Shown: positions 1-64,000 of the stretch, in pieces
Layout: each line of letters opens with the position of its first letter
Numbering within the stretch: the stretch's first letter is position 1
From: Desulfovibrio sp. JC010
Lineage (GTDB): Bacteria > Desulfobacterota > Desulfovibrionia > Desulfovibrionales > Desulfovibrionaceae
DNA: 64,000 bases
Reading direction: 5' to 3'
Assembly (NCBI RefSeq): GCF_010470675.1
Contig: NZ_VOIQ01000010.1
Location: forward strand, 1-64,000
The notes under the pieces: model-generated
The model's input: only the letters and a program-made list of their open reading frames with translations
What the model was told of the DNA's origin: nothing
Databases searched by the model: none
Translations under genes and position numbers: made by a program

Positions 1-92
1 TTTATCTTTCGAAGTAAATGGTTCTCAGGAACCAATTCTTCAATCGTAACCAACTCAACAGTGACTTGCTTTTGCTCAGGCTTTTTTAACAT
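1..92 (-). CDS. IS1182-type transposase, N-terminal fragment (cut by window edge)
   Basis: Reading leftward from the ATG at 92-90 gives a peptide beginning MLKKPEQKQVTVELVTIEEL and continuing VPENHLLRKI up to the window edge. The pattern of a valine-rich start, then (T/S)IE(D/E)LVP.(D/N)HLLRKID, is the signature start of IS1182/IS5-superfamily DDE transposases, as I recall the family. Only 30 codons are inside the window, so neither the DDE residues nor intactness can be judged. A hairpin (107-134) just upstream could shield the transposase from outside transcription, as many insertion sequences do. The exact IS end between 93 and 262 is not determined. The family call rests on this short N-terminus. 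Confidence 0.7.
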   Translation of the reverse strand, partial: MLKKPEQKQVTVELVTIEELVPENHLLRKI

Positions 93-106
93 GCAAACAA
101 TATAAA

Positions 107-134
107 AAAGTCCTCACCAAAAGGCGAGGACTTT
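107..134. terminator. Hairpin near insertion-sequence end
   Basis: AAAGTCCTC (107-115) pairs with GAGGACTTT (126-134), and A-runs/T-runs flank both arms. It lies 15 bases upstream of the transposase start and can act as a terminator against read-in transcription on the minus strand. Confidence 0.6.
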
Positions 135-146
135 GTCAGCAATCTG

Positions 147-181
147 AGGATAGCAGTCATATTGACTGCTATCCTTTTTTA
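147..181 (+). terminator. Rho-independent terminator
   Basis: A perfect 13-bp stem, AGGATAGCAGTCA (147-159) with TGACTGCTATCCT (163-175), has a 3-base loop and a following T-run. It separates the insertion sequence from the next gene. Confidence 0.75.
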
Positions 182-262
182 TTGCGCGCATGTAATGCCG
201 AAACTGGTTTTTTTCGAAAATATACATTATAATTAACAACAAAAAAATACAGGGAGGCAATC

Positions 263-688
263 ATGAAAAAAAATCTCTTTTCAATAATCATAATCTGTCT
301 TGCCTGCTCTTTATTGCTTACAATTTCGCCCGAAAAAGCTCTGGCCGAAGACAGCAAGTCATGCCCATGGCGAATTGCACAAATCGGTGTCGGCAAATGG
401 GGAAACGGCAAACAGAAAGCAACATTGTGGATCAAGGGATCGTTCCCCATCCTTCCGAAGTCCTCAGAAAGACCCGTATGGTACATCAACGACAGATATG
501 CCGGGCACGCACAGAACTTTTTCAATGATAAAGCCCTTCACAATGGAGCCCATTTACTTTCACCGGGGCAAAACACGATCAAAGTTCAATTCAATAAACC
601 ACCGTATGCCGGGACTTCTTCTACAAAGACCATCTCAAATTTCAGTTGGGATGGAATCGGACCGGGAGGATATAAATGGTTCCATTAA
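263..688 (+). CDS. Secreted protein of unknown function
   Basis: A 141-residue protein with a clear Sec signal peptide: MKKN, a hydrophobic core at about 6-22, and a probable cleavage after ALA near residue 28. The start is supported by AGGGAGG eight bases upstream. The mature part is small (about 113 residues), with basic and aromatic residues (repeated W, Y and K) and a single cysteine near its N-terminus, so no disulfide is expected. It ends in a glycine/aromatic tail (GIGPGGYKWFH). I do not recognise the family. It stands alone between the insertion-sequence end and the HxlR gene, which points in the opposite direction, so context gives no function. Likely periplasmic. Confidence 0.7.
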   Translation: MKKNLFSIIIICLACSLLLTISPEKALAEDSKSCPWRIAQIGVGKWGNGKQKATLWIKGSFPILPKSSERPVWYINDRYAGHAQNFFNDKALHNGAHLLSPGQNTIKVQFNKPPYAGTSSTKTISNFSWDGIGPGGYKWFH

Positions 689-718
689 TATAGAACTGAA
701 TCGCTGCGGCGATTCAGT

Positions 719-1057
719 CTACTCTTCAATCTGTTCCAGCTCCAGATTATCCACCGTCCACTTGTGGATCGCTTCCAGCAGGGGAAAAACGCTGTGCCCC
801 AGCCCGGTCAACGCGTACTCAACCCTCGGCGGAACTTCGGGGTAAACTTTACGCAACAGCAACCCGTCAGCTTCCATCTCCTTCAACTGCTGGGTCAGCA
901 TCTTCTGACTTACGCCGGGAACAATACGTTCCAATTCCTTATACCGGATCGGCTTTTCATGCAGATGCCACAGAATCAGGCTCTTCCACTTACCGCTGAT
1001 TATGCCCATGCCGACCTCAACCGGGCACCTGAACGGCTTGCCTTTGTACTTAATCAT
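719..1057 (-). CDS. HxlR-family transcriptional regulator
   Basis: A 112-residue winged-helix regulator. The CPVEVGMGIISGKWKSLILWHL start, the recognition segment around VSQKMLTQQLKEMEADGLL, and the wing with P.VEYALTGLG are diagnostic of HxlR/MarR-like redox or aldehyde sensors. The single N-terminal cysteine (about residue 11, in FRCPVEV) matches the conserved cysteine that senses electrophiles in several family members. The start at 1057 is preferred because GAGG precedes it by seven bases; a 12-residue upstream extension lacks such a site. It is divergent from the VOC-fold gene at 1207, the usual arrangement of a regulator and its target. Confidence 0.88.
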   Translation of the reverse strand: MIKYKGKPFRCPVEVGMGIISGKWKSLILWHLHEKPIRYKELERIVPGVSQKMLTQQLKEMEADGLLLRKVYPEVPPRVEYALTGLGHSVFPLLEAIHKWTVDNLELEQIEE

Positions 1058-1130
1058 ACAAACCTCAAAAAAAATTTCGCGCGCAATACCCACAAATCAC
1101 GCAATTCTTACCAATAGGTTCGCCACCTAC

Positions 1131-1159
1131 AAAATAGTGCCTTCTTGCACAAGTATTTT
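1131..1159. promoter_or_regulatory. Candidate HxlR operator
   Basis: An interrupted inverted repeat, AAAATA-GTGC-cttctt-GCAC-aag-TATTTT, lies between the divergent HxlR and VOC genes. Position and symmetry fit an operator. Binding is inferred, not shown. Confidence 0.4.
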
Positions 1160-1206
1160 AACAGGTTACTATCTCCTCAGTTCAAACAAAAACCAAGGAG
1201 AACAAC

Positions 1207-1704
<498 letters not shown>

Positions 1705-1727
1705 TCCAACCCGGAATATTTATTCTG

Positions 1728-1766
1728 AAAAGAGTGCTGCCCGCTATAGGTCGGCACTCTTTTTTA
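1728..1766 (+). terminator. Rho-independent terminator of the VOC gene
   Basis: AAAAGAGTGC (1728-1737) pairs with GCACTCTTTT (1754-1763), followed by a short T-run. Confidence 0.7.
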
Positions 1767-1797
1767 TATTGATTATATCACCACACTGCTGTAATTT

Positions 1798-1956
1798 GTC
1801 TCCCGGTCGGCAGTTCACCAAGGCGCCGTCGCCCCTTATCGGGGAGCTAAACCTGCCACACCATTATCCCGTTCGACACTTATCCCGTGCCGAGTCGGAA
1901 GGACGGCCACCGGCAATCCCTTTTCTTTGCGGTAGGCACAAAAGCAAGGATAAGAC
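1798..1956 (+). other. GC-rich, foldable leader ahead of the DUF2087 gene
   Basis: About 160 bases with several local stems: GGCAG...CTGCC enclosing CCCC-ttatc-GGGG, and GCCG...CGGC near 1890-1915. There is a near-repeat TTATCCCGT at about 1865 and 1880. It is more structured than other leaders here, but I cannot match it to a known riboswitch. Confidence 0.3.
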
Positions 1957-2475
1957 ATGTCCCGTACTCAACTTCCCCTCATCATCAACGATGTATCCGC
2001 ATTGTCGCGCAGCCTGCGCCGACAGCTGGAAGATGCCGGGCAGGTGCCCGGTCATGTGGAAATGATGAACCTGCTGGCCAAGGCCGGGGGTTACAAAAAC
2101 TTCCAGCACCTCAAGGCTGAACAGGCAAAACCGCAAAAACAGCAGCCGCTTTCCATCGACATGAAACGGGTAACCAAGGCGACCCGCTATTTTGACCTCA
2201 ACAGCCAACTCCGCTGCTGGCCCAAGAAATATAACCAGCGCATACTCTGCCTCTGGGTTCTGTGGTCGCGTCTTCCCGCCCGCACTGCAATGACCGAGCT
2301 GGAACTGGATGAAAAACTTATTCTGGCTCACAGCTTCTGCGACCATGCCATGCTTCGACGCTGGCTGGTGGACGAAGAACTGGTTTCGCGCACGCCGGAC
2401 GGACGCGAATACAAACGAATTGAAGCCCGCCCTCCCCTTGAGGCCGTGGAACTGATCAGACAGGTAAACCAATAA
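1957..2475 (+). CDS. DUF2087-domain protein
   Basis: A 172-residue protein with two parts. The N-terminal ~55 residues (LSRSLRRQLEDAGQVPGHVEMMNLLAKAGGYKNFQHLKA) form a short helical module often found ahead of DUF2087. The C-terminal part has the DUF2087 features: RYFD followed by a W, a TELELDEKL helix, then LRRWLVDEELVSRTPDGREYKRI, which looks like a winged-helix recognition unit. The fold suggests nucleic-acid binding, but the function is unknown. AAGGA lies six bases before the ATG. It is a single-gene unit with its own structured leader and a strong terminator. Confidence 0.8.
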   Translation: MSRTQLPLIINDVSALSRSLRRQLEDAGQVPGHVEMMNLLAKAGGYKNFQHLKAEQAKPQKQQPLSIDMKRVTKATRYFDLNSQLRCWPKKYNQRILCLWVLWSRLPARTAMTELELDEKLILAHSFCDHAMLRRWLVDEELVSRTPDGREYKRIEARPPLEAVELIRQVNQ

Positions 2476-2477
2476 AC

Positions 2478-2513
2478 AAAAGGGTGCCGGACTTAACAAT
2501 CCGGCACCCTTTT
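2478..2513. terminator. Bidirectional terminator
   Basis: A perfect stem (AAAAGGGTGCCGGA with TCCGGCACCCTTTT) lies between the convergent DUF2087 gene and the P-type ATPase gene, with A/T runs on both sides. Confidence 0.85.
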
Positions 2514-2535
2514 CAAATTTCATCAATATTTCAGA

Positions 2536-4653
2536 TCAAGCTTTACTGCTTTCAAGCCGCCCGGCGCGGAACATGGAATAGCCCACTAATCCGAAAGTGT
2601 TCAGGTTGTGAAGTACAGTGGATGCAAGCGGGGCCAGCAAGCCGGCAGAAGCAAGGGCGAACAGAGATGTATTCACAACAGCCCCCTGACGGTAGCAGTG
2701 ATCCAGAATACGGTGCTGGCGCAAAGCTATGCTCCGCGCAGCGCATATGGAACGCAAATCATTATTCATAATCACAGCCTGAGCACTCAGGCGGGCCAGT
2801 TCCCCGCCGTGACCCATGCAGATTCCCAGATCAGCGGCTATTAAGGCCGGGGCATCATTCACACCGTCGCCGACCACGGCAACCACTGCTCCCTGCGCTT
2901 TCAAATCCTGAACAATACTGGCCTTGTCTTCGGGAGCCAGCTCCCAATGCAACTCATCAATCCCGTCAAGACGTTCCTTTAACCTGCTGGCTGTCGTACA
3001 GTGATCCCCGGTGAGTACCACCACTTTTTTAATTCCTGTGCGCTTCAATTCCGCGATTACTTCACTGGATTCAGGACGGAGGGTATCGCGCATGGCGACA
3101 AGACCTATAACTTCTCCGCCACGGGCAACATATAAAACAATCTTGCCCTGAGAGCGCAACTGATCTGCACGCCGATCGATATCAGGACACTCCGGAGCGC
3201 AGTACTGTAAGACAAACCCTCTGCTGCCGACCAGAATTTCATGGCCGTCAGCCATGGCCCGGATTCCCTTTGAAACGACAAATTCCACATCGCTGACCGG
3301 GCTTAACTGCAATCCCTGTGATAGAGCTTCCTGCACCACCGCCTTTGCCAGCGGATGTTCATAGTGCTGCTCAATGCGGGCGGCAAGATTCAATACTTCC
3401 AAGCTGTCCCGGTTGCCGAAAGGGGCAACATCGGTGACCTGCATAAGGTTCCGGGTCAGGGTCCCGGTTTTATCGAAAACAACGGTATCCACCTTGGCAA
3501 AGGCATCAAGAGGACGCCCTCCCGCCAACAGCATGCCGGAACGGGCGGCGGCATAGATACTGCTTTTCACCGAAAAGCAGGCCGGAAATTTCACCGAGCA
3601 GACGTAATCAATGGAAGCCATGGAAGCTGTGCGGGACAAATCCCCGGTCAGGGCATAGGTCGCACCGCTGAGACCGAGAGTCACCGGAACAAGTTTGTCC
3701 GCAAGACGGTCGCCTTTCAGTTCCGGCAGGGATTTATCCTGAATAGCCTGCTCCAGAAAACGGTTGATCCGGGACATGGATGTTTCCGCCCCCACCTTGT
3801 CCGCCCGGACGCGGAGACGCCCGCTCTCCACCACTGAACCGGAAACGGCATGGCCGCCTATTTCCAGACAGACCGGAATGGACTCCCCGGTAATCATGCT
3901 TTTGTTGACCACGGCAGAACCGCCGACAACTTCACCGTCCACAGCCACCAATTCCCCGGCACCGAAAACAGCAATATCACCGCAACGCACACAATCAAAA
4001 GAAATTTCCACTTCAACACCGTCCCGCTCAACCCAGACAGCTTTCCTGCGGCTGCGGAACAGCTTTACCAAAAGTTCATTGGAGCGGATATCGTTACGTT
4101 GCTTGAGAAAATCCCCCAGAATACGCATGAATCCGATCACGGCAACAGCCGGGTAATTTTTCAAAACCAGACAAAGCCCCGCACTGAACCCGTCAAGAGA
4201 TTTGGCACTGATTCCGTGTGAAAACAAATTCTTCAGCCCCTCCCAAAGAATCGGTATTCCAACAGAAAAAGCGACATGCATCTGTAGTAACGAAGGCAAA
4301 AAAGGAGTTGCCGCAGCCATGAGCAGATGGGTTCCCACAGCAATTCTGGTTATGGGCTCACCCCTGTTCGAGGCAGCAGTGAAACTTTCCACAGGGAGGG
4401 TATTCAGGGCATGCACCAGCTGAGCAAAAATGTCTTCAAGGCGATCATGGCGTACAATCAGGCTCCCCGCATACAAATTCAAACGGACCTTGGTTATACC
4501 CGGAAATGAAGCCACATGGGCCTCCACATAATCCGGGTTCAGGATCACTTTGCTGAAACCGCTGCAGCGCACCCGTATGCGTCCCTGAATACAGTGCACC
4601 ACGCGCAAATCTTCCTCAGGAAAGAATGTACGCGTGCTGATCATTTGATTCAT
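2536..4653 (-). CDS. Heavy-metal P-type (P1B-like) ATPase
   Basis: A 705-residue ATP-driven metal pump of the inner membrane. The N-terminus carries a degenerate HMA-like ferredoxin fold (residues ~15-75) with no CxxC. Key P-ATPase motifs are present: ITGES (254-258), phosphorylation site DKTGTLT (394-400), the P1B-specific HP (433-434), TGD (548-550) and GDGVND (595-600). The transmembrane metal site is unusual. Where classical pumps have CPC/CPH, this protein has YVCSVKFPACF (350-360). Fewer N-terminal membrane helices are evident than in CopA. GGGAG lies seven bases before the ATG. The unusual motif means copper cannot be assumed; related pumps without CPC have been linked to manganese, iron or other metals. 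It is a monocistronic unit, with an inverted repeat at 4690-4710 upstream. Confidence 0.85.
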   Translation of the reverse strand: MNQMISTRTFFPEEDLRVVHCIQGRIRVRCSGFSKVILNPDYVEAHVASFPGITKVRLNLYAGSLIVRHDRLEDIFAQLVHALNTLPVESFTAASNRGEPITRIAVGTHLLMAAATPFLPSLLQMHVAFSVGIPILWEGLKNLFSHGISAKSLDGFSAGLCLVLKNYPAVAVIGFMRILGDFLKQRNDIRSNELLVKLFRSRRKAVWVERDGVEVEISFDCVRCGDIAVFGAGELVAVDGEVVGGSAVVNKSMITGESIPVCLEIGGHAVSGSVVESGRLRVRADKVGAETSMSRINRFLEQAIQDKSLPELKGDRLADKLVPVTLGLSGATYALTGDLSRTASMASIDYVCSVKFPACFSVKSSIYAAARSGMLLAGGRPLDAFAKVDTVVFDKTGTLTRNLMQVTDVAPFGNRDSLEVLNLAARIEQHYEHPLAKAVVQEALSQGLQLSPVSDVEFVVSKGIRAMADGHEILVGSRGFVLQYCAPECPDIDRRADQLRSQGKIVLYVARGGEVIGLVAMRDTLRPESSEVIAELKRTGIKKVVVLTGDHCTTASRLKERLDGIDELHWELAPEDKASIVQDLKAQGAVVAVVGDGVNDAPALIAADLGICMGHGGELARLSAQAVIMNNDLRSICAARSIALRQHRILDHCYRQGAVVNTSLFALASAGLLAPLASTVLHNLNTFGLVGYSMFRAGRLESSKA

Positions 4654-4689
4654 TTATTAACTCCCGGACAAACCGATTGCCATTAATAT

Positions 4690-4710
4690 TGACTTTCAAT
4701 TTCAAAGTCA
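4690..4710. promoter_or_regulatory. Inverted repeat upstream of the metal ATPase, candidate operator
   Basis: TGACTTT-caatttc-AAAGTCA is a perfect 7-7-7 inverted repeat 37 bases before the ATPase start. Its size resembles Fur/PerR or other metal-regulator sites, but the sequence is not a consensus I can assign. Confidence 0.4.
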
Positions 4711-4774
4711 TCAGATAACCAACATCCATTCCGGTGTCAATGAACCAAAGCCGGCCTCATTCCCTCTGTTTCCG

Positions 4775-5851
4775 CTATTTAAAACACAGGTAATGGCTGT
4801 TGAAACCGTCTTCAGGAATATCAGTCACCTCAATCCGGCTGAACCCGGCATCCCGGCACATGGAAACGGCTTTTTCACGGCCCCACATCATGCCCAGCCC
4901 GGTCCCGCCGCCCATGAGTCCTACAGGCATGCAGTGCATCAGACTCACCGCATAAAGAAACGGACCCATGGGGTGTTCCATATTCCCGCTAATTGAAGAA
5001 TCGGCCTTGATGTCGATCATGGAAAAAATCCCGCCGGGCTTGAGCTGATTATGTATGTTCTGCAAAGCAGCAAAGGGACGGGTCTGATCGTGGATGGAAT
5101 CAAAGGCGGTGATGTAATCAAACTGTTCCGGTTCAACATTATCTCCGGCGGCATCCTGAAGCTTGAAAGTAATATTCTCCAACCCCAAATCGGCCACCCG
5201 CTTGCGCCCGTTTTCCAGTGACTCTTCAGAAATATCGGTCCCGGTGAATTGTGAAGCAGGAAAAGCCTGTGCCATAACCTCAAGGGCGACACCCTCGGCA
5301 CATCCGATGTCACAGACGGAAATCCCCTTTTTCATACGCCGGACCATTTCCCCGCCCAGCACCGAGGGCAAAAAGGTCCGCACCAGCACCTCCCGGTGTT
5401 TTGCATCAGCCAGCTCTTCCATGAATGAATAAAATTTAGGGTAGCGTGCATATGGTATCCCCGCCCCGTCCTTCATGCCTTCCAGCACTCCCTGCCGGGC
5501 GCAATCAGTGAGCAGGGGGATTTCCTGTGTATAAACTCCGAGATTGGAATTGCCCCCGGAGCGGCAAAGAAAAGGGATGTACTCTTCAGGCAGTTCAAAC
5601 AACTCATTTCCCTGCCCGTCCGCGCTGACCTCAACAATCCCTCCGCAAACCATGACTCCCACCCACTCACGCAGATAACGCTCGCTGACACCTGCTTCAG
5701 CAGCGATTTCAGTGCACGAGGCAGGTCCGTCAATGCGGGACAAAGCTTCAAAAAGACCGGTCTCATAACCTATACCCATGGCCAGGTTAAGTGCCCCGTA
5801 GTTCAGGATATCGCACATTTTTTTGCTGAAGAGTTCAGCCTTAGCACCCAT
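4775..5851 (-). CDS. SAM-dependent methyltransferase with N-terminal winged helix (Rv2258c type)
   Basis: A 358-residue two-domain methyltransferase. Residues ~10-90 form a winged-helix dimerisation domain (ALNLAMGIGYETGLFEAL, then TEIAAEAGVSERYLREWVGVMVCGGIV). Residues ~160-358 are a Rossmann methyltransferase: motif I VCDIGCAEGVALEVMA, acidic loop FTGTDIS, motif II FDYITAFDSIHDQ, and LKPGGIFSMIDI. The C-terminal GLGMMWG segment is typical of the Rv2258c-like family. The substrate is unknown; the architecture resembles O-methyltransferases of small aromatic or polyketide-like compounds. It is divergent from the PAS kinase at 6034, with a 180-base AT-rich intergenic region. Confidence 0.85.
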   Translation of the reverse strand: MGAKAELFSKKMCDILNYGALNLAMGIGYETGLFEALSRIDGPASCTEIAAEAGVSERYLREWVGVMVCGGIVEVSADGQGNELFELPEEYIPFLCRSGGNSNLGVYTQEIPLLTDCARQGVLEGMKDGAGIPYARYPKFYSFMEELADAKHREVLVRTFLPSVLGGEMVRRMKKGISVCDIGCAEGVALEVMAQAFPASQFTGTDISEESLENGRKRVADLGLENITFKLQDAAGDNVEPEQFDYITAFDSIHDQTRPFAALQNIHNQLKPGGIFSMIDIKADSSISGNMEHPMGPFLYAVSLMHCMPVGLMGGGTGLGMMWGREKAVSMCRDAGFSRIEVTDIPEDGFNSHYLCFK

Positions 5852-6033
5852 TATATTTTCTCCATTTATGATTAATTTTCAAAATAAACTGATCCCTCTT
5901 AGTATTTCATGCCCCATCACTGCAATATTATTATAAAACACACCGACAGAGATTATTTGCATAATATCAAAAATAAGTTAATACTTGATCTGGACTAGAA
6001 ATAAAATGAGAACAACTGCTTAATGAGGTATTC

Positions 6034-7182
6034 ATGCACTTGACCACAGATTTTGCTCCTGCTGAACGCGCTCCGGTGATAAACCTTCAGGAGATGGCTG
6101 ACAGCCTGAGCACCGGACCGCATACGGCAATCCTGCATGCTTTGCCCATTCCCATAATAATTATCAATTCATATCGGCAGATTGTATTCTGTAACTCCGT
6201 GTTCCAATCCATAACCAAAACTGAAAACCCGCAACAGACAGTGGGACTCCGTCCGGGAGAAGCACTGGGCTGTATCCATGCCTTTGCCAATGAAGCAGGT
6301 TGCGGAACAAGCAAATTCTGCCGGGACTGCGGAGCAGCAGCTTCCATCATCAAATCACTTGCCGGTACTGTCCATTCTGAGGAATGCCGTATTTTGAGAC
6401 ATTCCCCGGAGTGTGACGAAGCACTGGACCTGCAGGTATTCACTTCTCCCTTTGAATACGAAGACGAAGATCTCATAATATTTACTGTTCTCGATATCAG
6501 CAGTGAAAAAAGAAAAAAGAATCTTGAGCGCCTGTTTTTCCATGACATTTTAAATCTCGCCACAGGCTTAAGATATGCATCACAGATGCTCTGCCGCAAC
6601 ACATCTTCAAGCGACACACGCAAACAATGCCTTAAAATGGACAACACCATTTCGCAGATGGTGGAAGAAATTCAAGCCCAAAGAGATGTTTCCAGAGCAG
6701 AAGACGGAAGCCTCAAAATCCCGTTCAAGCCGGTATCAAGCACAGGAACGCTGAAAAAAATACGGGCCATGTACAGCACCCATCCTCTCTGCGTTGACCG
6801 TCAGATATCCATCTCCAATGACTGCGATGAACTGTACTTCGATACGGAGTCAACAATCCTGATCAGGGCACTGGGCAACATGGTAAAAAACGGCCTTGAA
6901 GCCTCCGAACAGGATGAGACCGTCACCATAGGCTGCGAAAAAAAAGACGGGAGCATTCATTTTTGGGTACACAACAATTTTTATATACCCTCAAAAATCC
7001 AAAGACAGATTTTCAAACGATCCTTTTCCACCAAAGGAACAGGCAGAGGGCTTGGGACCTACAGCATGAAACTGCTGGTGGAAAAATACCTCAAGGGTCA
7101 GGTTCGTTTTGAATCCACCCCTGAGAAAGGAACTGTTTTTATCATTTCACTTCCTGAAAAACAGGAACAAGACACGGAGTAA
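6034..7182 (+). CDS. Cytoplasmic PAS sensor histidine kinase with four-cysteine cluster
   Basis: A 382-residue kinase with no transmembrane segment. The PAS domain (~25-155) carries a cysteine set C80-x9-C90-G-x4-C96-x2-C99-G-A, suited to binding zinc or an Fe-S cluster or to forming redox disulfides. The phosphoacceptor region has FFHDILNLATG with H170. The catalytic domain has N-box LGNMVKNGLEAS, and RSFSTKGTGRGLGTYS as ATP lid/G2 box. A paralogue with the same cysteine spacing and the same RSFSTKG.GRGLGTYS motif lies at 37760. The next gene, four bases downstream, is a SpoIIAA-like protein, so the two are probably cotranscribed. No response regulator is adjacent. The cysteine role is inference. 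Confidence 0.85.
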   Translation: MHLTTDFAPAERAPVINLQEMADSLSTGPHTAILHALPIPIIIINSYRQIVFCNSVFQSITKTENPQQTVGLRPGEALGCIHAFANEAGCGTSKFCRDCGAAASIIKSLAGTVHSEECRILRHSPECDEALDLQVFTSPFEYEDEDLIIFTVLDISSEKRKKNLERLFFHDILNLATGLRYASQMLCRNTSSSDTRKQCLKMDNTISQMVEEIQAQRDVSRAEDGSLKIPFKPVSSTGTLKKIRAMYSTHPLCVDRQISISNDCDELYFDTESTILIRALGNMVKNGLEASEQDETVTIGCEKKDGSIHFWVHNNFYIPSKIQRQIFKRSFSTKGTGRGLGTYSMKLLVEKYLKGQVRFESTPEKGTVFIISLPEKQEQDTE

Positions 7183-7185
7183 GCC

Positions 7186-7542
7186 ATGATTGAAATCATC
7201 GAGATCGCCCCCAAAGTTCTGGGCCTCAAGATCAAAGGCAAAATCCGCGAAGAAGACATGCAGAATATGATCTCCGTCTGTGAAAAAAAGATGGAAAGCG
7301 AAGAAAGGATCGCCGTTTATGTGGAGGTTGTGGAAATGGGAGGGATCACCTTTGACGCCCTCATCGAAGACCTTAAATTCGCCCTGCCCAACCTGAAACG
7401 CTTCTTTAAGAAAGCCGTGGTCTCGGAAAACAAATGGCACGAGCCGCTGATCAAAATCGGCGACAAGCTTTTTCCGTCCATAGAGGTGCGCCATTTCAGC
7501 CCTGAACAAAAAGATGAAGCCCTCAAATGGGTGCAGGAATAA
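7186..7542 (+). CDS. SpoIIAA-like (STAS-related) protein
   Basis: A 118-residue protein matching the SpoIIAA-like family: beta strand VLGLKIKGKI, then EEDMQNMISVCEKKME, IAVYVEVVEMGGITFDALIEDLKFAL, a basic KRFFKKAVVSENKW, and a terminal EVRHFSPEQKDEALKWVQE. Members are cytosolic and sometimes bind membranes or lipids. They lack a proven role, and the fold relates to anti-sigma antagonists. It starts four bases after the PAS kinase stop, which suggests a two-gene operon in which this protein is a partner or output. That link is inferred from position only. Confidence 0.8.
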   Translation: MIEIIEIAPKVLGLKIKGKIREEDMQNMISVCEKKMESEERIAVYVEVVEMGGITFDALIEDLKFALPNLKRFFKKAVVSENKWHEPLIKIGDKLFPSIEVRHFSPEQKDEALKWVQE

Positions 7543-7569
7543 TTTTTTATAACTTTCTGAAAAATTCTG

Positions 7570-7598
7570 TTGACAACTGGAGCGAGTATCTTTAGAAC
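7570..7598 (+). promoter_or_regulatory. Sigma-70 promoter of the tRNA-Val/tRNA-Asp operon
   Basis: TTGACA (7570-7575), a 17-base spacer and TAGAAC (7593-7598) lie 15 bases before tRNA-Val. The perfect -35 box suits a strong stable-RNA promoter. Confidence 0.65.
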
Positions 7599-7612
7599 TG
7601 ATTCCTCACTGA

Positions 7613-7688
7613 GGGCGGATAGCTCAGTTGGGAGAGCATCGGCCTTACAAGCCGAGGGTCACAGGTTCGAGCCCTGTTCCGCCTACCA
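7613..7688 (+). tRNA. tRNA-Val (anticodon UAC)
   Basis: A full cloverleaf: acceptor GGGCGGA with UCCGCCU (G1-U72 wobble), D arm GCTC...GAGC, anticodon stem TCGGC/GCCGA with loop CTTACAA, and T arm ACAGG-TTCGAGC-CCTGT. The 3' ACCA end is encoded. It is followed 42 bases later by tRNA-Asp, probably on the same transcript. Confidence 0.95.
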
Positions 7689-7698
7689 CCTCAGATAT

Positions 7699-7722
7699 TT
7701 AAACGTTGCTTAACACGTTTAA
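7699..7722 (+). repeat. Hairpin preceding tRNA-Asp copy 1
   Basis: TTAAACG-ttgcttaaca-CGTTTAA has a perfect 7-bp stem, eight bases before tRNA-Asp. The second tRNA-Asp copy carries the same loop with a one-pair compensatory change in the stem (14371-14394). Confidence 0.6.
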
Positions 7723-7730
7723 TATATAGC

Positions 7731-7798
<68 letters not shown>

Positions 7799-7807
<9 letters not shown>

Positions 7808-7860
7808 CTTTTCGCGGAGAAGCCATCAATCGTAAGATTGGTGGCTTTTTCTTTTTTGGG
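7799..7860 (+). repeat. att-like direct repeat, left (tRNA-Asp 3' end plus terminator)
   Basis: Sixty-two bases covering the tRNA-Asp 3' end and its terminator are repeated at 9822-9883 with five substitutions. This copy keeps a perfect terminator, so it is the functional end. Confidence 0.7.
7821..7858 (+). terminator. Terminator of the tRNA operon
   Basis: AGCCATCAATC pairs with GATTGGTGGCT around a GTAA loop, followed by a long T-rich tail. The same element follows tRNA-Asp copy 2. Confidence 0.85.
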
Positions 7861-7938
7861 CACGACAAAACAAGTCTGGAATTTTTTACAATTCACCGTT
7901 ATCCTCCCCACACAACTAAATCTGACACAGGATAAAAA

Positions 7939-9018
7939 ATGCCGCATATAGACAACATCACGATTCACGCATTCAGAGGCTTGAAAGAACTGGAACTGAA
8001 AGACTTCAGCAGGATCAACCTCTTTGTCGGGGATAACAATTGCGGGAAGACATCTGTGCTGGAAGCCATTTATGCGTTTTGCTGTCCAGCTGATGCATTT
8101 ATCCTTACAAGGATAGCCAAACTAAGAGAAAGCAGCATGTTCTTCGACCCAAACACGTCAAATATTGATAAAGTAAAATGGCTATTCCCAACCACATACG
8201 AAAATAAAACCAATATACTAATGCCCATATCTATTTCTGGAGATATGGACAACTCACAACAAGAATACACCGCGAACACAGAAAATATTTTTGGAAAGCC
8301 AGAAGTTCATTTAGCACTGGAGCAAGCACAAAAAGCAATTGAGCAACAAGGTTTACTAGTTAAAATTAAAAGCACCAAACGAGACAAAAAAAGTGGCTTA
8401 AATTCATTACAAGAAGGTTCAATTATTGAATGGCAATTCCCTCCCATTCAATCATATGAAACCAAGGAACACAAATTCATTACGCAATTCATTGAGCCGC
8501 ATGCACACCGTATTCATGGAATATATGCCCAACTATACAGTCAAACGCACAAGTTAGGTATGAGAAATGATTTGATTGGATTACTACAAAAATTTGACCC
8601 ATACATAAAAGACCTGATGATTCTTGGAGAAGGTTTCACCAGCACTCTCCACATTGAACACGAAAAAACAGGCACCGCTCCAATAATGACCTTTGGCGAT
8701 GGTCTACGTCGAGTCCTCTTCATCGCCATGCAGATGATCGCAGCTAAAGACGGAGTCTGCATACTTGATGAAATAGACAACTCCATCCACACTTCGGTTC
8801 TCAAAGAAACTGCAGCATGGATTGTGAAAGCAGCAAATAAACTGAACGTCCAGATTTTTGCATCCACTCACAGCCTTGAAGCTGTTGATGCGTTTATTGG
8901 CACTACAGATGAAGAGCTTGCGGTATATAAACTGGATCAGGGCGGTACGCTTTTCAGAAGGTATTCCCACGACATGCTTTACCGTATCCGTCACAAACGC
9001 GGCCTTGATGTGAGGTAG
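7939..9018 (+). CDS. AAA15-type ATPase, OLD/PARIS-like
   Basis: A 359-residue ABC/SMC-type ATPase of the AAA15/AAA21 group. Walker A is GDNNCGKTS (31-39), the signature-like segment is TFGDGLRR (251-258), Walker B is CILDEID (274-280), and the switch histidine is in STH (309-311). A long variable insertion (~60-240) replaces the coiled-coil arms, as in OLD-family and AriA proteins. The product is cytoplasmic. The next gene starts two bases after this stop and has a TOPRIM-like fold, so the two form a tight operon. Split ATPase + TOPRIM pairs are known in anti-phage systems such as PARIS and OLD-like loci. A defence role here is inference from architecture and tRNA location. Confidence 0.85.
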   Translation: MPHIDNITIHAFRGLKELELKDFSRINLFVGDNNCGKTSVLEAIYAFCCPADAFILTRIAKLRESSMFFDPNTSNIDKVKWLFPTTYENKTNILMPISISGDMDNSQQEYTANTENIFGKPEVHLALEQAQKAIEQQGLLVKIKSTKRDKKSGLNSLQEGSIIEWQFPPIQSYETKEHKFITQFIEPHAHRIHGIYAQLYSQTHKLGMRNDLIGLLQKFDPYIKDLMILGEGFTSTLHIEHEKTGTAPIMTFGDGLRRVLFIAMQMIAAKDGVCILDEIDNSIHTSVLKETAAWIVKAANKLNVQIFASTHSLEAVDAFIGTTDEELAVYKLDQGGTLFRRYSHDMLYRIRHKRGLDVR

Positions 9019-9020
9019 AC

Positions 9021-9815
9021 ATGAAATATGGATATCTCGCAGTAGAAGGACCACACGACAGTGCTTTTGTGGGACGCTTTTTAAAATTTTACGGTTTCTC
9101 GCCAATACGTGAGATTGACGGCATTAAAGGAACATTATTCGAAGAACTGACAATAATCAGTTATCCGGTTGATGGAGATTTATACAAAAGAATACCAGTT
9201 CCGACATTTTACAAAAACAAAGACGAAATGCTGATTGCCGTTAGCTGCGCAAATTCAGATGACCAGTTGGTCAATGACATCACAGAAATGATAGAAAGCC
9301 TCCTCCCTGAAAACATGAAGGGGATTGAAGAATTCGCCGGAATTGGAATCATTGCTGACATGGACAGCCCCACATCGGCTGAAGATAGATTCGACAAATT
9401 TGCCGCCGGATTTGAAACACTTAAAATTCCCCGTCCGAACATAGCGGGAAAAGTAACTGAAGGCTCTCCCAATACAGGCATATTTATTCTACCGGATAAC
9501 TCCACAGAGGGGACTCTGGAAGACATACTCATCCTCTGTGCAGAAAAAGCGTACCCAAGCATACTGACTCCTGCATCTGAACTAGTCGAAACTTTGAACC
9601 TTAACACAAAAGATTTTAATAAGGACGACAGAAAAGAATTCAAAAAACCAGCAGGCAAGAAGAAAGCCACCATTAATATTATCAGCAGCATACTTAAGCC
9701 GGGGAAAGCAATCCAAGTATCGATTCAGGACAATCGATGGATCTGTGAAAAAACACGAAAGATACCTCAGGTTTCAGCATTTGATCAATTCATCAAAAAC
9801 TTATTTACCTTGTAA
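9021..9815 (+). CDS. TOPRIM-fold (DUF3226-like) partner of the AAA15 ATPase
   Basis: A 264-residue protein starting LAVEGPHDSAFVGRFL, where E9 and the following PHD fit the first TOPRIM acidic motif. GIGIIADMDSP (D113, D115) fits the DxD motif, and a third acidic stretch follows at TEGTLEDIL. This resembles DUF3226/OLD-like TOPRIM proteins, which in related systems are nucleases or toxin effectors held by an AAA partner. Unlike PARIS AriB I cannot confirm a DUF4435 assignment, so it may be a different branch. It is separated from the ATPase gene by two bases. The lysine-rich stretch near 210-216 may contact nucleic acid. It ends seven bases before the att-like repeat. Confidence 0.75.
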   Translation: MKYGYLAVEGPHDSAFVGRFLKFYGFSPIREIDGIKGTLFEELTIISYPVDGDLYKRIPVPTFYKNKDEMLIAVSCANSDDQLVNDITEMIESLLPENMKGIEEFAGIGIIADMDSPTSAEDRFDKFAAGFETLKIPRPNIAGKVTEGSPNTGIFILPDNSTEGTLEDILILCAEKAYPSILTPASELVETLNLNTKDFNKDDRKEFKKPAGKKKATINIISSILKPGKAIQVSIQDNRWICEKTRKIPQVSAFDQFIKNLFTL

Positions 9816-9821
9816 ATTAAA

Positions 9822-9883
9822 GCTCCGCCACTTTTCGCACAGAAGCCATCAATCGTAACCTTGGTGGATTTTTCTTTTTTGGG
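9822..9883 (+). repeat. att-like direct repeat, right (decayed tRNA-Asp 3' end/terminator)
   Basis: It matches 57 of 62 bases of 7799-7860. The substitutions hit the 3' arm of the terminator stem (GATTGGTGGCT becomes CCTTGGTGGAT), so the hairpin no longer folds well. No tRNA body precedes it. It is a relic copy, not a functional gene end. Confidence 0.7.
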
Positions 9884-9886
9884 AGA

Positions 9887-12487
9887 TTATTTTTTATAAA
9901 CCCTCTGCAATTCCTTACCCAACAACTTCACTTCCAGTGGTTTTTCCACGTATCCGCTCATGCCGGCCTCCATGAAACGCTCCCTGTCTCCGGCCATGGC
10001 GCAGGCTGTAAGGGCAATTATGGGAATATCCCGATGCTGCTCACCGCAACAGCCGGAACGAATCTGTTTTGCGGCTTCGGGACCGTCCATAACAGGCATC
10101 TGGATATCGATCAGCAGCAGATCAAAATCGCCGATATTCAGTGCGGAAAGAACCTTTTTGCCGTCCTCAACAGCCAAGACGTGGCAGCCCATTTTTTCCA
10201 GCAACAGGGAAGCAATCTGCCGGGACACAGGATCATCATCCGCCAGCAGTACCTTGAGTCCCGCAGGTGAAAACTCATTCTGCCCTTCAGGACAGTATTC
10301 AGAAGCCTCCGCAATTTCGAAGGAAAGCTGGACATAAAAAGTAGAGCCGACATTTTCCTCGCTTTCAAGAGCCATGCTGCCGCCCATTAATTCCGCTATG
10401 CGCCGGGAAATCACCAGCCCAAGCCCGGTTCCTCCGAAACGTTGCTGCTCATCATGTCCCTGAACAAAAGCATTGAACAATTTATCCTGCGCCTCGACCG
10501 GAATTCCCACCCCGGTATCCGAAACCGCAAAAAGAAGCCTGCACCACCCATCTCTTACGGAACTGAGGGCACTGACTTCCACCTTCACGCTGCCTTGATT
10601 TGTAAACTTGATGGCATTCCCGGCAAGGTTACTGAGAATCTGCTGCAAACGCTGGTAATCCCCCACAAGGCTATACGGGACCTCTGGATCTACAACCAGT
10701 TCAAGTGCGATGCCCTTAGCTGCCGCCATGGGTTCAAACAGCTGTATAATCTCGCTTAAACACCCGGCAGGCTCGAAATTTTCATTATTAATGGAAAATT
10801 TACCGGCTTCCACCTTGGAGAGGTCCAGAATATCGGAAAGCAGACGATTAAGACGCCGCGTTGATTGGAGCGCAGTGTTGACATACGAATGCAATTCATC
10901 CTGATCATTGGAAATCTCCATGAGCTGCAATACCCCCATCAACCCATTAATCGGGGTGCGGATTTCATGACTCATATTAGCCAGAAAAGCGGACTTGGCT
11001 TCATTGGCCTTTTCCGCCGACTTCTGAGCCTCAATCAAGTCCATTTCAGTCTGCTTACGCTCGGTCATGTCAATTCCGACACTGATCACTCCGGGATGCT
11101 TCCCTTCAATACCCAGAAATGGGGTTTTCACGAACTGATAGGTTTTCTGCTCACCCATATAGTTCATTCCGCTTAAATCAAAACTACGTCCCTCCCCGCT
11201 TTCAAGGGCCAGCCGATCCTCTTCTGCAAATATCTCTGCCACCTCCGCAGAGTAGATATCATAGGTCGTCGAACCTATAATCTGCTCCATGGGCAGTCCG
11301 GCAGCCTTGGCATAGGCCGGGTTACAACTGATAAAGACGCCTTCTTCATTTTTTACCCCGATGGAAACGGGAATCGCTTTTAAAAGATCATCAAGAAAAC
11401 GGTTCTCTTCATTGAGGATTTTTTCCATCCGTTTCCGCTCAGTTATGTCTGCCAGTGAGCCGACAATGGCCACAGTGCGGCCATCTTTCACCACCGGAGC
11501 TTCGCGGACCTCCATCAGGGTAATTTTACCGTTTCTCCCCTTCACCTCAAACTCATAGGGAGGCTGCCGTTCACCTGTGGCAATAGCCTTCTCGGTATAT
11601 TCATGCGCTTTCCGGTTAATCGGATTATTGCTGGCAAAATCAAACCAGCTGACCTGCGCTTCTTCCGGAGAGCACTCCAGATAGACATCAGACTGCGGAC
11701 TTACGTAGGTAAATTTATTATCTATGTCGTGTGAATAAAAAAGGTTGGTAGAAGTTTCCACAATAAGTCTCTGGGTTTCCACATGGTTAGCCAGTACCTC
11801 TTCCAGCTCCCTGCTTTTCCTTTCCGCCATCACCTGTGCTGTAATGTCCCTGACCATGGCCATCACATGCGGAACTCCGTCAAGCTTAACAATACTGGCG
11901 GTCAAAGAACCGTATACGATGCTCCCGTCTTTAGCTACAAACTCAGCTTCCAGCTCCTTAACATAGCCTTTCTCCTGCAATCCGGAGAGAAGCTCATTCC
12001 TTTTGGCCTCATCCCGCCACATATTCAACTCAAGAACAGATTTACCCAAAACATCTTCAGGCTCATAACCTGAAAATACTGTGAAATTCCGGTTAATATC
12101 CACATAAACACCACCAGGCAGAGTGGTAATACTAAAGGCGTTGGGGCTGGTATCAAAAGCCATACGAAATTTCTTTTCACTTGCGGAAAGTGCAGCTTCC
12201 ACTGCTTTTCTTTCATTGATTTCATTCTTAAGGCGCAGAATAAGATAAACACCCGCAAGAAGCACCAGCAGCGTAAACACTGCAAGCATTTCGTAAGAAA
12301 ACATCAAGAAATGATCATCTGTCGGTATATTAAAATCAACAGCAGAAGCTGTCTGAGGGAATAATGCGGCAAACAACAAAAGACTGGACAAAACCCATCT
12401 CCTTAAAGTCAAAAAAAACGGTAAAGCTGAATTGCCCGTATTGAAAAACATTACAACCAACTCTACAATATTCCCTGTAATTTTCAT
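9887..12487 (-). CDS. Membrane hybrid histidine kinase (three PAS, HisKA, HATPase, REC)
   Basis: An 866-residue kinase. Two hydrophobic segments (~30-48 and ~66-84) bracket a very short periplasmic loop, so sensing is probably by the cytoplasmic PAS domains. PAS domains sit at ~105-220 (with DITAQ), ~240-350 (DITERKR) and ~360-480 (DMTERKQ). HisKA has SHEIRTPINGLMG, the catalytic domain has GNAIKFTNQGS and GGTGLGLVISRR, and a C-terminal REC (~740-860) has DDD and phosphoacceptor D in LLIDIQMPVMDG. There is no Hpt domain, so the phosphate must pass to a separate phosphotransfer protein. The AGGGG site is close to the ATG. The stop lies just beyond the att-like repeat. The gene diverges from the MBL gene at 12587. 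Confidence 0.9.
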   Translation of the reverse strand: MKITGNIVELVVMFFNTGNSALPFFLTLRRWVLSSLLLFAALFPQTASAVDFNIPTDDHFLMFSYEMLAVFTLLVLLAGVYLILRLKNEINERKAVEAALSASEKKFRMAFDTSPNAFSITTLPGGVYVDINRNFTVFSGYEPEDVLGKSVLELNMWRDEAKRNELLSGLQEKGYVKELEAEFVAKDGSIVYGSLTASIVKLDGVPHVMAMVRDITAQVMAERKSRELEEVLANHVETQRLIVETSTNLFYSHDIDNKFTYVSPQSDVYLECSPEEAQVSWFDFASNNPINRKAHEYTEKAIATGERQPPYEFEVKGRNGKITLMEVREAPVVKDGRTVAIVGSLADITERKRMEKILNEENRFLDDLLKAIPVSIGVKNEEGVFISCNPAYAKAAGLPMEQIIGSTTYDIYSAEVAEIFAEEDRLALESGEGRSFDLSGMNYMGEQKTYQFVKTPFLGIEGKHPGVISVGIDMTERKQTEMDLIEAQKSAEKANEAKSAFLANMSHEIRTPINGLMGVLQLMEISNDQDELHSYVNTALQSTRRLNRLLSDILDLSKVEAGKFSINNENFEPAGCLSEIIQLFEPMAAAKGIALELVVDPEVPYSLVGDYQRLQQILSNLAGNAIKFTNQGSVKVEVSALSSVRDGWCRLLFAVSDTGVGIPVEAQDKLFNAFVQGHDEQQRFGGTGLGLVISRRIAELMGGSMALESEENVGSTFYVQLSFEIAEASEYCPEGQNEFSPAGLKVLLADDDPVSRQIASLLLEKMGCHVLAVEDGKKVLSALNIGDFDLLLIDIQMPVMDGPEAAKQIRSGCCGEQHRDIPIIALTACAMAGDRERFMEAGMSGYVEKPLEVKLLGKELQRVYKK

Positions 12488-12586
12488 AGCCCCTGCAATT
12501 TTACATGCTTTTATTTTTTACAACCTCCACACTATCCGGTAAAAACCTCCAACGACCCCCAAAACACGGAACAGCAGGGAGCGACC

Positions 12587-13423
12587 ATGCAACTGACAGT
12601 TTTAATGGACAACAACACCATCATCGACAGATATCTGCTGGGGGAACCCGGACTCAGCTTTCATATTGCGACCAAACAGAAAAACATCCTCTTTGATGCC
12701 GGATACAGCGATGCATTCATCCACAACGCATCCAGAATGGGCATCGATCTGCTGAAACTTGACTCCATCGTACTCTCCCACTCCCACATGGACCACAGCT
12801 GGGGGCTGGCCCCGCTATTCCGGCTTTTCACCGAAGCTATGATTGAAGGACTGGGTACCCCGAAACCTGAATTCACAGCCCACCCTGATGTTTTTCTCAG
12901 CCGCACAGTGGACGGGCTGCCGGAAATCGGCTCATTCCTCACCGAAGCAAGTGTAGCCAACTTCTGCTCCATGCAACTGTCCAAAACTCCTGTCCGGACA
13001 ACCGACCGTCTTGTCTTTTTGGGAGAAATTCCACGCAGCAACAACTTTGAAAACCTTGCTCCCATGGGAAAAATCAGGACATCGGACGGAATTGCCGACT
13101 GCTACATTCAGGACGACTCGGCCATGGCCTACCGCACCGATGAAGGACTGGTCATCATCACCGGATGCTCCCACGCAGGAATCTGCAACATCATCGAACA
13201 TGCCCGCGAGATCTGCGGCGAAGAACGCATCAAGGATGTCATCGGCGGATTCCACCTGCTTAATCCGCCGGAGGAGCAGATGGAAGGCACGCTGGAATAC
13301 TTCAGCAGACTAAATGCAGAAAGGGTCTTTGCCTGCCATTGCACTGACCTGAAATCAAAAATCAAGCTTTCCGCAGTAACCAATATCTGCGAGGTGGGCG
13401 TGGGACTGAAGCTGGATTACTAG
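12587..13423 (+). CDS. MBL-fold metallohydrolase
   Basis: A 278-residue metallo-beta-lactamase-fold enzyme. The metal motif is LSHSHMDHSWG (H-x-H-x-D-H), with further ligands in GCSHAGICNI, GGFHLL and FACHCTD. This set (GCSHAG followed by GFHL and CHCTD) belongs to the branch annotated as RFA-P/dihydropterin-phosphate synthase-like hydrolases, whose true substrates are mostly unknown. It is cytoplasmic, with no signal peptide. AGGGAG precedes the ATG. The stop overlaps the convergent acyltransferase stop at a CTAG. Neighbours do not define a pathway. Confidence 0.85.
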   Translation: MQLTVLMDNNTIIDRYLLGEPGLSFHIATKQKNILFDAGYSDAFIHNASRMGIDLLKLDSIVLSHSHMDHSWGLAPLFRLFTEAMIEGLGTPKPEFTAHPDVFLSRTVDGLPEIGSFLTEASVANFCSMQLSKTPVRTTDRLVFLGEIPRSNNFENLAPMGKIRTSDGIADCYIQDDSAMAYRTDEGLVIITGCSHAGICNIIEHAREICGEERIKDVIGGFHLLNPPEEQMEGTLEYFSRLNAERVFACHCTDLKSKIKLSAVTNICEVGVGLKLDY

Positions 13424-14142
13424 TACAGCCAGAGATGGTCCAGCTCCTCGCCATGTTTGCCGGATGTACTGCGTTCGCGGATAACTTTTGCCGGAATCCC
13501 GGCAACCACCATCCCTGCCGGGACATCATGGGTGACCGTAGCTCCTGAAGCGACAATTGCCTCCCGGCCGATGGTAACGCCGGGCAGAATGGAAGCCCCG
13601 GAATAAACTTTGGCGTAGCTATCAATACGCACAGGCATGTAAGTTCGCTCCATGTGAGATGATTCGCTGTGGCTGTGCGTAAAAATATTAACATTTTCTG
13701 CTATGCCCACATAATCCCCAATGGAAATGCCGCCTTTGCTGTCCAGAAAAATATTGCGGTTGAGAAAACTGTGCTCCCCCACTTCAATCCGCTTGAAAAA
13801 ATTGAACCGGACATTTTCTTCCACAATCAATCCCTCTCCGCATGATTTGAACATATGTTCGGCCATCATACGCCGAAACGGAATGGCAAACGGCACCACC
13901 AGACACATGGGCAGTTTGTCAAAAGTATCCCACAAAAAATGCATGAACCGCTCATGCTCCGTGAACGGATATTCTTCAGCCATTGGCAGGGTCTCGTTGT
14001 AGAGCAGAAGATTCTCCAGAACCTCACTCTCCATGGGGTTCGTCCCAAACTGAAACAGGATATCATTGACTTTTTCCGGAGTAAGTCCGCTTTCGACAAG
14101 TTCCTCAATTGCGTCCAGTTTATATTTAAATATTTTTTTCAT
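13420..14142 (-). CDS. Left-handed beta-helix acyltransferase
   Basis: A 240-residue O-acetyltransferase-like protein. The C-terminal half carries hexapeptide repeats: LNRNIFLDSKGGISIGDYVGIAENVNIFTHSHS, then VYSGASILPGVTIGREAIVASGATVTHDVPAGMVVAGIPAKVI, the pattern of maltose/galactoside/LbH acetyltransferases. The histidine in THSH is the likely catalytic base. The N-terminal ~100 residues are helical and unusual; the LDAIEELVESGLTPEKVNDILFQFGTNP segment resembles no common LbH leader. Substrate unknown; surface sugar or lipid modification is plausible. It is convergent with the MBL gene, sharing CTAG for both stop codons. Confidence 0.8.
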   Translation of the reverse strand: MKKIFKYKLDAIEELVESGLTPEKVNDILFQFGTNPMESEVLENLLLYNETLPMAEEYPFTEHERFMHFLWDTFDKLPMCLVVPFAIPFRRMMAEHMFKSCGEGLIVEENVRFNFFKRIEVGEHSFLNRNIFLDSKGGISIGDYVGIAENVNIFTHSHSESSHMERTYMPVRIDSYAKVYSGASILPGVTIGREAIVASGATVTHDVPAGMVVAGIPAKVIRERSTSGKHGEELDHLWLY

Positions 14143-14256
14143 AGCCTTGTTTTATAACAAAAAGAAGGACTCTGAAAGCTTTGTAACGGCTGAAGCTGCC
14201 CATTCTACTGATTTTTGACGTATACCTTTTCACTCTTTTCCGAAAGCGGGATGGTC

Positions 14257-14285
14257 GGAGCGGCTTTGGCGGTGCCCACCGCTCC
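14257..14285. terminator. Hairpin with T-rich tail in the acyltransferase/tRNA intergenic region
   Basis: GGAGCGG (14257-14263) pairs with CCGCTCC (14279-14285), followed by a T-rich tract. No + strand gene directly precedes it, so its role is uncertain. Confidence 0.35.
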
Positions 14286-14370
14286 CCTGTTTTCGTTTTT
14301 ATAATATTTTTTAAACTTTATAATTGCGAGCAGTTGTAGTTTTACATAGAAACTTCTTCACGAAACGCAC

Positions 14371-14394
14371 TTAAGCGTTGCTTAACACGCTTAA
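14371..14394 (+). repeat. Hairpin preceding tRNA-Asp copy 2
   Basis: TTAAGCG-ttgcttaaca-CGCTTAA has a perfect 7-bp stem. Compared with 7699-7722, one A-T pair is now G-C on both arms while the 10-base loop is unchanged. Confidence 0.6.
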
Positions 14395-14404
14395 ATATAT
14401 ATGC

Positions 14405-14481
<77 letters not shown>

Positions 14482-14494
14482 CTTTTTGCGGAGA

Positions 14495-14530
14495 AGCCAT
14501 CAATCGTAAGATTGGTGGCTTTTTCTTTTT
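14495..14530 (+). terminator. Terminator of tRNA-Asp copy 2
   Basis: The same AGCCATCAATC/GATTGGTGGCT stem with GTAA loop and T-rich tail as after copy 1. Confidence 0.85.
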
Positions 14531-14660
14531 CCAGAACATAGACACTCCCCCCCTGCTTGCTATAAGCAAGATCAAAAGACTGAAATTTGGGCTACTGAGC
14601 CTGGTAATGAGCTGGATTGTTGCACAGCAAACGCACCTGCCTGATGAACAGGGGAAATAT

Positions 14661-15086
14661 ATGCATAAAGACATCCGCTGGAAACAACGTTTCAGCAACT
14701 ACTTAAGAGCACTGGAAAGACTTACTAAAGCAGTTGACCTTGCCGGAGAACGTGAGCTTTCCGACCTTGAAGAACAAGGCATGATCCAAGGGTTCGAATT
14801 CACTCACGAACTGGCTTGGAACGTTTTAAAAGACTATTTACAGCATCAGGGAATCAGCAATCTCATTGGACCCAAGGATGCTGTCCGTTCAGCTTTCCAA
14901 AACGGACTGATAGACAACGGTGAAGTATGGATGACCATGATTCTGGACCGGAACCGCTCTTCTCACACATATAATGAAGAAACAGCAAAGGAAATTGCCA
15001 CAAGAATTCTGGAAGATTACCACCCCGCATTTCAGCAGATAGCTGAAAGATTCAAAACAATTCGTGATGAAGCCGGAGACGAGTAA
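14661..15086 (+). CDS. HEPN-domain protein of a HEPN/MNT toxin-antitoxin pair
   Basis: A 141-residue all-helical protein of the nucleotidyltransferase substrate-binding (HI0074) family, with WKQRFSNYLRALERL, EFTHELAWNVLKDYL and the HEPN RNase-type motif R97-x4-H102 in LDRNRSSHTYNE. In studied pairs this protein is an RNase toxin that the MNT partner silences by adding nucleotides near the motif. The start at 14661 is chosen because GGGGA lies six bases upstream; an 18-codon extension has no such site. The stop TAA and the MNT start share one base (TAATG). It lies 180 bases after tRNA-Asp copy 2, a typical landing place for such modules. Confidence 0.88.
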   Translation: MHKDIRWKQRFSNYLRALERLTKAVDLAGERELSDLEEQGMIQGFEFTHELAWNVLKDYLQHQGISNLIGPKDAVRSAFQNGLIDNGEVWMTMILDRNRSSHTYNEETAKEIATRILEDYHPAFQQIAERFKTIRDEAGDE

Positions 15087-15388
15087 TGCGTTTTGGACTC
15101 AGCGAAGAAGTCATTCAAAAAATATGCATTGTGATTCATAGCTGCCCATCAGTAGAAAAGGTAATCCTGTATGGATCACGGGCCAAAGGCAACCATAAGC
15201 CCGGGTCAGATATCGACCTCAGTCTTGCTGGAGACAGCATCACTGCCACAGAACGTGACCGCATTCTTATAGAACTTGATGATCTTTTCCTGCCGTACTC
15301 CATTGATCTCAATCTACTTAGCAAGATAAACCATAAAGAATTACGTGAACATATCGAACGTGTTGGTATTGAATTTTGTACATGCTAA
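15086..15388 (+). CDS. MNT minimal nucleotidyltransferase (antitoxin)
   Basis: A 100-residue minimal nucleotidyltransferase. The active site is G30-S31-R32-AKGNHKPGSDIDLSL with acidic residues D42 and D44, and the third acid D73 in YSIDLNLL. The length and lack of a second domain match MntA-type antitoxins. The known role is AMPylation of the HEPN toxin near its R-x4-H motif. It overlaps the HEPN gene by one base, implying translational coupling. No terminator follows directly. Confidence 0.88.
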   Translation: MRFGLSEEVIQKICIVIHSCPSVEKVILYGSRAKGNHKPGSDIDLSLAGDSITATERDRILIELDDLFLPYSIDLNLLSKINHKELREHIERVGIEFCTC

Positions 15389-15529
15389 AAAGCAAGAGTT
15401 TTCTTTACATATCCGTCAAGTTTATAGTTATATCTTCCGATAAGTAACAGAACTCGGTGACCGCACTTTCACCGCCGGTAAACAACCAGCATATGTAAAT
15501 AAAGCCATTGTCCAAAGAGGGAGGAGTTT

Positions 15530-17677
15530 ATGAAGTTCAAGGACTGGAGCCTGAAAAACAAAATTATCATACCCACATTCTGCGTGGTGGCATTGATTCT
15601 TGCCGCCAGCACCTGGGTAATGACCGATCAGGCCAGAACTCTGGCTGTAAAGCAGGCCACCCATGCCGCAGATATTGAAGCCCAAGGCTACGGCAACGGA
15701 ATTTCTGAAACCCTTAGTAAAGCCCTCACCGTAACCAGAACCCTAGCCTCCATGTTCGAAGTTGGGGCGAACTATAAATATACACCGGACCGCGAAGCTC
15801 TTGATGCAGTCCTGATCAAAGTCCTCAAGCGCCACCCCGGTCTTTCCGGCGCATGGTGCACCTTTCCCGGTAAAACTAGCTATGATGACCGGGAAGAAGA
15901 ATATATGGATAAGTATAAGGGAGCGTACCGCAACTGGTACTACCGGGACGGCGGAAAAATTGCAGAATCCTTCGTAGGTGATGAAGACCTCACCGGACAG
16001 GCATGGTTTGAAAAACCCATGGCCGGAAATGTTGAAACTCTCTCCGAACCCTATCCCTGGGAAGTGGACGGCAAAACATTCTGGCTCTGCTCCACAGGTT
16101 ACCCGGTAAAGAAGAAAGGTCTCAACATAGGCATTGTCGGAGTTGATTTCTATCTCAACGACCTACTGGAAACTGTCTCGAAAATTAAGCCCTTTGAAAC
16201 CGGCTATGCTTTCCTGATGACCAACGAAGGAACCATAGTGGCTCACCCCGACCCTGACCTGCAGACCAAAAACATTTCAGAGTCGGTCGACAGCAAAGAG
16301 AAAAGCAACATTGAAAACGCCATCAGGAATGGAAAAACATATTCTTATGTAGGCAAATCTCCGGTTACCGGAGTGCTTGAATATATCACCTACGCCCCCA
16401 TCAAGGTGGGCAAGACCTCTTATCCGTGGTCCATCGCACTGGTTATCCCCATGGATAAAGTTAAAGCGCAGGCCAATGCAATTGCCCAGAAAAGTATAAT
16501 TATCAGCGTGGTTGCCGTACTTTTACTGCTGGGAATCCTATTTGTACTGGCCGGGGTGATCAGCAAACCGATCCTCAAGACTGCCGACTACACCACTAAA
16601 GTGGCAGACGGTGACCTTGATGCGGACCTCGACATCCACCAGAAGGATGAAATCGGACGCATGGCTGACTCCATGCGTGATATGGTCGGGGAACTGAAGA
16701 AGACTATCATCAAGGCAGAAGATGAAACCCGCAAAGCAGAGGATGAATCCGCCAAGGCCCGTGAAGCCACTGCCGAGGCGGAAAAAGCACGAGCCAAAGC
16801 GGACATGGCCCGCACCGAAGGTCTGCATCTTGCCGCCGACCGGGTGGAGCAGGTTTTGCAGCACGTGGTTTCCGCATCCGAGCAGATGTCCGTGCAGTCC
16901 AATGAAATGCTGCAGGGTTCTGAAATCCAGAGCGACCGCATTTCCTCCACTGCCACGGCCATGGAAGAAATGAATGCCACCGTACTGGAAATCGCCCGCA
17001 ATGCCGGGGATGCCGCCGGAGCAAGTACCGAAGCTCAGGACAAGGCCAAAGACGGAGCATCCGTTGTGGATAAATCCAAATCCGCCCTCGGACAGACCGT
17101 AGAAGAGGTCAACAACCTCAAGGGTAACATGGAAGAACTGGACAAGCAGGCCAAGGGCACTGAAGCCATCATAGGCACCATTACCGATATTGCCGACCAG
17201 ACCAACCTGCTGGCCCTGAACGCCGCCATCGAAGCGGCCCGTGCAGGTGAGGCAGGACGCGGATTCGCGGTTGTCGCTGATGAAGTGCGCAAGCTGGCGG
17301 AAAGCACCATGACCGCCACCGGGGAAGTATCCAATTCCATCGGTGCTATCCAGCGCGTGGCCGGTGAAAACATCCGCTCCATGGAAACAGTCTACAAACG
17401 CATTGAGGAAGCCAACGAATTCTCGGAAAGCTCCGGTGTAGTATTACAGGAAATCGTAAGCGGAGCCGAGGAAAGCGCGGTCCAGATCCAGAGCATCGCC
17501 ACCGCAGCCGAGCAGCAGTCCGCCACATCCGAAGAAATAAACAGCTCAGTAGAGGAAATCAGCCGCATCACCGCTGAGACAGCCAGTGGAGCCCGTGAAT
17601 TCGCCATGGCCCTTGAATCAATGGCCGAACAGGTGTCCGAACTGCAGAAAATTGTTGAGGATTTGAAGGCGGAATAA
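15530..17677 (+). CDS. Methyl-accepting chemotaxis protein with dCache sensor
   Basis: A 715-residue receptor. TM1 is at ~9-30, with a periplasmic double-Cache domain at ~40-315 ([25 protein letters not shown] and [17 protein letters not shown] motifs). TM2 is at ~322-346 and HAMP at ~346-400. A highly charged K/A/E coiled coil (~405-450) joins to the signalling domain, whose hairpin tip is [19 protein letters not shown]. No C-terminal CheR/CheB tether pentapeptide is seen. The dCache class commonly binds amino acids or carboxylates, but the ligand cannot be read here. AGGGAGGAG precedes the ATG. Confidence 0.93.
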
Positions 17678-17700
17678 TCGCTACAAACAAGTTAGAAACT

Positions 17701-17737
17701 ACAAAGCCCGGAGCGTTTTACGTTCCGGGCTTTGTTT
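17701..17737. terminator. Bidirectional terminator
   Basis: A 15-bp stem, ACAAAGCCCGGAGCG with CGTTCCGGGCTTTGT (one G-T pair), with a TTTTA loop and T tail. It serves the convergent chemoreceptor and aldo/keto reductase genes. Confidence 0.85.
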
Positions 17738-18583
17738 TTAATACTCCTCATAATAAGCAGGATGCTGATCCTTGCGCCTGCCGTCCGGTCTGTCCAGCGC
17801 GCTGATGACGGACATTTCATCGCTGCTCAGTTCAAAATCAAAAACACTGAGATTTTCCAGCTGCCGGGACGGAGAAGTAGCCTTGGGTATGGGCAGTGCT
17901 CCCAATTGGATGTGCCAGCGCAGGATTACCTGCGCCGCACTCCTGCCGTGCTTCTCGGCAATGGTATTGATAACAGGCTCCCGCATGGCTGAACTGTCCC
18001 TTCCGAGAGGGCTCCATGATTGGGTGATAATACCGTGCTGATCATGCCATTCACGCTGGCCCTGCTGAATGAAATACGGATACAGCTCAATCTGGTTCAC
18101 CGCCGGAACAACCCCGGTTTCATCAATCAGACGCTGCATGTGCTCGGGCAGGAAATTGCTGCAGCCGATAGAACGGACCAGCCCCCTTTTTCGGGCCTCG
18201 ATCAGGGCCTGCCATGCTTCCACATACAAATCCTGACTGGGGTTGGGCCAATGAATGAGATAGAAATCGTAATAATCCAGCCCGGCCCGGTATAAGGATT
18301 CCTCCACTGAATACAGGGCTTCATTGTAGCGGTGGCGCAGTCCGGGGACCTTGGAGGTCACCTGAATCTGCTCACGGGGAATCCCGCTGCGCCGGACAGC
18401 CTCGCCCACCGCACCTTCATTTTCATATTTGAAAGCTGAATCCAGCAACCGGTATCCGGCTTTGAGGGCCTTAACCATGGTTTCCACCCCGGAAGAACCG
18501 TTCAGCTTGTAAGTTCCGAATCCCAGTGAGGGGACGGTATGACCGTCATTCATCTGCAGATAAGGTATGGAAATATTATTCAT
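17738..18583 (-). CDS. Aldo/keto reductase
   Basis: A 281-residue NADPH-dependent AKR of the AKR5-like (2,5-diketo-gluconate reductase) group. The catalytic tetrad is visible as D and Y in LLDSAFKYENEGAVG, K in VTSKVPG, and H in YLIHWPNP. The family tracts SIGCSNF, VNQIELYP and IPKATSP are present. AGGAG lies six bases before the chosen ATG at 18583; 25 additional upstream codons would run well into the Atl-like gene and lack a site. It overlaps the end of the Atl-like gene by eight bases, so the pair is translationally coupled. Substrate unknown; detoxification of carbonyls is plausible. Confidence 0.9.
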   Translation of the reverse strand: MNNISIPYLQMNDGHTVPSLGFGTYKLNGSSGVETMVKALKAGYRLLDSAFKYENEGAVGEAVRRSGIPREQIQVTSKVPGLRHRYNEALYSVEESLYRAGLDYYDFYLIHWPNPSQDLYVEAWQALIEARKRGLVRSIGCSNFLPEHMQRLIDETGVVPAVNQIELYPYFIQQGQREWHDQHGIITQSWSPLGRDSSAMREPVINTIAEKHGRSAAQVILRWHIQLGALPIPKATSPSRQLENLSVFDFELSSDEMSVISALDRPDGRRKDQHPAYYEEY

Positions 18584-18899
18584 AAAACTCTCCTGTCCAG
18601 AGGTAGGTTTCAATATCAATGTGTCCGTCCAGTTCAAAAACAACGCCTTCGCGCTCAAGCAGTTCGCGCTGCCTTTCGTAGCCCTGCCCTTTTTTCAGAG
18701 ATATGCATCCCTCACGATTGACCACCCGCTGCCACGGCAAACCTTCTTTTTGCGAAGAGGTGTGGAGAATACGCACAACCTGCCGCGCCCCGCGGGAATT
18801 GCCGGCCATGGCGGCAACTTTGCCGTAAGAACATATTTTCCCCTCGGGAATAGCCTTGATTACTTCGATAACTTTTTCAGTAAAAACAGTCCTGCCCAC
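18576..18899 (-). CDS. Alkyltransferase-like (ATL) DNA repair protein
   Basis: A 107-residue MGMT-fold protein: FTEKVIEVIKAIPEGKICSYGKVAAMAGNSRGARQVVRIL is the DNA-binding helix-turn-helix with the arginine finger. The active-site PCHRV of O6-methylguanine methyltransferase is replaced by PWQRV, so the acceptor cysteine is gone. This defines Atl proteins, which mark bulky O6-alkylguanine lesions and hand them to nucleotide excision repair. It is the first gene of a two-gene operon with the aldo/keto reductase, overlapping by eight bases. Confidence 0.9.
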   Translation of the reverse strand: MGRTVFTEKVIEVIKAIPEGKICSYGKVAAMAGNSRGARQVVRILHTSSQKEGLPWQRVVNREGCISLKKGQGYERQRELLEREGVVFELDGHIDIETYLWTGEFYE

Positions 18900-19059
18900 T
18901 TTGAATACCTCTTAACTTATATGCACCAATTAGAAACAAAATGTATTTTCCACGCAAGTAATACCTGAGAGCAATATTTTACAAGACTGTCGAGTAACCA
19001 CCCGCTAACTTGTGTTCCACGGATGTTTATGCAAAACTTCCGGATACACGGTGACACAT

Positions 19060-19875
19060 ATGAATAAAGGGACAATCAGATACCTGCGGCCCGCTGCAAT
19101 AGAGGGCCTTGAAATACAGGAAGTCATCAATTCCAACCACTCCTTCCCCAACCACACCCACGGATTCCACTCTGTCGGCGTAATGGAGGCAGGCGGCTGC
19201 TATTGCCGTCAGCCCGGTTCGGGAAGCTCTTTTGTGCGTGGCGGGGAAATTGCCCTTTTCAACCCCGGCCTCGTTCATTCCGGAGTCATAACCGATTCCG
19301 ATACCCGCATCACCTACCGGGTCTTCAGCTTTGACAACCGGTTGTTTGAAAAGGCCCTGCGCGATCTGAACGAAAAAGACGGCCTGCCGGAATTCAACTC
19401 CGTGGTAACTGAAGATAAGCTGACCAGCTCCACCCTGACCGACCTGAACTACGCAGCATCCGGGGTCAAAAGCAGGCTGGCCATTGATACCGCCCTTGCC
19501 CGTGCCGCAGCAGCCCTTTTGACCCGCCACTGTGAAACACAGTCCAAAGTGCCCAAAACAGCAGAACCCGGAGCGGTAAAAAAAGCCCGCGAATATCTGC
19601 ATGAAAATCTTTCTGAAAAGGTAGCCCTGGAAGAACTGGCTCAGGCCACCGGACTTTCCCGCTACCACCTGCTGCGTGTATTCAGGAAAACTACAGGGCT
19701 TCCGCCCCACAGCTACCATCTGCAACTGCGCATTGAACACGCTAAGCGGCTGCTCCGATCCGGCTTGCCCTTTGCCGAAACAGCTCTGCAAAGCGGTTTT
19801 TCAGATCAGAGCCACTTCACCAATACCTTCCGCCGCTACACGGGCGCGACTCCCTCGCAGTATACGAATATTTAG
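19060..19875 (+). CDS. AraC-family regulator
   Basis: A 271-residue regulator with an N-terminal cupin-like effector domain (NHSFPNHTHGFHSVGVMEAGG, then FNPGLVHSG) and a C-terminal pair of helix-turn-helix units (LSEKVALEELAQATGLSRYHLLRVFRKTTGLPPHSYHLQLRIEHA and AETALQSGFSDQSHFTNTFRRYTGATPSQY). This architecture matches AraC proteins placed beside amino-acid or drug exporters. The ATG at 19060 begins the conserved domain; an upstream in-frame ATG at 19012 is possible but adds unconserved residues. The EamA exporter follows 67 bases later and is the probable target. Confidence 0.88.
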   Translation: MNKGTIRYLRPAAIEGLEIQEVINSNHSFPNHTHGFHSVGVMEAGGCYCRQPGSGSSFVRGGEIALFNPGLVHSGVITDSDTRITYRVFSFDNRLFEKALRDLNEKDGLPEFNSVVTEDKLTSSTLTDLNYAASGVKSRLAIDTALARAAAALLTRHCETQSKVPKTAEPGAVKKAREYLHENLSEKVALEELAQATGLSRYHLLRVFRKTTGLPPHSYHLQLRIEHAKRLLRSGLPFAETALQSGFSDQSHFTNTFRRYTGATPSQYTNI

Positions 19876-19942
19876 TCCCGCAGCAATATTTTCCAAGACC
19901 GCAATTCAATCAGCAGGTAGCTTTCTCATTAAGGAGAAATTT

Positions 19943-20884
19943 ATGAACGCTACCAATTCCAATAAAAACATACTTCCCGTGCTTGCCATACTCGCCGCCG
20001 TGCTGCTCTGGGGCAGTTCATTTGCGGCCATGAAACATCTGGTGGGAACATTGAACCCGTGGGCGGTCATGTGGATGCGCGTGGGCTTTGCCACCCTTAT
20101 CCTGACCCCTTTCATGGGCCGTCTGGCCGGGCCGGTAAAAAAGGGTAAAGACCGACTGGCTCTGGCATTCATGGCCCTGTTCATGCCCTGCCTGTATTTC
20201 CTTTTTGAATCATATGCCCTGACTTATACCACAGCCACGCAGGCCGGACTTATATCCGCCTCGTTGCCGCTGATGGTTTCAGTGGGCGCGGGATTCTTCT
20301 TCAAGGAAAAAACAACTCTTGCAGGATGGATCGGACTGGCCCTGTCCATGCTGGGGGTAGCAGCCCTGACCCTGAGCGGTAATCCTTCCGGCAATGCCAG
20401 CAACCCCGCTCTCGGCAACCTGCTGGAACTTATCGCCATGGGATGTGCCGCCGGATACATGCTGCTGGTCAAAAGGCTCTCCGCCAACTACGGAGCATGG
20501 ACCCTGACCACAGTACAAAATGCGGCCGGCTGCATCTTCTTCCTGCCCGGACTGTACCTGCTTTTCAGAGACGGACTGGGGGCAGCCCCGGTTCAGATTC
20601 TCATCATGGCCGGATACCTTGGAATATTTGTCACCCTCGGGGCCTTTCTGCTCTACAATATAGGCATGTGCAAACTCCCGGCGGGCAAAGCCTCGGCCTT
20701 CATCAATCTTGTTCCGGCCATTGCCGCATTTTTCGGCTGGTTCCTGCTTGGCGAAACCCTGAACTCCGTCCAGCTGCTGGCCTCGGCTGTAATCTTTGCA
20801 GGAGTGGCACTGGCCCAATACGGCGGCAAGATTGAATGGAATAGAATTCCGTTTCTTAAACTGGCACCAAACCAGAATAATTGA
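19943..20884 (+). CDS. EamA/DMT-superfamily exporter
   Basis: A 313-residue inner-membrane transporter with about ten hydrophobic helices in two EamA repeats. The first opens with LPVLAILAAVLLWGSSFAAMKHLVG, and the second covers LLELIAMGCAAGYMLLVKRLS through NLVPAIAAFFGWFLLGETLN, the conserved repeat-end motif. DMT proteins export amino acids, metabolites or drugs; the substrate cannot be predicted. AAGGAG lies six bases before the ATG, which identifies this start rather than an upstream in-frame ATG inside the AraC gene. It is paired with the AraC regulator upstream and followed by a strong terminator. Confidence 0.88.
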   Translation: MNATNSNKNILPVLAILAAVLLWGSSFAAMKHLVGTLNPWAVMWMRVGFATLILTPFMGRLAGPVKKGKDRLALAFMALFMPCLYFLFESYALTYTTATQAGLISASLPLMVSVGAGFFFKEKTTLAGWIGLALSMLGVAALTLSGNPSGNASNPALGNLLELIAMGCAAGYMLLVKRLSANYGAWTLTTVQNAAGCIFFLPGLYLLFRDGLGAAPVQILIMAGYLGIFVTLGAFLLYNIGMCKLPAGKASAFINLVPAIAAFFGWFLLGETLNSVQLLASAVIFAGVALAQYGGKIEWNRIPFLKLAPNQNN

Positions 20885-20910
20885 ACGCTTACTTACGTAA
20901 AATTCAAGCA

Positions 20911-20948
20911 AAAATCCCGGTAAGAAAAATCTTACCGGGATTTTTTTT
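20911..20948 (+). terminator. Rho-independent terminator of the AraC/EamA unit
   Basis: AATCCCGGTAAG (20913-20924) pairs with CTTACCGGGATT (20931-20942), followed by eight T. Confidence 0.9.
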
Positions 20949-21079
20949 GCAAAAAATACACACCCACAAACTTGCCCGAAGAACCTTTAATAAATTACAC
21001 TTTTATAGTAAGTTCATTTAAATATTGCAGAATCAAAATATTATTTTTGAAACAAGCTTTTCATTAATCCGGGGTACCC

Positions 21080-22069
21080 ATGAAAAAATTACTTGCCGTC
21101 ATTCTATTCCTCTCTTTCACTATAGGCACCGCCTGTGCAGAACAACCAGTTGTCGGCTTTGTCACCGGTGCTTCCGGACTTGGAGATCTTTCTTATAATG
21201 ACATGTCCTATGGCGGAATCCGCAAGGCACAGCAGGAATTCAATTTCAAACTGATTGTCATGGAACCGGAAAAAGACGGCGAGTCCACAATTGAAGATTT
21301 CACCAAACTGATCAATCAGTCCGACATCCTCATCTTGATCGGAGCCCAGCATGCTAAACTGGTAAAAACAACTGCCCCAAAATTCCCGGACAAAAAATTT
21401 ATCATCAGTGAAGTTCCGGTTGATGGCCTGAACAATGTCTCCTCCGTTTCCTTTAAACAGGGTGAAGGGTCATTTCTGGCCGGAGCTTTGGCCGCCATGT
21501 GCAGCAAGACTGGAATAATCGGCTACATAGGAGGAACCCCGGTTCCGCAGGTTCGCGAGTTTGAACAGGGATATGTTGCCGGAGCCAAATATGCTGTGCC
21601 GGGTATTGAAGTAAAAACTGCTTATGTCAGCCCCTTGGGAGACTTTTCCGGATTCAATGCCCCGGCCAAAGGTTACAATATGGCCATGGGCCAGTACAAT
21701 GACGGGGCTGACGTGATCTTCACCGTGGCCGGGCTGACCGGAAACGGAGTAATCGAAGCCGCAAGACGAAGCGGTAAGTACGCAATCGGTGTTGATTCCG
21801 ATCAGGATTCACTGGCCAAAGGATTTGTGCTGACCAGCATGATAAAAAAAATGGATATCACCGCCTACAATGAATTAAAGGCAATCATGCAGGGCAAATT
21901 CACTCCCGGCCCCACCAGCTACGGGATCAAAGAAGGCGGTGTATCCTTAAGTGAAATGAAATATACCCGCGATAAAATTCCTGCAGGAGTTCTGGAGAAA
22001 GTTGAAGATATCAGAAAAAAAATAATTAACGGCGAAATAAAATTTGAATTCAGGGAAGATGCTCAATAG
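21080..22069 (+). CDS. BMP/PnrA-like periplasmic binding protein
   Basis: A 329-residue exported binding protein: signal peptide (MKKLLAVILFLSFTIGTACA, cleaved before EQ), then VVGFVTGASGLGDLSYNDMSYGGI, a diagnostic BMP-family opening. It continues with KQGEGSFLAGALAAM, GYIGGTPVPQVREFEQGYVAGAKY, DVIFTVAGLTGNGVIEAA and IGVDSDQDSLAKG. Characterised BMP proteins bind purine nucleosides. No lipobox is clear, so it is probably soluble in the periplasm. No ABC permease or ATPase follows. Instead, a membrane hybrid kinase starts 51 bases later, so this protein probably delivers a ligand signal to that kinase. Nucleoside binding is inferred from family. Confidence 0.88.
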   Translation: MKKLLAVILFLSFTIGTACAEQPVVGFVTGASGLGDLSYNDMSYGGIRKAQQEFNFKLIVMEPEKDGESTIEDFTKLINQSDILILIGAQHAKLVKTTAPKFPDKKFIISEVPVDGLNNVSSVSFKQGEGSFLAGALAAMCSKTGIIGYIGGTPVPQVREFEQGYVAGAKYAVPGIEVKTAYVSPLGDFSGFNAPAKGYNMAMGQYNDGADVIFTVAGLTGNGVIEAARRSGKYAIGVDSDQDSLAKGFVLTSMIKKMDITAYNELKAIMQGKFTPGPTSYGIKEGGVSLSEMKYTRDKIPAGVLEKVEDIRKKIINGEIKFEFREDAQ

Positions 22070-22120
22070 CAAACAACAAAACACGGCAGAACACTCAATG
22101 AGAATGGTTTACGCACTGTA

Positions 22121-24442
22121 ATGAAAGATAGCTTACGGTTTAAAATATCCATAGGCACCGGGCTGATCCTGTTGCTCTTCTTTTTCTTACTGGGGTACTA
22201 CATTGTGGATTCCCAGAAAAGGATGCTTGAGGACAGCCTCTATGAGCACGGCAACCGCATTGCCTCGCTGGCTGCCCGCTCCTGCGCTGAATACCTGCCG
22301 CGATTCAGCTTCTTCCTTATTGAAGACCTTGCCCTTTCCATTGAGCAGTCCCAGCAGGTCGCTTTCTGCGAAATATATAACCGTGAAGGCACGCCCATCC
22401 TGCAATCGGGCAATATTGTATCCAAATCCCACACTCCGAAAAACAAGCCCTCCTACGGAGATGACGTGCTCATCGTCTCCACGCCCATCATCAGCGGCAA
22501 TGAACATATCGGCCGCGTTGAAATCGGCATGAGGCTGGATAAAGTCCGTAAGGAAATTCAGGAAAACACGTACAGTCTGATACTCCTTTTCAGTGCCTGC
22601 ATGCTCTGCACCATCATCGCCCTTGATGCTTTTTTTCAGCGCATTCTCATCTCTCCGCTGCGCATACTGGCCAACAACACCAGAAAAATCGCCCGCCGTA
22701 AATTCGTTACTGTTGACGTGGGCTCGCGCATGGATGAAATCGGAATTCTGGCCTTGAATTTCAACCATATGAGCCGCAATCTGGAAAGCCTGTACAAAAA
22801 TCTTGAAGTAAACGTACAGGAACGGACCCACGAACTGGAAACCGCCAACCGGAAACTGGTCAAGGCTATTGCCAAATCAGAAGCCATGGCCGTGGAAGCC
22901 GCCAAGGGAACTCTGGCAAAATCCCAGTTTCTGGCCGCCATGAGCCATGAAATCAGGACGCCCATGAACGCTATTCTGGGCATGGCCGAAATCCTCGGGG
23001 ACTCCAATCTTGATGACGAGCAGAAAAGGTTTGTGGAAATCCTTCAGGAATCCGGAGAATCACTGCTGCACCTGATCAATGAAATCCTCGACTTGAGCAA
23101 GATTGAAGCAGGGGAGATCCCCTTTGAGAAAAAAGATCTCAATCTGGACCGGCTCATCGGCAAGGCGTTCAAAGTCACAGCCCATGCCGGGCATGGAAAA
23201 GGACTGGAACTGGCCTACAACATAAACCGGGATGTACCTGAACACCTGCTGGGCGACCCCACAAGATTGCAGCAGATTTTCGTAAACCTCATCGGTAACG
23301 CCATCAAATTCACCGAGCGGGGTTTTGTTGTTGTGGAAACAGCACTCACACAAACGAGCAACGGAGAGAGCGGCAACAGCCTGAATATCCATTTCGCGGT
23401 CAAGGACAGCGGTATCGGTATTGATAAAGATAAACTTGATTCGATTTTCGACCGCTTCACTCAGGCCGACTCTTCCACCACCCGTAAATACGGCGGCACC
23501 GGTCTGGGCCTTTCCATCTGCAAATCACTCTGTGAAGCCATGGGCGGGAAAATATGGATCGAAAGCCGCAAAGGATTCGGCACCACCGTCCATCTGGAAC
23601 TGCCCCTTGAGAAAGACCCGCGCAGCTCTGTGGAAAGCTCTCCCCTGCGCGGCAAATCCGTTCTTATTGTCAATGATCAGGATTATTCCCGGCAGGCACT
23701 GGCAATCCGCATGAGCACAAGAACCAAGCGGATCAGTAAAGCCCAGAACATGGAAGAAGGGCGCAGCTTCATTGAAAACAGCATCAAATCCAACTCGCCC
23801 TATGACCTGATCATTGTCCGGGGAGGAATCCATGGCTGGAAACGTCAGAAGACCCTCAATGAACTGCGTTCCATGGATATTGATGAAGAAAAGATCGTCC
23901 TCATCACCACTGTGGGACAGGATTACATTGAGAAGTTCAACGGCAGTGTCCTGCTGGCTCCCATTGACATGCACTCCCTTGAAAACGCATCCCAAAAAGC
24001 ACTTAGCAAAAAACCGGAACTGCATCCGGCCCCGTCCCAGCCCAGCGGACGAATCCGCCCCCTTGATATTCTTCTGGTGGAAGACAATAAGGCCAACTGC
24101 ATGCTGATCCAGCTTTTTTTCAAAGATCTGCCCCACAACCTGAAAATAGCCCACAACGGAGAAGAAGGCTTGGAGCAGGCCCGCAGCAATCACTTCGACC
24201 TTGTCTTCATGGATATTGAAATGCCGGTCATGGACGGCTATGAATGCACTCGCAAAATTAGATCATGGGAAGCCCAGACTGAAATAAAACCGAGCATTAT
24301 CGTAGCCCTGACCGCCCACGCCCTGACTGAAGCCAAAGAAAAAATCCTTGAAGCAGGTTGCGATTCATTCCTGACCAAACCTATCTCAAAAGACAAGATT
24401 ATCAGCACCATCAACGAACTCTGCAATCCGTATTTTAGTTAA
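22121..24442 (+). CDS. Membrane hybrid histidine kinase paired with BMP protein
   Basis: A 773-residue kinase with TM1 at ~12-30, a periplasmic domain at ~31-150, TM2 at ~150-172 and HAMP at ~172-230. A coiled coil follows, then HisKA with MSHEIRTPMNAILGMAE and HATPase with GNAIKFTERG and GGTGLGLSICKSL. Two receiver domains end the protein. The first (~510-640) lacks the phosphoacceptor aspartate (IIVRGGIHG at that place) and is degenerate. The second (~655-770) is canonical, with LLVEDN and VFMDIEMPVMDG. It lacks a good ribosome-binding site, so coupling with the BMP gene is likely. Sensing probably occurs through contact with the BMP protein. Confidence 0.88.
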   Translation: MKDSLRFKISIGTGLILLLFFFLLGYYIVDSQKRMLEDSLYEHGNRIASLAARSCAEYLPRFSFFLIEDLALSIEQSQQVAFCEIYNREGTPILQSGNIVSKSHTPKNKPSYGDDVLIVSTPIISGNEHIGRVEIGMRLDKVRKEIQENTYSLILLFSACMLCTIIALDAFFQRILISPLRILANNTRKIARRKFVTVDVGSRMDEIGILALNFNHMSRNLESLYKNLEVNVQERTHELETANRKLVKAIAKSEAMAVEAAKGTLAKSQFLAAMSHEIRTPMNAILGMAEILGDSNLDDEQKRFVEILQESGESLLHLINEILDLSKIEAGEIPFEKKDLNLDRLIGKAFKVTAHAGHGKGLELAYNINRDVPEHLLGDPTRLQQIFVNLIGNAIKFTERGFVVVETALTQTSNGESGNSLNIHFAVKDSGIGIDKDKLDSIFDRFTQADSSTTRKYGGTGLGLSICKSLCEAMGGKIWIESRKGFGTTVHLELPLEKDPRSSVESSPLRGKSVLIVNDQDYSRQALAIRMSTRTKRISKAQNMEEGRSFIENSIKSNSPYDLIIVRGGIHGWKRQKTLNELRSMDIDEEKIVLITTVGQDYIEKFNGSVLLAPIDMHSLENASQKALSKKPELHPAPSQPSGRIRPLDILLVEDNKANCMLIQLFFKDLPHNLKIAHNGEEGLEQARSNHFDLVFMDIEMPVMDGYECTRKIRSWEAQTEIKPSIIVALTAHALTEAKEKILEAGCDSFLTKPISKDKIISTINELCNPYFS

Positions 24443-24451
24443 ATAGTAAAA

Positions 24452-24483
24452 CCCCGGAACCGAGCGCAAACTCAATTCCGGGG
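24452..24483 (+). terminator. Hairpin after the BMP/kinase operon
   Basis: CCCCGGAA (24452-24459) pairs with TTCCGGGG (24476-24483). The T-run is weak, so it may act with the next hairpin. Confidence 0.5.
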
Positions 24484-24496
24484 CCTAAAAAACAGA

Positions 24497-24522
24497 AAGG
24501 CCGCGTCCTCGGACGCGGCTTT
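24497..24522 (-). terminator. Terminator serving the OB-fold gene
   Basis: A GCCGCGTCC/GGACGCGGC stem with a 2-base loop. Read on the minus strand, it is followed by a T-rich tail (CTTTCTGTTTTTT). Confidence 0.7.
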
Positions 24523-24527
24523 GAAAA

Positions 24528-24545
24528 CTGCTGACAATTCAGATT
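24528..24545 (+). repeat. 18-base exact repeat, copy 1
   Basis: CTGCTGACAATTCAGATT recurs exactly at 61887-61904. Both copies lie just past the 3' end of a gene. Confidence 0.5.
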
Positions 24546-24603
24546 CAAGAGAGTCGGATTAGCGACCTTTCTGGTTAGGAATAATTATTCCTGTGAGGTC
24601 CGT

Positions 24604-24945
24604 TTAGTTGATAACGGATATTTTCTGGGCTTCGATTCCGGCGAAGACGAGGTCCTGCTCGACCCTGCCTTCAATCTCTACCTCAGCGTTAGCGTCAACG
24701 GGGAGGGATCCCGCTTTCGGGCTGAGGTCGATGATGATCTCACCGGTCTTGTCCTGAAATACGTATTTATTGTCGTTGATCTTTCTTACGATGTGACCCT
24801 TTACAACTGCTTTGGTGTCAGCACCGGATACACGCGCTTCAGCAACGGTGGTTACGTCCTTGGATTTGAAATCCAGAGTTTCGGAAGTTGCTGCAGCAGC
24901 CACGATCACCAGAAGTAAAAGAAAAAGTACGCTCATTTTTTTCAT
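24604..24945 (-). CDS. YgiW/YdeI-type bacterial OB-fold protein
   Basis: A 113-residue exported protein: signal peptide (MKKMSVLFLLLLVIVAAAATS), then the BOF domain, with TVAEARVSGADTKAVVKGHIVRKINDNKYVFQDKTGEIIIDLSP, then NAEVEIEGRVEQ. The V.G.I...I....Y.F.D.TG.I.V.I pattern is diagnostic of the YgiW/YdeI stress-tolerance family. These are periplasmic, bind small cationic ligands or peptides, and help resist oxidants, cations or antimicrobial peptides. It is a single-gene unit. The ribosome-binding site is weak. Confidence 0.85.
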   Translation of the reverse strand: MKKMSVLFLLLLVIVAAAATSETLDFKSKDVTTVAEARVSGADTKAVVKGHIVRKINDNKYVFQDKTGEIIIDLSPKAGSLPVDANAEVEIEGRVEQDLVFAGIEAQKISVIN

Positions 24946-25537
24946 CTCTTATTACCCGTCCCACCCGCAGGTGGAAGTTAAAGATTTGAAACCTTATTTA
25001 TGAAAATTATTTTTTAACCTTTATGAAAACGTCCGAACTTTTGTGCGGCCATTTTTTCTAAGAGGACCTGTTCTTGATCCGTTGATCAAGTAATAGACCC
25101 CTCTGTTTGATTATGCAATCAAAAAAATAAGCCGTTTGTGAAATTTTGTACAAAACACCCCTTAACCCCTCATATTGCTTATAGATATTTTTTTCACAAC
25201 CATTTTTTTGACATATGGATAACAATTCACCTTTCGTGCTACCTAGAATTAGCATTCAAACGGCACTGAATCCGGGTTCAACAGCCCTGTTTTTCATACC
25301 TCAAACAGAAAGAATTCCGACAATTTTACCGCCCAAGCCGCAAGCCCTGTTATTACGGCCATTTCCAAGCAAGCAAGACTATACAACCTCAATTCAGACC
25401 TAGAATCAGTGTTACAACTCAGAAACATGCAATTAAGTGCTTCCCTTCACCAATCCATTACGACAAAACATTCCTGATTAAACTTATCAGAAAAATTGAT
25501 AGTTGCATTTTCGGACCAAAAAAAGGATTAAGTAGCC
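24946..25537. other. 592-base region without a supported gene
   Basis: AT-rich. It holds the upstream region of the OB-fold gene, with a short palindrome CCACC-cgca-GGTGG near 24962, and the leader of the pseudouridine synthase. Short open frames on either strand lack ribosome-binding sites and protein-like character. I recognise no RNA motif. Confidence 0.5.
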
Positions 25538-26182
25538 ATGAGCGACGAAAAATTACTCGATATAGTCTATGCGGACCGCAAAATCGTGGTGGTCAACAAA
25601 CCGAGCGGACTTCTTTCCGTGCCCGGACGTGGACCGGAGAATCAGGATTGCGTGGTCACAAGGGTGCAGAAGATGTTCCCGGAATGCCGCAAGTTTCCCA
25701 CTGTACATCGGTTGGATATGGATACCTCCGGCCTGCTGGTGCTGGGGCTGACTGCACGGGCTGTGCGCGAACTGGTGGAACAGTTTCAGAAAAGGCAGGT
25801 AAAAAAACGTTACATCGCCCTGCTGGACGGTATCGTCAAGGAAGACAGCGGAGTCATTGAGATGGCTTTCCGCCTTGATCCCTACAACCGTCCATATCAG
25901 GTCTACGATCCCATCCACGGCAAGCTGGGTATCACCCACTGGCGCAAGCTGGGTATTGAGAATGGCAAGACCCGCGTGGAATTCACCCCTCATACCGGGC
26001 GCACCCATCAATTAAGAGTACATTCAGCACATCCGCAGGGGCTGGGCTGCCCCATCGTGGGAGACAGGCTTTACGGTTCCGGCACAGCCCCCGGACAGCT
26101 CAAGCTGCATGCCGGGTATTTATGTTTCGAGCATCCCAAGACAAAAGAGAAAATGGAATTTGAAATCGAGCCTTTGTTTTAG
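25538..26182 (+). CDS. RluA-family pseudouridine synthase
   Basis: A 214-residue enzyme isomerising uridine to pseudouridine in RNA. The catalytic aspartate is in HRLDMDTSGLLVLG. Other family motifs are VVNKPSGLLSVPG at the start, KRYIALLDG, TGRTHQLRVHSAHPQGLGCPIVGDRLYG near the end and LKLHAGYL. There is no N-terminal S4 domain. At this length it resembles E. coli RluA (23S U746 / tRNA U32), but the exact target cannot be decided. AAAGGA lies ten bases before the ATG. Confidence 0.9.
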   Translation: MSDEKLLDIVYADRKIVVVNKPSGLLSVPGRGPENQDCVVTRVQKMFPECRKFPTVHRLDMDTSGLLVLGLTARAVRELVEQFQKRQVKKRYIALLDGIVKEDSGVIEMAFRLDPYNRPYQVYDPIHGKLGITHWRKLGIENGKTRVEFTPHTGRTHQLRVHSAHPQGLGCPIVGDRLYGSGTAPGQLKLHAGYLCFEHPKTKEKMEFEIEPLF

Positions 26183-26287
26183 ATAAGAATGCCTCCCCAG
26201 GCCCCATCCCTTTCAAAACCTTTTAGTTTGCTTCGCATCTAACTTCATAAGCCATTCTTCGTAAACACAAACGGCGAAGCCCTAATA

Positions 26288-26357
26288 AAAAGTTTTGAAG
26301 AGTCCAGAGAAACTTTTCCCAAAAGTTTCTTTGGCCCTCGGAGAGCCGCCGGAGGCA
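26288..26357. repeat. Dispersed intergenic repeat, copy A
   Basis: The order is an AAAAGTTTT tract, a hairpin AGAAACTTTT-ccc-AAAAGTTTCT (26308-26330), then GCCGCCGGAGGC (26345-26356). The same layout, in reverse, is at 33429-33490 with a different hairpin between the same flanks. Confidence 0.5.
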
Positions 26358-26366
26358 CCATGAATA

Positions 26367-26398
26367 AAAGCCCTGCTGAACCAAATCAGCAGGGCTTT
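26367..26398. terminator. Bidirectional terminator, 3' end of the glutamate synthase operon
   Basis: A perfect 13-bp stem, AAAGCCCTGCTGA with TCAGCAGGGCTTT, with A/T runs on both sides. On the minus strand it follows the glutamate synthase genes. Confidence 0.85.
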
Positions 26399-26462
26399 CA
26401 TCTTTAGAATCCATACAGGTTCACCGGACCGCCCGGCTCACCTATTCTTTAAGACTGTATAG

Positions 26463-28790
26463 TTAACCCAGAGGGCTGTTTTCAATTAAATTCCAGATAC
26501 CGCAGGGACAGACATTGGCGCAGAAGCCGCAGCCGATGCATTTATCGGAATCACAGGCCATTTCGAAATCCTTGCCTTCTCCGGCCTTGCGGGAGATGGC
26601 CGCCTGCGGGCAGACGGTTTCGCAAAGACCGCAATCACGGCAGGAACCGCAGGAAGAACATTCCTGCGCACATTCCTGAACATCCTTGAAGTGGGTGATG
26701 CGCGGATCAAAGTATTCAAGGGTCATGCGCTTGTAGTCGATGACGTCTTTAGGTTCTGCATGCGGACGCTTACCGCAGAAGATTTCATCGAGGGTCTCGG
26801 CGGTTTCACGACCATGGCCGATGGCGTGGGTCAGCAGACCGGGACGCACAGCGTCACCGATGGCGTAAACACCGGGTTCGGTGGTCTGGTAATCTTCGTT
26901 AACCACGATGTGACCGCGATCAAGCGCGATGGTGTCGGGCAGGAACTCGATATCCGGAGTATCACCGATGGACATGATCACAGTGTCAGCCGGAAGAACT
27001 TCGCCGGACTTGAGCACCACGCCTTCCTCGGTAACTTCCTGAGTGAAGCAGGGGTAGCGGAACTTGGCACCGACATGTTCGGCCTCTTCACGCTCCTTAC
27101 CGAACGCGGCAGGCTTCTGAATATCGATAAGCAGAATATCTTTTGCGCCGAGACGGGAACATTCAGTGGCAACGTCACAACCGACGTTACCCGCACCGAT
27201 GATGACCACTTTCTCACCCACTTCAGCCTTGCCCTTCATGGCATCCTTGAGGAAATCAAGGGCCGGGGTGATGCGCTCATGGCCGGGGATGGGAATGATG
27301 CGCGGCTTCTGGGCACCGATGGCCAGCACGACAGCGTCGTTGTTCTGGCGCAGTTCGGCGAAATCATCGGCAGTAAGCTTCTTCTGCATGTGTACGTGGG
27401 GGATAACCTTGGCAACACGCTCAAGCTCAGCATCCAACACTTCCTTGGGAATACGGCTGGAAGGAATGGCGGAGGTGATCTTACCGCCGAGCTTGTCGGA
27501 CATGTCGTAGACCACGGCTTCATGGCCCTTGCGACGAATCTGCCATGCAACGGAAATACCTGCGGGACCGCCGCCGATAACCGCTACTTTCTTACCGGAA
27601 AGGGGCGGCAGTTCAGGTGCGGGGCTGTTCACGCCGTCGCGGCCCAGCTTGGTGATGTCCACGGAGAGCATGTCTTTCACGCCGCGGGTACAACCTTCCA
27701 TACAGAGGTTGGGACAGAGGTAACCGCAGACTGTTGCGGGAAAAGGAGTATATGCAAGGGCGAGGTCCACGGCTTCGTCGACAAGACCGTCACGGACCAG
27801 CTGCCAGCGTTTCTGTACCGGCATGCCGGTGGGACATGCAGACTGGCAGGGAGCCTGATATTTACGGTTTTCCCAGACCGGAACGAATCTGCGCAGCTCA
27901 CCGTGGGTGATCAGCGGAATGGGGGAACGGTCAAGGTCGGTCAGGTCGCCGATAAGACCGCCCTGTCCGAGTTCGCCGTCCCAGACATCGGAACGGAATT
28001 CGGACATGGAACGACGCTTACGCCCGGTCTTCTCAAAGGGAGACTTGGCGCGGATAAGCTGCCATTCCTTGCGCTCGGTCAGGGAATCATAAACTTCTTC
28101 ACGGCCAATCTTGGCGAGGTTCTCTTTAAGATTAGTGGTCAGCCATTCCCAATCCGCATCGGTGATGGGTTCGAGGATGGCGTCTGCTGTGGAGAATTCG
28201 CCGTGGGGTCCGCGTACGAAAATACGACCGCCAACCATTCCGACACAGGGACGGAAAGCGAGAACGTTCTCAGGATTCTGGGCTTCGTAACCACAGACTA
28301 CAGCGGTACCGCCAGCCATGAATTCTGCAAAATAGTCACCAACTCCGCCGAGAATCCAGAGCTCCGGTTCATCAAAGCGAGGGTTGGTTTTGGTCATGGT
28401 CATGCCGCGGGCACCGATATCGCCGTTAACGATAACCTTACCCTGCGCCATGGCGTTACATGCGCCGTTGGAAGCATTGCCGTGGACGATGATTTCCGCA
28501 CCGGCGTTAAGCCAGCCCACGTCATCGGAAGCCGAACCGTGGACGTTGATTACAGTACCGGGGAAGCCCTTGGAACCGAGACGCTGACCGGAAGTACCGA
28601 TAACGTCGATCTCGATGGGTTCTTCCTTGGAAATCCAAAGCCGTCCGCCAATGCCGTGCTGGCCCATGGCGTCTATTTCAAGCTTGCGGGCTCCATCGGC
28701 AACCGCTTTCTGAATCCGCTCCTCAAGGATGCGGGATTCAATACGGGCACCTTCTTCAAGACCGCTGATGCATATTTTTTCTGTTGCCAT
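26463..28790 (-). CDS. gltD: Glutamate synthase: GXGXG domain + FAD/NADPH subunit + ferredoxin fusion
   Basis: A 775-residue fusion of parts separate in most bacteria. Residues ~1-235 are the GltB C-terminal GXGXG beta-helix (GQHGIGGRLWISKEEPIEIDVIG, GSASDDVGWLNAG). Residues ~300-690 are the GltD-type flavoprotein, with cysteine clusters CQSACPTGMP and CGYLCPNLCMEGC, FAD motif VIGGGPAGISVA and NADPH motif VIIGAGNVGCDVA. Residues ~710-770 are a 2[4Fe-4S] ferredoxin (CGSCRDCGLCETVCP, CIGCGFCANVCP). It supplies electrons from NADPH (or ferredoxin) to the FMN-domain protein encoded upstream. It is the last gene of the three-gene operon. The gene symbol is by function, since the fusion exceeds classical GltD. 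Confidence 0.9.
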   Translation of the reverse strand: MATEKICISGLEEGARIESRILEERIQKAVADGARKLEIDAMGQHGIGGRLWISKEEPIEIDVIGTSGQRLGSKGFPGTVINVHGSASDDVGWLNAGAEIIVHGNASNGACNAMAQGKVIVNGDIGARGMTMTKTNPRFDEPELWILGGVGDYFAEFMAGGTAVVCGYEAQNPENVLAFRPCVGMVGGRIFVRGPHGEFSTADAILEPITDADWEWLTTNLKENLAKIGREEVYDSLTERKEWQLIRAKSPFEKTGRKRRSMSEFRSDVWDGELGQGGLIGDLTDLDRSPIPLITHGELRRFVPVWENRKYQAPCQSACPTGMPVQKRWQLVRDGLVDEAVDLALAYTPFPATVCGYLCPNLCMEGCTRGVKDMLSVDITKLGRDGVNSPAPELPPLSGKKVAVIGGGPAGISVAWQIRRKGHEAVVYDMSDKLGGKITSAIPSSRIPKEVLDAELERVAKVIPHVHMQKKLTADDFAELRQNNDAVVLAIGAQKPRIIPIPGHERITPALDFLKDAMKGKAEVGEKVVIIGAGNVGCDVATECSRLGAKDILLIDIQKPAAFGKEREEAEHVGAKFRYPCFTQEVTEEGVVLKSGEVLPADTVIMSIGDTPDIEFLPDTIALDRGHIVVNEDYQTTEPGVYAIGDAVRPGLLTHAIGHGRETAETLDEIFCGKRPHAEPKDVIDYKRMTLEYFDPRITHFKDVQECAQECSSCGSCRDCGLCETVCPQAAISRKAGEGKDFEMACDSDKCIGCGFCANVCPCGIWNLIENSPLG

Positions 28791-28821
28791 TTTTCAATCT
28801 CCGTAAATCGTGAGCTGCTAG

Positions 28822-30456
28822 TTAAACCACGTACTTGATGCCGAGTCTGTCAGCAGCATCACGGTCACTGATACCAAGCGCGTCCGACATGCCGATGGGC
28901 AGTGATGTGGAGCGGCCCAGAGGGGCGATAATCTTTTTGATTTCAGTGTCAAAGCTCAGATAGAAGTCAACAACCCTTTCGGCTACTTTTTCAGGGTCAA
29001 GGCGACGGTAAAGTCTGGGATCCTGAGAGGTGATACCCTTGGGACATACGCCGATGTTACAGACGTTGCAGCGGTCTTTTTCGGAACCGAGACAGCCTGC
29101 TCCGGCCTGCATGACGTATTTACCGACCTGAACGGCACTTGCGCCGAGCATAATCAGTGCCGCAGCGTTGGCCGCGAGGTTGCCGGATTTACCGATACCG
29201 CCGCCCGCGATGAGGGGCAGTTCGTTCTGCTTACCGGTAACAACCAGTGCGTTGTAACAATCGCGCAGGTTACTGGCGATGGGGTGTCCCATGTGGTTCA
29301 TGGAGACGTTGTATGCCGCCCCGGTACCGCCGTCTTCACCGTCGATGGCAAGGCCTGCGGCATAAGGGTTACGGGTCAGGTTGTTGAGAACCGCCAGAGA
29401 AGTGGATGAGGCGGAAATCTTCGGGTAAACCGGGACCCTGAATCCCCAGGCCATACTCATGGACTGGATCATCTTGGCTACGGATTCCTCAATGGAATAC
29501 TGGGTCTGGTGGGTTGGGGGGCTGGGCAGGCTGACCCGCTCCGGAACACCGCGGATTGCGGCGATGAGCTTGTTAACCTTGTACCACATGAGCAGTCCGC
29601 CATCACCGGGCTTTGCGCCCTGACCGTATTTGATCTCGATGGCGCAGGGATCGACCTTCATTTCCGGAATGGCATGGATGATTTCATCCCAGCCGAAATA
29701 ACCGGATGCGATCTGGAGAATTACATATTTGAGGAAACGGGAACGGAGCAGCCTGGGAGGACAACCGCCCTCACCTGTGGAAATACGCACAGGCATGTTC
29801 AGCTCTTCGTTCAGGTAAGCAACACCCATCTGCAGACCTTCCCACATGTTGGGAGACATGGCCCCGAAGGACATGCCGCCGATAACCAGCGGGTAGATTT
29901 CACGAACGGGGGGCTTCCAGCCGTGTTCGGAATAAGTCTTCAGGCTTTCTTCGGGAGACTGCACGCGACCGAGCAGGGTGTTCAAACGGAACTCATGGCG
30001 ACCTGCGTCCAGCGCGGGGTCGGTGAGCATGGAGATACGCATGAACTTGATCTGATCCAGCAGGGATTCACCGGAGTTGCGGCGTCCACCACGGGTGCGG
30101 GGGTTACCGCCGCGGTCATTGTGGAATTTCTGGGTTGTGGAACCTTCTTCACGCTTGGGACCGATGGCGTTGTTGGGGCAAACCATGTTGCACATGGAGC
30201 AGCCGATACAGGCGTAAGCCGGGTCGGTCTTCTGGCGGATGCCGTAAAATACTGTGTATTCGTTCTCGGCCTTTTTCATCAGGCTGGCGGGAGTTTTGAT
30301 CTCGCGCTTGCGGAATACGCCGAGTTCAATAGCGTTGACCGGACAGACAGAGGTGCAGCGACCGCACTGGGTACAGAGATTCTTGTCCCACTCGATCTGC
30401 CAGTTCAGGTCTTTAACGCCTAAAGTTGACGGGGTAATTGGTCTTTCTGTGAGCAT
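28822..30456 (-). CDS. gltB: Glutamate synthase FMN domain with N-terminal ferredoxin
   Basis: A 544-residue synthase core. The N-terminus holds a 2[4Fe-4S] ferredoxin (CTQCGRCTSVCP at ~28-39 and CIGCSMCNMVCP at ~81-92). The (beta/alpha)8 FMN barrel has ISTGEGGCPPRLLRS, IKYGQGAKPGDGG, LAIDGEDGGTGAA and GGGIGKSGNLAANAAALIMLGA. The 3Fe-4S cysteines are in GCLGSEKDRCNVCNIGVCPKG. It converts 2-oxoglutarate plus ammonia (channelled from the amidotransferase subunit) to glutamate. AAGGAG precedes the ATG at 30456, so the 37-base overlap with the amidotransferase gene is real. This stand-alone form is typical of archaea and some anaerobes. Confidence 0.92.
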   Translation of the reverse strand: MLTERPITPSTLGVKDLNWQIEWDKNLCTQCGRCTSVCPVNAIELGVFRKREIKTPASLMKKAENEYTVFYGIRQKTDPAYACIGCSMCNMVCPNNAIGPKREEGSTTQKFHNDRGGNPRTRGGRRNSGESLLDQIKFMRISMLTDPALDAGRHEFRLNTLLGRVQSPEESLKTYSEHGWKPPVREIYPLVIGGMSFGAMSPNMWEGLQMGVAYLNEELNMPVRISTGEGGCPPRLLRSRFLKYVILQIASGYFGWDEIIHAIPEMKVDPCAIEIKYGQGAKPGDGGLLMWYKVNKLIAAIRGVPERVSLPSPPTHQTQYSIEESVAKMIQSMSMAWGFRVPVYPKISASSTSLAVLNNLTRNPYAAGLAIDGEDGGTGAAYNVSMNHMGHPIASNLRDCYNALVVTGKQNELPLIAGGGIGKSGNLAANAAALIMLGASAVQVGKYVMQAGAGCLGSEKDRCNVCNIGVCPKGITSQDPRLYRRLDPEKVAERVVDFYLSFDTEIKKIIAPLGRSTSLPIGMSDALGISDRDAADRLGIKYVV

Positions 30457-31556
30457 GTCTCTATCTCCTTGCAGTCGGGTCCGACGATTACTGTATCGAG
30501 GTGCATGGGCTGGAAGTCTTTTGATCTGTCGCGGTCGGGAATGACAGCGTCGATACCGCAGACTTCGGAAGAGAAGGCGTAGATGCCGTCTTTACCGCCC
30601 ACAATGCCGGGACGAAGCTTCTTGCGGTCCTGAACCATGAACATGGAACCGTCATCAAGGGTTCCAATAACACAGTTGGGGCCGTCGATAATCATCTTGC
30701 GGCAGGAACGCTTCAGGGTCGCGAGGAATTCGCGGTCCGGATGGTCGGCCATTTCATGATCCATAAGCGGGGTGATGATATGCTTATAGGCACGGATATC
30801 CAGTCCCAGACGCTTGGTGGTGTAATGAGCGATGTGAGTGAAGACCTCGGAGTCGGACTGATAGCCCTGATAGCCGGTAACGTCTCTGGACTGCAGGTAT
30901 TCTTTAATGGGAATAAATGCGGTGTTCTCGCCGTTGGTCATGGAAGCGACGCCTTCTATAAAGAAGGGGTGGCAGGCGTAAAGGTTGATGGCGTAGTTGG
31001 TGTTCTGGCGGCCCTGCGCGAGAATGCGGCGGGCATACAGGTTACGGTTGGCACCGAGCTGGAGCCATTCGCCGATCTCAAGGGGATCACCGACTTCCTT
31101 TACAACGATGGTGTCGGGCCAGAAAGAGAAGACCATGATGTCTCCGTCCTCTTCGCCCATCTTGCGCAGCTCAAGGCGCATTTCAACCAGCTTCTTTCCC
31201 TGCTGAGCCGGAGTAAGGTCTTTCCAGCCTCTGGGAACCTTGTATGCGATAGCAGCGTATGTCCCGCGGACGGGAGTGCCTTCCGGAGGTTCGGTTTCCG
31301 GGGTGTACAGAATGCTGTACTGGGATTTGAAACCGTGGTCCATGGCGTACTGTTCCAGTCTGCGCAGACCGGCTTCAGTAAAAATTCCGGAAAGGATGGG
31401 ACAGCCCTGCAGTTCTTCTTCAAAACGACCGCCCAGTCCCCTGAGACAGAGACCAACGCCGGAGCCGTCATGACCTTCTTTCATTGTATTGAGGGCATTG
31501 ATGGCCAGCATGGGTGAAATCGGATCGCGACTTGTAAGCGCAAATAAACGGCACAT
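30420..31556 (-). CDS. Glutamate synthase class II glutamine amidotransferase subunit
   Basis: A 378-residue Ntn-type amidotransferase. The catalytic cysteine is residue 2 (MCRLFALTSRDP), exposed after Met removal; this fixes the start. Family tracts include MKEGHDGSGVGLCLRG, NRNLYARRILAQGRQNTNYAINLYACHPFF and SDSEVFTHIAHY. It hydrolyses glutamine and passes ammonia to the FMN subunit. It corresponds to the N-terminal domain of large GltB. It is the first gene of the operon, overlapping the next gene by 37 bases. The promoter should lie in the ~900-base region upstream. Confidence 0.9.
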   Translation of the reverse strand: MCRLFALTSRDPISPMLAINALNTMKEGHDGSGVGLCLRGLGGRFEEELQGCPILSGIFTEAGLRRLEQYAMDHGFKSQYSILYTPETEPPEGTPVRGTYAAIAYKVPRGWKDLTPAQQGKKLVEMRLELRKMGEEDGDIMVFSFWPDTIVVKEVGDPLEIGEWLQLGANRNLYARRILAQGRQNTNYAINLYACHPFFIEGVASMTNGENTAFIPIKEYLQSRDVTGYQGYQSDSEVFTHIAHYTTKRLGLDIRAYKHIITPLMDHEMADHPDREFLATLKRSCRKMIIDGPNCVIGTLDDGSMFMVQDRKKLRPGIVGGKDGIYAFSSEVCGIDAVIPDRDRSKDFQPMHLDTVIVGPDCKEIETCSQKDQLPRQL

Positions 31557-32452
31557 ATTGTCAGCTCACTCCATGATTTTTAGGGTTCAACAGGTGCAGC
31601 AGCCCGGCAGGTTATTATTGATCCGGATAGTTCCGTAGTTCAGGAGGTTCTTTCCGGTGGGGCCGCTGACATGTTTTTAGAAAAATGTATCAGCCGGTAC
31701 GGCTCTAATCTGTTACTATTTCGAATTAAGTAATTTGTGCCCGGTTCTTTATAACATTTTGAGCTTTTCCACCTCTCAAAATTGGCACAATAGTTTTTTC
31801 AGGAATCTGAAATTGAATCGAAATCAGGATAAAAAAGATCATTTTTTGACGACTAGAGCGATTTGGAGATTTGACAATGTCAGAAAAAAACAATTTTGGC
31901 AAACAAAAATACGAAAATGAAGTTTTTAATTGCCAAAAAGGGACATACCAACACCCCACACGGAACATTTACAGCTCAAAACACGACTGAACATGACAAA
32001 AACACCCAGCACCGCTCAAGCACAAAACACTGATATTTTTATCTTTTTAAACTCAAAACAATTACACCGACCGACAATTACACCAAAGTGACAATTCGCA
32101 CACAATCACAGTTCCCTTTTTGGCTAAAATTGATAATCGACACTAAAGACGGCCTTTTCATAGTTATTGAATGCGTAATTATGCAGCCATAAATCAAGCG
32201 TGTGGATAGCAGCCTGAAAAAGCACCAGCTTGAACCAATTTCAGCAGGCCACCCAAAAGGGCAAAAATTACATTTTTGACAAAACACACCGAACAGATTC
32301 GTCTCCACCTACAAATATGTAGTCTCAAGCAACACCTTCCCCCCCATCTGACCGAACAAACAAACCGCCCCCTTATCAAAGCATGCCGCTTGCTCAATTT
32401 CAGACAAAATAGTTATACTCAAAACGCAATCTATATATAAAGGAGCATACAG
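31557..32452. other. ~900-base region without a supported gene, upstream of glutamate synthase
   Basis: Strongly AT-rich and rich in short A-runs. It holds the glutamate synthase promoter/leader on the minus strand and, at its right end, the ribosome-binding site of the 99-residue protein. A small hairpin AGCCG-tac-CGGCT lies near 31692-31705 and a 29-codon open frame at 31587-31676. No sigma-54 site or known riboswitch was recognised. Confidence 0.4.
31587..31676 (-). other. 29-codon open frame in the glutamate synthase leader (no ATG)
   Basis: Read on the minus strand, this frame follows a stop codon directly and encodes a protein-like peptide with GPTGKNLLNYG and a C-terminal NNNLPGCCTC before TGA. 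No ATG, GTG or TTG is in frame. An ATG in another frame (31672) makes only ten codons and ends at a TGA inside this frame. It may be a leader peptide reached by frameshift or a rare start codon, or chance. Confidence 0.25.
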
Positions 32453-32752
32453 ATGGATCGTGCGGACATGGAAAGAATCTTTGAAGCCTACTTTGAGAAG
32501 TACAAAAAAACGGAAGGAGACCGCACTGCCTGGTCGGCGGTCTGGCTGGAAAGCGGCAAAGCCGGAGTGCTGGAGCTGAACATGACCAAATGCCCCAAAG
32601 GGACCACGTTCAAAATTTTCGTAAACAAAAAGAAAGAGGCGCAGGTTCTGGGCTGGGATGCGTATTTCGCAATAATGGCCGGGATATCCGCCAGATACCC
32701 CGGACTCTACGATGAAAAACGGATTTTCGAGGAAATGGAATTTGTAATTTAA
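32453..32752 (+). CDS. Small soluble protein of unknown function
   Basis: A 99-residue acidic/basic protein, MDRADMERIFEAYFEKYKKTEGDRTAWSAV at the start, then a beta-rich part with ELNMTKCPKGTTFKIFVNKKKEAQVLGWDAYFAIM. There is no signal peptide or membrane helix. An excellent ribosome-binding site (AAAGGAG) and good coding character support it as real. I do not recognise the family. It ends nine bases before the convergent TetR gene, and its long AT-rich upstream region may hold its promoter. Confidence 0.75.
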   Translation: MDRADMERIFEAYFEKYKKTEGDRTAWSAVWLESGKAGVLELNMTKCPKGTTFKIFVNKKKEAQVLGWDAYFAIMAGISARYPGLYDEKRIFEEMEFVI

Positions 32753-32761
32753 AGACGGCAG

Positions 32762-33379
32762 CTACGGGCCAAGCAGATAACTCTCAAGCATCATAACCAT
32801 CTGGTAGACCAGACGGTCTTCCCCTGCGTCGGAATCAAAAATAACGGCATGATGGGAAACCTCTTCCACCACAAGATGAACCAACTCCGCCGCAGCCTCA
32901 AGGTCATCCACTTTGAGATGCTCCTTCTGTTCCTGCAAAAACTCCAGCAGCTTCCCCCTGATCCTGCGGTCCCTCTCCCTGCCGATGGCCGAGATTTCTT
33001 CGTCCGTAGCTTCAAGGGCCATCACTTCACGAAAAAACATCCGGTTGCTGCGATGAGATTCAACAGAATACACACCCACCATGCGCATGGACTCCCGGAA
33101 CGACTTTCCCTCTTCAAGGCTGGCCCGGGCCTTGGCGAAAATATCAAAGCTCATTCGGGCCTGAAGCATGTTGATCACTTCAATGAAGATCACCTTTTTA
33201 TTCTTGAAGTAGCGGTAGACCGACCCGGTGGAGACTCCGGCTGCGGCTGCGATATTTTTGGTGTTGGCCCGCGCGTATCCCTTTTCAGAAAATACGCGCA
33301 GGGCCCCCTCCAAAATATCATTCCTGGTAACATCGGCTCGCTCCTGCACCGGCTCGAAGTTTCCATGCTTACGAATCAT
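32762..33379 (-). CDS. TetR-family transcriptional repressor
   Basis: A 205-residue regulator: N-terminal helix-turn-helix TRNDILEGALRVFSEKGYARANTKNIAAAAGVSTGSVYRYFKNKKVIF, then an all-helical ligand domain. The ATG at 33379 has AAGGA six bases upstream; a longer form starting at 33409 lacks support. It lies downstream of, and in the same direction as, a methyltransferase gene whose upstream region holds two 18-base palindromes (34120-34173). These are the best candidates for its operator. Confidence 0.9.
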   Translation of the reverse strand: MIRKHGNFEPVQERADVTRNDILEGALRVFSEKGYARANTKNIAAAAGVSTGSVYRYFKNKKVIFIEVINMLQARMSFDIFAKARASLEEGKSFRESMRMVGVYSVESHRSNRMFFREVMALEATDEEISAIGRERDRRIRGKLLEFLQEQKEHLKVDDLEAAAELVHLVVEEVSHHAVIFDSDAGEDRLVYQMVMMLESYLLGP

Positions 33380-33428
33380 AAGAATCCTTAAAAAGTGGTT
33401 GCGCTTCACGCTCTTATTATTTGATTTC

Positions 33429-33490
33429 GCCTCCGGCGGCTTAAACCCTTTTTGAAAAAAGGGTTTAAGAATCCCAAAAACTTTTACCGG
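33429..33490. repeat. Dispersed intergenic repeat, copy B
   Basis: GCCTCCGGCGGC (33429-33440), the perfect hairpin CTTAAACCCTTTTT/AAAAAGGGTTTAAG (33440-33469), then TCCCAAAAACTTTTA. In reverse orientation it matches the flanks of copy A at 26288-26357, with an unrelated but equally perfect stem between them. Confidence 0.5.
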
Positions 33491-33517
33491 GGCTTAGTCG
33501 AAACTTTTCTTAAAAAC

Positions 33518-34087
33518 TTACTTACTCAGATAAGCCTTGCGGGCCATAAATGAAGTCGGCAGCTGCTCAACAGCAAAACCAATTTCAATTGCAGCTTTCA
33601 ACTCTTCATCGAAAAATCCAGCCCTTACATGATGACGCGGTTCAGTAAAGAGAAAACCTCCGCCCGGCAGCAGTACATCGTATATATCCTGCAAGGCTTT
33701 GCGATAGTCCGGCGTTTCATGGATAACATTTCCTGCAACCACAAAATCAACCTTTCCCGGATAGCCGATCCCGTCATGACGGCACTGGTGAAAGGCAATC
33801 CTACCGGCCAGCCCGGCCTTTGCAGCTCTTTTAATGGCAATTTCAAGCATTTTCTTCTGCAGGTCAACCGCTACAACTTCACCGCTCTCCCCAACGAGAC
33901 GGGCCGCACCTATTGAATAGTGACCCAGTCCGCAGCCGAAATCCAAGACCTTCATGCCCGGACGGACCCATTTTTCAAGAGCCTTATCAGCCGGATCAAT
34001 CATGCGGCGCAATTTATTATCAAAAGTATAAGCCACTCACCACGGGCAGACATGCATTCCACCATTGTTTTGTTCTGTTTTAGGCAT
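33518..34087 (-). pseudogene. SAM-dependent methyltransferase with in-frame TGA at codon 17
   Basis: From the ATG at 34087, preceded by a perfect GGAGG, the frame reads MPKTEQNNGGMHVCPW, then TGA, then VAYTFDNKLRRMIDPADKALEKWV and a complete class I methyltransferase (motif I VLDFGCGLGHYSIGAARLVG, then VVAVDLQKKM, and LLPGGGFLFTEPRHH). Relatives I recall have CPWW followed by (L/V)AYTFDN or LGYL, so TGA replaces a conserved Trp codon (TGG to TGA). GTG follows directly (TGAGTG), so a 172-residue product could be made by reinitiation at 34036. Selenocysteine is less likely because relatives have Trp there. The substrate is unknown. Tandem palindromes upstream suggest TetR control. Confidence 0.7.
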
Positions 34088-34119
34088 AACAGTTTTCCTC
34101 CATGTTTTTTGTAAAATGA

Positions 34120-34137
34120 ACTAAAGTTCACTTTTGG
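34120..34137. promoter_or_regulatory. Palindromic operator, proximal copy
   Basis: ACTAAAGT-tc-ACTTTTGG is a near-perfect copy of the distal palindrome, 33 bases before the methyltransferase ATG. Confidence 0.6.
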
Positions 34138-34155
34138 TCAAGAAGAAAAACCGAA

Positions 34156-34173
34156 CAAAAGTTCACTTTTGTC
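34156..34173. promoter_or_regulatory. Palindromic operator, distal copy
   Basis: ACAAAAGT-tc-ACTTTTGT is a perfect 8-2-8 inverted repeat, 36 bases (centre to centre) from the proximal copy. The spacing places both on nearly the same helix face. Probable TetR site. Confidence 0.6.
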
Positions 34174-34205
34174 CCAAAAAACTTATTAGCCACTAAAATA
34201 TAACA

Positions 34206-34243
34206 TAAAAAAAAGCCGGAATCAGAAAAACTGATTCCGGCCT
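34206..34243 (-). terminator. Terminator of the HD-GYP gene
   Basis: On the minus strand, GCCGGAATCAG-ttttt-CTGATTCCGGC is followed by eight T. Confidence 0.85.
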
Positions 34244-34266
34244 ATAAACTCGAAATTTAATTTATC

Positions 34267-35457
34267 TTAAACCAGAAAACGGGAAAGCTGCTGCATATCA
34301 ACACCCAGAGAACTGGGATCAGGCTGGCGCATAACCATAACACCCTGACCGTTTTTCTTATAGGTGGCCAGATCGACACACTCGGAAACCACAGGCTGCA
34401 TTTTGTCGTTAAACAGGACCTTGACCTTCGGATGACGCGGTTTGGACTCATTGGTCTCCAACACAATACCGAAACGCAGATCGTCCAGCTGGACCATGGT
34501 ACCCGGAGGGTAAATACCCATAACCCTGATAAAACGATTGAGATAGGCAGGATCGAAATCCGTGCCTTTCCACTTGTACATCTGGCTAAGGGTCTTGGCC
34601 GGGGTTACCGCTTTTTTATAAACCCGCACACTGGTCAGGGCATCATAGACGTCGCTGATAGCGATAATCCGCCCGAAAGGATGGATATTCTCCCCCTTGA
34701 CCCCGCTTGGATACCCGTTGCCGTCATAACGTTCATGATGTTCAACAACACCACGCAGCACAGCCTGATCAAGACCCTCAACATCACGGAGAACCTCAAG
34801 TCCCTTTTGGGAATGGGTCTTCATAATACCGTATTCAGCATCAGTAAGCTTGCCGGGCTTATTAAGCACCTTGTTGGGAATGCGCCCCTTGCCCACATCA
34901 TGAAAAAGAGCGGCAATACCGAGCATCTCCAGTTCTTCACGCGTAAGACCGAGTGCCTTGCCCAGCAACAGGGAATAGAGGTTTACGTTAATACTGTGGG
35001 TGTAGGTATACTCGTCATATCTTTTCAGAAAGGCCAGAGTGAGGGCTGCAGGCTCGTTTGTGGTCAGACTGTCAATCACCTCCCCAACAATGGGAGCAGC
35101 TTCTTCGACCTCAACAGTCTTACCCTTGCGCACGTCTTCTATAAACTTATGGGCATAGTCGAGGGCTTCTTCATGCACCCGGCGGGCTTCCGGCAGAGCG
35201 TCAGCAAGATTACGTGCGGCCTCTTCGGCATTTTTCGCCTTTTTATTTCCTGAAGGATCCATCGCTGGCAGGGACTTACCGGTCAGAATTTCCACCCGTT
35301 CGGTGTCGTCGGGGAGATATTTGGCAATATCATCCAGCGACTCGATAACTCTTCCAACCTCCACATGAGGATCGCTAAAAGATCCGGTGCCGTATGTACG
35401 CACATACATACCCGGCTTTACATCCTTTTTCTTTATAACCCTGACTTCGTCAGCCAC
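34267..35457 (-). CDS. HD-GYP c-di-GMP phosphodiesterase
   Basis: A 396-residue protein with an N-terminal DUF3391 domain (~1-120: VKPGMYVRTYGTGSF) and a C-terminal HD-GYP domain. Visible residues are HSINVNLYSLLLG, FHDVGKGRIPNKVLNKPGKL (HD at ~186-187), HHERYDGNGYPSG and ISDVYDALTS, giving the metal-binding set and the GYP motif. It hydrolyses c-di-GMP to GMP or pGpG in the cytoplasm. GAGGGG is eight bases before a GTG at 35457; the TTG fifteen bases further upstream overlaps that site, so GTG is the better start. It is monocistronic. Two GGDEF proteins in the window (44048 and 52931) are the opposing activity. Confidence 0.92.
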   Translation of the reverse strand: MADEVRVIKKKDVKPGMYVRTYGTGSFSDPHVEVGRVIESLDDIAKYLPDDTERVEILTGKSLPAMDPSGNKKAKNAEEAARNLADALPEARRVHEEALDYAHKFIEDVRKGKTVEVEEAAPIVGEVIDSLTTNEPAALTLAFLKRYDEYTYTHSINVNLYSLLLGKALGLTREELEMLGIAALFHDVGKGRIPNKVLNKPGKLTDAEYGIMKTHSQKGLEVLRDVEGLDQAVLRGVVEHHERYDGNGYPSGVKGENIHPFGRIIAISDVYDALTSVRVYKKAVTPAKTLSQMYKWKGTDFDPAYLNRFIRVMGIYPPGTMVQLDDLRFGIVLETNESKPRHPKVKVLFNDKMQPVVSECVDLATYKKNGQGVMVMRQPDPSSLGVDMQQLSRFLV

Positions 35458-35865
35458 CTGAAAACCCCTCAAAAATTAAGCTATCCGCAATATTTTACCC
35501 GGAAATAAAACTTTATCGCTAAATTTCTATAAAAATTAAACTTTAGCAAAAACATAATATTTACTAAAACCGATTCATTGACCATACAATTATAATCATG
35601 AAATTATACTCAAAAATGCCATGCGTGTCCCTTTAAAAAATTTTTTTCAGAAGCAAAGACCTATTAATATTATAAAAAAAGAAAAACCCTTTATCTATTA
35701 CCAAAAGCTGCTTGACCTACTCCATAGGATGTTCTACGCAGGACTTTCAGCAAATGAACGGTTGCCACGCAACCTGAACCCGAAGCAGCTTCACTTCCGT
35801 TAATGACTTATCGGCAGTGGCTGCATTTTTATTGACAACGACGGAAATATTTTGAGGTTTATGGA
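35458..35865. other. ~400-base region without a supported gene
   Basis: AT-rich, between the divergent HD-GYP and greA genes, so it holds both promoters. A TTGACA occurs at about 35833, close to greA, but no well-spaced -10 follows. A 60-codon frame near 35621 has no ribosome-binding site and looks like chance. Confidence 0.4.
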
Positions 35866-36351
35866 ATGAGCAATATACCCATTTCAAAAGAAGGATTTGC
35901 AAAAATCAAAGAAGAGCTCGCAGCTCTGAAAAAAGAACGCCCTGAGGTAATCAAGGCCATTGCGGAAGCCCGCGAAGAAGGCGACCTGAAAGAAAACGGC
36001 GGTTACCACGCAGCCCGTGAAAGACAGGGAATGCTTGAAGCCAAGATCAACTACATCGAATCCCGTATCCCCCAGTTTAATGTGGTGGACATGACCACCC
36101 TCGGCGGACCGAAAATCACTTTCGGCGCAACTGTCGAACTGGAAGATATTGAGACCGGCGATGAAAAAAAATACACCATCATGGGACCGGACGAGAGCGA
36201 TTTCAAAAAAGGAATCATCTCCATTGAATCCCCGGTGGGTAAAGCCCTGCTCGGCAAAGAGGAAGGCGACGAAGTAGTGGTCAACGCCCCCAAAGGCAAG
36301 ATCGAATACGGCATTGTCTCAATAAATTTTAACGGACCTATTTCCCAGTAA
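35866..36351 (+). CDS. greA: Transcription elongation factor GreA
   Basis: A 161-residue RNA polymerase cleavage factor. The N-terminal coiled coil has ISKEGFAKIKEELAALKKERPEVIKAIAEAREEGDLKENGGYHAARERQGMLEAKI, with the tip acidic pair ED/GDL that activates cleavage. The C-terminal FKBP-like domain has GATVELEDIETGDEKKYTIMG, ISIESPVGKALLGKEEGDEV and GKIEYGIVSI. Length and motifs are canonical for GreA. It acts by rescuing backtracked RNA polymerase. GAGG lies nine bases before the ATG. A strong terminator follows. Confidence 0.97.
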   Translation: MSNIPISKEGFAKIKEELAALKKERPEVIKAIAEAREEGDLKENGGYHAARERQGMLEAKINYIESRIPQFNVVDMTTLGGPKITFGATVELEDIETGDEKKYTIMGPDESDFKKGIISIESPVGKALLGKEEGDEVVVNAPKGKIEYGIVSINFNGPISQ

Positions 36352-36406
36352 AAACAGGTTTTCCGTCAGCCAGTAAACAGGGCCGCAGGTTCTGGATATA
36401 AAAATT

Positions 36407-36443
36407 CAAACGGGGGTGTGCCAAGGCATATCCCCGTTTTTAT
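36407..36443 (+). terminator. Terminator of greA
   Basis: AAACGGGGG (36408-36416) pairs with the CCCCGTTT arm, with an inner GCC/GGC stem, followed by a T-run. Confidence 0.85.
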
Positions 36444-36464
36444 AATCATCAGTGAGCGTTCACC

Positions 36465-37223
36465 ATGCATGGCACGGAAATATTTCCCCATAACACCTCC
36501 TGCTCCGGCTTCTGCGCCCGTTGTAACACCGTCCATACCCTCGGCCCCGGTAAAGCCGTGCAGCACTGCCACGAATTGATGGACAAGCTGGACGCATGCG
36601 GACGTGCTGATTTTGACGTTCCGACCGATCAGGCCGACCCTGAATTTTCCACTAACTACCTCTTCGGCAAAGCACGGGGCCAGATGTTCGGAATCATGAC
36701 CTATCTGGACCGTGACAAAAACGAAAAAACCGCCAAGGCTTTTTCCGGGCAGTACAACGGACATTGGGAGATCCCCGGCTGGACAGCGCCGATCATCGAC
36801 CCGCAGGAATTCCAGTCCCTTACCGAAACAACGGAAAGGGAAATAAAAAGAATCGGCCGGGAAATGGAAAAACACGTGCCCGGTTCCCCCGGCCATGCTG
36901 AACTCGGGTCCCGCCGAAAAAAAATGTCTCAGGGTTTGATGCGTAAAATCCACGCCATCTACACCATGCACAACTTCCGAGCAGAAAAACTGCCCATGCC
37001 TGAAATAATACACGGGCAAAGAGGCATCCCCACCGGAACCGGAGACTGCTGCGCACCCAAACTGCTCAATTTCGCCGCCCGCAACGGCTACACCCCGCTG
37101 GGTATTGCCGAATTCTACTATGGCCGGGAAAACCGTTCCGCAACACGCGCCCACAAACAATTCTACCCTTCCTGCACCGACAAGTGCGGACTCATCCTCG
37201 GCTACATGCTCTGCGGCCTCTAA
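36465..37223 (+). CDS. Stand-alone homologue of the N-terminal domain of large RluA-type synthases
   Basis: A 252-residue soluble protein. The C-terminal segment GIPTGTGDCCAPKLLNFAARNGYTPLGIAEFYYG...FYPSCTDKCGLILGYML matches, from memory, the N-terminal extension of long (about 550-residue) RluA-family pseudouridine synthases of gammaproteobacteria, which carry GECCAPKLL and YPAC..KC.PIL. The pseudouridine synthase catalytic domain (HRLD) is absent. Conserved cysteines (SCSGFCARC at the N-terminus, GDCCAP and C..KC at the end) suggest metal binding. A middle coiled coil (~120-165) resembles the long version. Function unknown; a link with RNA modification is inference only. Confidence 0.6.
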   Translation: MHGTEIFPHNTSCSGFCARCNTVHTLGPGKAVQHCHELMDKLDACGRADFDVPTDQADPEFSTNYLFGKARGQMFGIMTYLDRDKNEKTAKAFSGQYNGHWEIPGWTAPIIDPQEFQSLTETTEREIKRIGREMEKHVPGSPGHAELGSRRKKMSQGLMRKIHAIYTMHNFRAEKLPMPEIIHGQRGIPTGTGDCCAPKLLNFAARNGYTPLGIAEFYYGRENRSATRAHKQFYPSCTDKCGLILGYMLCGL

Positions 37224-37303
37224 AAATTTCAGCTGATTTCACTAACATTTCCCTATCAAAAAGAGCAGTATGTAAGTATACTGTCCTGACGGAGGATTAA
37301 TTT

Positions 37304-37738
37304 ATGAAATTCAGCACCCTGAAACAATATTCACTGCTGGCCCTGACAGCCTGTGCAATCCTTTTCGCGGCCGGTTGCGCACCCAAGCAGACCAATTATC
37401 CCACCTACGAAAATCCAACTGAAACCAAATGGATCGCTGAAGACATTGACGGCAAACCCGTGCAGGGATTTGCCCACATCTGGATGCGACTGGACAGTAA
37501 CGGTAAAATATACGGTTCAGGAGGCTGCAACAGCTTTCGCGGGAATTACTCCTACAACAATGGAATATTCAGGACCGGGCCTCTGGCCACTACACGCAAA
37601 AGCTGCTCCAAAGGCATGAACCTGCAGGAATTCAAATTCATGCAGGCTCTGGACAGAGTCGAGACAATGCAGGAAAGAAACGGCATGCTTCACATGGAAG
37701 GACAAGGTAACTCCCTGCTTTTTTATAAAGGCCATTAA
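37304..37738 (+). CDS. META-domain (HslJ-like) lipoprotein
   Basis: A 144-residue lipoprotein: signal peptide ending in lipobox FAAGC (Cys near residue 25), followed by a META domain. The domain is seen in TKWIAEDIDGKPVQG, RLDSNGKIYGSGGCNSFRGNYSY (the G.GCN.F.G.Y signature), IFRTGPLATTRKSC and EFKFMQALDRVETM. HslJ-type proteins sit in the outer membrane and are linked to novobiocin and heat stress. No operon partner is evident, although the cysteine kinase follows 21 bases later and may share the transcript. GGAGG precedes the ATG. Confidence 0.88.
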   Translation: MKFSTLKQYSLLALTACAILFAAGCAPKQTNYPTYENPTETKWIAEDIDGKPVQGFAHIWMRLDSNGKIYGSGGCNSFRGNYSYNNGIFRTGPLATTRKSCSKGMNLQEFKFMQALDRVETMQERNGMLHMEGQGNSLLFYKGH

Positions 37739-37759
37739 TCAGAACATCAGAGATCTTGC

Positions 37760-38947
37760 ATGAGCGAAACAACATACTACCCAGACACTCCGGGAAATGA
37801 CGACAATCCGTGCAGTCCGGATATTCTGGACCAGCACGATCATATAAAAGCCGAACTTGCTCCGGAATTAATTGATACCGTTCCGAACCCCGCCTTTATT
37901 TTAAACAAGGACAGACGGATCATCTTCTACAACCAGTCTCTGGCCAAAGCTGTGGGAGAAAAACGGGAAAATATGATTCTGGGCCGCCGTCCCGGGGAAC
38001 TGCTCCGCTGCTGCAACACAAGGAGCAACTGGTGCGGTGACGCCACCCCCTGCGTCCAGTGTGGAGCATTAAGGGCTATCCAGACTGCCATGTCCGGACA
38101 AAAAAGCGAAGAGGAATGCATGCTGCTGGCCAATGTGGACGGCAAAATAAAAGCTTACACATTCATGGTCAACAGTTCGCCTATAAAGATCAAAGGTGAT
38201 GAGTATTATATAATCCATCTGACGGACATTTCCGACAGCAAACACAAGGAAATGATGGAACGGGTATTCCTGCACGACCTGCTCAATGCGGTAAACGGAA
38301 TCGCCAATGCCGGGACTTTGATTAAAATTGACGCCATAAAAAAAGAACAGCAGGAACTGGCCGGAATGATCGTAGAACGCGCCCATTACATGGCTAATGA
38401 AATCAATGCCCACCGCTTGTTCATATCCGCGGAAGCCAAGCAGCTCGAAACCGATGATGAACCAGTGGCAGTCGTTTCATTTATTGAATCCATCTGTGCT
38501 TTTTACGAGAACAGCCAACTGGCAAAAGAAAAAAACATCAGCATCAACTCAAAAATAAATGAGTTCAAGCTGACTACTGACAAACGCATTCTCTACCGCA
38601 TTCTTGAAAATCTGGTCAAAAACGCCTTTGAAGCCTCACCGGAAAACGGCACCGTGTCTGTGGAAGCCCGCGAAGAAAACAACAGAGCCCTTTTCACAAT
38701 CTCCAATCAGGGCACCATTCCCATGACCGTGGCCCACCAGATATTCAAACGATCTTTCTCCACCAAAGGACCTGGCCGCGGCCTCGGCACATACAGCGTA
38801 AAAATGTTCACCGAGAACTACCTTCGCGGAAGGGTCTGGTTCGATTCATCAAAGGATGACGGCACCAATTTTTACGTGGAAATTCCGCTATCTCCTTCCG
38901 AGCGACCTCTGGGTGAAACGCCGTGCCCCAGCACCTTGCAGGCTTAA
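37760..38947 (+). CDS. Cytoplasmic PAS sensor histidine kinase with cysteine cluster, paralogue of 6034
   Basis: A 395-residue soluble kinase. The PAS domain (~35-160) has C84/C85-x7-C92-G-x4-C98-x2-C101-G-A, the same cluster as in the kinase at 6034 with two residues fewer in the first gap. The phosphoacceptor is H172 in FLHDLLNAVNG. The catalytic domain shows N-box LENLVKNAFEAS and RSFSTKGPGRGLGTYS. Between cluster and H-box the two paralogues differ in sequence, so they likely read different cues with one chemistry. A separate neighbouring STAS-like partner, as in the first locus, is missing. No adjacent response regulator. Confidence 0.85.
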   Translation: MSETTYYPDTPGNDDNPCSPDILDQHDHIKAELAPELIDTVPNPAFILNKDRRIIFYNQSLAKAVGEKRENMILGRRPGELLRCCNTRSNWCGDATPCVQCGALRAIQTAMSGQKSEEECMLLANVDGKIKAYTFMVNSSPIKIKGDEYYIIHLTDISDSKHKEMMERVFLHDLLNAVNGIANAGTLIKIDAIKKEQQELAGMIVERAHYMANEINAHRLFISAEAKQLETDDEPVAVVSFIESICAFYENSQLAKEKNISINSKINEFKLTTDKRILYRILENLVKNAFEASPENGTVSVEAREENNRALFTISNQGTIPMTVAHQIFKRSFSTKGPGRGLGTYSVKMFTENYLRGRVWFDSSKDDGTNFYVEIPLSPSERPLGETPCPSTLQA

Positions 38948-39008
38948 GCAAATAATTTGATGCGCTTCGCCTCCATGCGTCACACCCCGTAGTGTAAACC
39001 ACAGAAAA

Positions 39009-39042
39009 AAACCGCCCTGCTGAAGATCCAGCAGGGCGGTTT
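39009..39042. terminator. Bidirectional terminator
   Basis: ACCGCCCTGCTG pairs with CAGCAGGGCGGT around AAGATC, with A/T runs on both sides. It serves the kinase (+) and the RND operon (-). Confidence 0.85.
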
Positions 39043-39064
39043 AGTTTTAGCTATTTAAAACAAA

Positions 39065-42000
39065 TTACTCTTTTGCGGAATCAGAGCCCCCGTCACCGCC
39101 CTTCACGCTCTTTATTTTCATCAGAATCACATAAAAAAGCGGTACAAAGAGCACCCCGAGAACAGTGGCCGCGATCATACCCGAAAACACCGAAGTACCA
39201 AGCGCGTGACGGCTGGCCGAACCTGCCCCCTGTGCTATGACCAGCGGCACAACACCGAGGATGAACGCAAACGAAGTCATCAGGATGGGCCGGAAACGGA
39301 TCTTGGCGGCCTCAACTGCGGCCTCTACAAGGGATGATCCCTGCTCATACTTGGCCTTGGCAAATTCCACGATTAAAATGGCATTCTTGGCCGCCAGACC
39401 AACCAGCATAATCAGACCGATCTGGGCATAAACGTTGTTATCCAGACCACGCAGGAACTGCCCGGAGATAGCCCCGAACACACCCAGCGGAACCGCAAAA
39501 ACAATAGCCAGCGGAATAATCCAGCTCTCGTATTGTGCTGCCAGCACAAGGAAGACCATGAGCACCGCAAGAGCGAAGATAATGATGATTTCCCCGCCGG
39601 ATTTCTTTTCCTGATACGCGATGTTGGTCCAGTCGAAACCGTAGCCGCGCGGCAGGGTGTCGCGGGCGATTTTTTCCATCAATGCCATGGCCTGCCCGGT
39701 ACTGTAGCCCGGAGCGTTGGCCGCGGTTATCTCAATGGTCCGGAACAGGTTGTAACGCTGAATGTATTCCGGTCCGAATATCTTCTCCTGATTAAGCAGG
39801 GTGGAAAGCGGGATCATCTTCCCGGTATCCCCGCGCACGTAGAACTTGGACACATCTTCCGGGCTGGTCCTGAACTCGGAATCCGCCTGAGCCATAACCC
39901 GGTAGGTCCTGCCGTATTTATTGAAATCGTTGATGTAATAACCGCCGAGAAAAGTCTGCATGGCGGTGAACACTTCATTGAGCGGGATACCCAGCTTACG
40001 CACCTTATCGCGGTCAACGTCAACAAACAGCTGCGGCACATCAGCACTGAAAGTGGAGAATATTCCGGTCAGCTCCGGATGCTTGCGCAGCTCGGCCATG
40101 TAATCCTGAGCCACCTGTGCCAGTTCCTTTACAGTTCCGCCGGAACGGTCCTGCAGCTCAAACTGCAAACCGCCAGTGGACCCGATACCGTTGATGGGCG
40201 GCGGGTTAAAGCAGATAACCATGGCCTCCTGAATACCAAACACCTTCTGCTGCACCTTACCGAGAATGGCTTCCACATGCAGCTGGGGGGCAGTGCGCTC
40301 ATCCCATGGATCAAGGGTGGCGAACAAGGTTGAAGTGTAGGAAGAATAAGCACCGGTAATCAGGTTGAATCCGCCCAGTGCGAAATATGTTTTCACGCCC
40401 GGCTCATTCTTCAGGATTTCCTCCACCTGCTGCACCACCGCATCTGAACGCTCAAGAGAGGCACCTTCGGGCAGCTGCACGTTGATCATGAAGTAACCCT
40501 GATCCTCATTGGGCACGAACCCGGTGGGTACAGTCTTGAACAGGGTATAGGCCCCGAACATCAGCACCCCGAAAATTCCCAGCGCGATGACTGACTTGCG
40601 GATGATTATCCTGACCCCGGAAGTATATCCGGAAGTGATCTTGCTGAAATATTTGTTGAACTGCTTGAAAAACCAGCCCAACGGGCCGCGCATGTCTTTC
40701 TGCGGCCGCAGCAGCAGGGCCGACATGGCCGGAGAAAAGGTCAAAGCGTTAACGGATGAAATTGCCACCGAAACCGCAAGGGTCAGTGCGAACTGCTTAT
40801 AAAGCTGCCCGGTAATCCCGCCCATGAAGGCTACAGGCACAAACACGGCAATAAGCACCGCAGTGGTCGCCATAATCGGCCCGGAAACCTCTTTCATGGC
40901 CTCCTTGGTGGCCGTCTTGGGGTCCAGTCCTTCTTCGTCAATCTTGGATTGCACCGCCTCGACCACAACAATGGCGTCATCAACAACAATACCGATGGCC
41001 AATACCATACCGAACAGGGTCAGGGTGTTGATGGAAAATCCGAGCACCTGAAAGAATGCGAATGTTCCCACCAGAGAAACCGGAACCGCAATCATGGGCA
41101 CGATGGTCGCCCGCAGGTTCTGGAGAAAAATGAACACAACGATGAACACGAGAGCCATGGCCTCGTACAGGGTATCCATAACCTCTTCAATTGAAGCGGT
41201 AACAAACAGGGTGGTATCGTAGGGAATGTCGTATTTCATTCCAGTCGGAAAATCCTGCGAAAGATGCTTCATGGTGGCACGGACATTTTCCACGATATCA
41301 AGGGCGTTTGCTCCGGGCAGCTGGTAAACCAGCAGCATTGCGGAATCAATCTCGCCCTGCCTGCCGAAAGCGGAATAGGATTTGGACCCCATCTCAACCC
41401 GGGCCACATCGCGGATATGCACGGTGCTGCCGTCCGGGTTGGCTTTGACGATGATATTACCGAACTCTTCCGGTTCGCTGAGACGCCCTTTGACCCGCAC
41501 GGTCAGCTGGAACTGCTGCCCTGAAGTAGCCGGGGGCTGCCCCACCTGTCCGGCAGGAGCCTGCAGGTTCTGCTCCTGCACAGCGGAGATAATGTCATCG
41601 GCGGTAATTGCCAGCCGGGCCATTTTGTCGGGGTCCAGCCAGATACGCATGCCGTAGTCCTGATCACCGAACAGGGAAACACTACCAACACCGGGAATAC
41701 GGGAAACAGCATCAAAAAGATTGATTTTGGCGTAGTTGTTCAGGAACAGGGAATCATACGTTCCATCCGGGGAAAGCAGACTGATCACACAGATCATGCT
41801 AGAAGACTGTTTCTTAACGCTGACCCCGGATTTGGTTACTTCGGAAGGCAGCTGCGGTGTGGCAAGACTGACCCTGTTCTGGACGTCAACCGTAGCCAGT
41901 TCGAGATCGCGCCCCAGATCAAAAGTTACGTTGAGCACCATGCGTCCGTCATTGGAACTGATGGAACTCATGTAGAGCATATCCTGTGCACCGTTGACCT

Positions 42001-42202
42001 GCTCTTCAATGGGAGCGGCAACGGTTTCTTCCACAACATCCGCACTGGCTCCGGTGTACTGGGCCGCAATCTGCACCGTGGGCGGCGCGATTTCCGGATA
42101 CTGGGCAATGGGCAAAGTAAAAATACTCAGCAAGCCCACCAGTGTAATAATGATGGAGATAACGGACGAAAAAATGGGTCTGTCGATAAAGAAATTGACC
42201 AT
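39065..42202 (-). CDS. RND multidrug efflux pump (HAE1/AcrB type)
   Basis: A 1045-residue inner-membrane pump. The N-terminal cytosolic/TM1 start MVNFFIDRPIFSSVISIIITLVGLLSI, porter-domain GASADVVEETVAAPIEEQVNG, the proton-relay aspartates in GIVVDDAIVVVEAVQ (TM4), and GLAAKNAILIVEFAKAKYEQG with RFRPILMTSFAFILGVVPLV (TM10-11) are HAE1 hallmarks. It exports hydrophobic drugs, solvents or bile-like compounds by proton antiport as a trimer. It lies 64 bases downstream of the adaptor gene with a strong hairpin between them. No TolC-type outer-membrane gene is adjacent, so that partner must be elsewhere. Confidence 0.95.
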   Translation of the reverse strand: MVNFFIDRPIFSSVISIIITLVGLLSIFTLPIAQYPEIAPPTVQIAAQYTGASADVVEETVAAPIEEQVNGAQDMLYMSSISSNDGRMVLNVTFDLGRDLELATVDVQNRVSLATPQLPSEVTKSGVSVKKQSSSMICVISLLSPDGTYDSLFLNNYAKINLFDAVSRIPGVGSVSLFGDQDYGMRIWLDPDKMARLAITADDIISAVQEQNLQAPAGQVGQPPATSGQQFQLTVRVKGRLSEPEEFGNIIVKANPDGSTVHIRDVARVEMGSKSYSAFGRQGEIDSAMLLVYQLPGANALDIVENVRATMKHLSQDFPTGMKYDIPYDTTLFVTASIEEVMDTLYEAMALVFIVVFIFLQNLRATIVPMIAVPVSLVGTFAFFQVLGFSINTLTLFGMVLAIGIVVDDAIVVVEAVQSKIDEEGLDPKTATKEAMKEVSGPIMATTAVLIAVFVPVAFMGGITGQLYKQFALTLAVSVAISSVNALTFSPAMSALLLRPQKDMRGPLGWFFKQFNKYFSKITSGYTSGVRIIIRKSVIALGIFGVLMFGAYTLFKTVPTGFVPNEDQGYFMINVQLPEGASLERSDAVVQQVEEILKNEPGVKTYFALGGFNLITGAYSSYTSTLFATLDPWDERTAPQLHVEAILGKVQQKVFGIQEAMVICFNPPPINGIGSTGGLQFELQDRSGGTVKELAQVAQDYMAELRKHPELTGIFSTFSADVPQLFVDVDRDKVRKLGIPLNEVFTAMQTFLGGYYINDFNKYGRTYRVMAQADSEFRTSPEDVSKFYVRGDTGKMIPLSTLLNQEKIFGPEYIQRYNLFRTIEITAANAPGYSTGQAMALMEKIARDTLPRGYGFDWTNIAYQEKKSGGEIIIIFALAVLMVFLVLAAQYESWIIPLAIVFAVPLGVFGAISGQFLRGLDNNVYAQIGLIMLVGLAAKNAILIVEFAKAKYEQGSSLVEAAVEAAKIRFRPILMTSFAFILGVVPLVIAQGAGSASRHALGTSVFSGMIAATVLGVLFVPLFYVILMKIKSVKGGDGGSDSAKE

Positions 42203-42227
42203 GGCTGCTTCCTGCGATGCGAAAAAT

Positions 42228-42253
42228 GATCTCCCCGAAAAAACGGGGAGATC
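42228..42253 (-). promoter_or_regulatory. Intercistronic hairpin between adaptor and pump genes
   Basis: GATCTCCCCG-aaaaaa-CGGGGAGATC is a perfect 10-bp stem inside the operon. In the transcript (minus strand) a short T-rich tract (ATTTTTCG) follows, so it can be a partial terminator or a processing/stability element that sets the ratio of the two proteins. Confidence 0.6.
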
Positions 42254-42266
42254 TATTTAATTAATA

Positions 42267-43445
42267 TTACTGTTTGGCTGCTTCGGGCTGGTCCTGAACG
42301 ATCTGGGGAGTGACCGGGGTTCCGGGACGGATCTTATTCACTCCGTCGGCAATGATCAGGGTGTCATTTTCGATTCCGGATTTGATCACGGTGTTGCGGT
42401 CATCGGTATAATCAATGGTAATCGGCTTTTCGACGACAGTGCCGTTGCTTACTGTCAGCAGGGATTTGCGACCCTGAACATCCAGCATTGCCCGTGTGGG
42501 TACCACCAGAACGTTGGGATAATTCTTAAGTTCAACCACCACCTTGGCATACTGTCCATCACGCAGGATTCTGTCAGGGTTGGGAAATTCGGCCCTGATA
42601 CCCAGCGTTCCGGTGGAGGAGTCAACTGCCCGGTCTGCCATATTGAAAGTCCCGTTGTATTCATAGAAACCGCCATCGGCAAGGATGATGCGCAGATCGG
42701 AAGGCTTGTCCGGCTTGCCTTGCTTTCTGAGGGATTCCATTTCACGGATAGCCACCAGATATTCTTTTTCGGGAATGCTGAAATTCACATAAACCGGATC
42801 AACTGCCGAGACAGTAACCAGCACGGTGGATTCTGCGGCAACCAGTGTTCCCGGCTCCACCTGCGTACGCCCGATGATACCGTCCATAGGCGAAACAATT
42901 TTCGTAAACCCAAGATTCAGGTTGGCCTGCTCCACCTCGGCCTTGGCATTGCTGACGTTGGCTTCCAGAACCTGCTTGTCGGTGATCTTGGAATCGAACT
43001 CTTCACGGCTGACCGCGCCCTGATCAAAAAGGGCTTTGAACCGTTTGTAATCCTTGCTGGCTTTGGCAAGACTGGCTCTGGTGCTGGCCAGCTCCGCTTT
43101 GGCTTTTTTCAAAGCCTCCTGATAAGGGCGGGAATCAATAACAAAAAGAAGCTGGCCTTCTTTCACGGCCTGCCCTTCAGTGAAGGTTCTTTCCTTAATA
43201 TGCCCCTCTACACGGGCTTTGATATCCACAGTTTTCAGAGCTTCAATCTGGGCTACATACTCCCCCATCACCGGAAAAGACTGTTCGCTGATTTTAATTA
43301 CTTTAACAGGAATGGGCTCTGCAGCCGCCTGCTCTTTCTTCTCTTCGCCAAAACATCCGGAGAAGACGAAAGACATGGACAACAAAACAAAAAACAACGC
43401 TGCGGAAACCTTCCGCCCGGTAACCGCATGAAAAAGAAATTTCAC
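42267..43445 (-). CDS. RND membrane-fusion adaptor lipoprotein (AcrA type)
   Basis: A 392-residue periplasmic adaptor: lipoprotein signal with FSGC (Cys near residue 31), a barrel-sandwich start (YVAQIEALKTVDIKARVEGHIKERTFTEGQAVKEGQLLFVID), a coiled-coil hairpin (~110-165), and the returning half PMDGIIGRTQVEPGTLVAAESTVLVTVSAVDPVYVNFSIPE. The length suits AcrA/MexA. It links the RND pump to an outer-membrane channel. The start is GTG with AGGGGG nearby. It is the first gene of the operon. No regulator gene adjoins. Confidence 0.93.
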   Translation of the reverse strand: MKFLFHAVTGRKVSAALFFVLLSMSFVFSGCFGEEKKEQAAAEPIPVKVIKISEQSFPVMGEYVAQIEALKTVDIKARVEGHIKERTFTEGQAVKEGQLLFVIDSRPYQEALKKAKAELASTRASLAKASKDYKRFKALFDQGAVSREEFDSKITDKQVLEANVSNAKAEVEQANLNLGFTKIVSPMDGIIGRTQVEPGTLVAAESTVLVTVSAVDPVYVNFSIPEKEYLVAIREMESLRKQGKPDKPSDLRIILADGGFYEYNGTFNMADRAVDSSTGTLGIRAEFPNPDRILRDGQYAKVVVELKNYPNVLVVPTRAMLDVQGRKSLLTVSNGTVVEKPITIDYTDDRNTVIKSGIENDTLIIADGVNKIRPGTPVTPQIVQDQPEAAKQ

Positions 43446-43590
43446 GAATTTCCCCCTGAATAATATTTAAAAGCCGGAGATTGCTTTAGAAACAGCAATC
43501 CGCCCTCTATCCCATCTATAAGTAATGAGACACTAACCGATTACCATTTCAAAAAAAAGTAAATTATTGCAGATTATCATATAGAAACGG

Positions 43591-43893
43591 CTAATGATGC
43601 AGCCTGTCCCTGATGCGTTCAATGGCCTGCGGAATCTCGGCAGCGGCCAACAGCTTCAGTCTTTCATATTCAGCCTTGAACTCCGGGCTGGGATAAGTCC
43701 GGTCTGCAATACTTGATGAATACAGGCTGGGAATTTTATTCAAAACCACACAGGCAATATCGAACAGACATTTATCACACTGACAAAATTCAATCTCCGC
43801 CCGCCCGATAAGAGTCTTCAGTTCTTCATAGACTATCTCTTCGGCCAGATTGACAATTTCACCGGTCCTGAAAAATTCTTCCTTTGGCAGCAT
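43591..43893 (-). CDS. ComFB-family protein
   Basis: A 100-residue protein of the late-competence ComFB family. The signature is EIEFCQCDKCLFDIACVVLNKIPSLY with the CxxC pair, then the YP and ERLKLLAAAEIPQAIERI tail. Recent work on cyanobacterial ComFB shows c-di-GMP binding, which fits the many c-di-GMP genes here, but this is inference. The start at 43893 has GGGGGAG upstream; an 11-residue longer version lacks one. It lies just downstream of the REC-GGDEF gene, separated by a terminator. Confidence 0.85.
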   Translation of the reverse strand: MLPKEEFFRTGEIVNLAEEIVYEELKTLIGRAEIEFCQCDKCLFDIACVVLNKIPSLYSSSIADRTYPSPEFKAEYERLKLLAAAEIPQAIERIRDRLHH

Positions 43894-43992
43894 ACTCTCC
43901 CCCTTGGCTTGAGACATTAACGGCACCAGGTATTATTCAAAGTATAGCGTATAAAAACAGCTCTTCAAAGCCAATTCTTAAATCCCTTGAAC

Positions 43993-44023
43993 AAAAAAAT
44001 CCGGCACGCCAAAACGTACCGGA
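43993..44023 (-). terminator. Terminator of the REC-REC-GGDEF gene
   Basis: On the minus strand, TCCGGTACG pairs with CGTGCCGGA (one G-T), followed by seven T. Confidence 0.75.
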
Positions 44024-44047
44024 CCGCAAAATGAACATCAAAGACCG

Positions 44048-45286
44048 CTACCAGTCACAAAGGATTCTATTCCTGCCGGATCTCTTGGCCTCATAAAGTT
44101 TATCATCCGCTCGGCCTATCATGGCAGTAAGAGATTCATCCATATTGGCAGTAGCTCCGATGGAGACTGTCATATTAATTATCTTTCCTTTAAATTCCAC
44201 AGCAAAATTCTCCACCTGCGCCCTGAATTCCTCCAGAAAATCCATAAGGCCGTCCGCCTGAACACCATCGAGAATAATGGTGAACTCTTCCCCTCCGAAC
44301 CTTGAAACAAGACCCAGATCACCCACGAACTCAGCCAGAAGAGCCGAGAAATCTATCAGAACCTGATCCCCGGCATCATGCCCGAATGTATCGTTAATTT
44401 TCTTAAAATGATCTATGTCGAGCATAACCACACACAATTCCCTGTCTGCGGAAAACGACTGAGAGTAAAGAGGTTCCCCGTATTCGAAAAAATACCTTCT
44501 ATTCCACAGCCCGGTAAGAAAATCCTTGTTGGCCCGGTCCCGGGAGGCTTGTATGAGTTCAAGAAATTCAAGGTTGGAGTTGACCCGGCAGAGAATTTCC
44601 TCAACCGAAGCACCCTTCTGGATAAAATCATTGGCTCCCTGCTTTAGAAAAAGCGGCGCGGTGCGGGATTTTGTGTCGGAGGAAAGAACAATTATGCTCA
44701 ACTCATCCATTGATCGAATGGTACGCAGGTGGGCGGTAAGTCTGAGCCCGTCCATTTCCGGCATGTTGTAATCGGTCAGGACCAGTTTGATGTCACTGTT
44801 TCTGTAAAAAATCTTTGTCGCGGCCTTACCGTCCTCCGCCTGCAGGACTTTCAGCCCCTGCCGCTTGAGGATTCTGGATATCCAGTCCCGCACAGAAGCC
44901 GAATCATCCACCACCAAAACCTTGACGTCCTGATTCTTGTAAACCCGGCTGACGATGCGGGCAATATAGTCCGCCTGATCAGGCTTTTTAAGCACGTAAT
45001 CGACAATGTTTTTGGTGGACAGGGTCTTTAGAACCTGTTCATCAAGGGAGGCGGTAACAGCAATAGCCGGAATTCTGTGTTCAAGCAGAAGATTGATCCC
45101 GCTGCCGTACTCCACTCCATCAAGGACCATACTGCTCAACCCGGCAAAATAATCATTTGCGGCAATGAACTCCTGGGCCCTTCCGTAAGTATTGGCATGG
45201 TCGCAATCAAAACCGGCCTTTTGTAAAGTCGTCTGGATAAACATGGCCGCAGCCTTGCTTGGCTCCAAGATAAGAACTCTGCTCAC
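44048..45286 (-). CDS. REC-REC-GGDEF diguanylate cyclase
   Basis: A 412-residue response regulator. The first receiver (~1-115) is degenerate: it starts VLILEPSKAAAMF and has LDGVEYGSG at the acceptor site. The second (~120-240) is canonical (VLVVDDSASVRDW, LVLTDYNMPEMDGL, K in IQKGAS). The GGDEF domain has the active GGEEF in VSRFGGEEFTIIL, with LTGLWNRR and MLDIDHFKKINDTFGHDAGD. No RxxD inhibitory site precedes GGEEF, so product inhibition is probably lost. It makes c-di-GMP from GTP. The GTG start is chosen because GGGGAG is close upstream; the alternative TTG overlaps it. The PleD-like layout is common. Confidence 0.9.
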   Translation of the reverse strand: MSRVLILEPSKAAAMFIQTTLQKAGFDCDHANTYGRAQEFIAANDYFAGLSSMVLDGVEYGSGINLLLEHRIPAIAVTASLDEQVLKTLSTKNIVDYVLKKPDQADYIARIVSRVYKNQDVKVLVVDDSASVRDWISRILKRQGLKVLQAEDGKAATKIFYRNSDIKLVLTDYNMPEMDGLRLTAHLRTIRSMDELSIIVLSSDTKSRTAPLFLKQGANDFIQKGASVEEILCRVNSNLEFLELIQASRDRANKDFLTGLWNRRYFFEYGEPLYSQSFSADRELCVVMLDIDHFKKINDTFGHDAGDQVLIDFSALLAEFVGDLGLVSRFGGEEFTIILDGVQADGLMDFLEEFRAQVENFAVEFKGKIINMTVSIGATANMDESLTAMIGRADDKLYEAKRSGRNRILCDW

Positions 45287-45313
45287 AAAACTCCCCAAAC
45301 ATCGTTATAATAA

Positions 45314-45342
45314 CAAAAAAGGTTAAGCTACAGCCTAACCTT
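45314..45342 (-). terminator. Terminator after the zinc-protein gene
   Basis: On the minus strand, AAGGTTAGGCT...AGCTTAACCTT is followed by six T. Confidence 0.7.
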
Positions 45343-45395
45343 ATACTTAACACACCAACAATTACAATCTATTATTATTTTGTAAACCTGCACTG

Positions 45396-45812
45396 TTATT
45401 CTCTTACGCAAGTATCGCACCCGCATACTGCATACTTTGAATCAGCCCTACGCTGACCGAACAACAGCTTGATCTTCTTACGCAGCTCTTCCAACATTGC
45501 AGGATCAACCTCTGTGACGGGACACTCCACACCCATCTCAGTAAGACAGAAATTATGCACCGGCTCAATGCCCATCTTCTTCAACATAATCTGCGAGCAT
45601 CCCTTTGAACAGCCGTCAATCACAATAAGATCACGAACCTTATCCGCTTCATCAATATATTCATCCAGACCGGCACCAATCCCGGCAAGACAGACCATTT
45701 TCGCAAACCCGCTCCTGTTGAGTTCCACCGCAAGACTGTTCGCCGCCTGGCCGGAACCGGAACCGCCGGAGCAACTGACAACCATAAAACCAGTTTCATA
45801 TTCTTCAGTCAT
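45396..45812 (-). CDS. Putative zinc-binding protein (DGC domain)
   Basis: A 138-residue cytosolic protein with cysteine sets VVSCSGGSGSGQAAN, IDGCSKGCSQIML (the DGC motif), ECPVTEV and CGCDTCVRE. The DGC family is annotated as putative zinc-binding on the basis of conserved cysteines. In deltaproteobacteria such genes often sit with ArsR regulators and ArsP-like permeases, as here. It is the third gene of the cluster; a hairpin separates it from the permease. A chaperone or metal-trafficking role is likely but unproven. GGGAGG lies near the ATG. Confidence 0.8.
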   Translation of the reverse strand: MTEEYETGFMVVSCSGGSGSGQAANSLAVELNRSGFAKMVCLAGIGAGLDEYIDEADKVRDLIVIDGCSKGCSQIMLKKMGIEPVHNFCLTEMGVECPVTEVDPAMLEELRKKIKLLFGQRRADSKYAVCGCDTCVRE

Positions 45813-45889
45813 AATGCATACCTCCCAAAAATATAACTCAATTACAACCTAACACATTTACAAGCTGAGAAAAACGCCAAAATGGAAAC

Positions 45890-45920
45890 AGCCGCATTTC
45901 CCCAAAGGAAATGCGGCTGC
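45890..45920 (-). terminator. Hairpin after the permease gene
   Basis: CAGCCGCATTTCC (45889-45901) pairs with GGAAATGCGGCTG (45907-45919). The tail is only moderately T-rich, so read-through to the zinc-protein gene is possible. Confidence 0.65.
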
Positions 45921-45942
45921 TTAGGTTCATTGCAGAGAATAT

Positions 45943-47094
45943 TTATATGATCATATTGAAGAGATAGCCGACCATAAGGATTCCGCAACCGACCACCCCG
46001 ACAAAGACTGCGATAAGCTTGGGCTTGAGCACCTTGCGCAGGATGACCATTTCCGGGAAAGAAAGGGCGATGACGCTCATCATGAAGGCCAGTACGGTCC
46101 CCAGTGCCGCCCCCTTACCCAGCAGGGCGTCCACAATGGGGATCACCCCGGCGGCATTGGTATACATGGGAATACCCAGCAGAACGGAAGCAGGAACCGC
46201 CCACCAGACACCTTTACCCATGATGGAAGCCATCATGTCTTCGGGCACATAGCCATGAATGGCTGCACCGGCTGCAATACCGACCACAACATACAGCCAG
46301 ACCTTGCCCACAATATCCTTGACCGAATCAATGCCGAAAACCACCCGGTCTTCAACAGTCATGCCGGACTGCGGACCGTTGTTCTGGGCACTGGCAAGTT
46401 TGACCCAGCCTTCCACATGCTTTTCCATACCCAGCCTGCCGATAATCCAACCGGCCACAATGGCTATGGAAATTCCGGTAATAAAATAAAGGGCCGCAAC
46501 CTTCCAGCCCATGAGGCCGTAAAGCAGCACAAGTGCCACCTCGTTAACCATGGGAGCGGAGATCAGGAAAGAGAAAGTCACGCCCAGCGGAACTTCCCCG
46601 GCCACAAAACCGATGAAAAGCGGCACTGCGGAACAGGAGCAGAAAGGAGTGACCACGCCGAGCAGGGCGGCCAGAACGTTACCGTAGGATTCACGCTTTC
46701 CGGCCAGCACCTTGCGGGTCCATTCCACGGTGACGTAAGAACGGATGATGCCGATACCGAAAACAACCAGCACCAGCAGCATCAGCACCTTGGGGGTATC
46801 ATAGATGAAGAACTGCACAGTTTCACCGAGATGACTGCCCGGAACAAGCCCGAATAGCTCAAAAGCCGCATATTTGGAAAAACCCAGCAGCTGTGAATAG
46901 ATTGCGTACCAGAGCAGCAGCCCTCCACCCATTGCCGCCCAGAGGGCATTGCCTTTTATGGGCAGTGAAGATTCGCTCTGTTCTTCTGCAGCGGTTTCGG
47001 TTTCGGGATTCATGCCGATAGGTTCAAGCCCTATGGGTTCTTTCTTTTTAGGCTCCGCAGAACAGGCGCAGGGTTTGATATTCAATTCTTCCAT
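45943..47094 (-). CDS. ArsP/SO_0444-like permease (DUF318 family)
   Basis: A 383-residue inner-membrane protein with about ten helices in two halves. The signature VVTPFCSCSAVPLFIGFVAGEVPLG contains the paired cysteines used by ArsP for methylarsenite or by related permeases for metals. The second half repeats the motif as LLGIPMYTNAAGVIPI. A cytosolic N-terminus with CACSAEPKKKEP may bind metal. In context (ArsR upstream, DGC zinc protein downstream), it probably exports a metalloid or metal. Exact substrate undetermined; organoarsenical or Cu/Zn are the main possibilities. Confidence 0.85.
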   Translation of the reverse strand: MEELNIKPCACSAEPKKKEPIGLEPIGMNPETETAAEEQSESSLPIKGNALWAAMGGGLLLWYAIYSQLLGFSKYAAFELFGLVPGSHLGETVQFFIYDTPKVLMLLVLVVFGIGIIRSYVTVEWTRKVLAGKRESYGNVLAALLGVVTPFCSCSAVPLFIGFVAGEVPLGVTFSFLISAPMVNEVALVLLYGLMGWKVAALYFITGISIAIVAGWIIGRLGMEKHVEGWVKLASAQNNGPQSGMTVEDRVVFGIDSVKDIVGKVWLYVVVGIAAGAAIHGYVPEDMMASIMGKGVWWAVPASVLLGIPMYTNAAGVIPIVDALLGKGAALGTVLAFMMSVIALSFPEMVILRKVLKPKLIAVFVGVVGCGILMVGYLFNMII

Positions 47095-47110
47095 TTCAGC
47101 TCTCCATGTT

Positions 47111-47124
47111 TATATTTTGCCAAA
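47111..47124. promoter_or_regulatory. Candidate ArsR operator upstream of the permease
   Basis: TATATTTTGCCAAA is an exact 14-base match, in opposite orientation, to the site upstream of arsR at 47536-47549. It lies 17 bases before the permease ATG. Confidence 0.5.
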
Positions 47125-47144
47125 TACGAAAACTTATATTTAAA

Positions 47145-47177
47145 AAAGAACAGCTACAACCAAGCTGCAGCTGTTCT
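47145..47177 (-). terminator. Terminator after the arsR-like gene
   Basis: On the minus strand, GAGAACAGCTGCAG...TGTAGCTGTTCTTTTTT forms a stem with a T-run. The permease therefore probably also has its own promoter. Confidence 0.75.
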
Positions 47178-47181
47178 CACC

Positions 47182-47511
47182 TTACAACTTTTTAATGGAA
47201 CTTGCGGCGTAGGCCTTGGCCTGCTCCTCAAACTGGGCGGCGAAAAAATTTTCCAGACAATTCAGGAAGCCGGGTACACAATCCATATTGAGACTGTAAT
47301 ACACATTGGTCCCACGCTTGCTGTCCTTGAGCACCCCTGCATCCTTGAGTAAGGAGAGGTGCTTGGACACAGTGGATATATCCCGGCCCACAATCGGAAC
47401 AATATCACACACGCAGAGTTCCCCTTCGCAGAGGGCCTCAACTATGGCAAGCCTGCTGGGATGGCCCAGTGCTTTAAACACCTTGGATTTTGTTTCGATA
47501 TTTGCTGTCAT
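47182..47511 (-). CDS. ArsR/SmtB-family regulator
   Basis: A 109-residue winged-helix repressor: SKVFKALGHPSRLAIVEALCEGELCVCDIVPIVGRDISTVSKHLSLLKDAGVLKDSKRGTNVYYSLN. The ELCVCDI cysteine pair in the alpha3 helix is the classic As(III)/Cd-type sensor site, supported by a third cysteine just upstream (EALCEGE). Metal binding releases it from DNA. GGAGG precedes the ATG. It is the first gene of the ars-like cluster; the shared 14-base motif in front of it and of the permease is the best operator candidate. Confidence 0.92.
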   Translation of the reverse strand: MTANIETKSKVFKALGHPSRLAIVEALCEGELCVCDIVPIVGRDISTVSKHLSLLKDAGVLKDSKRGTNVYYSLNMDCVPGFLNCLENFFAAQFEEQAKAYAASSIKKL

Positions 47512-47535
47512 TTTTTACGCCTCCAAACTTTCCTG

Positions 47536-47549
47536 TTTGGCAAAATATA
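47536..47549. promoter_or_regulatory. Candidate ArsR operator upstream of arsR-like gene
   Basis: TTTGGCAAAATATA (reverse complement of 47111-47124) lies 25 bases before the regulator start, fitting autoregulation. Confidence 0.5.
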
Positions 47550-47643
47550 AAATTTATCCCAGCCTGTCAAGCTGCTGCTGTTCATTTTTTTATCCGGCAA
47601 AAACATACTCCGGATAAACAGCTAATATTGCACGTAAATAAAA

Positions 47644-48147
47644 CTAGGCAGAATGTCTACCGGATTCCATTTTCCATTCCCGGACAGTTTCGCGGACATC
47701 TTCATACTGCGCACTCTCCTTTTTGTAATGCTCGGCAAAAACATGCAAAGCGGTTCCGCCACGGGGAGAAAAGATCCCCTTAACCCGCATCCACAAAGGA
47801 GAAAGCCGCCCTGTGAAATGATCGAGAATATTATTGGTGATGGTTTCCATGAAAGACTGGTGGTTGCGGTAGGCCCCCATGTACAGCTTGAAGCTTTTGG
47901 ACTCCACACAAAGTTCATCGGGGATATACTCAACGATAATGGTGGCGAAATCCGGCTGTCCGGTCACCGGGCAAAGAGAGGTGTACTCCGGGAATTCAAT
48001 GCTGATAATGTAGGGCCTGCCCGGAAAGTTATTGGGAAAGGTCTCAAGAATTTCAGGGCCGGGAGTATCATAATTGTATTTCGTAGCTCCGGCCTGCCCC
48101 AGAGAGACAAGGGATTCGGTCTTGTCCTGACTTTTGGTTGTTTTCAT
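47644..48147 (-). CDS. queF: NADPH-dependent 7-cyano-7-deazaguanine reductase
   Basis: A 167-residue QueF of the short (YkvM, unimodular) type. The catalytic cysteine is C59 in FPEYTSLCPVTGQPDFATI, with D66. ESKSFKLYMGAYRNHQSFMETITNNI carries the NADPH-binding and substrate glutamate, and FSPRGGTAL follows. It reduces preQ0 to preQ1 in queuosine biosynthesis. It diverges from a YhhQ-type queuosine-precursor transporter, making this a small queuosine locus. No preQ1 riboswitch was recognised in the 275-base divergent region. Confidence 0.95.
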   Translation of the reverse strand: MKTTKSQDKTESLVSLGQAGATKYNYDTPGPEILETFPNNFPGRPYIISIEFPEYTSLCPVTGQPDFATIIVEYIPDELCVESKSFKLYMGAYRNHQSFMETITNNILDHFTGRLSPLWMRVKGIFSPRGGTALHVFAEHYKKESAQYEDVRETVREWKMESGRHSA

Positions 48148-48422
48148 TTAAATCTTCTCCATAGATAAACAGTCTAATCTGAAAAGTTCCTCAAACGGTC
48201 CAAAGCACTTAGCAGCTTGCCCGGCAAAAGCAAGTTCTGATTCATGCCCGCCCCCAGCCATTTTCCGGTCAATTTGGGCTTTGACTTTTCCCCCGAACGG
48301 TGGCACCCCTGCTCTTTAACTTTGCCCCGGAACGGACCTGTCGAGGCGCGGGACTTTCTCCCTTTTGCTCGTGTCGGGCAGAATCCGTTTCAAAACAATA
48401 ATATTCAACACAAGGGAATCCA

Positions 48423-49067
48423 ATGCTCTCTTCAACCTTTGAACGCAAAGCGTTCACCCTTCTGACGAGCCTTTTTATCGGCTCGCTGGTCATGGCCGCA
48501 GTTGTATCAACCAAGATAATCAACATCTTCGGCTTCTACGCCCCCGCAGGGGTTCTTGCCTACTCCATCACCTTTATTGTCTCCGACATCATCAGCGAGA
48601 TATGGGGAAAAGAACGGGCCAACGAGGTCATCCACTGCGGATTTATCGCCCTCCTAACCGCCATCGCCCTTTCATGGGCTGCCCTTTACTGGACCCCGGC
48701 ACCGTTCTGGCACGGACAGGAAGGCTTTGCCAGCGTACTTGCAAGCACTCCGCGGATCGTACTGGCCTCGCTGCTGGCCTATCTGGTCAGCCAGACAAAT
48801 GATGTGCGCATTTTCCACCTGCTGCGCAGGATGACCGGAGGCAAACACCTCTGGCTGCGCAACAACCTTTCCACCATTGTATCACAGCTCATTGATTCCA
48901 CAATCTTTGTCACTGTAGCCTTTTACGGAGTAATGCCGGTAACCGACATAATCATCGGCCAGTGGGTGGCCAAAGTGGCTATCGCCTTTCTGGACACGCC
49001 TCTGGTTTACGCCGGGGTATCCCTGCTCCGCCAGCGCACCCCGCTGGGTACGGCCTCCCAAGCTTAA
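48423..49067 (+). CDS. yhhQ: Queuosine precursor transporter (YhhQ/VUT family)
   Basis: A 214-residue inner-membrane protein with about six helices. The family patterns are VVSTKIINIFGFYAPAGVLAYSITFIVSDIISEIWGKERAN, LRNNLSTIVSQLIDSTIFVTVAFYG and AKVAIAFLDTPLVYAG. YhhQ takes up preQ0 or preQ1 for tRNA queuosine. It is divergent from queF, which reduces preQ0, so the two act in one pathway. The GC-rich 180-base leader (48243-48422) has several possible stems but matches no riboswitch I can recognise. Confidence 0.93.
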   Translation: MLSSTFERKAFTLLTSLFIGSLVMAAVVSTKIINIFGFYAPAGVLAYSITFIVSDIISEIWGKERANEVIHCGFIALLTAIALSWAALYWTPAPFWHGQEGFASVLASTPRIVLASLLAYLVSQTNDVRIFHLLRRMTGGKHLWLRNNLSTIVSQLIDSTIFVTVAFYGVMPVTDIIIGQWVAKVAIAFLDTPLVYAGVSLLRQRTPLGTASQA

Positions 49068-49093
49068 ACTTACATTTAATTCTGATTCTGGTA

Positions 49094-49140
49094 TACTGTC
49101 TCCATATTTCCCGTGTGAAAACTGAAATATGGAGACAGTA
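49094..49140 (+). promoter_or_regulatory. Perfect 17-bp inverted repeat covering the luxP-like ribosome-binding site
   Basis: TACTGTCTCCATATTTC (49094-49110) pairs perfectly with GAAATATGGAGACAGTA (49124-49140) around a 13-base loop. The 3' arm contains the Shine-Dalgarno GGAG (49131-49134) and ends on the A of the start codon. In RNA it would hide the ribosome-binding site; in DNA it could be an operator. No T-run follows, so it is not a plain terminator. Confidence 0.75.
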
Positions 49141-50252
49141 TGAAAATAAATCCGCTCCTCCCCCTCATAATAATCCTCACCAGCCTGCTTCTCGCCCTTC
49201 CGGCAGAAGCCGGGAAATACTTCACTCTTGATGAATACATTACGGCCCATCCGCAGGAAAAAATCCGGGAAGACAACTTCAGGAAAATTGTCAAAAATAA
49301 CGCTGTCCGGAAAGCGCGCCAAATTCCAAATCCCAAAATCGCTATTATATACCCTTCCGGGCAGATTTCCGATTATTGGCGAAGAAGCATCAAATCCTTT
49401 ACAAACCGGCTGAAACACTACGGCCTTGAACCCATCATCGTTAAGTTTCCCATCAAACCGTCGGAAACTCCGGCCAAACACGCCTCAACCTTCCGGAAAG
49501 CAGTACAGGCCAACCCGGATTACCTTATTTTCACCCTTGATGCCCTGCGGCACCAGCGCATGATCGAATCAGCACTCGTTGCCGGACACCCCAAGATAAT
49601 ACTCCAGAATATAACCACCCCCCTGAAAGAATGGGAAGACAAACAGCCGTTCATGTACGTGGGTTTCGACCACGCCACAGGGGCAAAAATACTTGCACAG
49701 TATTTTGCAGACAAAACAGGGGGCAACGGAAAATACGCCATACTCCTCCCTGACCCCGGCTACCTGAATGAAGCCCGCGGCAAAACATTCATATCTTATA
49801 TGGATGAAAAGACTTCTCTCAAACTTGTCTCGCTGTTCCAGACAGGAATCAACAAGGAAAAAGCCCGACTGGCGACCATAAATATCGCGGAAAAACACCC
49901 GGAGATTAAATTCATATACGCCTGCTCCACGGATATCGCCCTCGGAGCCATCGAAGGTTTACGAGAAACCGGACAACTTGGCAAAATCATGGTCAACGGC
50001 TGGGGAGGCGGTTCACCTGAAATAGAAGCCATCCAAAAAGGGGAGCTTGACGTCACGCTCATGCGTATCAATGACGACAATGGCGTAGCCATGGCCGATG
50101 CAATAATTCTTGATATTCTTGAAAAAAAATCACAGATCCCCCTTGTTTTTTCCGGCAGGTTTGAAATACTGGAAAAAGGAGTTTCGCCCGAACGGCTGCA
50201 ACTGCTGCAGCGGGAAAGCTTCCGTTATTCCGGCAGCCAAAAGGATAACTAA
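49140..50252 (+). CDS. luxP: LuxP-like autoinducer-2 periplasmic receptor
   Basis: A 370-residue periplasmic binding protein with a signal peptide (cleaved near residue 24, PAEA-G). It resembles Vibrio LuxP along its whole length: LDEYITAHP, YPSGQISDYWRRSI, FTLDALRH, LQNITTPLKEW, YVGFDHATG, EARGKTFI, IYACSTDIALGAIEGL, VNGWGGGS, DVTLMRINDDNGVAMAEA-like, and a terminal SPERLQLLQRESFRYS. All residues I recall as contacting borated AI-2 in LuxP are kept at matching places: Q75, S77, W80, N157, R213, S263, T264, D265, W288 and R309. Its stop overlaps the next gene's start by one base. No luxS is in the window. Expression is probably controlled by the 49094-49140 hairpin. Confidence 0.88.
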   Translation: MKINPLLPLIIILTSLLLALPAEAGKYFTLDEYITAHPQEKIREDNFRKIVKNNAVRKARQIPNPKIAIIYPSGQISDYWRRSIKSFTNRLKHYGLEPIIVKFPIKPSETPAKHASTFRKAVQANPDYLIFTLDALRHQRMIESALVAGHPKIILQNITTPLKEWEDKQPFMYVGFDHATGAKILAQYFADKTGGNGKYAILLPDPGYLNEARGKTFISYMDEKTSLKLVSLFQTGINKEKARLATINIAEKHPEIKFIYACSTDIALGAIEGLRETGQLGKIMVNGWGGGSPEIEAIQKGELDVTLMRINDDNGVAMADAIILDILEKKSQIPLVFSGRFEILEKGVSPERLQLLQRESFRYSGSQKDN

Positions 50253-52927
50253 TGAAACGCATTTTCAAGGAACCACCCGGATTAACAACACAATTGCTGA
50301 CCCCCATGTTAGCATTAGTGGTGGTCATGGGAATTTTCATATTCGCATGGTCTTTTTACCTGTCCAAAACCACCCTTGAAAACGAACTTTCCATAGATAT
50401 TGATAAAACCGAAAGCATTGTTTCACTTTCTCTGAACAACACCTTGGAAGACATCAAGGATGATCTCATAGAAATGACCCTTGACGCTGATTTCCGCGGG
50501 GCCATTATCACCGGGGACAGTGAAACACTTGATCAGAAACTTTACGAATTCATGAACTCAAGGCAGGGCTACCTGCTGGACGTGCTGACCATCTACCGCG
50601 ACGGACGAAACTGGATTGAAGCAGGGGTGATCGAACTGCCCATCGTGCAGCTGCGCAATAAATTCAAGAACACCATGTCCACATCCCCGGCCTGGGGCTA
50701 TCTCTCCTTCAGATCCCTGAACAACATCAGGACCATGCTGGTCTGCGCCGTCCCGGTTTTCAATGAACACACAGGGGAAGTTTCCGGGGTTCTGTACGGC
50801 GGTATTGATCTCAACTCCAATGTATCTTTCATCGATAGGTTGAAAAAAGTCTCCTCAGCCATCAACGGCGCACTGGTCAGCAGACACAGGCTGATCATAA
50901 GCACCTCCAATCCATCCAAGGTCGCAATGAAAAAGCTCATCGATTGGACTCTGGACATTCAGCCGGGAGAATTCAAGATAGACGAAGAGCTGATCTACTC
51001 CACAATCCAGCTGCTCCCCCAGCAGTCGGACAGCCCGCTGCTGTTCAGCTTTTCCCGGAGAAATCCCTCCTTCCAATCCCTTAAAAAAAACTACATGCAG
51101 AATCTGGGAATCCTGCTCACCTTTGCCGCACTGCTGGCTATATTCACAGCATGGGGATTGCAGAAAAGAATCCTCAAAGCCCTGAAGATGCTCACCAATT
51201 ACGCCCGGAACGTCGGTTCCGGCGAGAGAAACACCAATTTTATCCCCGGTCAGGTCAAGGAATTCAACCAGCTCGGCCGGATGCTGGAAGATATGGTCTC
51301 AATGCTGGATGAAAACAGTGCCTATATATCCAAGCTGTTTTCATCCGCAAAAGCACCCATCATCAACTGCGATATTACCGGAACCATCCTTGATATGAAC
51401 CCTGCTGCAGAGGATATTGTCGGCGTAGACAGTACCAAAGTCTGGAACAAAACACTGACCGCTTTTTTCCACAAGGACTTTCATGAAACTGTCGACAAGG
51501 CCCTTCATCAGGCTGTGCAGGGCAACCAGACCCCTGTTCTGGAACTGCCGCTCCACTCCGGTGACGGAAAAATAAAATACTTCATCTGGACCTTTTCCCC
51601 TGTACGCATGACCCCGGACAGAGACCCGGATTTTATTCTCCTGCAGGGACTGGATGTTACCGAAAGCAGGGATGCGGTAAAGAAAGCACACGAAAGCGAA
51701 GCAAGGCTGCGCCAGATCATCGACCTGCTTCCGCAGGAAATTTTCGCCAACGACCTTGAAGGTAAATTCCTGCTGGTCAACAGCATTAAAGCGGAAAAAA
51801 TGGGTATTCCGGCTGAAGAAATTACCGGAAAATACCTGCCGGAGGTAATTGATAATCCCGTGGAGGTCACCCGGATCCTGGAAGATGACCGCATGGTCAT
51901 TGATCGCAATGAAAAGCTGCTCACCGAAGAAAGCTTCCGGGACGAAGAACGCAACACCCACTGGATTGAAACCACCAGAGTTCCTTATATTTCAGCAGAA
52001 AACAACAATCCGGCCATCCTGACCATTTCTTCGGACATTTCCCGCATCAAGGAAGTGGAACAGGAAATGAAATCACTGAACCGGGAACTGGTGGAAAGGG
52101 TGGCCATGCGCACCACGGAACTGGAAAACGCCAACAGTGCCCTGCTCAAATCCATGGATGAACTGCGCCAGACTCAGGACAAGCTGGTTGAAACAGAAAA
52201 GATGGCCTCCCTCGGGGAACTGGTGGCCGGAGTGGCTCATGAGATCAATACTCCGCTGGGCATCAGTGTGACCAGCGCGTCTTTTATCAGGGAATTGACC
52301 GAGACCCTGCAGCACAGCTTTGAATCAGGTTCCATGAAAAGGTCGGATCTTGATAAATTCCTGAACACCAGCAGCGAAGCACTTGATAATATCATGAAAA
52401 ATCTGGAACGCTCGGCCACGCTGATCAGCAACTTCAAACAGCTTGCCGTGGACCAGGCTTCGGATGATGTCAGGCAGGTCAATCTTTATGAGTACATACA
52501 GGGAATTCTGCTCTCGCTGAAGCCCAGATTCAAACAATACAGACACGAGCTTACTGTCGATTGCCCCAAAGGTATGGAGATCAATATTTCGCCGGGATCG
52601 CTCATGCAGGTCATCACCCATATTGTGACCAATTCCCTGACCCATGCCTTCCCGGACACTGACCAAGGCAAGATATCCATCACCGCTGCCGCCAGCAGAA
52701 ACGGGGTAAAGCTGACTTTTGCCGACAACGGCATCGGCATGGGGACCGAACAGATGCTGAAAGTATTTGAACCTTTTTATACCACGGCCAGAAGCTCAGG
52801 GAACACCGGGCTGGGCATGCACCTTGTGTACAACATCGTGACCCGGGCACTTGGCGGAACCATTGAATGCAAAAGCATACCCGGCGAGGGGACAAGCTAC
52901 GAAATATGGTTTCCGGAAGGGAAATAA
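50252..52927 (+). CDS. LuxQ-like membrane histidine kinase paired with the LuxP-like receptor
   Basis: An 891-residue kinase. TM1 is at ~18-37; a periplasmic dCache/LuxQ-like domain (~40-283) contains IYRDGRNWIEAGVI and FSGVLYGGIDLN-type PAS features. TM2 is at ~284-303, HAMP at ~305-355, PAS domains at ~358-475 and ~480-605, and a coiled coil at ~605-650. HisKA has GELVAGVAHEINTPLG (H663), and HATPase has NSLTHAF, FADNGIGMG and NTGLGMHLVYNI. Unlike Vibrio LuxQ it has no C-terminal receiver, so it must signal to a separate regulator. It overlaps the luxP-like gene by one base (TAATG). It converges on a REC-GGDEF gene three bases away, a possible but unproven output. Confidence 0.88.
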   Translation: MKRIFKEPPGLTTQLLTPMLALVVVMGIFIFAWSFYLSKTTLENELSIDIDKTESIVSLSLNNTLEDIKDDLIEMTLDADFRGAIITGDSETLDQKLYEFMNSRQGYLLDVLTIYRDGRNWIEAGVIELPIVQLRNKFKNTMSTSPAWGYLSFRSLNNIRTMLVCAVPVFNEHTGEVSGVLYGGIDLNSNVSFIDRLKKVSSAINGALVSRHRLIISTSNPSKVAMKKLIDWTLDIQPGEFKIDEELIYSTIQLLPQQSDSPLLFSFSRRNPSFQSLKKNYMQNLGILLTFAALLAIFTAWGLQKRILKALKMLTNYARNVGSGERNTNFIPGQVKEFNQLGRMLEDMVSMLDENSAYISKLFSSAKAPIINCDITGTILDMNPAAEDIVGVDSTKVWNKTLTAFFHKDFHETVDKALHQAVQGNQTPVLELPLHSGDGKIKYFIWTFSPVRMTPDRDPDFILLQGLDVTESRDAVKKAHESEARLRQIIDLLPQEIFANDLEGKFLLVNSIKAEKMGIPAEEITGKYLPEVIDNPVEVTRILEDDRMVIDRNEKLLTEESFRDEERNTHWIETTRVPYISAENNNPAILTISSDISRIKEVEQEMKSLNRELVERVAMRTTELENANSALLKSMDELRQTQDKLVETEKMASLGELVAGVAHEINTPLGISVTSASFIRELTETLQHSFESGSMKRSDLDKFLNTSSEALDNIMKNLERSATLISNFKQLAVDQASDDVRQVNLYEYIQGILLSLKPRFKQYRHELTVDCPKGMEINISPGSLMQVITHIVTNSLTHAFPDTDQGKISITAAASRNGVKLTFADNGIGMGTEQMLKVFEPFYTTARSSGNTGLGMHLVYNIVTRALGGTIECKSIPGEGTSYEIWFPEGK

Positions 52928-52930
52928 AAA

Positions 52931-53842
52931 TCAGCTGAGGTCGGTCCAGAGGACCATATTCCTGCCCCTGCGTTTGGCTTCATAAAGCATGGAATCTGCA
53001 CCCACAGTCAAATCCTGCGCTTTGGCAAAGGTGGATGGAACCACAGTCACCCCGCCGAGGCTAACAGTGAGCACATTGCTTACAGATGAAAATTCGTGCT
53101 TAATTTCAAGCTCTGCAATCAGCACCCTAATCTTTTCGGCAAGATACCTGCCCCCGTCGGAATCAGTCTCCGGCAACAGGAGAACAAACTCCTCTCCACC
53201 GTAGCGGGCAGCCACATCTGAAGGACGTCCGACCTCAGCCTGCAAAACATCTGCGACCTTTTTGAGAACCTCGTCCCCGGCAGTGTGACCGTAGTTGTCA
53301 TTGTACTGTTTGAAGCAATCCACATCGAGCATGGCAAGGGACATGTAATCCCCGGAACGGCTGCAACGACGCCACTCCCTTTCCAGTGCCAGCTCAAAAC
53401 TCCTGCGGTTGGGCATCTCGGTCAGCCCGTCGAGATTGGCAAGCCCTTCCAGCAGTTTGCGCTGACGGGCGATTATAAGATGGTTCTTGACCCTCGCTTT
53501 TACAATGGGAGGATGAAAAGGCTTGCGTATATAATCCACTGCGCCCATCTCAAGCCCTCTGGCCTCATCATGCTCGGAATCAAGGGCGGTGATGAAAACA
53601 ATCGGGATAGCCTTGGTTTCGTCACGGGATTTGATTTTGCGCAGGACTTCATAACCGTCCATTTCCGGCATCAGCACATCAAGCAGAACCAGATCAGGAG
53701 GATTTTCGGAATTTATCCGGTCAAGGGCCTGATTGCCGTTTTTAGCCAGCACAACCTTATAATCCTGCCGCAGCAAATCCGAAAGGACATTAAGATTCAA
53801 CCGCTCATCATCAACAATCAGAATTTTAGCTTTCTCTTCCAT
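52931..53842 (-). CDS. REC-GGDEF diguanylate cyclase with inhibitory site
   Basis: A 303-residue response regulator: receiver (~5-120, with VDDERLN, LLDVLMPEMDGY and K in IRKPFHPP) joined to a GGDEF domain (~135-300). The active site is YGGEEF and the RxxD inhibitory site is RPSD five residues before it, so product feedback is likely. It synthesises c-di-GMP upon phosphorylation. Its ATG overlaps the stop of the giant hybrid kinase by one base, so the two are translationally coupled and the kinase is the expected partner. It converges on the LuxQ-like gene. Confidence 0.92.
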   Translation of the reverse strand: MEEKAKILIVDDERLNLNVLSDLLRQDYKVVLAKNGNQALDRINSENPPDLVLLDVLMPEMDGYEVLRKIKSRDETKAIPIVFITALDSEHDEARGLEMGAVDYIRKPFHPPIVKARVKNHLIIARQRKLLEGLANLDGLTEMPNRRSFELALEREWRRCSRSGDYMSLAMLDVDCFKQYNDNYGHTAGDEVLKKVADVLQAEVGRPSDVAARYGGEEFVLLLPETDSDGGRYLAEKIRVLIAELEIKHEFSSVSNVLTVSLGGVTVVPSTFAKAQDLTVGADSMLYEAKRRGRNMVLWTDLS

Positions 53843-56800
53843 TATTTATACCTGCTTTCCAACTTAATTCCGAGTTTATCCGCAATCAGTTCCAGCACAG
53901 CCAGCCCGTCATCAAAATCAAAATTCTCTATATGCCGGGTCAATTCTTCAAGCTGCTCTGCGTACTTTTCAAGATTGAAATGAACACGCAAGTCATTCAG
54001 CACATCGCCGGACTCAGCATCACCTTCAGCGAGCATAATATACAATTTGCTTATAAGATTAAAACTCTTTTCTTTATCAAACACATATTCACGTCTTTGC
54101 GGCGTCTCGAAAGAATCTATTTCTTCCAGCCCGTTAATCACTGTATCCAGTTCCGAAACAAGAGCATTCAGGTCATCGCCATAACCATCCTGAGCGTCGC
54201 CGCGCAGGTTCCCCTCAAGAGTTCGGCAGAACCCGTAAAGTCTATCTGCCCCTATGTTCCCGGCAATACCTTTCAAGGAATGAATCTTCATCAAAGCCTG
54301 TTCCAACCTCTCTCCGGAAAGCAGTTCTTCCAGTTCTTCAGCTAAATCGGCATAGCTTTCCCTGAATCCCAGCAGGACCTTCAGATACCCTTCCCGGTTC
54401 CCGCCTATGTTACGCAGTCCCCGCGCAGTGTCTATTCCGGGCAATCTCAGGGCAAACGGCTCTTCATCCTCGGTTGCACCGACATCCGGGACATAGGCCG
54501 CCTCTTCCATATTAAGATACTTACCCAGTGCCTTTTTCAACTCATCAGGATCAATGGGCTTGGTTAAATGCTCATCCATACCGGCCTCAAGGCTTTTTTC
54601 CCGGTCACCGGGCATGGCATGGGCGGTCATAGCCAGAATCGGCAGATTGCTGTAGCGGTCATCCGAACGGATAATCCTGGCAGCGGTAAGACCGTCCATC
54701 TCCGGCATCTGGATATCCATGAGCACAAGATTATATGCTTCCTCCGCAAGAACATCCAGAGCCTTGCGCCCGTTCCCGGCAACATCCACTTCCAAACCAA
54801 GCCCCTCAAGCATCCTCCGGGCGACCTGCTGGTTGAGTTCGTTATCTTCAACAACCAGCACCTTCGGAACTTTGCCCGCAAAATCCAGATCAAAATCAGT
54901 TTCGCAGACAGCTGCGGATAAAGCAGTGTCATCCGGGCTGTTAAGCTCATTGTGCAGGGCTTCATACAAGGAAAGACGCGTCACCGGACGGGATACAAAA
55001 CCATCCACACCGACCTGCGCTGCTTCCTTGCGAAAAGATTCATCCACATTCACGGGAGCCATCATGATTATAGGAACATCCTCAAGCCCTGGCAGCCCTC
55101 TAATCAGGGCAACGCCATCCAGAACGGGAAGATCGGACAGTTTACCTGAAAGCAGAATAAGCCCCAAAGCCTCATCGGAGCTATGCTTTTCCAGCCGTGC
55201 AAGCGCACCGGAAGCCGAACTGTCCACCGCAACCCTGAAGCCTGCTTTTTCCATGGCTGAACGCACAAACTCGCGGGCCAGCATGTTGCTTTCCACAACC
55301 AGTGCCTTCGTTTCCTCTTTTACAACAGGCATGGGTATCTCTTTGTCTGCAACAACAGCAGGCAACGGCACGGTAAAATAAAACGAGCTGCCCATTCCCG
55401 GTTTACTTTCCACACTGACACTGCCGCCCATCAATTCCACAAGTGAACGGGCGATAGCCAGCCCCAGACCGGTTCCACCGTACTTACGGGTGGTTGATGC
55501 GTCCGCTTGGGTAAAAGAATTAAAAAGCTGTGAAATCTCGTCACTGCTCAGGCCGATACCGCTGTCCCTGACCGTAAACCTGATCCGCGGGTCGCCCTCA
55601 CAATCATACTCACAGGCAACAATCAGATTTACTTCCCCGGAATCTGTAAATTTCACTGCATTATTGACAAGATTGGTCAACACCTGTTCAAGGCGCAAAG
55701 GATCGCCCTGCAAATAAAAAGGGACATCCGGATCTACGGAAAGGACAAAATCGATCCCCTTCAATTCGGCTTTCACCGCAACCATGTTGCAGATTTTTTC
55801 CAGCACACTGTCCAGCCCGAATTTAACATCTTCAAGCACAAATTTACCGGCTTCAATCTTTGAAAAGTCCAGAATATCACCGATGATGGATAACAGGGAG
55901 TCCGCCGAAGACATCATTTTATCCAGATATCCCTGTTGTGCGGTATCGAGATCTGCGTTCTGCATCAAATGACCAAACCCGATAATGCTGTTCATGGGGG
56001 TACGTATTTCGTGACTCATATTGGCAAGAAATTCAGATTTGGCCCGGGTTGCTGCTTCAGCTGCCAGCCTTGCCCGGTTGAGTTCCTTTTCCACCTGCCT
56101 GCGCTCCGTGACATTACGCATGCATTCCACCGCACCGACGATTTGTCCGGAACGATTGCGCAGCGGTCCGGCTACCCCCCAGAAATAAGCACCCTCTCCG
56201 TCAAATGCGTGGGGGGTGTAAACCTCCCCGTAAAGCATGCCCCGTCGGCGTTCCAGCGATTCATACTTATCGGTAAGCGGCTCCAGATCATCCCGCAAAG
56301 CGAAATCAATAAGGATAGGCCTGCGTTCCCCGTAAAAGGGCAGGGCGTATTCATAGTCTGCTTTGCCGATTATATCTTCCTTACTGACCCCGGTAGCTTC
56401 TTCAACTGCCCTGTTCCAGGCCAGCACCACCCCTTTGCTGTCAATAACAATGGTCGGGTCGGGCAGGAATTCAACAATATCATTCAAACGGTGGTAGGCG
56501 TCCTCCAATTCCTTCTTGGTCCTGCGCTGCTCAGTGACATCACTTAAAGTCGCCTGCAGCAAGGGTCTGCCGCTGATATCCATCTTACGGGCACGCACGC
56601 TGGCAAAAAATTCCTCTCCATCCAGACGTCTGCAGATAACATCGAAATCAAGTTCTCCACTTTCGACAGTAGTCCTGACCCATTTATCCAACAACACATC
56701 GGTCGGCACACCTTCAGTCTGGTTTGGGGCAATGAGATTCTCCGGACGATAAAAAAGCAGTTCTTCTTCTGATTTGCAGCGGAACATGGACACAGCTTCC

Positions 56801-58392
56801 GGGTTGGCACTGATGATATTGTAATCAAGATCTATCAACAGAATGGCATCGCTGGCATTATCAAAAATTGAGCGGTATTTGATCTCCCTTTCCTTCAGGG
56901 CAAGGGTCTGTTCCCGGCCTTTTTCCATGAGAGATAAACGTTCCAGAGCCAGTCCCACATAAGTTGAGAGAAAAAGCAGGACCTCAAAATCCCTTTCATC
57001 AAGGGTCTGCTCGGCACTGTATGACTGGACAGCCATAACACCGACCACATCCCCATGCAGTTTCAAAGGAACACCCAGCCATATCTCACAGCCGGGCCCC
57101 AGCAACTTGTACTCACCTTTATCGCGCAACCTGCTTCGGGTTACACTGTCCCCGTAAAGAGGCTCTCCGGTTTTGACAACATAATCGGTAAGCCCGATTC
57201 CCATCTTTCTCGGTGCAGGAGCAGACTCCTTTTCATCAGAAAAATACGGAAAACTGATCACCTCTGCTTCCCGGTCATATGCGGCTATGTAAAAATTGCG
57301 CGCATGCATGAGTTTGTTGACCTGCCCCTGCACAAGGGAATAAAATTCATCAATGCCTGAAACCTGAGAAACGGAAAGGGCAAGTTCATAAAGAATGTTA
57401 TGGACCTTTTCCATTCTGCGCCGCCGGGCAACTTCTTTATTCAGGGATTCATTCAGCCTGAACAGCTTGCGGTTCCAGAAAATAATCATGGCCAGCGCGA
57501 TAACCAGACAAGCGAACAACAGTACAATTTCGCCGTAATTAACCGGCTGCTCGTAACGGACATCAAACCATTTCTGACGGATTTCACGGTGGGAATCATC
57601 ATCAATAGCCGCAAGAGACTTGTTGATGATGGAGAGAGCTAACGGATAATCCGGGGAAACTCCGATACGGTGCTCAAAATCAAACCCGGCTGTCCCCGCA
57701 ATTTTAAGGTTTTTCAGACCGAGCCTGTTCATATTATCAACCACAACCGCGAGATGCCCCACGAATGCATCGACCTTGCCCTTGGTCAGCAGCAGCAATC
57801 CCTCCTCCACATCAAGGGTTCCCACAAGCTTAATATCCGGAAAATTTTCCTGAACATAATGGTAGCTGGTATAGGACTGCCCGGCGGCGACCTTCATCCC
57901 TCTCAACTGCTGCAGATTCTGGATTGATCTGCGTTCATCGCCTGTAACTACAACCAGCGGAAATGAGACATAAACATCGGAAAAAAGCACCTTTCGCCCG
58001 ACCATATCGTCATCGCTCAAGGCCGGTATGATATCCAACTTGTCCACAGTATATTTATCCAGCACATCCGCCCACGAACTGCTGGCAACAAATTCGAACT
58101 CCAAACCGGAGAGAGCACTGATCATGTTCATGTAGTCCGCGATAATTCCCCGGAACTGACCGTCATCATCAATTATGGATAAAGGCTCCCAGTCAACCTC
58201 ACTGATACGTAACTTGACACCGCTATCGATGAAGGCCTGTTCTTCGGGAGTAAGACTCAGAGGGGAATCGTCCGCAACAACAGGGCCAACGAAAAAAGTC
58301 TGGAAAACAAGAAAGAAAATAAAAGCGCAGAAACAGGCAATGCGGGCAAAACCTGATCCGACGGTGCGGTCAGTATCTGAAAATGAAATCAC
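53842..58392 (-). CDS. Giant hybrid histidine kinase (SBP-GAF-PAS-PAS-HisKA-HATPase-REC-REC-Hpt)
   Basis: A 1516-residue kinase. A signal peptide (FARIACFCAFIFFLVFQTFF) is followed by a periplasmic SBP_bac_3 domain (~50-285: VKLRISEVDWEPLSIIDDDGQFRGIIADYM) that fits amino-acid-like ligands. After TM (~290-312) come GAF (~325-480), two PAS domains (~490-610 and ~625-740), HisKA with MSHEIRTPMNSIIGFG and HATPase with GGTGLGLAIARSL. The first receiver is degenerate (LILLSGKLSD lacks the Asp); the second is canonical (VVEDNELNQQ, LVLMDIQMPEMDG). A C-terminal Hpt has IHSLKGIAGNIGA. The start is GTG at 58392 with GAGG upstream; a longer reading to 58572 lacks one. The Hpt probably phosphorylates the coupled REC-GGDEF protein. 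Confidence 0.92.
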   Translation of the reverse strand: MISFSDTDRTVGSGFARIACFCAFIFFLVFQTFFVGPVVADDSPLSLTPEEQAFIDSGVKLRISEVDWEPLSIIDDDGQFRGIIADYMNMISALSGLEFEFVASSSWADVLDKYTVDKLDIIPALSDDDMVGRKVLFSDVYVSFPLVVVTGDERRSIQNLQQLRGMKVAAGQSYTSYHYVQENFPDIKLVGTLDVEEGLLLLTKGKVDAFVGHLAVVVDNMNRLGLKNLKIAGTAGFDFEHRIGVSPDYPLALSIINKSLAAIDDDSHREIRQKWFDVRYEQPVNYGEIVLLFACLVIALAMIIFWNRKLFRLNESLNKEVARRRRMEKVHNILYELALSVSQVSGIDEFYSLVQGQVNKLMHARNFYIAAYDREAEVISFPYFSDEKESAPAPRKMGIGLTDYVVKTGEPLYGDSVTRSRLRDKGEYKLLGPGCEIWLGVPLKLHGDVVGVMAVQSYSAEQTLDERDFEVLLFLSTYVGLALERLSLMEKGREQTLALKEREIKYRSIFDNASDAILLIDLDYNIISANPEAVSMFRCKSEEELLFYRPENLIAPNQTEGVPTDVLLDKWVRTTVESGELDFDVICRRLDGEEFFASVRARKMDISGRPLLQATLSDVTEQRRTKKELEDAYHRLNDIVEFLPDPTIVIDSKGVVLAWNRAVEEATGVSKEDIIGKADYEYALPFYGERRPILIDFALRDDLEPLTDKYESLERRRGMLYGEVYTPHAFDGEGAYFWGVAGPLRNRSGQIVGAVECMRNVTERRQVEKELNRARLAAEAATRAKSEFLANMSHEIRTPMNSIIGFGHLMQNADLDTAQQGYLDKMMSSADSLLSIIGDILDFSKIEAGKFVLEDVKFGLDSVLEKICNMVAVKAELKGIDFVLSVDPDVPFYLQGDPLRLEQVLTNLVNNAVKFTDSGEVNLIVACEYDCEGDPRIRFTVRDSGIGLSSDEISQLFNSFTQADASTTRKYGGTGLGLAIARSLVELMGGSVSVESKPGMGSSFYFTVPLPAVVADKEIPMPVVKEETKALVVESNMLAREFVRSAMEKAGFRVAVDSSASGALARLEKHSSDEALGLILLSGKLSDLPVLDGVALIRGLPGLEDVPIIMMAPVNVDESFRKEAAQVGVDGFVSRPVTRLSLYEALHNELNSPDDTALSAAVCETDFDLDFAGKVPKVLVVEDNELNQQVARRMLEGLGLEVDVAGNGRKALDVLAEEAYNLVLMDIQMPEMDGLTAARIIRSDDRYSNLPILAMTAHAMPGDREKSLEAGMDEHLTKPIDPDELKKALGKYLNMEEAAYVPDVGATEDEEPFALRLPGIDTARGLRNIGGNREGYLKVLLGFRESYADLAEELEELLSGERLEQALMKIHSLKGIAGNIGADRLYGFCRTLEGNLRGDAQDGYGDDLNALVSELDTVINGLEEIDSFETPQRREYVFDKEKSFNLISKLYIMLAEGDAESGDVLNDLRVHFNLEKYAEQLEELTRHIENFDFDDGLAVLELIADKLGIKLESRYK

Positions 58393-58645
58393 TGCTTCCT
58401 CATGAATATATTCAGGTTGCGGAATACGAGCCAGATTAGCACCTGCATGCACAATGGACAAGAGAATGGAGCATTCAGCAATCACCACCCAGCGGTAACA
58501 ATACGAACCAATTGAATTTAGGACTAAGTACCCGTAGACTCCATCACAAACATTTATGACCGTATGGTTCAAAAAGTTACCACAAAGAACTTTATTTTAC
58601 CACCGGAAGCCGCTACCTTCACTTCAAGAAAGAGGGGGAAGCCGG

Positions 58646-60271
58646 ATGAGTGATAATAAAAAATACAAGCTTCTGTTTAAGGACCGTATCGGAATTGTAT
58701 TCGACATCACCAAATTGATGCTGGAGCACAAGCTGAACATTATCAGCATGGAAGTGGAGCAAAAGGACGGTTTTGCCCAGATTTCACTGGAAGTGGAAAA
58801 CGGACATTCCTTTAAACCAGAAGAAATACTTGCCCTTTTCTCCACCCTGCCCGGCATTGACAGCCAGAGCGAGCTCAAGCGGTTGCCGCAGGAAAAAAGG
58901 GAAAAATGGTTCCGCATCCTTTTTGACGGCATGAGCGAAGGCATCGTTTCGGTCAATTCCAAAGGGATTATCAACACCGCCAACAGCGTTGCCTGCCGCA
59001 TCCTGAACACCCCCTACGAAAGCCTGGTCAACACCTATGTCGGCGAAATTACGCCAAAAAACAACCTGCTCATGGAATGCATGCAGAAACGCATTCCGGT
59101 CAACAGGCGAAAATCCGCAGTGACCAGCACTGGACGGGTGGATTTTTACGGCTCGGCAAAACCCATCCATGATTCACAGGGCGATTTCGTCGGCGCAGTC
59201 CTGCTCATGAAGGACCTGCAGGAAGTGAAAGCCATGGTCGATGCGGTCATGACCCCCATTGATTTCAAATTCGACGACTTCATCGGCGAAAGCCCGGCCA
59301 TCAAGAACCTGATTACTTTTGCCAAGCGCATTGCCGAGCTGGACACCATTGTATCCATCACCGGAGAAAGCGGCACAGGTAAGGAACTATTCGCCCGGGC
59401 CATCCACTTTGAAAGCGGCAGACCCGGTCCGTTCATCCCCATCAACTGTGCAGCCCTGCCCGAACAGCTTATTGAAAGCGAACTCTTCGGATACATTGAC
59501 GGAGCCTTCACCGGAGCCAAGAAAAAAGGCAAACCCGGCCTTTTTGAAGCTGCTCAGAACGGAACCATCTTTCTTGATGAAATAGGTGACATGCCTCCCG
59601 GACCGCAGGCCAAAATCCTGCGCGTGCTGCAGGAAGGATGTGTACGCCGCATCGGCGGGGTTGAGGAGATTCCGGTCAATGCCAGAGTGATCACCGCAAC
59701 CAACAAAAACCTGAACGACATGGTTGCCGCCGGAGATTTCCGCGAAGACCTTTTTTACCGCATCAACGTCCTGAGCATCCAGATTCCTCCTCTTCGCGAA
59801 AGAGGATTTGATATAACACTCATGGCCGAGTCCTTCCTGAACCGCTTCAACCGCAAGCTGGAAAAAAAGGAACAGACCATCAGCAGGTCAGGACAGGACA
59901 AATTGCTGGCCTACAGCTGGCCGGGCAATGTCCGTGAACTGCAAAATGTCATTGAACGAGCTTCCATCTTCAGCAATTCCAATGAAATTTCAGCTGAATC
60001 CATTCATATTAATGCCAAGCAGGAATCAAACTGCGGCCAGCAGTGCAGAGCCGTCCCGCTCACACTTCAAAGCGGAGCGTCGCTCAAGGACATGGTCGGC
60101 AAATACGAAATGAAAATACTGCTCGACACCCTCAACTCTACTCCCAGCATCCGCAAGGCCGCCCGGAGACTGAGCATATCCCACACGGCACTGCTCAAAA
60201 AAATACAAAAACATCAACTATATAACCAAGAAAAAGATCAACCGTGGCAAGCGGCAGTCTCTGCCGATTAA
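58646..60271 (+). CDS. ACT-domain sigma-54 activator (TyrR-like)
   Basis: A 541-residue transcription activator. An N-terminal ACT domain (~5-75: KLLFKDRIGIVFDITKLMLEHKLNIISMEVEQ) is followed by PAS (~95-205), an AAA+ domain (~215-450) with Walker A GESGTGKE, the sigma-54-contacting GAFTGA, GTIFLDEIGDM and RIDFRE-like FREDLFYRINV, and a C-terminal Fis-type helix-turn-helix (SIRKAARRLSISHTALLKKIQKH). The layout ACT-PAS-AAA-HTH is that of TyrR, which responds to amino acids. It lies upstream of ald and an alanine symporter with a sigma-54 promoter between, so it probably activates alanine use. The start at 58646 follows GGGGGAAG; upstream codons to 58556 lack support. Confidence 0.93.
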   Translation: MSDNKKYKLLFKDRIGIVFDITKLMLEHKLNIISMEVEQKDGFAQISLEVENGHSFKPEEILALFSTLPGIDSQSELKRLPQEKREKWFRILFDGMSEGIVSVNSKGIINTANSVACRILNTPYESLVNTYVGEITPKNNLLMECMQKRIPVNRRKSAVTSTGRVDFYGSAKPIHDSQGDFVGAVLLMKDLQEVKAMVDAVMTPIDFKFDDFIGESPAIKNLITFAKRIAELDTIVSITGESGTGKELFARAIHFESGRPGPFIPINCAALPEQLIESELFGYIDGAFTGAKKKGKPGLFEAAQNGTIFLDEIGDMPPGPQAKILRVLQEGCVRRIGGVEEIPVNARVITATNKNLNDMVAAGDFREDLFYRINVLSIQIPPLRERGFDITLMAESFLNRFNRKLEKKEQTISRSGQDKLLAYSWPGNVRELQNVIERASIFSNSNEISAESIHINAKQESNCGQQCRAVPLTLQSGASLKDMVGKYEMKILLDTLNSTPSIRKAARRLSISHTALLKKIQKHQLYNQEKDQPWQAAVSAD

Positions 60272-60296
60272 ACCGGACAGAAACACACTCCACACC

Positions 60297-60345
60297 AGCC
60301 CCGCAGCTCCACCAGACCGGAGTGCGGGGCTTCGCTTTGGTATCT
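60297..60345 (+). terminator. Terminator of the activator gene
   Basis: AGCCCCGCA (60297-60305) pairs with TGCGGGGCT (60323-60331), with an inner CTCC/GGAG stem, followed by a T-rich tract. Confidence 0.75.
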
Positions 60346-60638
60346 TTTATTACCACTCATTCCCTTTTGTTTTCGCCACTCAAACCTGATTCTGCATCTA
60401 AATCAAAAAATGGAAACTTTTGGTACCGCCATAGCAAAAGTATACTATTTCAAAGTCTTGAACGCTCTCCAATAAATCAACTGGCAACTTATCAGACCGC
60501 ATCACATTTCCTAAAATTCAATTTTAATGCGCAATGATTTCGTGAATATTAGCACAATCTTTAATTTCTTCTCTTAAACTTCCGTTTTCATGGATTTTTA
60601 ACGTTTCGCAAAAACTAATTCAGCTCTTTCAGCCAACT

Positions 60639-60655
60639 TTGGCATACGGATTGCC
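60639..60655 (+). promoter_or_regulatory. Sigma-54 (-24/-12) promoter of ald
   Basis: TTGGCATACGGATTGCC matches TTGGCA-N6-TTGC with the invariant GG and GC at the required spacing. Transcription should start near 60666, leaving an ~87-base leader before ald. Confidence 0.75.
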
Positions 60656-60752
60656 ATAGGGAAAACCAACCAAGAGTTCAGACTCTTTTTTTAAAAACGC
60701 CAGCCCTGTTGTGATTGCAGGGCACAAACAAAACAAATCAGGAGAAGTGGAA

Positions 60753-61874
60753 ATGAGAGTTGGTATCTTGAAAGAAATCAAGGCAGAAGAGAACAGAGTA
60801 TCCATGACACCCTCCGGTGTTGAAGTCATGATCGCAAACGGTCACGAGCTGTGGGTTGAAAAAACCGCAGGTGTGGGCAGCGGTTTCTCCGATGAAGACT
60901 ACATTGCAGCCGGTGCCAAAATCATCGACACTCCCGCTGAAATTTATGCGGAATGCGAAATGGTCATGCATGTTAAAGAACCTCAGGCTTCTGAGTACGA
61001 CATGGTTCGTGAAGGCCAGATCGTTTTCACCTATTTCCACTTTGCTCCTGACGAGCCCCTGACCCGCGCATTCGTCAAAAACAAATCCATTGCCATCGCT
61101 TACGAAACCGTTGAAGGCGGCAAAGGCGACCTGCCCCTGCTGACTCCCATGTCTGAAGTTGCAGGACGTATGTCCGTTCAGGAAGGTGCCAAATACCTCG
61201 AACGCTACTACGGTGGACGCGGCATGCTCATGGGCGGCGTTACCGGTGTTACTCCCGCAAACGTCGTTGTTATCGGCGGCGGTGTTGTAGGTACCAACGC
61301 AGCACAGATGGCCTGCGGTCTGGGTGCCAAAGTAACCATTCTCGACATGAACCTCGAAAGACTGCGTTACCTCTCTGAAATCATGCCCAAGAACTGCTTC
61401 CCCATGATGAGCAGCCCCGCACTTCTCCGTGAACTGGTTCAGGAAGCTGATGTTGTTATCGGCGCAGTTCTGGTTGCCGGTGCAAAAGCTCCCAAGCTGG
61501 TTACCCGCGAAATGCTCAAAACCATGAAAGACGGCTCCGTAATCGTCGACGTTGCCATCGACCAGGGCGGTTGCTTTGAAACTTCCAAGCCCACCACCCA
61601 CGGTGATCCCGTCTACGATGTTGAAGGCGTTATCCACTACTGCGTTGCCAACATGCCCGGTGCAGTGCCCATGACTTCCACCATGGCCCTGACCAACGCC
61701 ACCCTGCCCTACGCTCTCCAGATCGCCAACAAAGGCTGGAAACAGGCAGCTCAGGACAGCAATGCCATCAAGACCGGTCTGAACATGGTCGGCGGCAAAG
61801 TTACCTACAAGGGCGTTGCCGAGGCATTCGACCTCGAATTCACCCCGGTTGAATCCGTTCTTTACGACAACTAG
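60753..61874 (+). CDS. ald: Alanine dehydrogenase
   Basis: A 373-residue NAD-dependent enzyme that converts L-alanine to pyruvate, ammonia and NADH. The start MRVGILKEIKAEENRVSMTPSGVEVMIANGH is highly conserved. The catalytic lysine is in VMHVKEPQASEYD (K75), the catalytic histidine is in YFHFAPD (H96), and the nucleotide motif is VVVIGGGVVGTNAAQMA. D in VDVAIDQGG matches the second catalytic residue. Length is normal. AGGAGAAG precedes the ATG; a longer reading from 60711 lacks a site. In a sulfate reducer this feeds pyruvate oxidation and releases ammonium for the glutamate synthase. Sigma-54 promoter upstream; terminator at 61957. Confidence 0.97.
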   Translation: MRVGILKEIKAEENRVSMTPSGVEVMIANGHELWVEKTAGVGSGFSDEDYIAAGAKIIDTPAEIYAECEMVMHVKEPQASEYDMVREGQIVFTYFHFAPDEPLTRAFVKNKSIAIAYETVEGGKGDLPLLTPMSEVAGRMSVQEGAKYLERYYGGRGMLMGGVTGVTPANVVVIGGGVVGTNAAQMACGLGAKVTILDMNLERLRYLSEIMPKNCFPMMSSPALLRELVQEADVVIGAVLVAGAKAPKLVTREMLKTMKDGSVIVDVAIDQGGCFETSKPTTHGDPVYDVEGVIHYCVANMPGAVPMTSTMALTNATLPYALQIANKGWKQAAQDSNAIKTGLNMVGGKVTYKGVAEAFDLEFTPVESVLYDN

Positions 61875-61886
61875 AAAACGAAAAAT

Positions 61887-61904
61887 CTGCTGACAATTCA
61901 GATT
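61887..61904 (+). repeat. 18-base exact repeat, copy 2
   Basis: CTGCTGACAATTCAGATT, identical to 24528-24545, lies 13 bases after the ald stop codon. Confidence 0.5.
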
Positions 61905-61956
61905 ATCAAGTCAAATCAGGAAGACTGCCCAGAAATGAATTAGAAATAATCACAAT

Positions 61957-62005
61957 AAGCACTGAAGCATTGCGCAAGTCCCTCTGCGCAGGCTTCAGTG
62001 CTTTC
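61957..62005 (+). terminator. Terminator of ald
   Basis: AAGCACTGAAGC (61957-61968) pairs with GCTTCAGTGCTT (61992-62003), with an inner TGCGCA/TGCGCA stem. Partial read-through to the symporter is possible. Confidence 0.7.
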
Positions 62006-62115
62006 CTGAAACCCCACAGGAAAGAGAACCGGTCTGCTCACCGGAGATCTTTACGCCACAGCTGGAGTTTTTCTCGGCAGTCTGGGAGTAACCTGTAAAC
62101 TTACAAGGGGATGAT

Positions 62116-63501
62116 ATGGAATTCTTGACCTTACTGGACGGAATAGTTGGTAAAATCGGCGCATTTGCATGGGGACCGCCCATGCTTGTCCTGCTCGTCG
62201 GAACCGGAATCTGGCTTACTTTTTCTCTACGCGGACTGCAATTCAGAAAACTGTGGTACGCCCTCTACCTCGCTCTTATTAAACGCAAAGAAGATACTGA
62301 CGAACCCGGTGATATCACTCACTTTCAGGCCCTGATGACCGCCCTTTCCGCAACAGTGGGTACCGGTAACATCGCAGGTGTGGCAACCGCCATCGCTGTC
62401 GGTGGTCCCGGCGCACTGTTCTGGATGTGGATGACAGGCCTCGTAGGCATGGCCACCAAGTACGCGGAAGCAGTACTGGCCGTTAAATACCGCGTTGTGG
62501 ACGAAAACGGCGAAATGAGCGGTGGTCCCATGTACTACATTTCCAAGGGCCTCAACATGCCCTGGCTGGGTACCCTCTTCGCCATCTTCGCATCCATCGC
62601 CGCTTTCGGTATCGGTAACATGGTTCAGTCCAACTCCGTTGCCGATGCAGTTGAAGCCACTTACGGCGTTTCCCCCTACATCACTGGTGCACTGCTGACT
62701 ATCCTGACCGCTGCCGTTATCCTCGGCGGTATCAAAAAGATCGGTAAAGTTACCGGACTGCTCGTGCCTGTCATGATCGTTTTCTACATGGTCGGCGCAT
62801 CCTACATCATTCTGATCAACATCGCTGAAGTTCCCGCAGCCCTCGCTTTCATCGTAGAGCAGGCATTCAACCCCACCGCAGCAGTCGGCGGATTTGCCGG
62901 ATCAACCATCATGCTCGCAGTACGCATGGGTGTTGCCCGCGGCGTATTCTCCAACGAATCCGGTCTCGGTAGTGCTCCTATCGCAGCAGCAGCAGCACAG
63001 ACCAAAGAACCTGTAACTCAGGCTCTGGTCTCCATGACCCAGACCTTCATCGATACCATCATCGTCTGTACCATGACCGGTCTCGTACTGATCCTTACCG
63101 GTACCTGGTCCAGCGGTGCCACAGGTGCTGAGCTGACCACCATCGGTTTCGGCGCAGGTTTCAGCGGCGGTGAACATATCGTTACCATCGGCCTGATTCT
63201 TTTCGCCTACTCCACCATCCTCGGCTGGTGCTACTACGGTGAAAAATCCATAGAATACCTGTTCGGTGTAAAAGCAGTACTGCCCTACCGTCTTGTATTC
63301 ATCTGCTTCGTAGGTGTAGGTGCCATCGCCAAGCTCAGCTTCGTATGGAACCTTTCCGACACCTTCAACGGTCTCATGGCTATCCCCAACCTTGTCGGCC
63401 TCCTGCTGCTGACTCCGGTTGTTGTGACTGAAACCAAGAAGTACTTTGCAAAGCAGGGTTCCACAGCAAAAACCTCCGCTGCTACTGAAACTGAAAAGTA
63501 G
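62116..63501 (+). CDS. Sodium:alanine symporter (AGCS family)
   Basis: A 461-residue inner-membrane transporter with about eleven helices. AGCS signatures are [74 protein letters not shown]-like [24 protein letters not shown], and VGANAKLSF-like [31 protein letters not shown]. It takes up alanine (or glycine) with Na+. It sits between ald and alr, so the set covers uptake, racemisation and oxidation. AAGGGG lies eight bases before the ATG. No separate promoter was identified. Confidence 0.95.
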
Positions 63502-63537
63502 TTTCGTAGAAGCAAAAAGACATACGGCCTCACATGT

Positions 63538-63571
63538 CCCCCTTCCGGGAGTACCACCGCCCGGAAGGGGG
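63538..63571 (+). terminator. Strong hairpin between symporter and alr
   Basis: CCCCCTTCCGGG (63538-63549) pairs perfectly with CCCGGAAGGGGG (63560-63571). No T-run follows, so it may be an attenuator or processing site more than a full terminator. Confidence 0.55.
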
Positions 63572-63645
63572 GCTGAAATAAGCCTCTTAAATTCCACGTA
63601 CCAGTCTGCACTGATTACAGACACACAGGAGCCGCGAGGTAAGTT

Positions 63646-64000
63646 ATGAATAATCCGGCCAGCTTTGCCCCGGTCTGGGCTGAAATTGACCTGCAAGCCA
63701 TTAAACACAATTTTTCGGAAGTACAGCGTCTGGTAAAAAAGCAGTCAAAAATCATGGCTGTGGTCAAGGCGGATGCGTACGGACACGGGCTGCCTGAAGT
63801 AGCCAAGAATTTAAGCAGTGCCGGAGCGGATTATTTCGGTGTGGCACGGCTGGACGAAGCAATCACCCTGCGCAGTCAGGGGATTGATAAACCTATTCTG
63901 GTCCTCGGGTATACTCCCCCGGAAGCTGCTGCACAATTGCAGAAACACGACATCATCCAGACCGTTTTCTCTACGGATTACGGATTGCGGCTCAATGAGC
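63646..64000 (+). CDS. alr: Alanine racemase, N-terminal part (cut by window edge)
   Basis: 118 residues in frame to the window end. The PLP lysine is K41 in IMAVVKADAYGHG, and the following NLSSAGADYFGVARLDEAITLRSQGIDKPILVLGY is the alanine racemase barrel. It interconverts L- and D-alanine, supplying D-alanine for peptidoglycan and, beside ald and the symporter, allowing D-alanine to be used as a substrate. GCGAGG precedes the ATG. The C-terminal domain with the catalytic tyrosine lies beyond the window. Confidence 0.95.
   Translation, partial: MNNPASFAPVWAEIDLQAIKHNFSEVQRLVKKQSKIMAVVKADAYGHGLPEVAKNLSSAGADYFGVARLDEAITLRSQGIDKPILVLGYTPPEAAAQLQKHDIIQTVFSTDYGLRLNE

Follow-up and report, generated by a model that had tools for sequence, protein, structure and literature searches.

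Reinitiation of translation has been described as strongly dependent on distance: for six gene pairs, three from E. coli and three from Haloferax volcanii, a distance of about 20 nt is reported to have almost abolished it (PMC10666635). In-frame TGA codons may also be decoded. According to PMC12013277, Cys homologues now seem to exist for every known selenoprotein, and the standard model misses some genuine bacterial SECIS elements. For tryptophan, the Hirsh UGA suppressor of the E. coli tRNA-Trp is described as a G24A change (PMC11805395), and a giant-virus tRNA-Trp with a similar adenine has been linked to UGA read-through (PMC3521657).

The locus described here has the same features as known cases of nonsense mutation with termination-reinitiation, namely a one-base change from a sense codon to a stop, an intact frame after it and an abutting start codon, and with a presumed restart it differs from them in no way known to us. 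With bacterial selenoproteins it shares an in-frame TGA in a genome with a tRNA-Sec, but unlike them it was found without a Cys homologue, without structure after the TGA beyond that of shuffled sequences and without a TGA-bearing relative. What interrupts the methyltransferase is a single-codon nonsense change of an ordinary kind, whether real or a draft error, with a plausible restart and no new reading of the code.

We analysed a window of 64,000 nucleotides from Desulfovibrio sp. JC010. The original prediction had placed a GGAGG and ATG, MPKTEQNNGGMHVCPW, a TGA, a GTG and a methyltransferase in one frame, and the sequence confirmed this arrangement on the minus strand, which the prediction had not specified. 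Read from 34087 down to 33518, the order is MPKTEQNNGGMHVCPW, TGA, GTG, an open frame and TAA (33520-33518). The features of the locus and its surroundings are:

34267..35472, minus strand: 5' neighbour, an open reading frame that we take to be an HD-GYP-type gene
34155..34172, minus strand: palindrome ACAAAAGTGAACTTTTGT, seen in the sequence, a candidate operator
34117..34130, minus strand: palindrome TGAACTTTAGTTCA, also 5' of the G013 orthologue, a candidate TetR operator
34097..34101, minus strand: Shine-Dalgarno GGAGG of the methyltransferase, seen in the sequence nine bases 5' of the ATG
34040..34087, minus strand: first 16 codons, MPKTEQNNGGMHVCPW, from the ATG (34087), based on the sequence and on relatives
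34037..34039, minus strand: in-frame TGA, codon 17, a site that is TGG (Trp) in 7/7 other genus orthologues
34034..34036, minus strand: GTG, codon 18, seen in the sequence, a candidate restart giving a putative 172-aa product
33518..34036, minus strand: intact open frame 3' of the TGA, a class I SAM-dependent methyltransferase by open reading frame, Pfam and codon comparison
32762..33379, minus strand: 3' neighbour, a tetR-type regulator with an ATG start, from a family search

Full read-through would give a protein of 189 residues. The CPW at the end of the 16 codons is preceded by HV in six and by HL in one of the seven other genus orthologues, and the 16-codon segment can on this ground be regarded as a genuine part of the methyltransferase gene. 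A second in-frame ATG at 34057-34055 is codon 11, the apparent start point in G004 and G005 (starts of relatives were inferred from upstream stops). In the TGAGTG junction stop and start abut (stop-to-start distance 0, within the spacing for termination-reinitiation), so that the restart allowed for in the original prediction has the right geometry. Given the strong distance dependence of reinitiation, a ribosome ending at codon 17 should be well placed for a restart at codon 18. A good Shine-Dalgarno sequence for the GTG was absent. A mechanical scan of the window yielded 53 long, little-overlapping stop-to-stop frames, which were not verified as genes. For six of these, the segment immediately 5' of the leading stop contained an in-frame start with a Shine-Dalgarno-like motif. 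Five of the six segments had 141 to 705 codons and resembled neighbouring genes, and the methyltransferase segment with its 16 codons was the only short one.

The gene was present in 8 of 17 genomes of the genus, the query counted, at E 1e-30 or better. All seven other orthologues read TGG TGG where the query reads TGG TGA, as in the nearest one (G013, 79% identical; TGC CCA TGG TGG GTC). At codon 18, G013 has GTC and the remaining six orthologues encode Leu; selection of the GTG as a start is therefore unsupported. Trp also occupies position 17 in G233 and G256, which represent two other genera of the family, and in a pair of MAGs under the titles Ignavibacteriaceae and Bacteroidetes. A search of 348 genomes of the class, with at most 10 candidates scored per genome, gave matches in 32 genomes at E 1e-25. 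None of the 31 other matches contained an in-frame stop, and for 30 of them the site is covered by the match or the alignment, or the match begins just past it; the match in G295 starts beyond the site. We aligned 30 of the 32 matched loci, leaving out G295 and G242, together with two MAG loci (L039 and L040). Across these 32 rows, position 17 holds Trp 11 times, Tyr once and the stop once, in the query; in the remaining 19, which are more distant and have an uncertain N-terminal alignment, the residue is E, K, S, N, R, H or G. Neither Cys nor a stop was found in any of the 31 other rows.

From this distribution of residues, Trp is likely the ancestral state at position 17 in the close clade, and the stop at codon 17 appears private to one lineage. 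Since Trp occupies the position in relatives, TGG to TGA is the simplest change, a single transition. The results thus bear out the expectation of a second Trp in relatives, and the TGG in 7/7 genus orthologues and the Trp in 11/32 rows support the simple explanation offered with it. Alignment of homologues at the CPWW position, which had been proposed as a check, showed neither Cys nor Sec at position 17 in the 31 other rows. A TAA at the G004 locus was considered as a second interrupted case and rejected, because it precedes the orthologue's own ATG (MHVCPWW) and is missing from the genus-search match.

Our main reading, to which we give a probability of about 0.68, is that a small class I methyltransferase linked to TetR underwent a G-to-A substitution (TGG to TGA) at codon 17 and that translation restarts at the GTG next to it. 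Ribosomes would load at the GGAGG and ATG, make a 16-residue peptide and terminate at the TGA, and some of them would restart at GTG codon 18 and produce a 172-residue protein. This product would keep the whole SAM-binding domain, with the Pfam match beginning at residue 43, and would lose the N-terminal HVCPWW. The substitution would be recent, or close to tolerated, and the gene is missing from many members of the genus. The TGA itself, the TGG of the orthologues, the intact frame that follows and the patchy occurrence of the gene are observed; we infer the authenticity of the TGA base, the restart at the GTG and a reduced or lost function.

The N-terminal Cys (C14) was kept in 12/12 rows of an alignment that included two MAGs of other phyla (A2), and in 24/32 rows of the wider alignment. 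Given how widely this residue is kept, translation of the HVCPWW motif and selection on it are probable. The GTG product lacks the residue, so that the shortened enzyme is probably impaired and its full function doubtful.

No frameshift or second stop was found 3' of the TGA. Between the query and G013, differences after the TGA fell on codon positions 1, 2 and 3 in 27, 18 and 91 cases, with a pN of 0.125 and a pS of 0.728; the latter is near saturation, so that the codon comparison dates nothing. With six outgroups, the query had 5-8 unique residues and G013 10-11, and unique changes at codon positions 1 and 2 numbered 15-18 in the query and 15-21 in G013. At these positions the query had slightly more changes than G013 with two of the six outgroups (18 vs 15 and 17 vs 16) and fewer with four. 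The query departed from columns otherwise invariant in the genus three times and G013 six times. Accordingly, change in the query did not clearly exceed that in G013, as relaxed selection 3' of the stop would have predicted. This lack of visible decay is compatible with a recent event, and implies that the change is young, or that the shortened protein works, or that some full-length protein is made, or that the base is wrong. Read-through or a sequencing error would be expected to leave the frame after the TGA just as undamaged.

A base-call or assembly error, with the genome truly reading TGG and the protein ordinary, is an unlikely explanation that deserves to be taken seriously. It is possible because the TGA rests on one assembly of the species, a draft of 64 contigs in which the locus occurs in full once, and an error would agree with a gene that is otherwise undamaged and evolves normally. 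Single substitution errors are, however, rare in a deep draft consensus, the genome is 99.96% complete and 0.88% contaminated, and the scan of 53 frames in the window revealed no other short interrupted start. An erroneous base would make the finding relevant to the record only.

Decoding of the UGA as Trp by a near-cognate tRNA-Trp, sustaining a low level of full-length enzyme, appears rather improbable. Trp is the residue of close relatives, and both tRNA-Trp genes found in the genome (L100 and L101) have a D-stem GTTC/GAAC of the U11-A24 type, an adenine like that of the Hirsh suppressor, where position 24 follows our own count. But 16 of the 17 genus genomes share this D-stem (G002 gave no match), and being so common it does not represent an adaptation to this TGA. 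Both tRNA-Trp have the anticodon CCA, and a pattern search that was open to CCA and TCA, and could miss a diverged tRNA, found no lineage-specific suppressor tRNA-Trp. Against read-through further stand the G following the TGA, a surrounding stretch that folds no better than shuffled sequences, and the fact that no relative kept the TGA. That Trp read-through was the less likely option, as originally predicted, is supported by the two CCA anticodons and the lack of relatives with the TGA. A24-type tRNA-Trp may occur naturally in many other bacteria. It is conceivable, at long odds, that the genus-wide A24-type tRNA-Trp rescues enough enzyme to make the change from TGG to TGA nearly silent, and that private TGAs may persist in working genes. 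A genome-wide reassignment of UGA to Trp was rejected, as TGA ends 9 of the 53 long window frames, and is thus a normal terminator here, and both tRNA-Trp found are CCA.

We regard it as very improbable that the 16 codons encode a regulatory leader peptide whose stop serves to set downstream expression by coupling. The TGA-GTG junction does have the geometry of coupled genes, but the CPW end lies within the enzyme frame in 7/7 other genus orthologues, and the stop was found in one genome only across the genus and class searches and the 32-row alignment. An Rfam family above cut-off was found neither at the locus nor in three orthologue loci.

The question of selenocysteine is a fair one because the genome carries a tRNA-Sec (82.5 bits, over the cut-off, and also found by ARAGORN). 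The three best NCBIfam matches were moreover methyltransferase selenoproteins, but far under their cut-offs and via a generic domain. Folding alone could not exclude selenocysteine, since some true SECIS elements escape the standard model, and homologues weigh more. The 61 bases from 34040 down, covering the TGA and what follows, folded worse than the shuffle mean (z +0.95). All four stretches folded for a stem-loop after the TGA were less stable than their shuffle means (z +0.95, +1.71, +1.40 and +1.02), and no SECIS family came up in Rfam, even with matches accepted up to E 10. Selenocysteine insertion at the TGA thus retains next to no probability and was rejected mainly on the homologues, with Cys at position 17 in 0/31 other aligned relatives and no second TGA-bearing relative among the class matches and the 32-row alignment, and with folding as support; the original prediction had ranked it as less likely.

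For annotation, we suggest that a nonsense change with restart be recorded by calling the gene as an N-terminally interrupted methyltransferase or from the GTG at 34036, and as neither a selenoprotein nor a recoded gene. The locus further offers a clean natural TGA-GTG junction for comparing restart with near-cognate read-through.

The methyltransferase matched Pfam Methyltransf_31 at residues 43-155 (E 1.1e-22, 80.7 bits against a cut-off of 27), and the best solved chain by profile was 3dh0, a SAM-dependent methyltransferase (E 5.4e-23). By this domain and this profile match it resembles the class I SAM-dependent methyltransferases (Pfam Methyltransf_31/25/11). It differs from the NCBIfam methyltransferase families in that the best 25 of 48 matched families all stayed under their curated cut-offs, and a substrate is therefore not named. 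An AlphaFold model from a three-row alignment had a mean pLDDT of 52 and about 30 across the first 30 residues, too poor for placing the N-terminal motif. None of the 62 stretches of viral contigs that fit the search pattern encoded a relative. Plasmids gave 554 matching records, all below 60% identity, with a single one covering 80% or more of the query; these are generic methyltransferase matches.

Nine of the 17 genus genomes were without a match at E 1e-30, and no orthologue was found in G007, G001, G016, G003, G010, G015 and G011, the seven whose HD-GYP-type gene is most similar to that of the query. In G007, G016 and G009, 123-134 bases separate the HD-GYP-type gene from the tetR that comes next. 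A search for a methyltransferase remnant in the spacers between these genes in G007, G016, G009 and G010 returned one chance-level match of 21 residues (E 1.9, in G016). Judged by such comparisons, the methyltransferase is an accessory gene, and damage to it is therefore probably tolerable. The tetR gene also lies 3' of the methyltransferase in G013 and G008. Because tetR lies downstream, the early stop could lower its expression by polarity.

Palindromes similar to TGAACTTTAGTTCA and ACAAAAGTGAACTTTTGT were also present 5' of the G013 orthologue and 5' of tetR in G007. The palindromes at 34117-34172 are probably operators of the TetR-type protein. Between the methyltransferase and tetR (33422-33486, minus strand) lies an interspersed element, about 65-100 bases long, that contains the hairpin AAACCCTTTTTTCAAAAAGGGTTT. 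It had at least 61 matches in its own genome including the locus itself, with 40 of 307 first-look candidates scored. Eight copies were aligned, and the weak matches represented the hairpin met on the opposite strand. The element is missing at the G013 junction, where tetR starts nine bases past the methyltransferase stop. Elsewhere in the window, at 1804-1858 on the plus strand, we found a match to the Rfam COG3860 cis-regulatory RNA with 68.4 bits.
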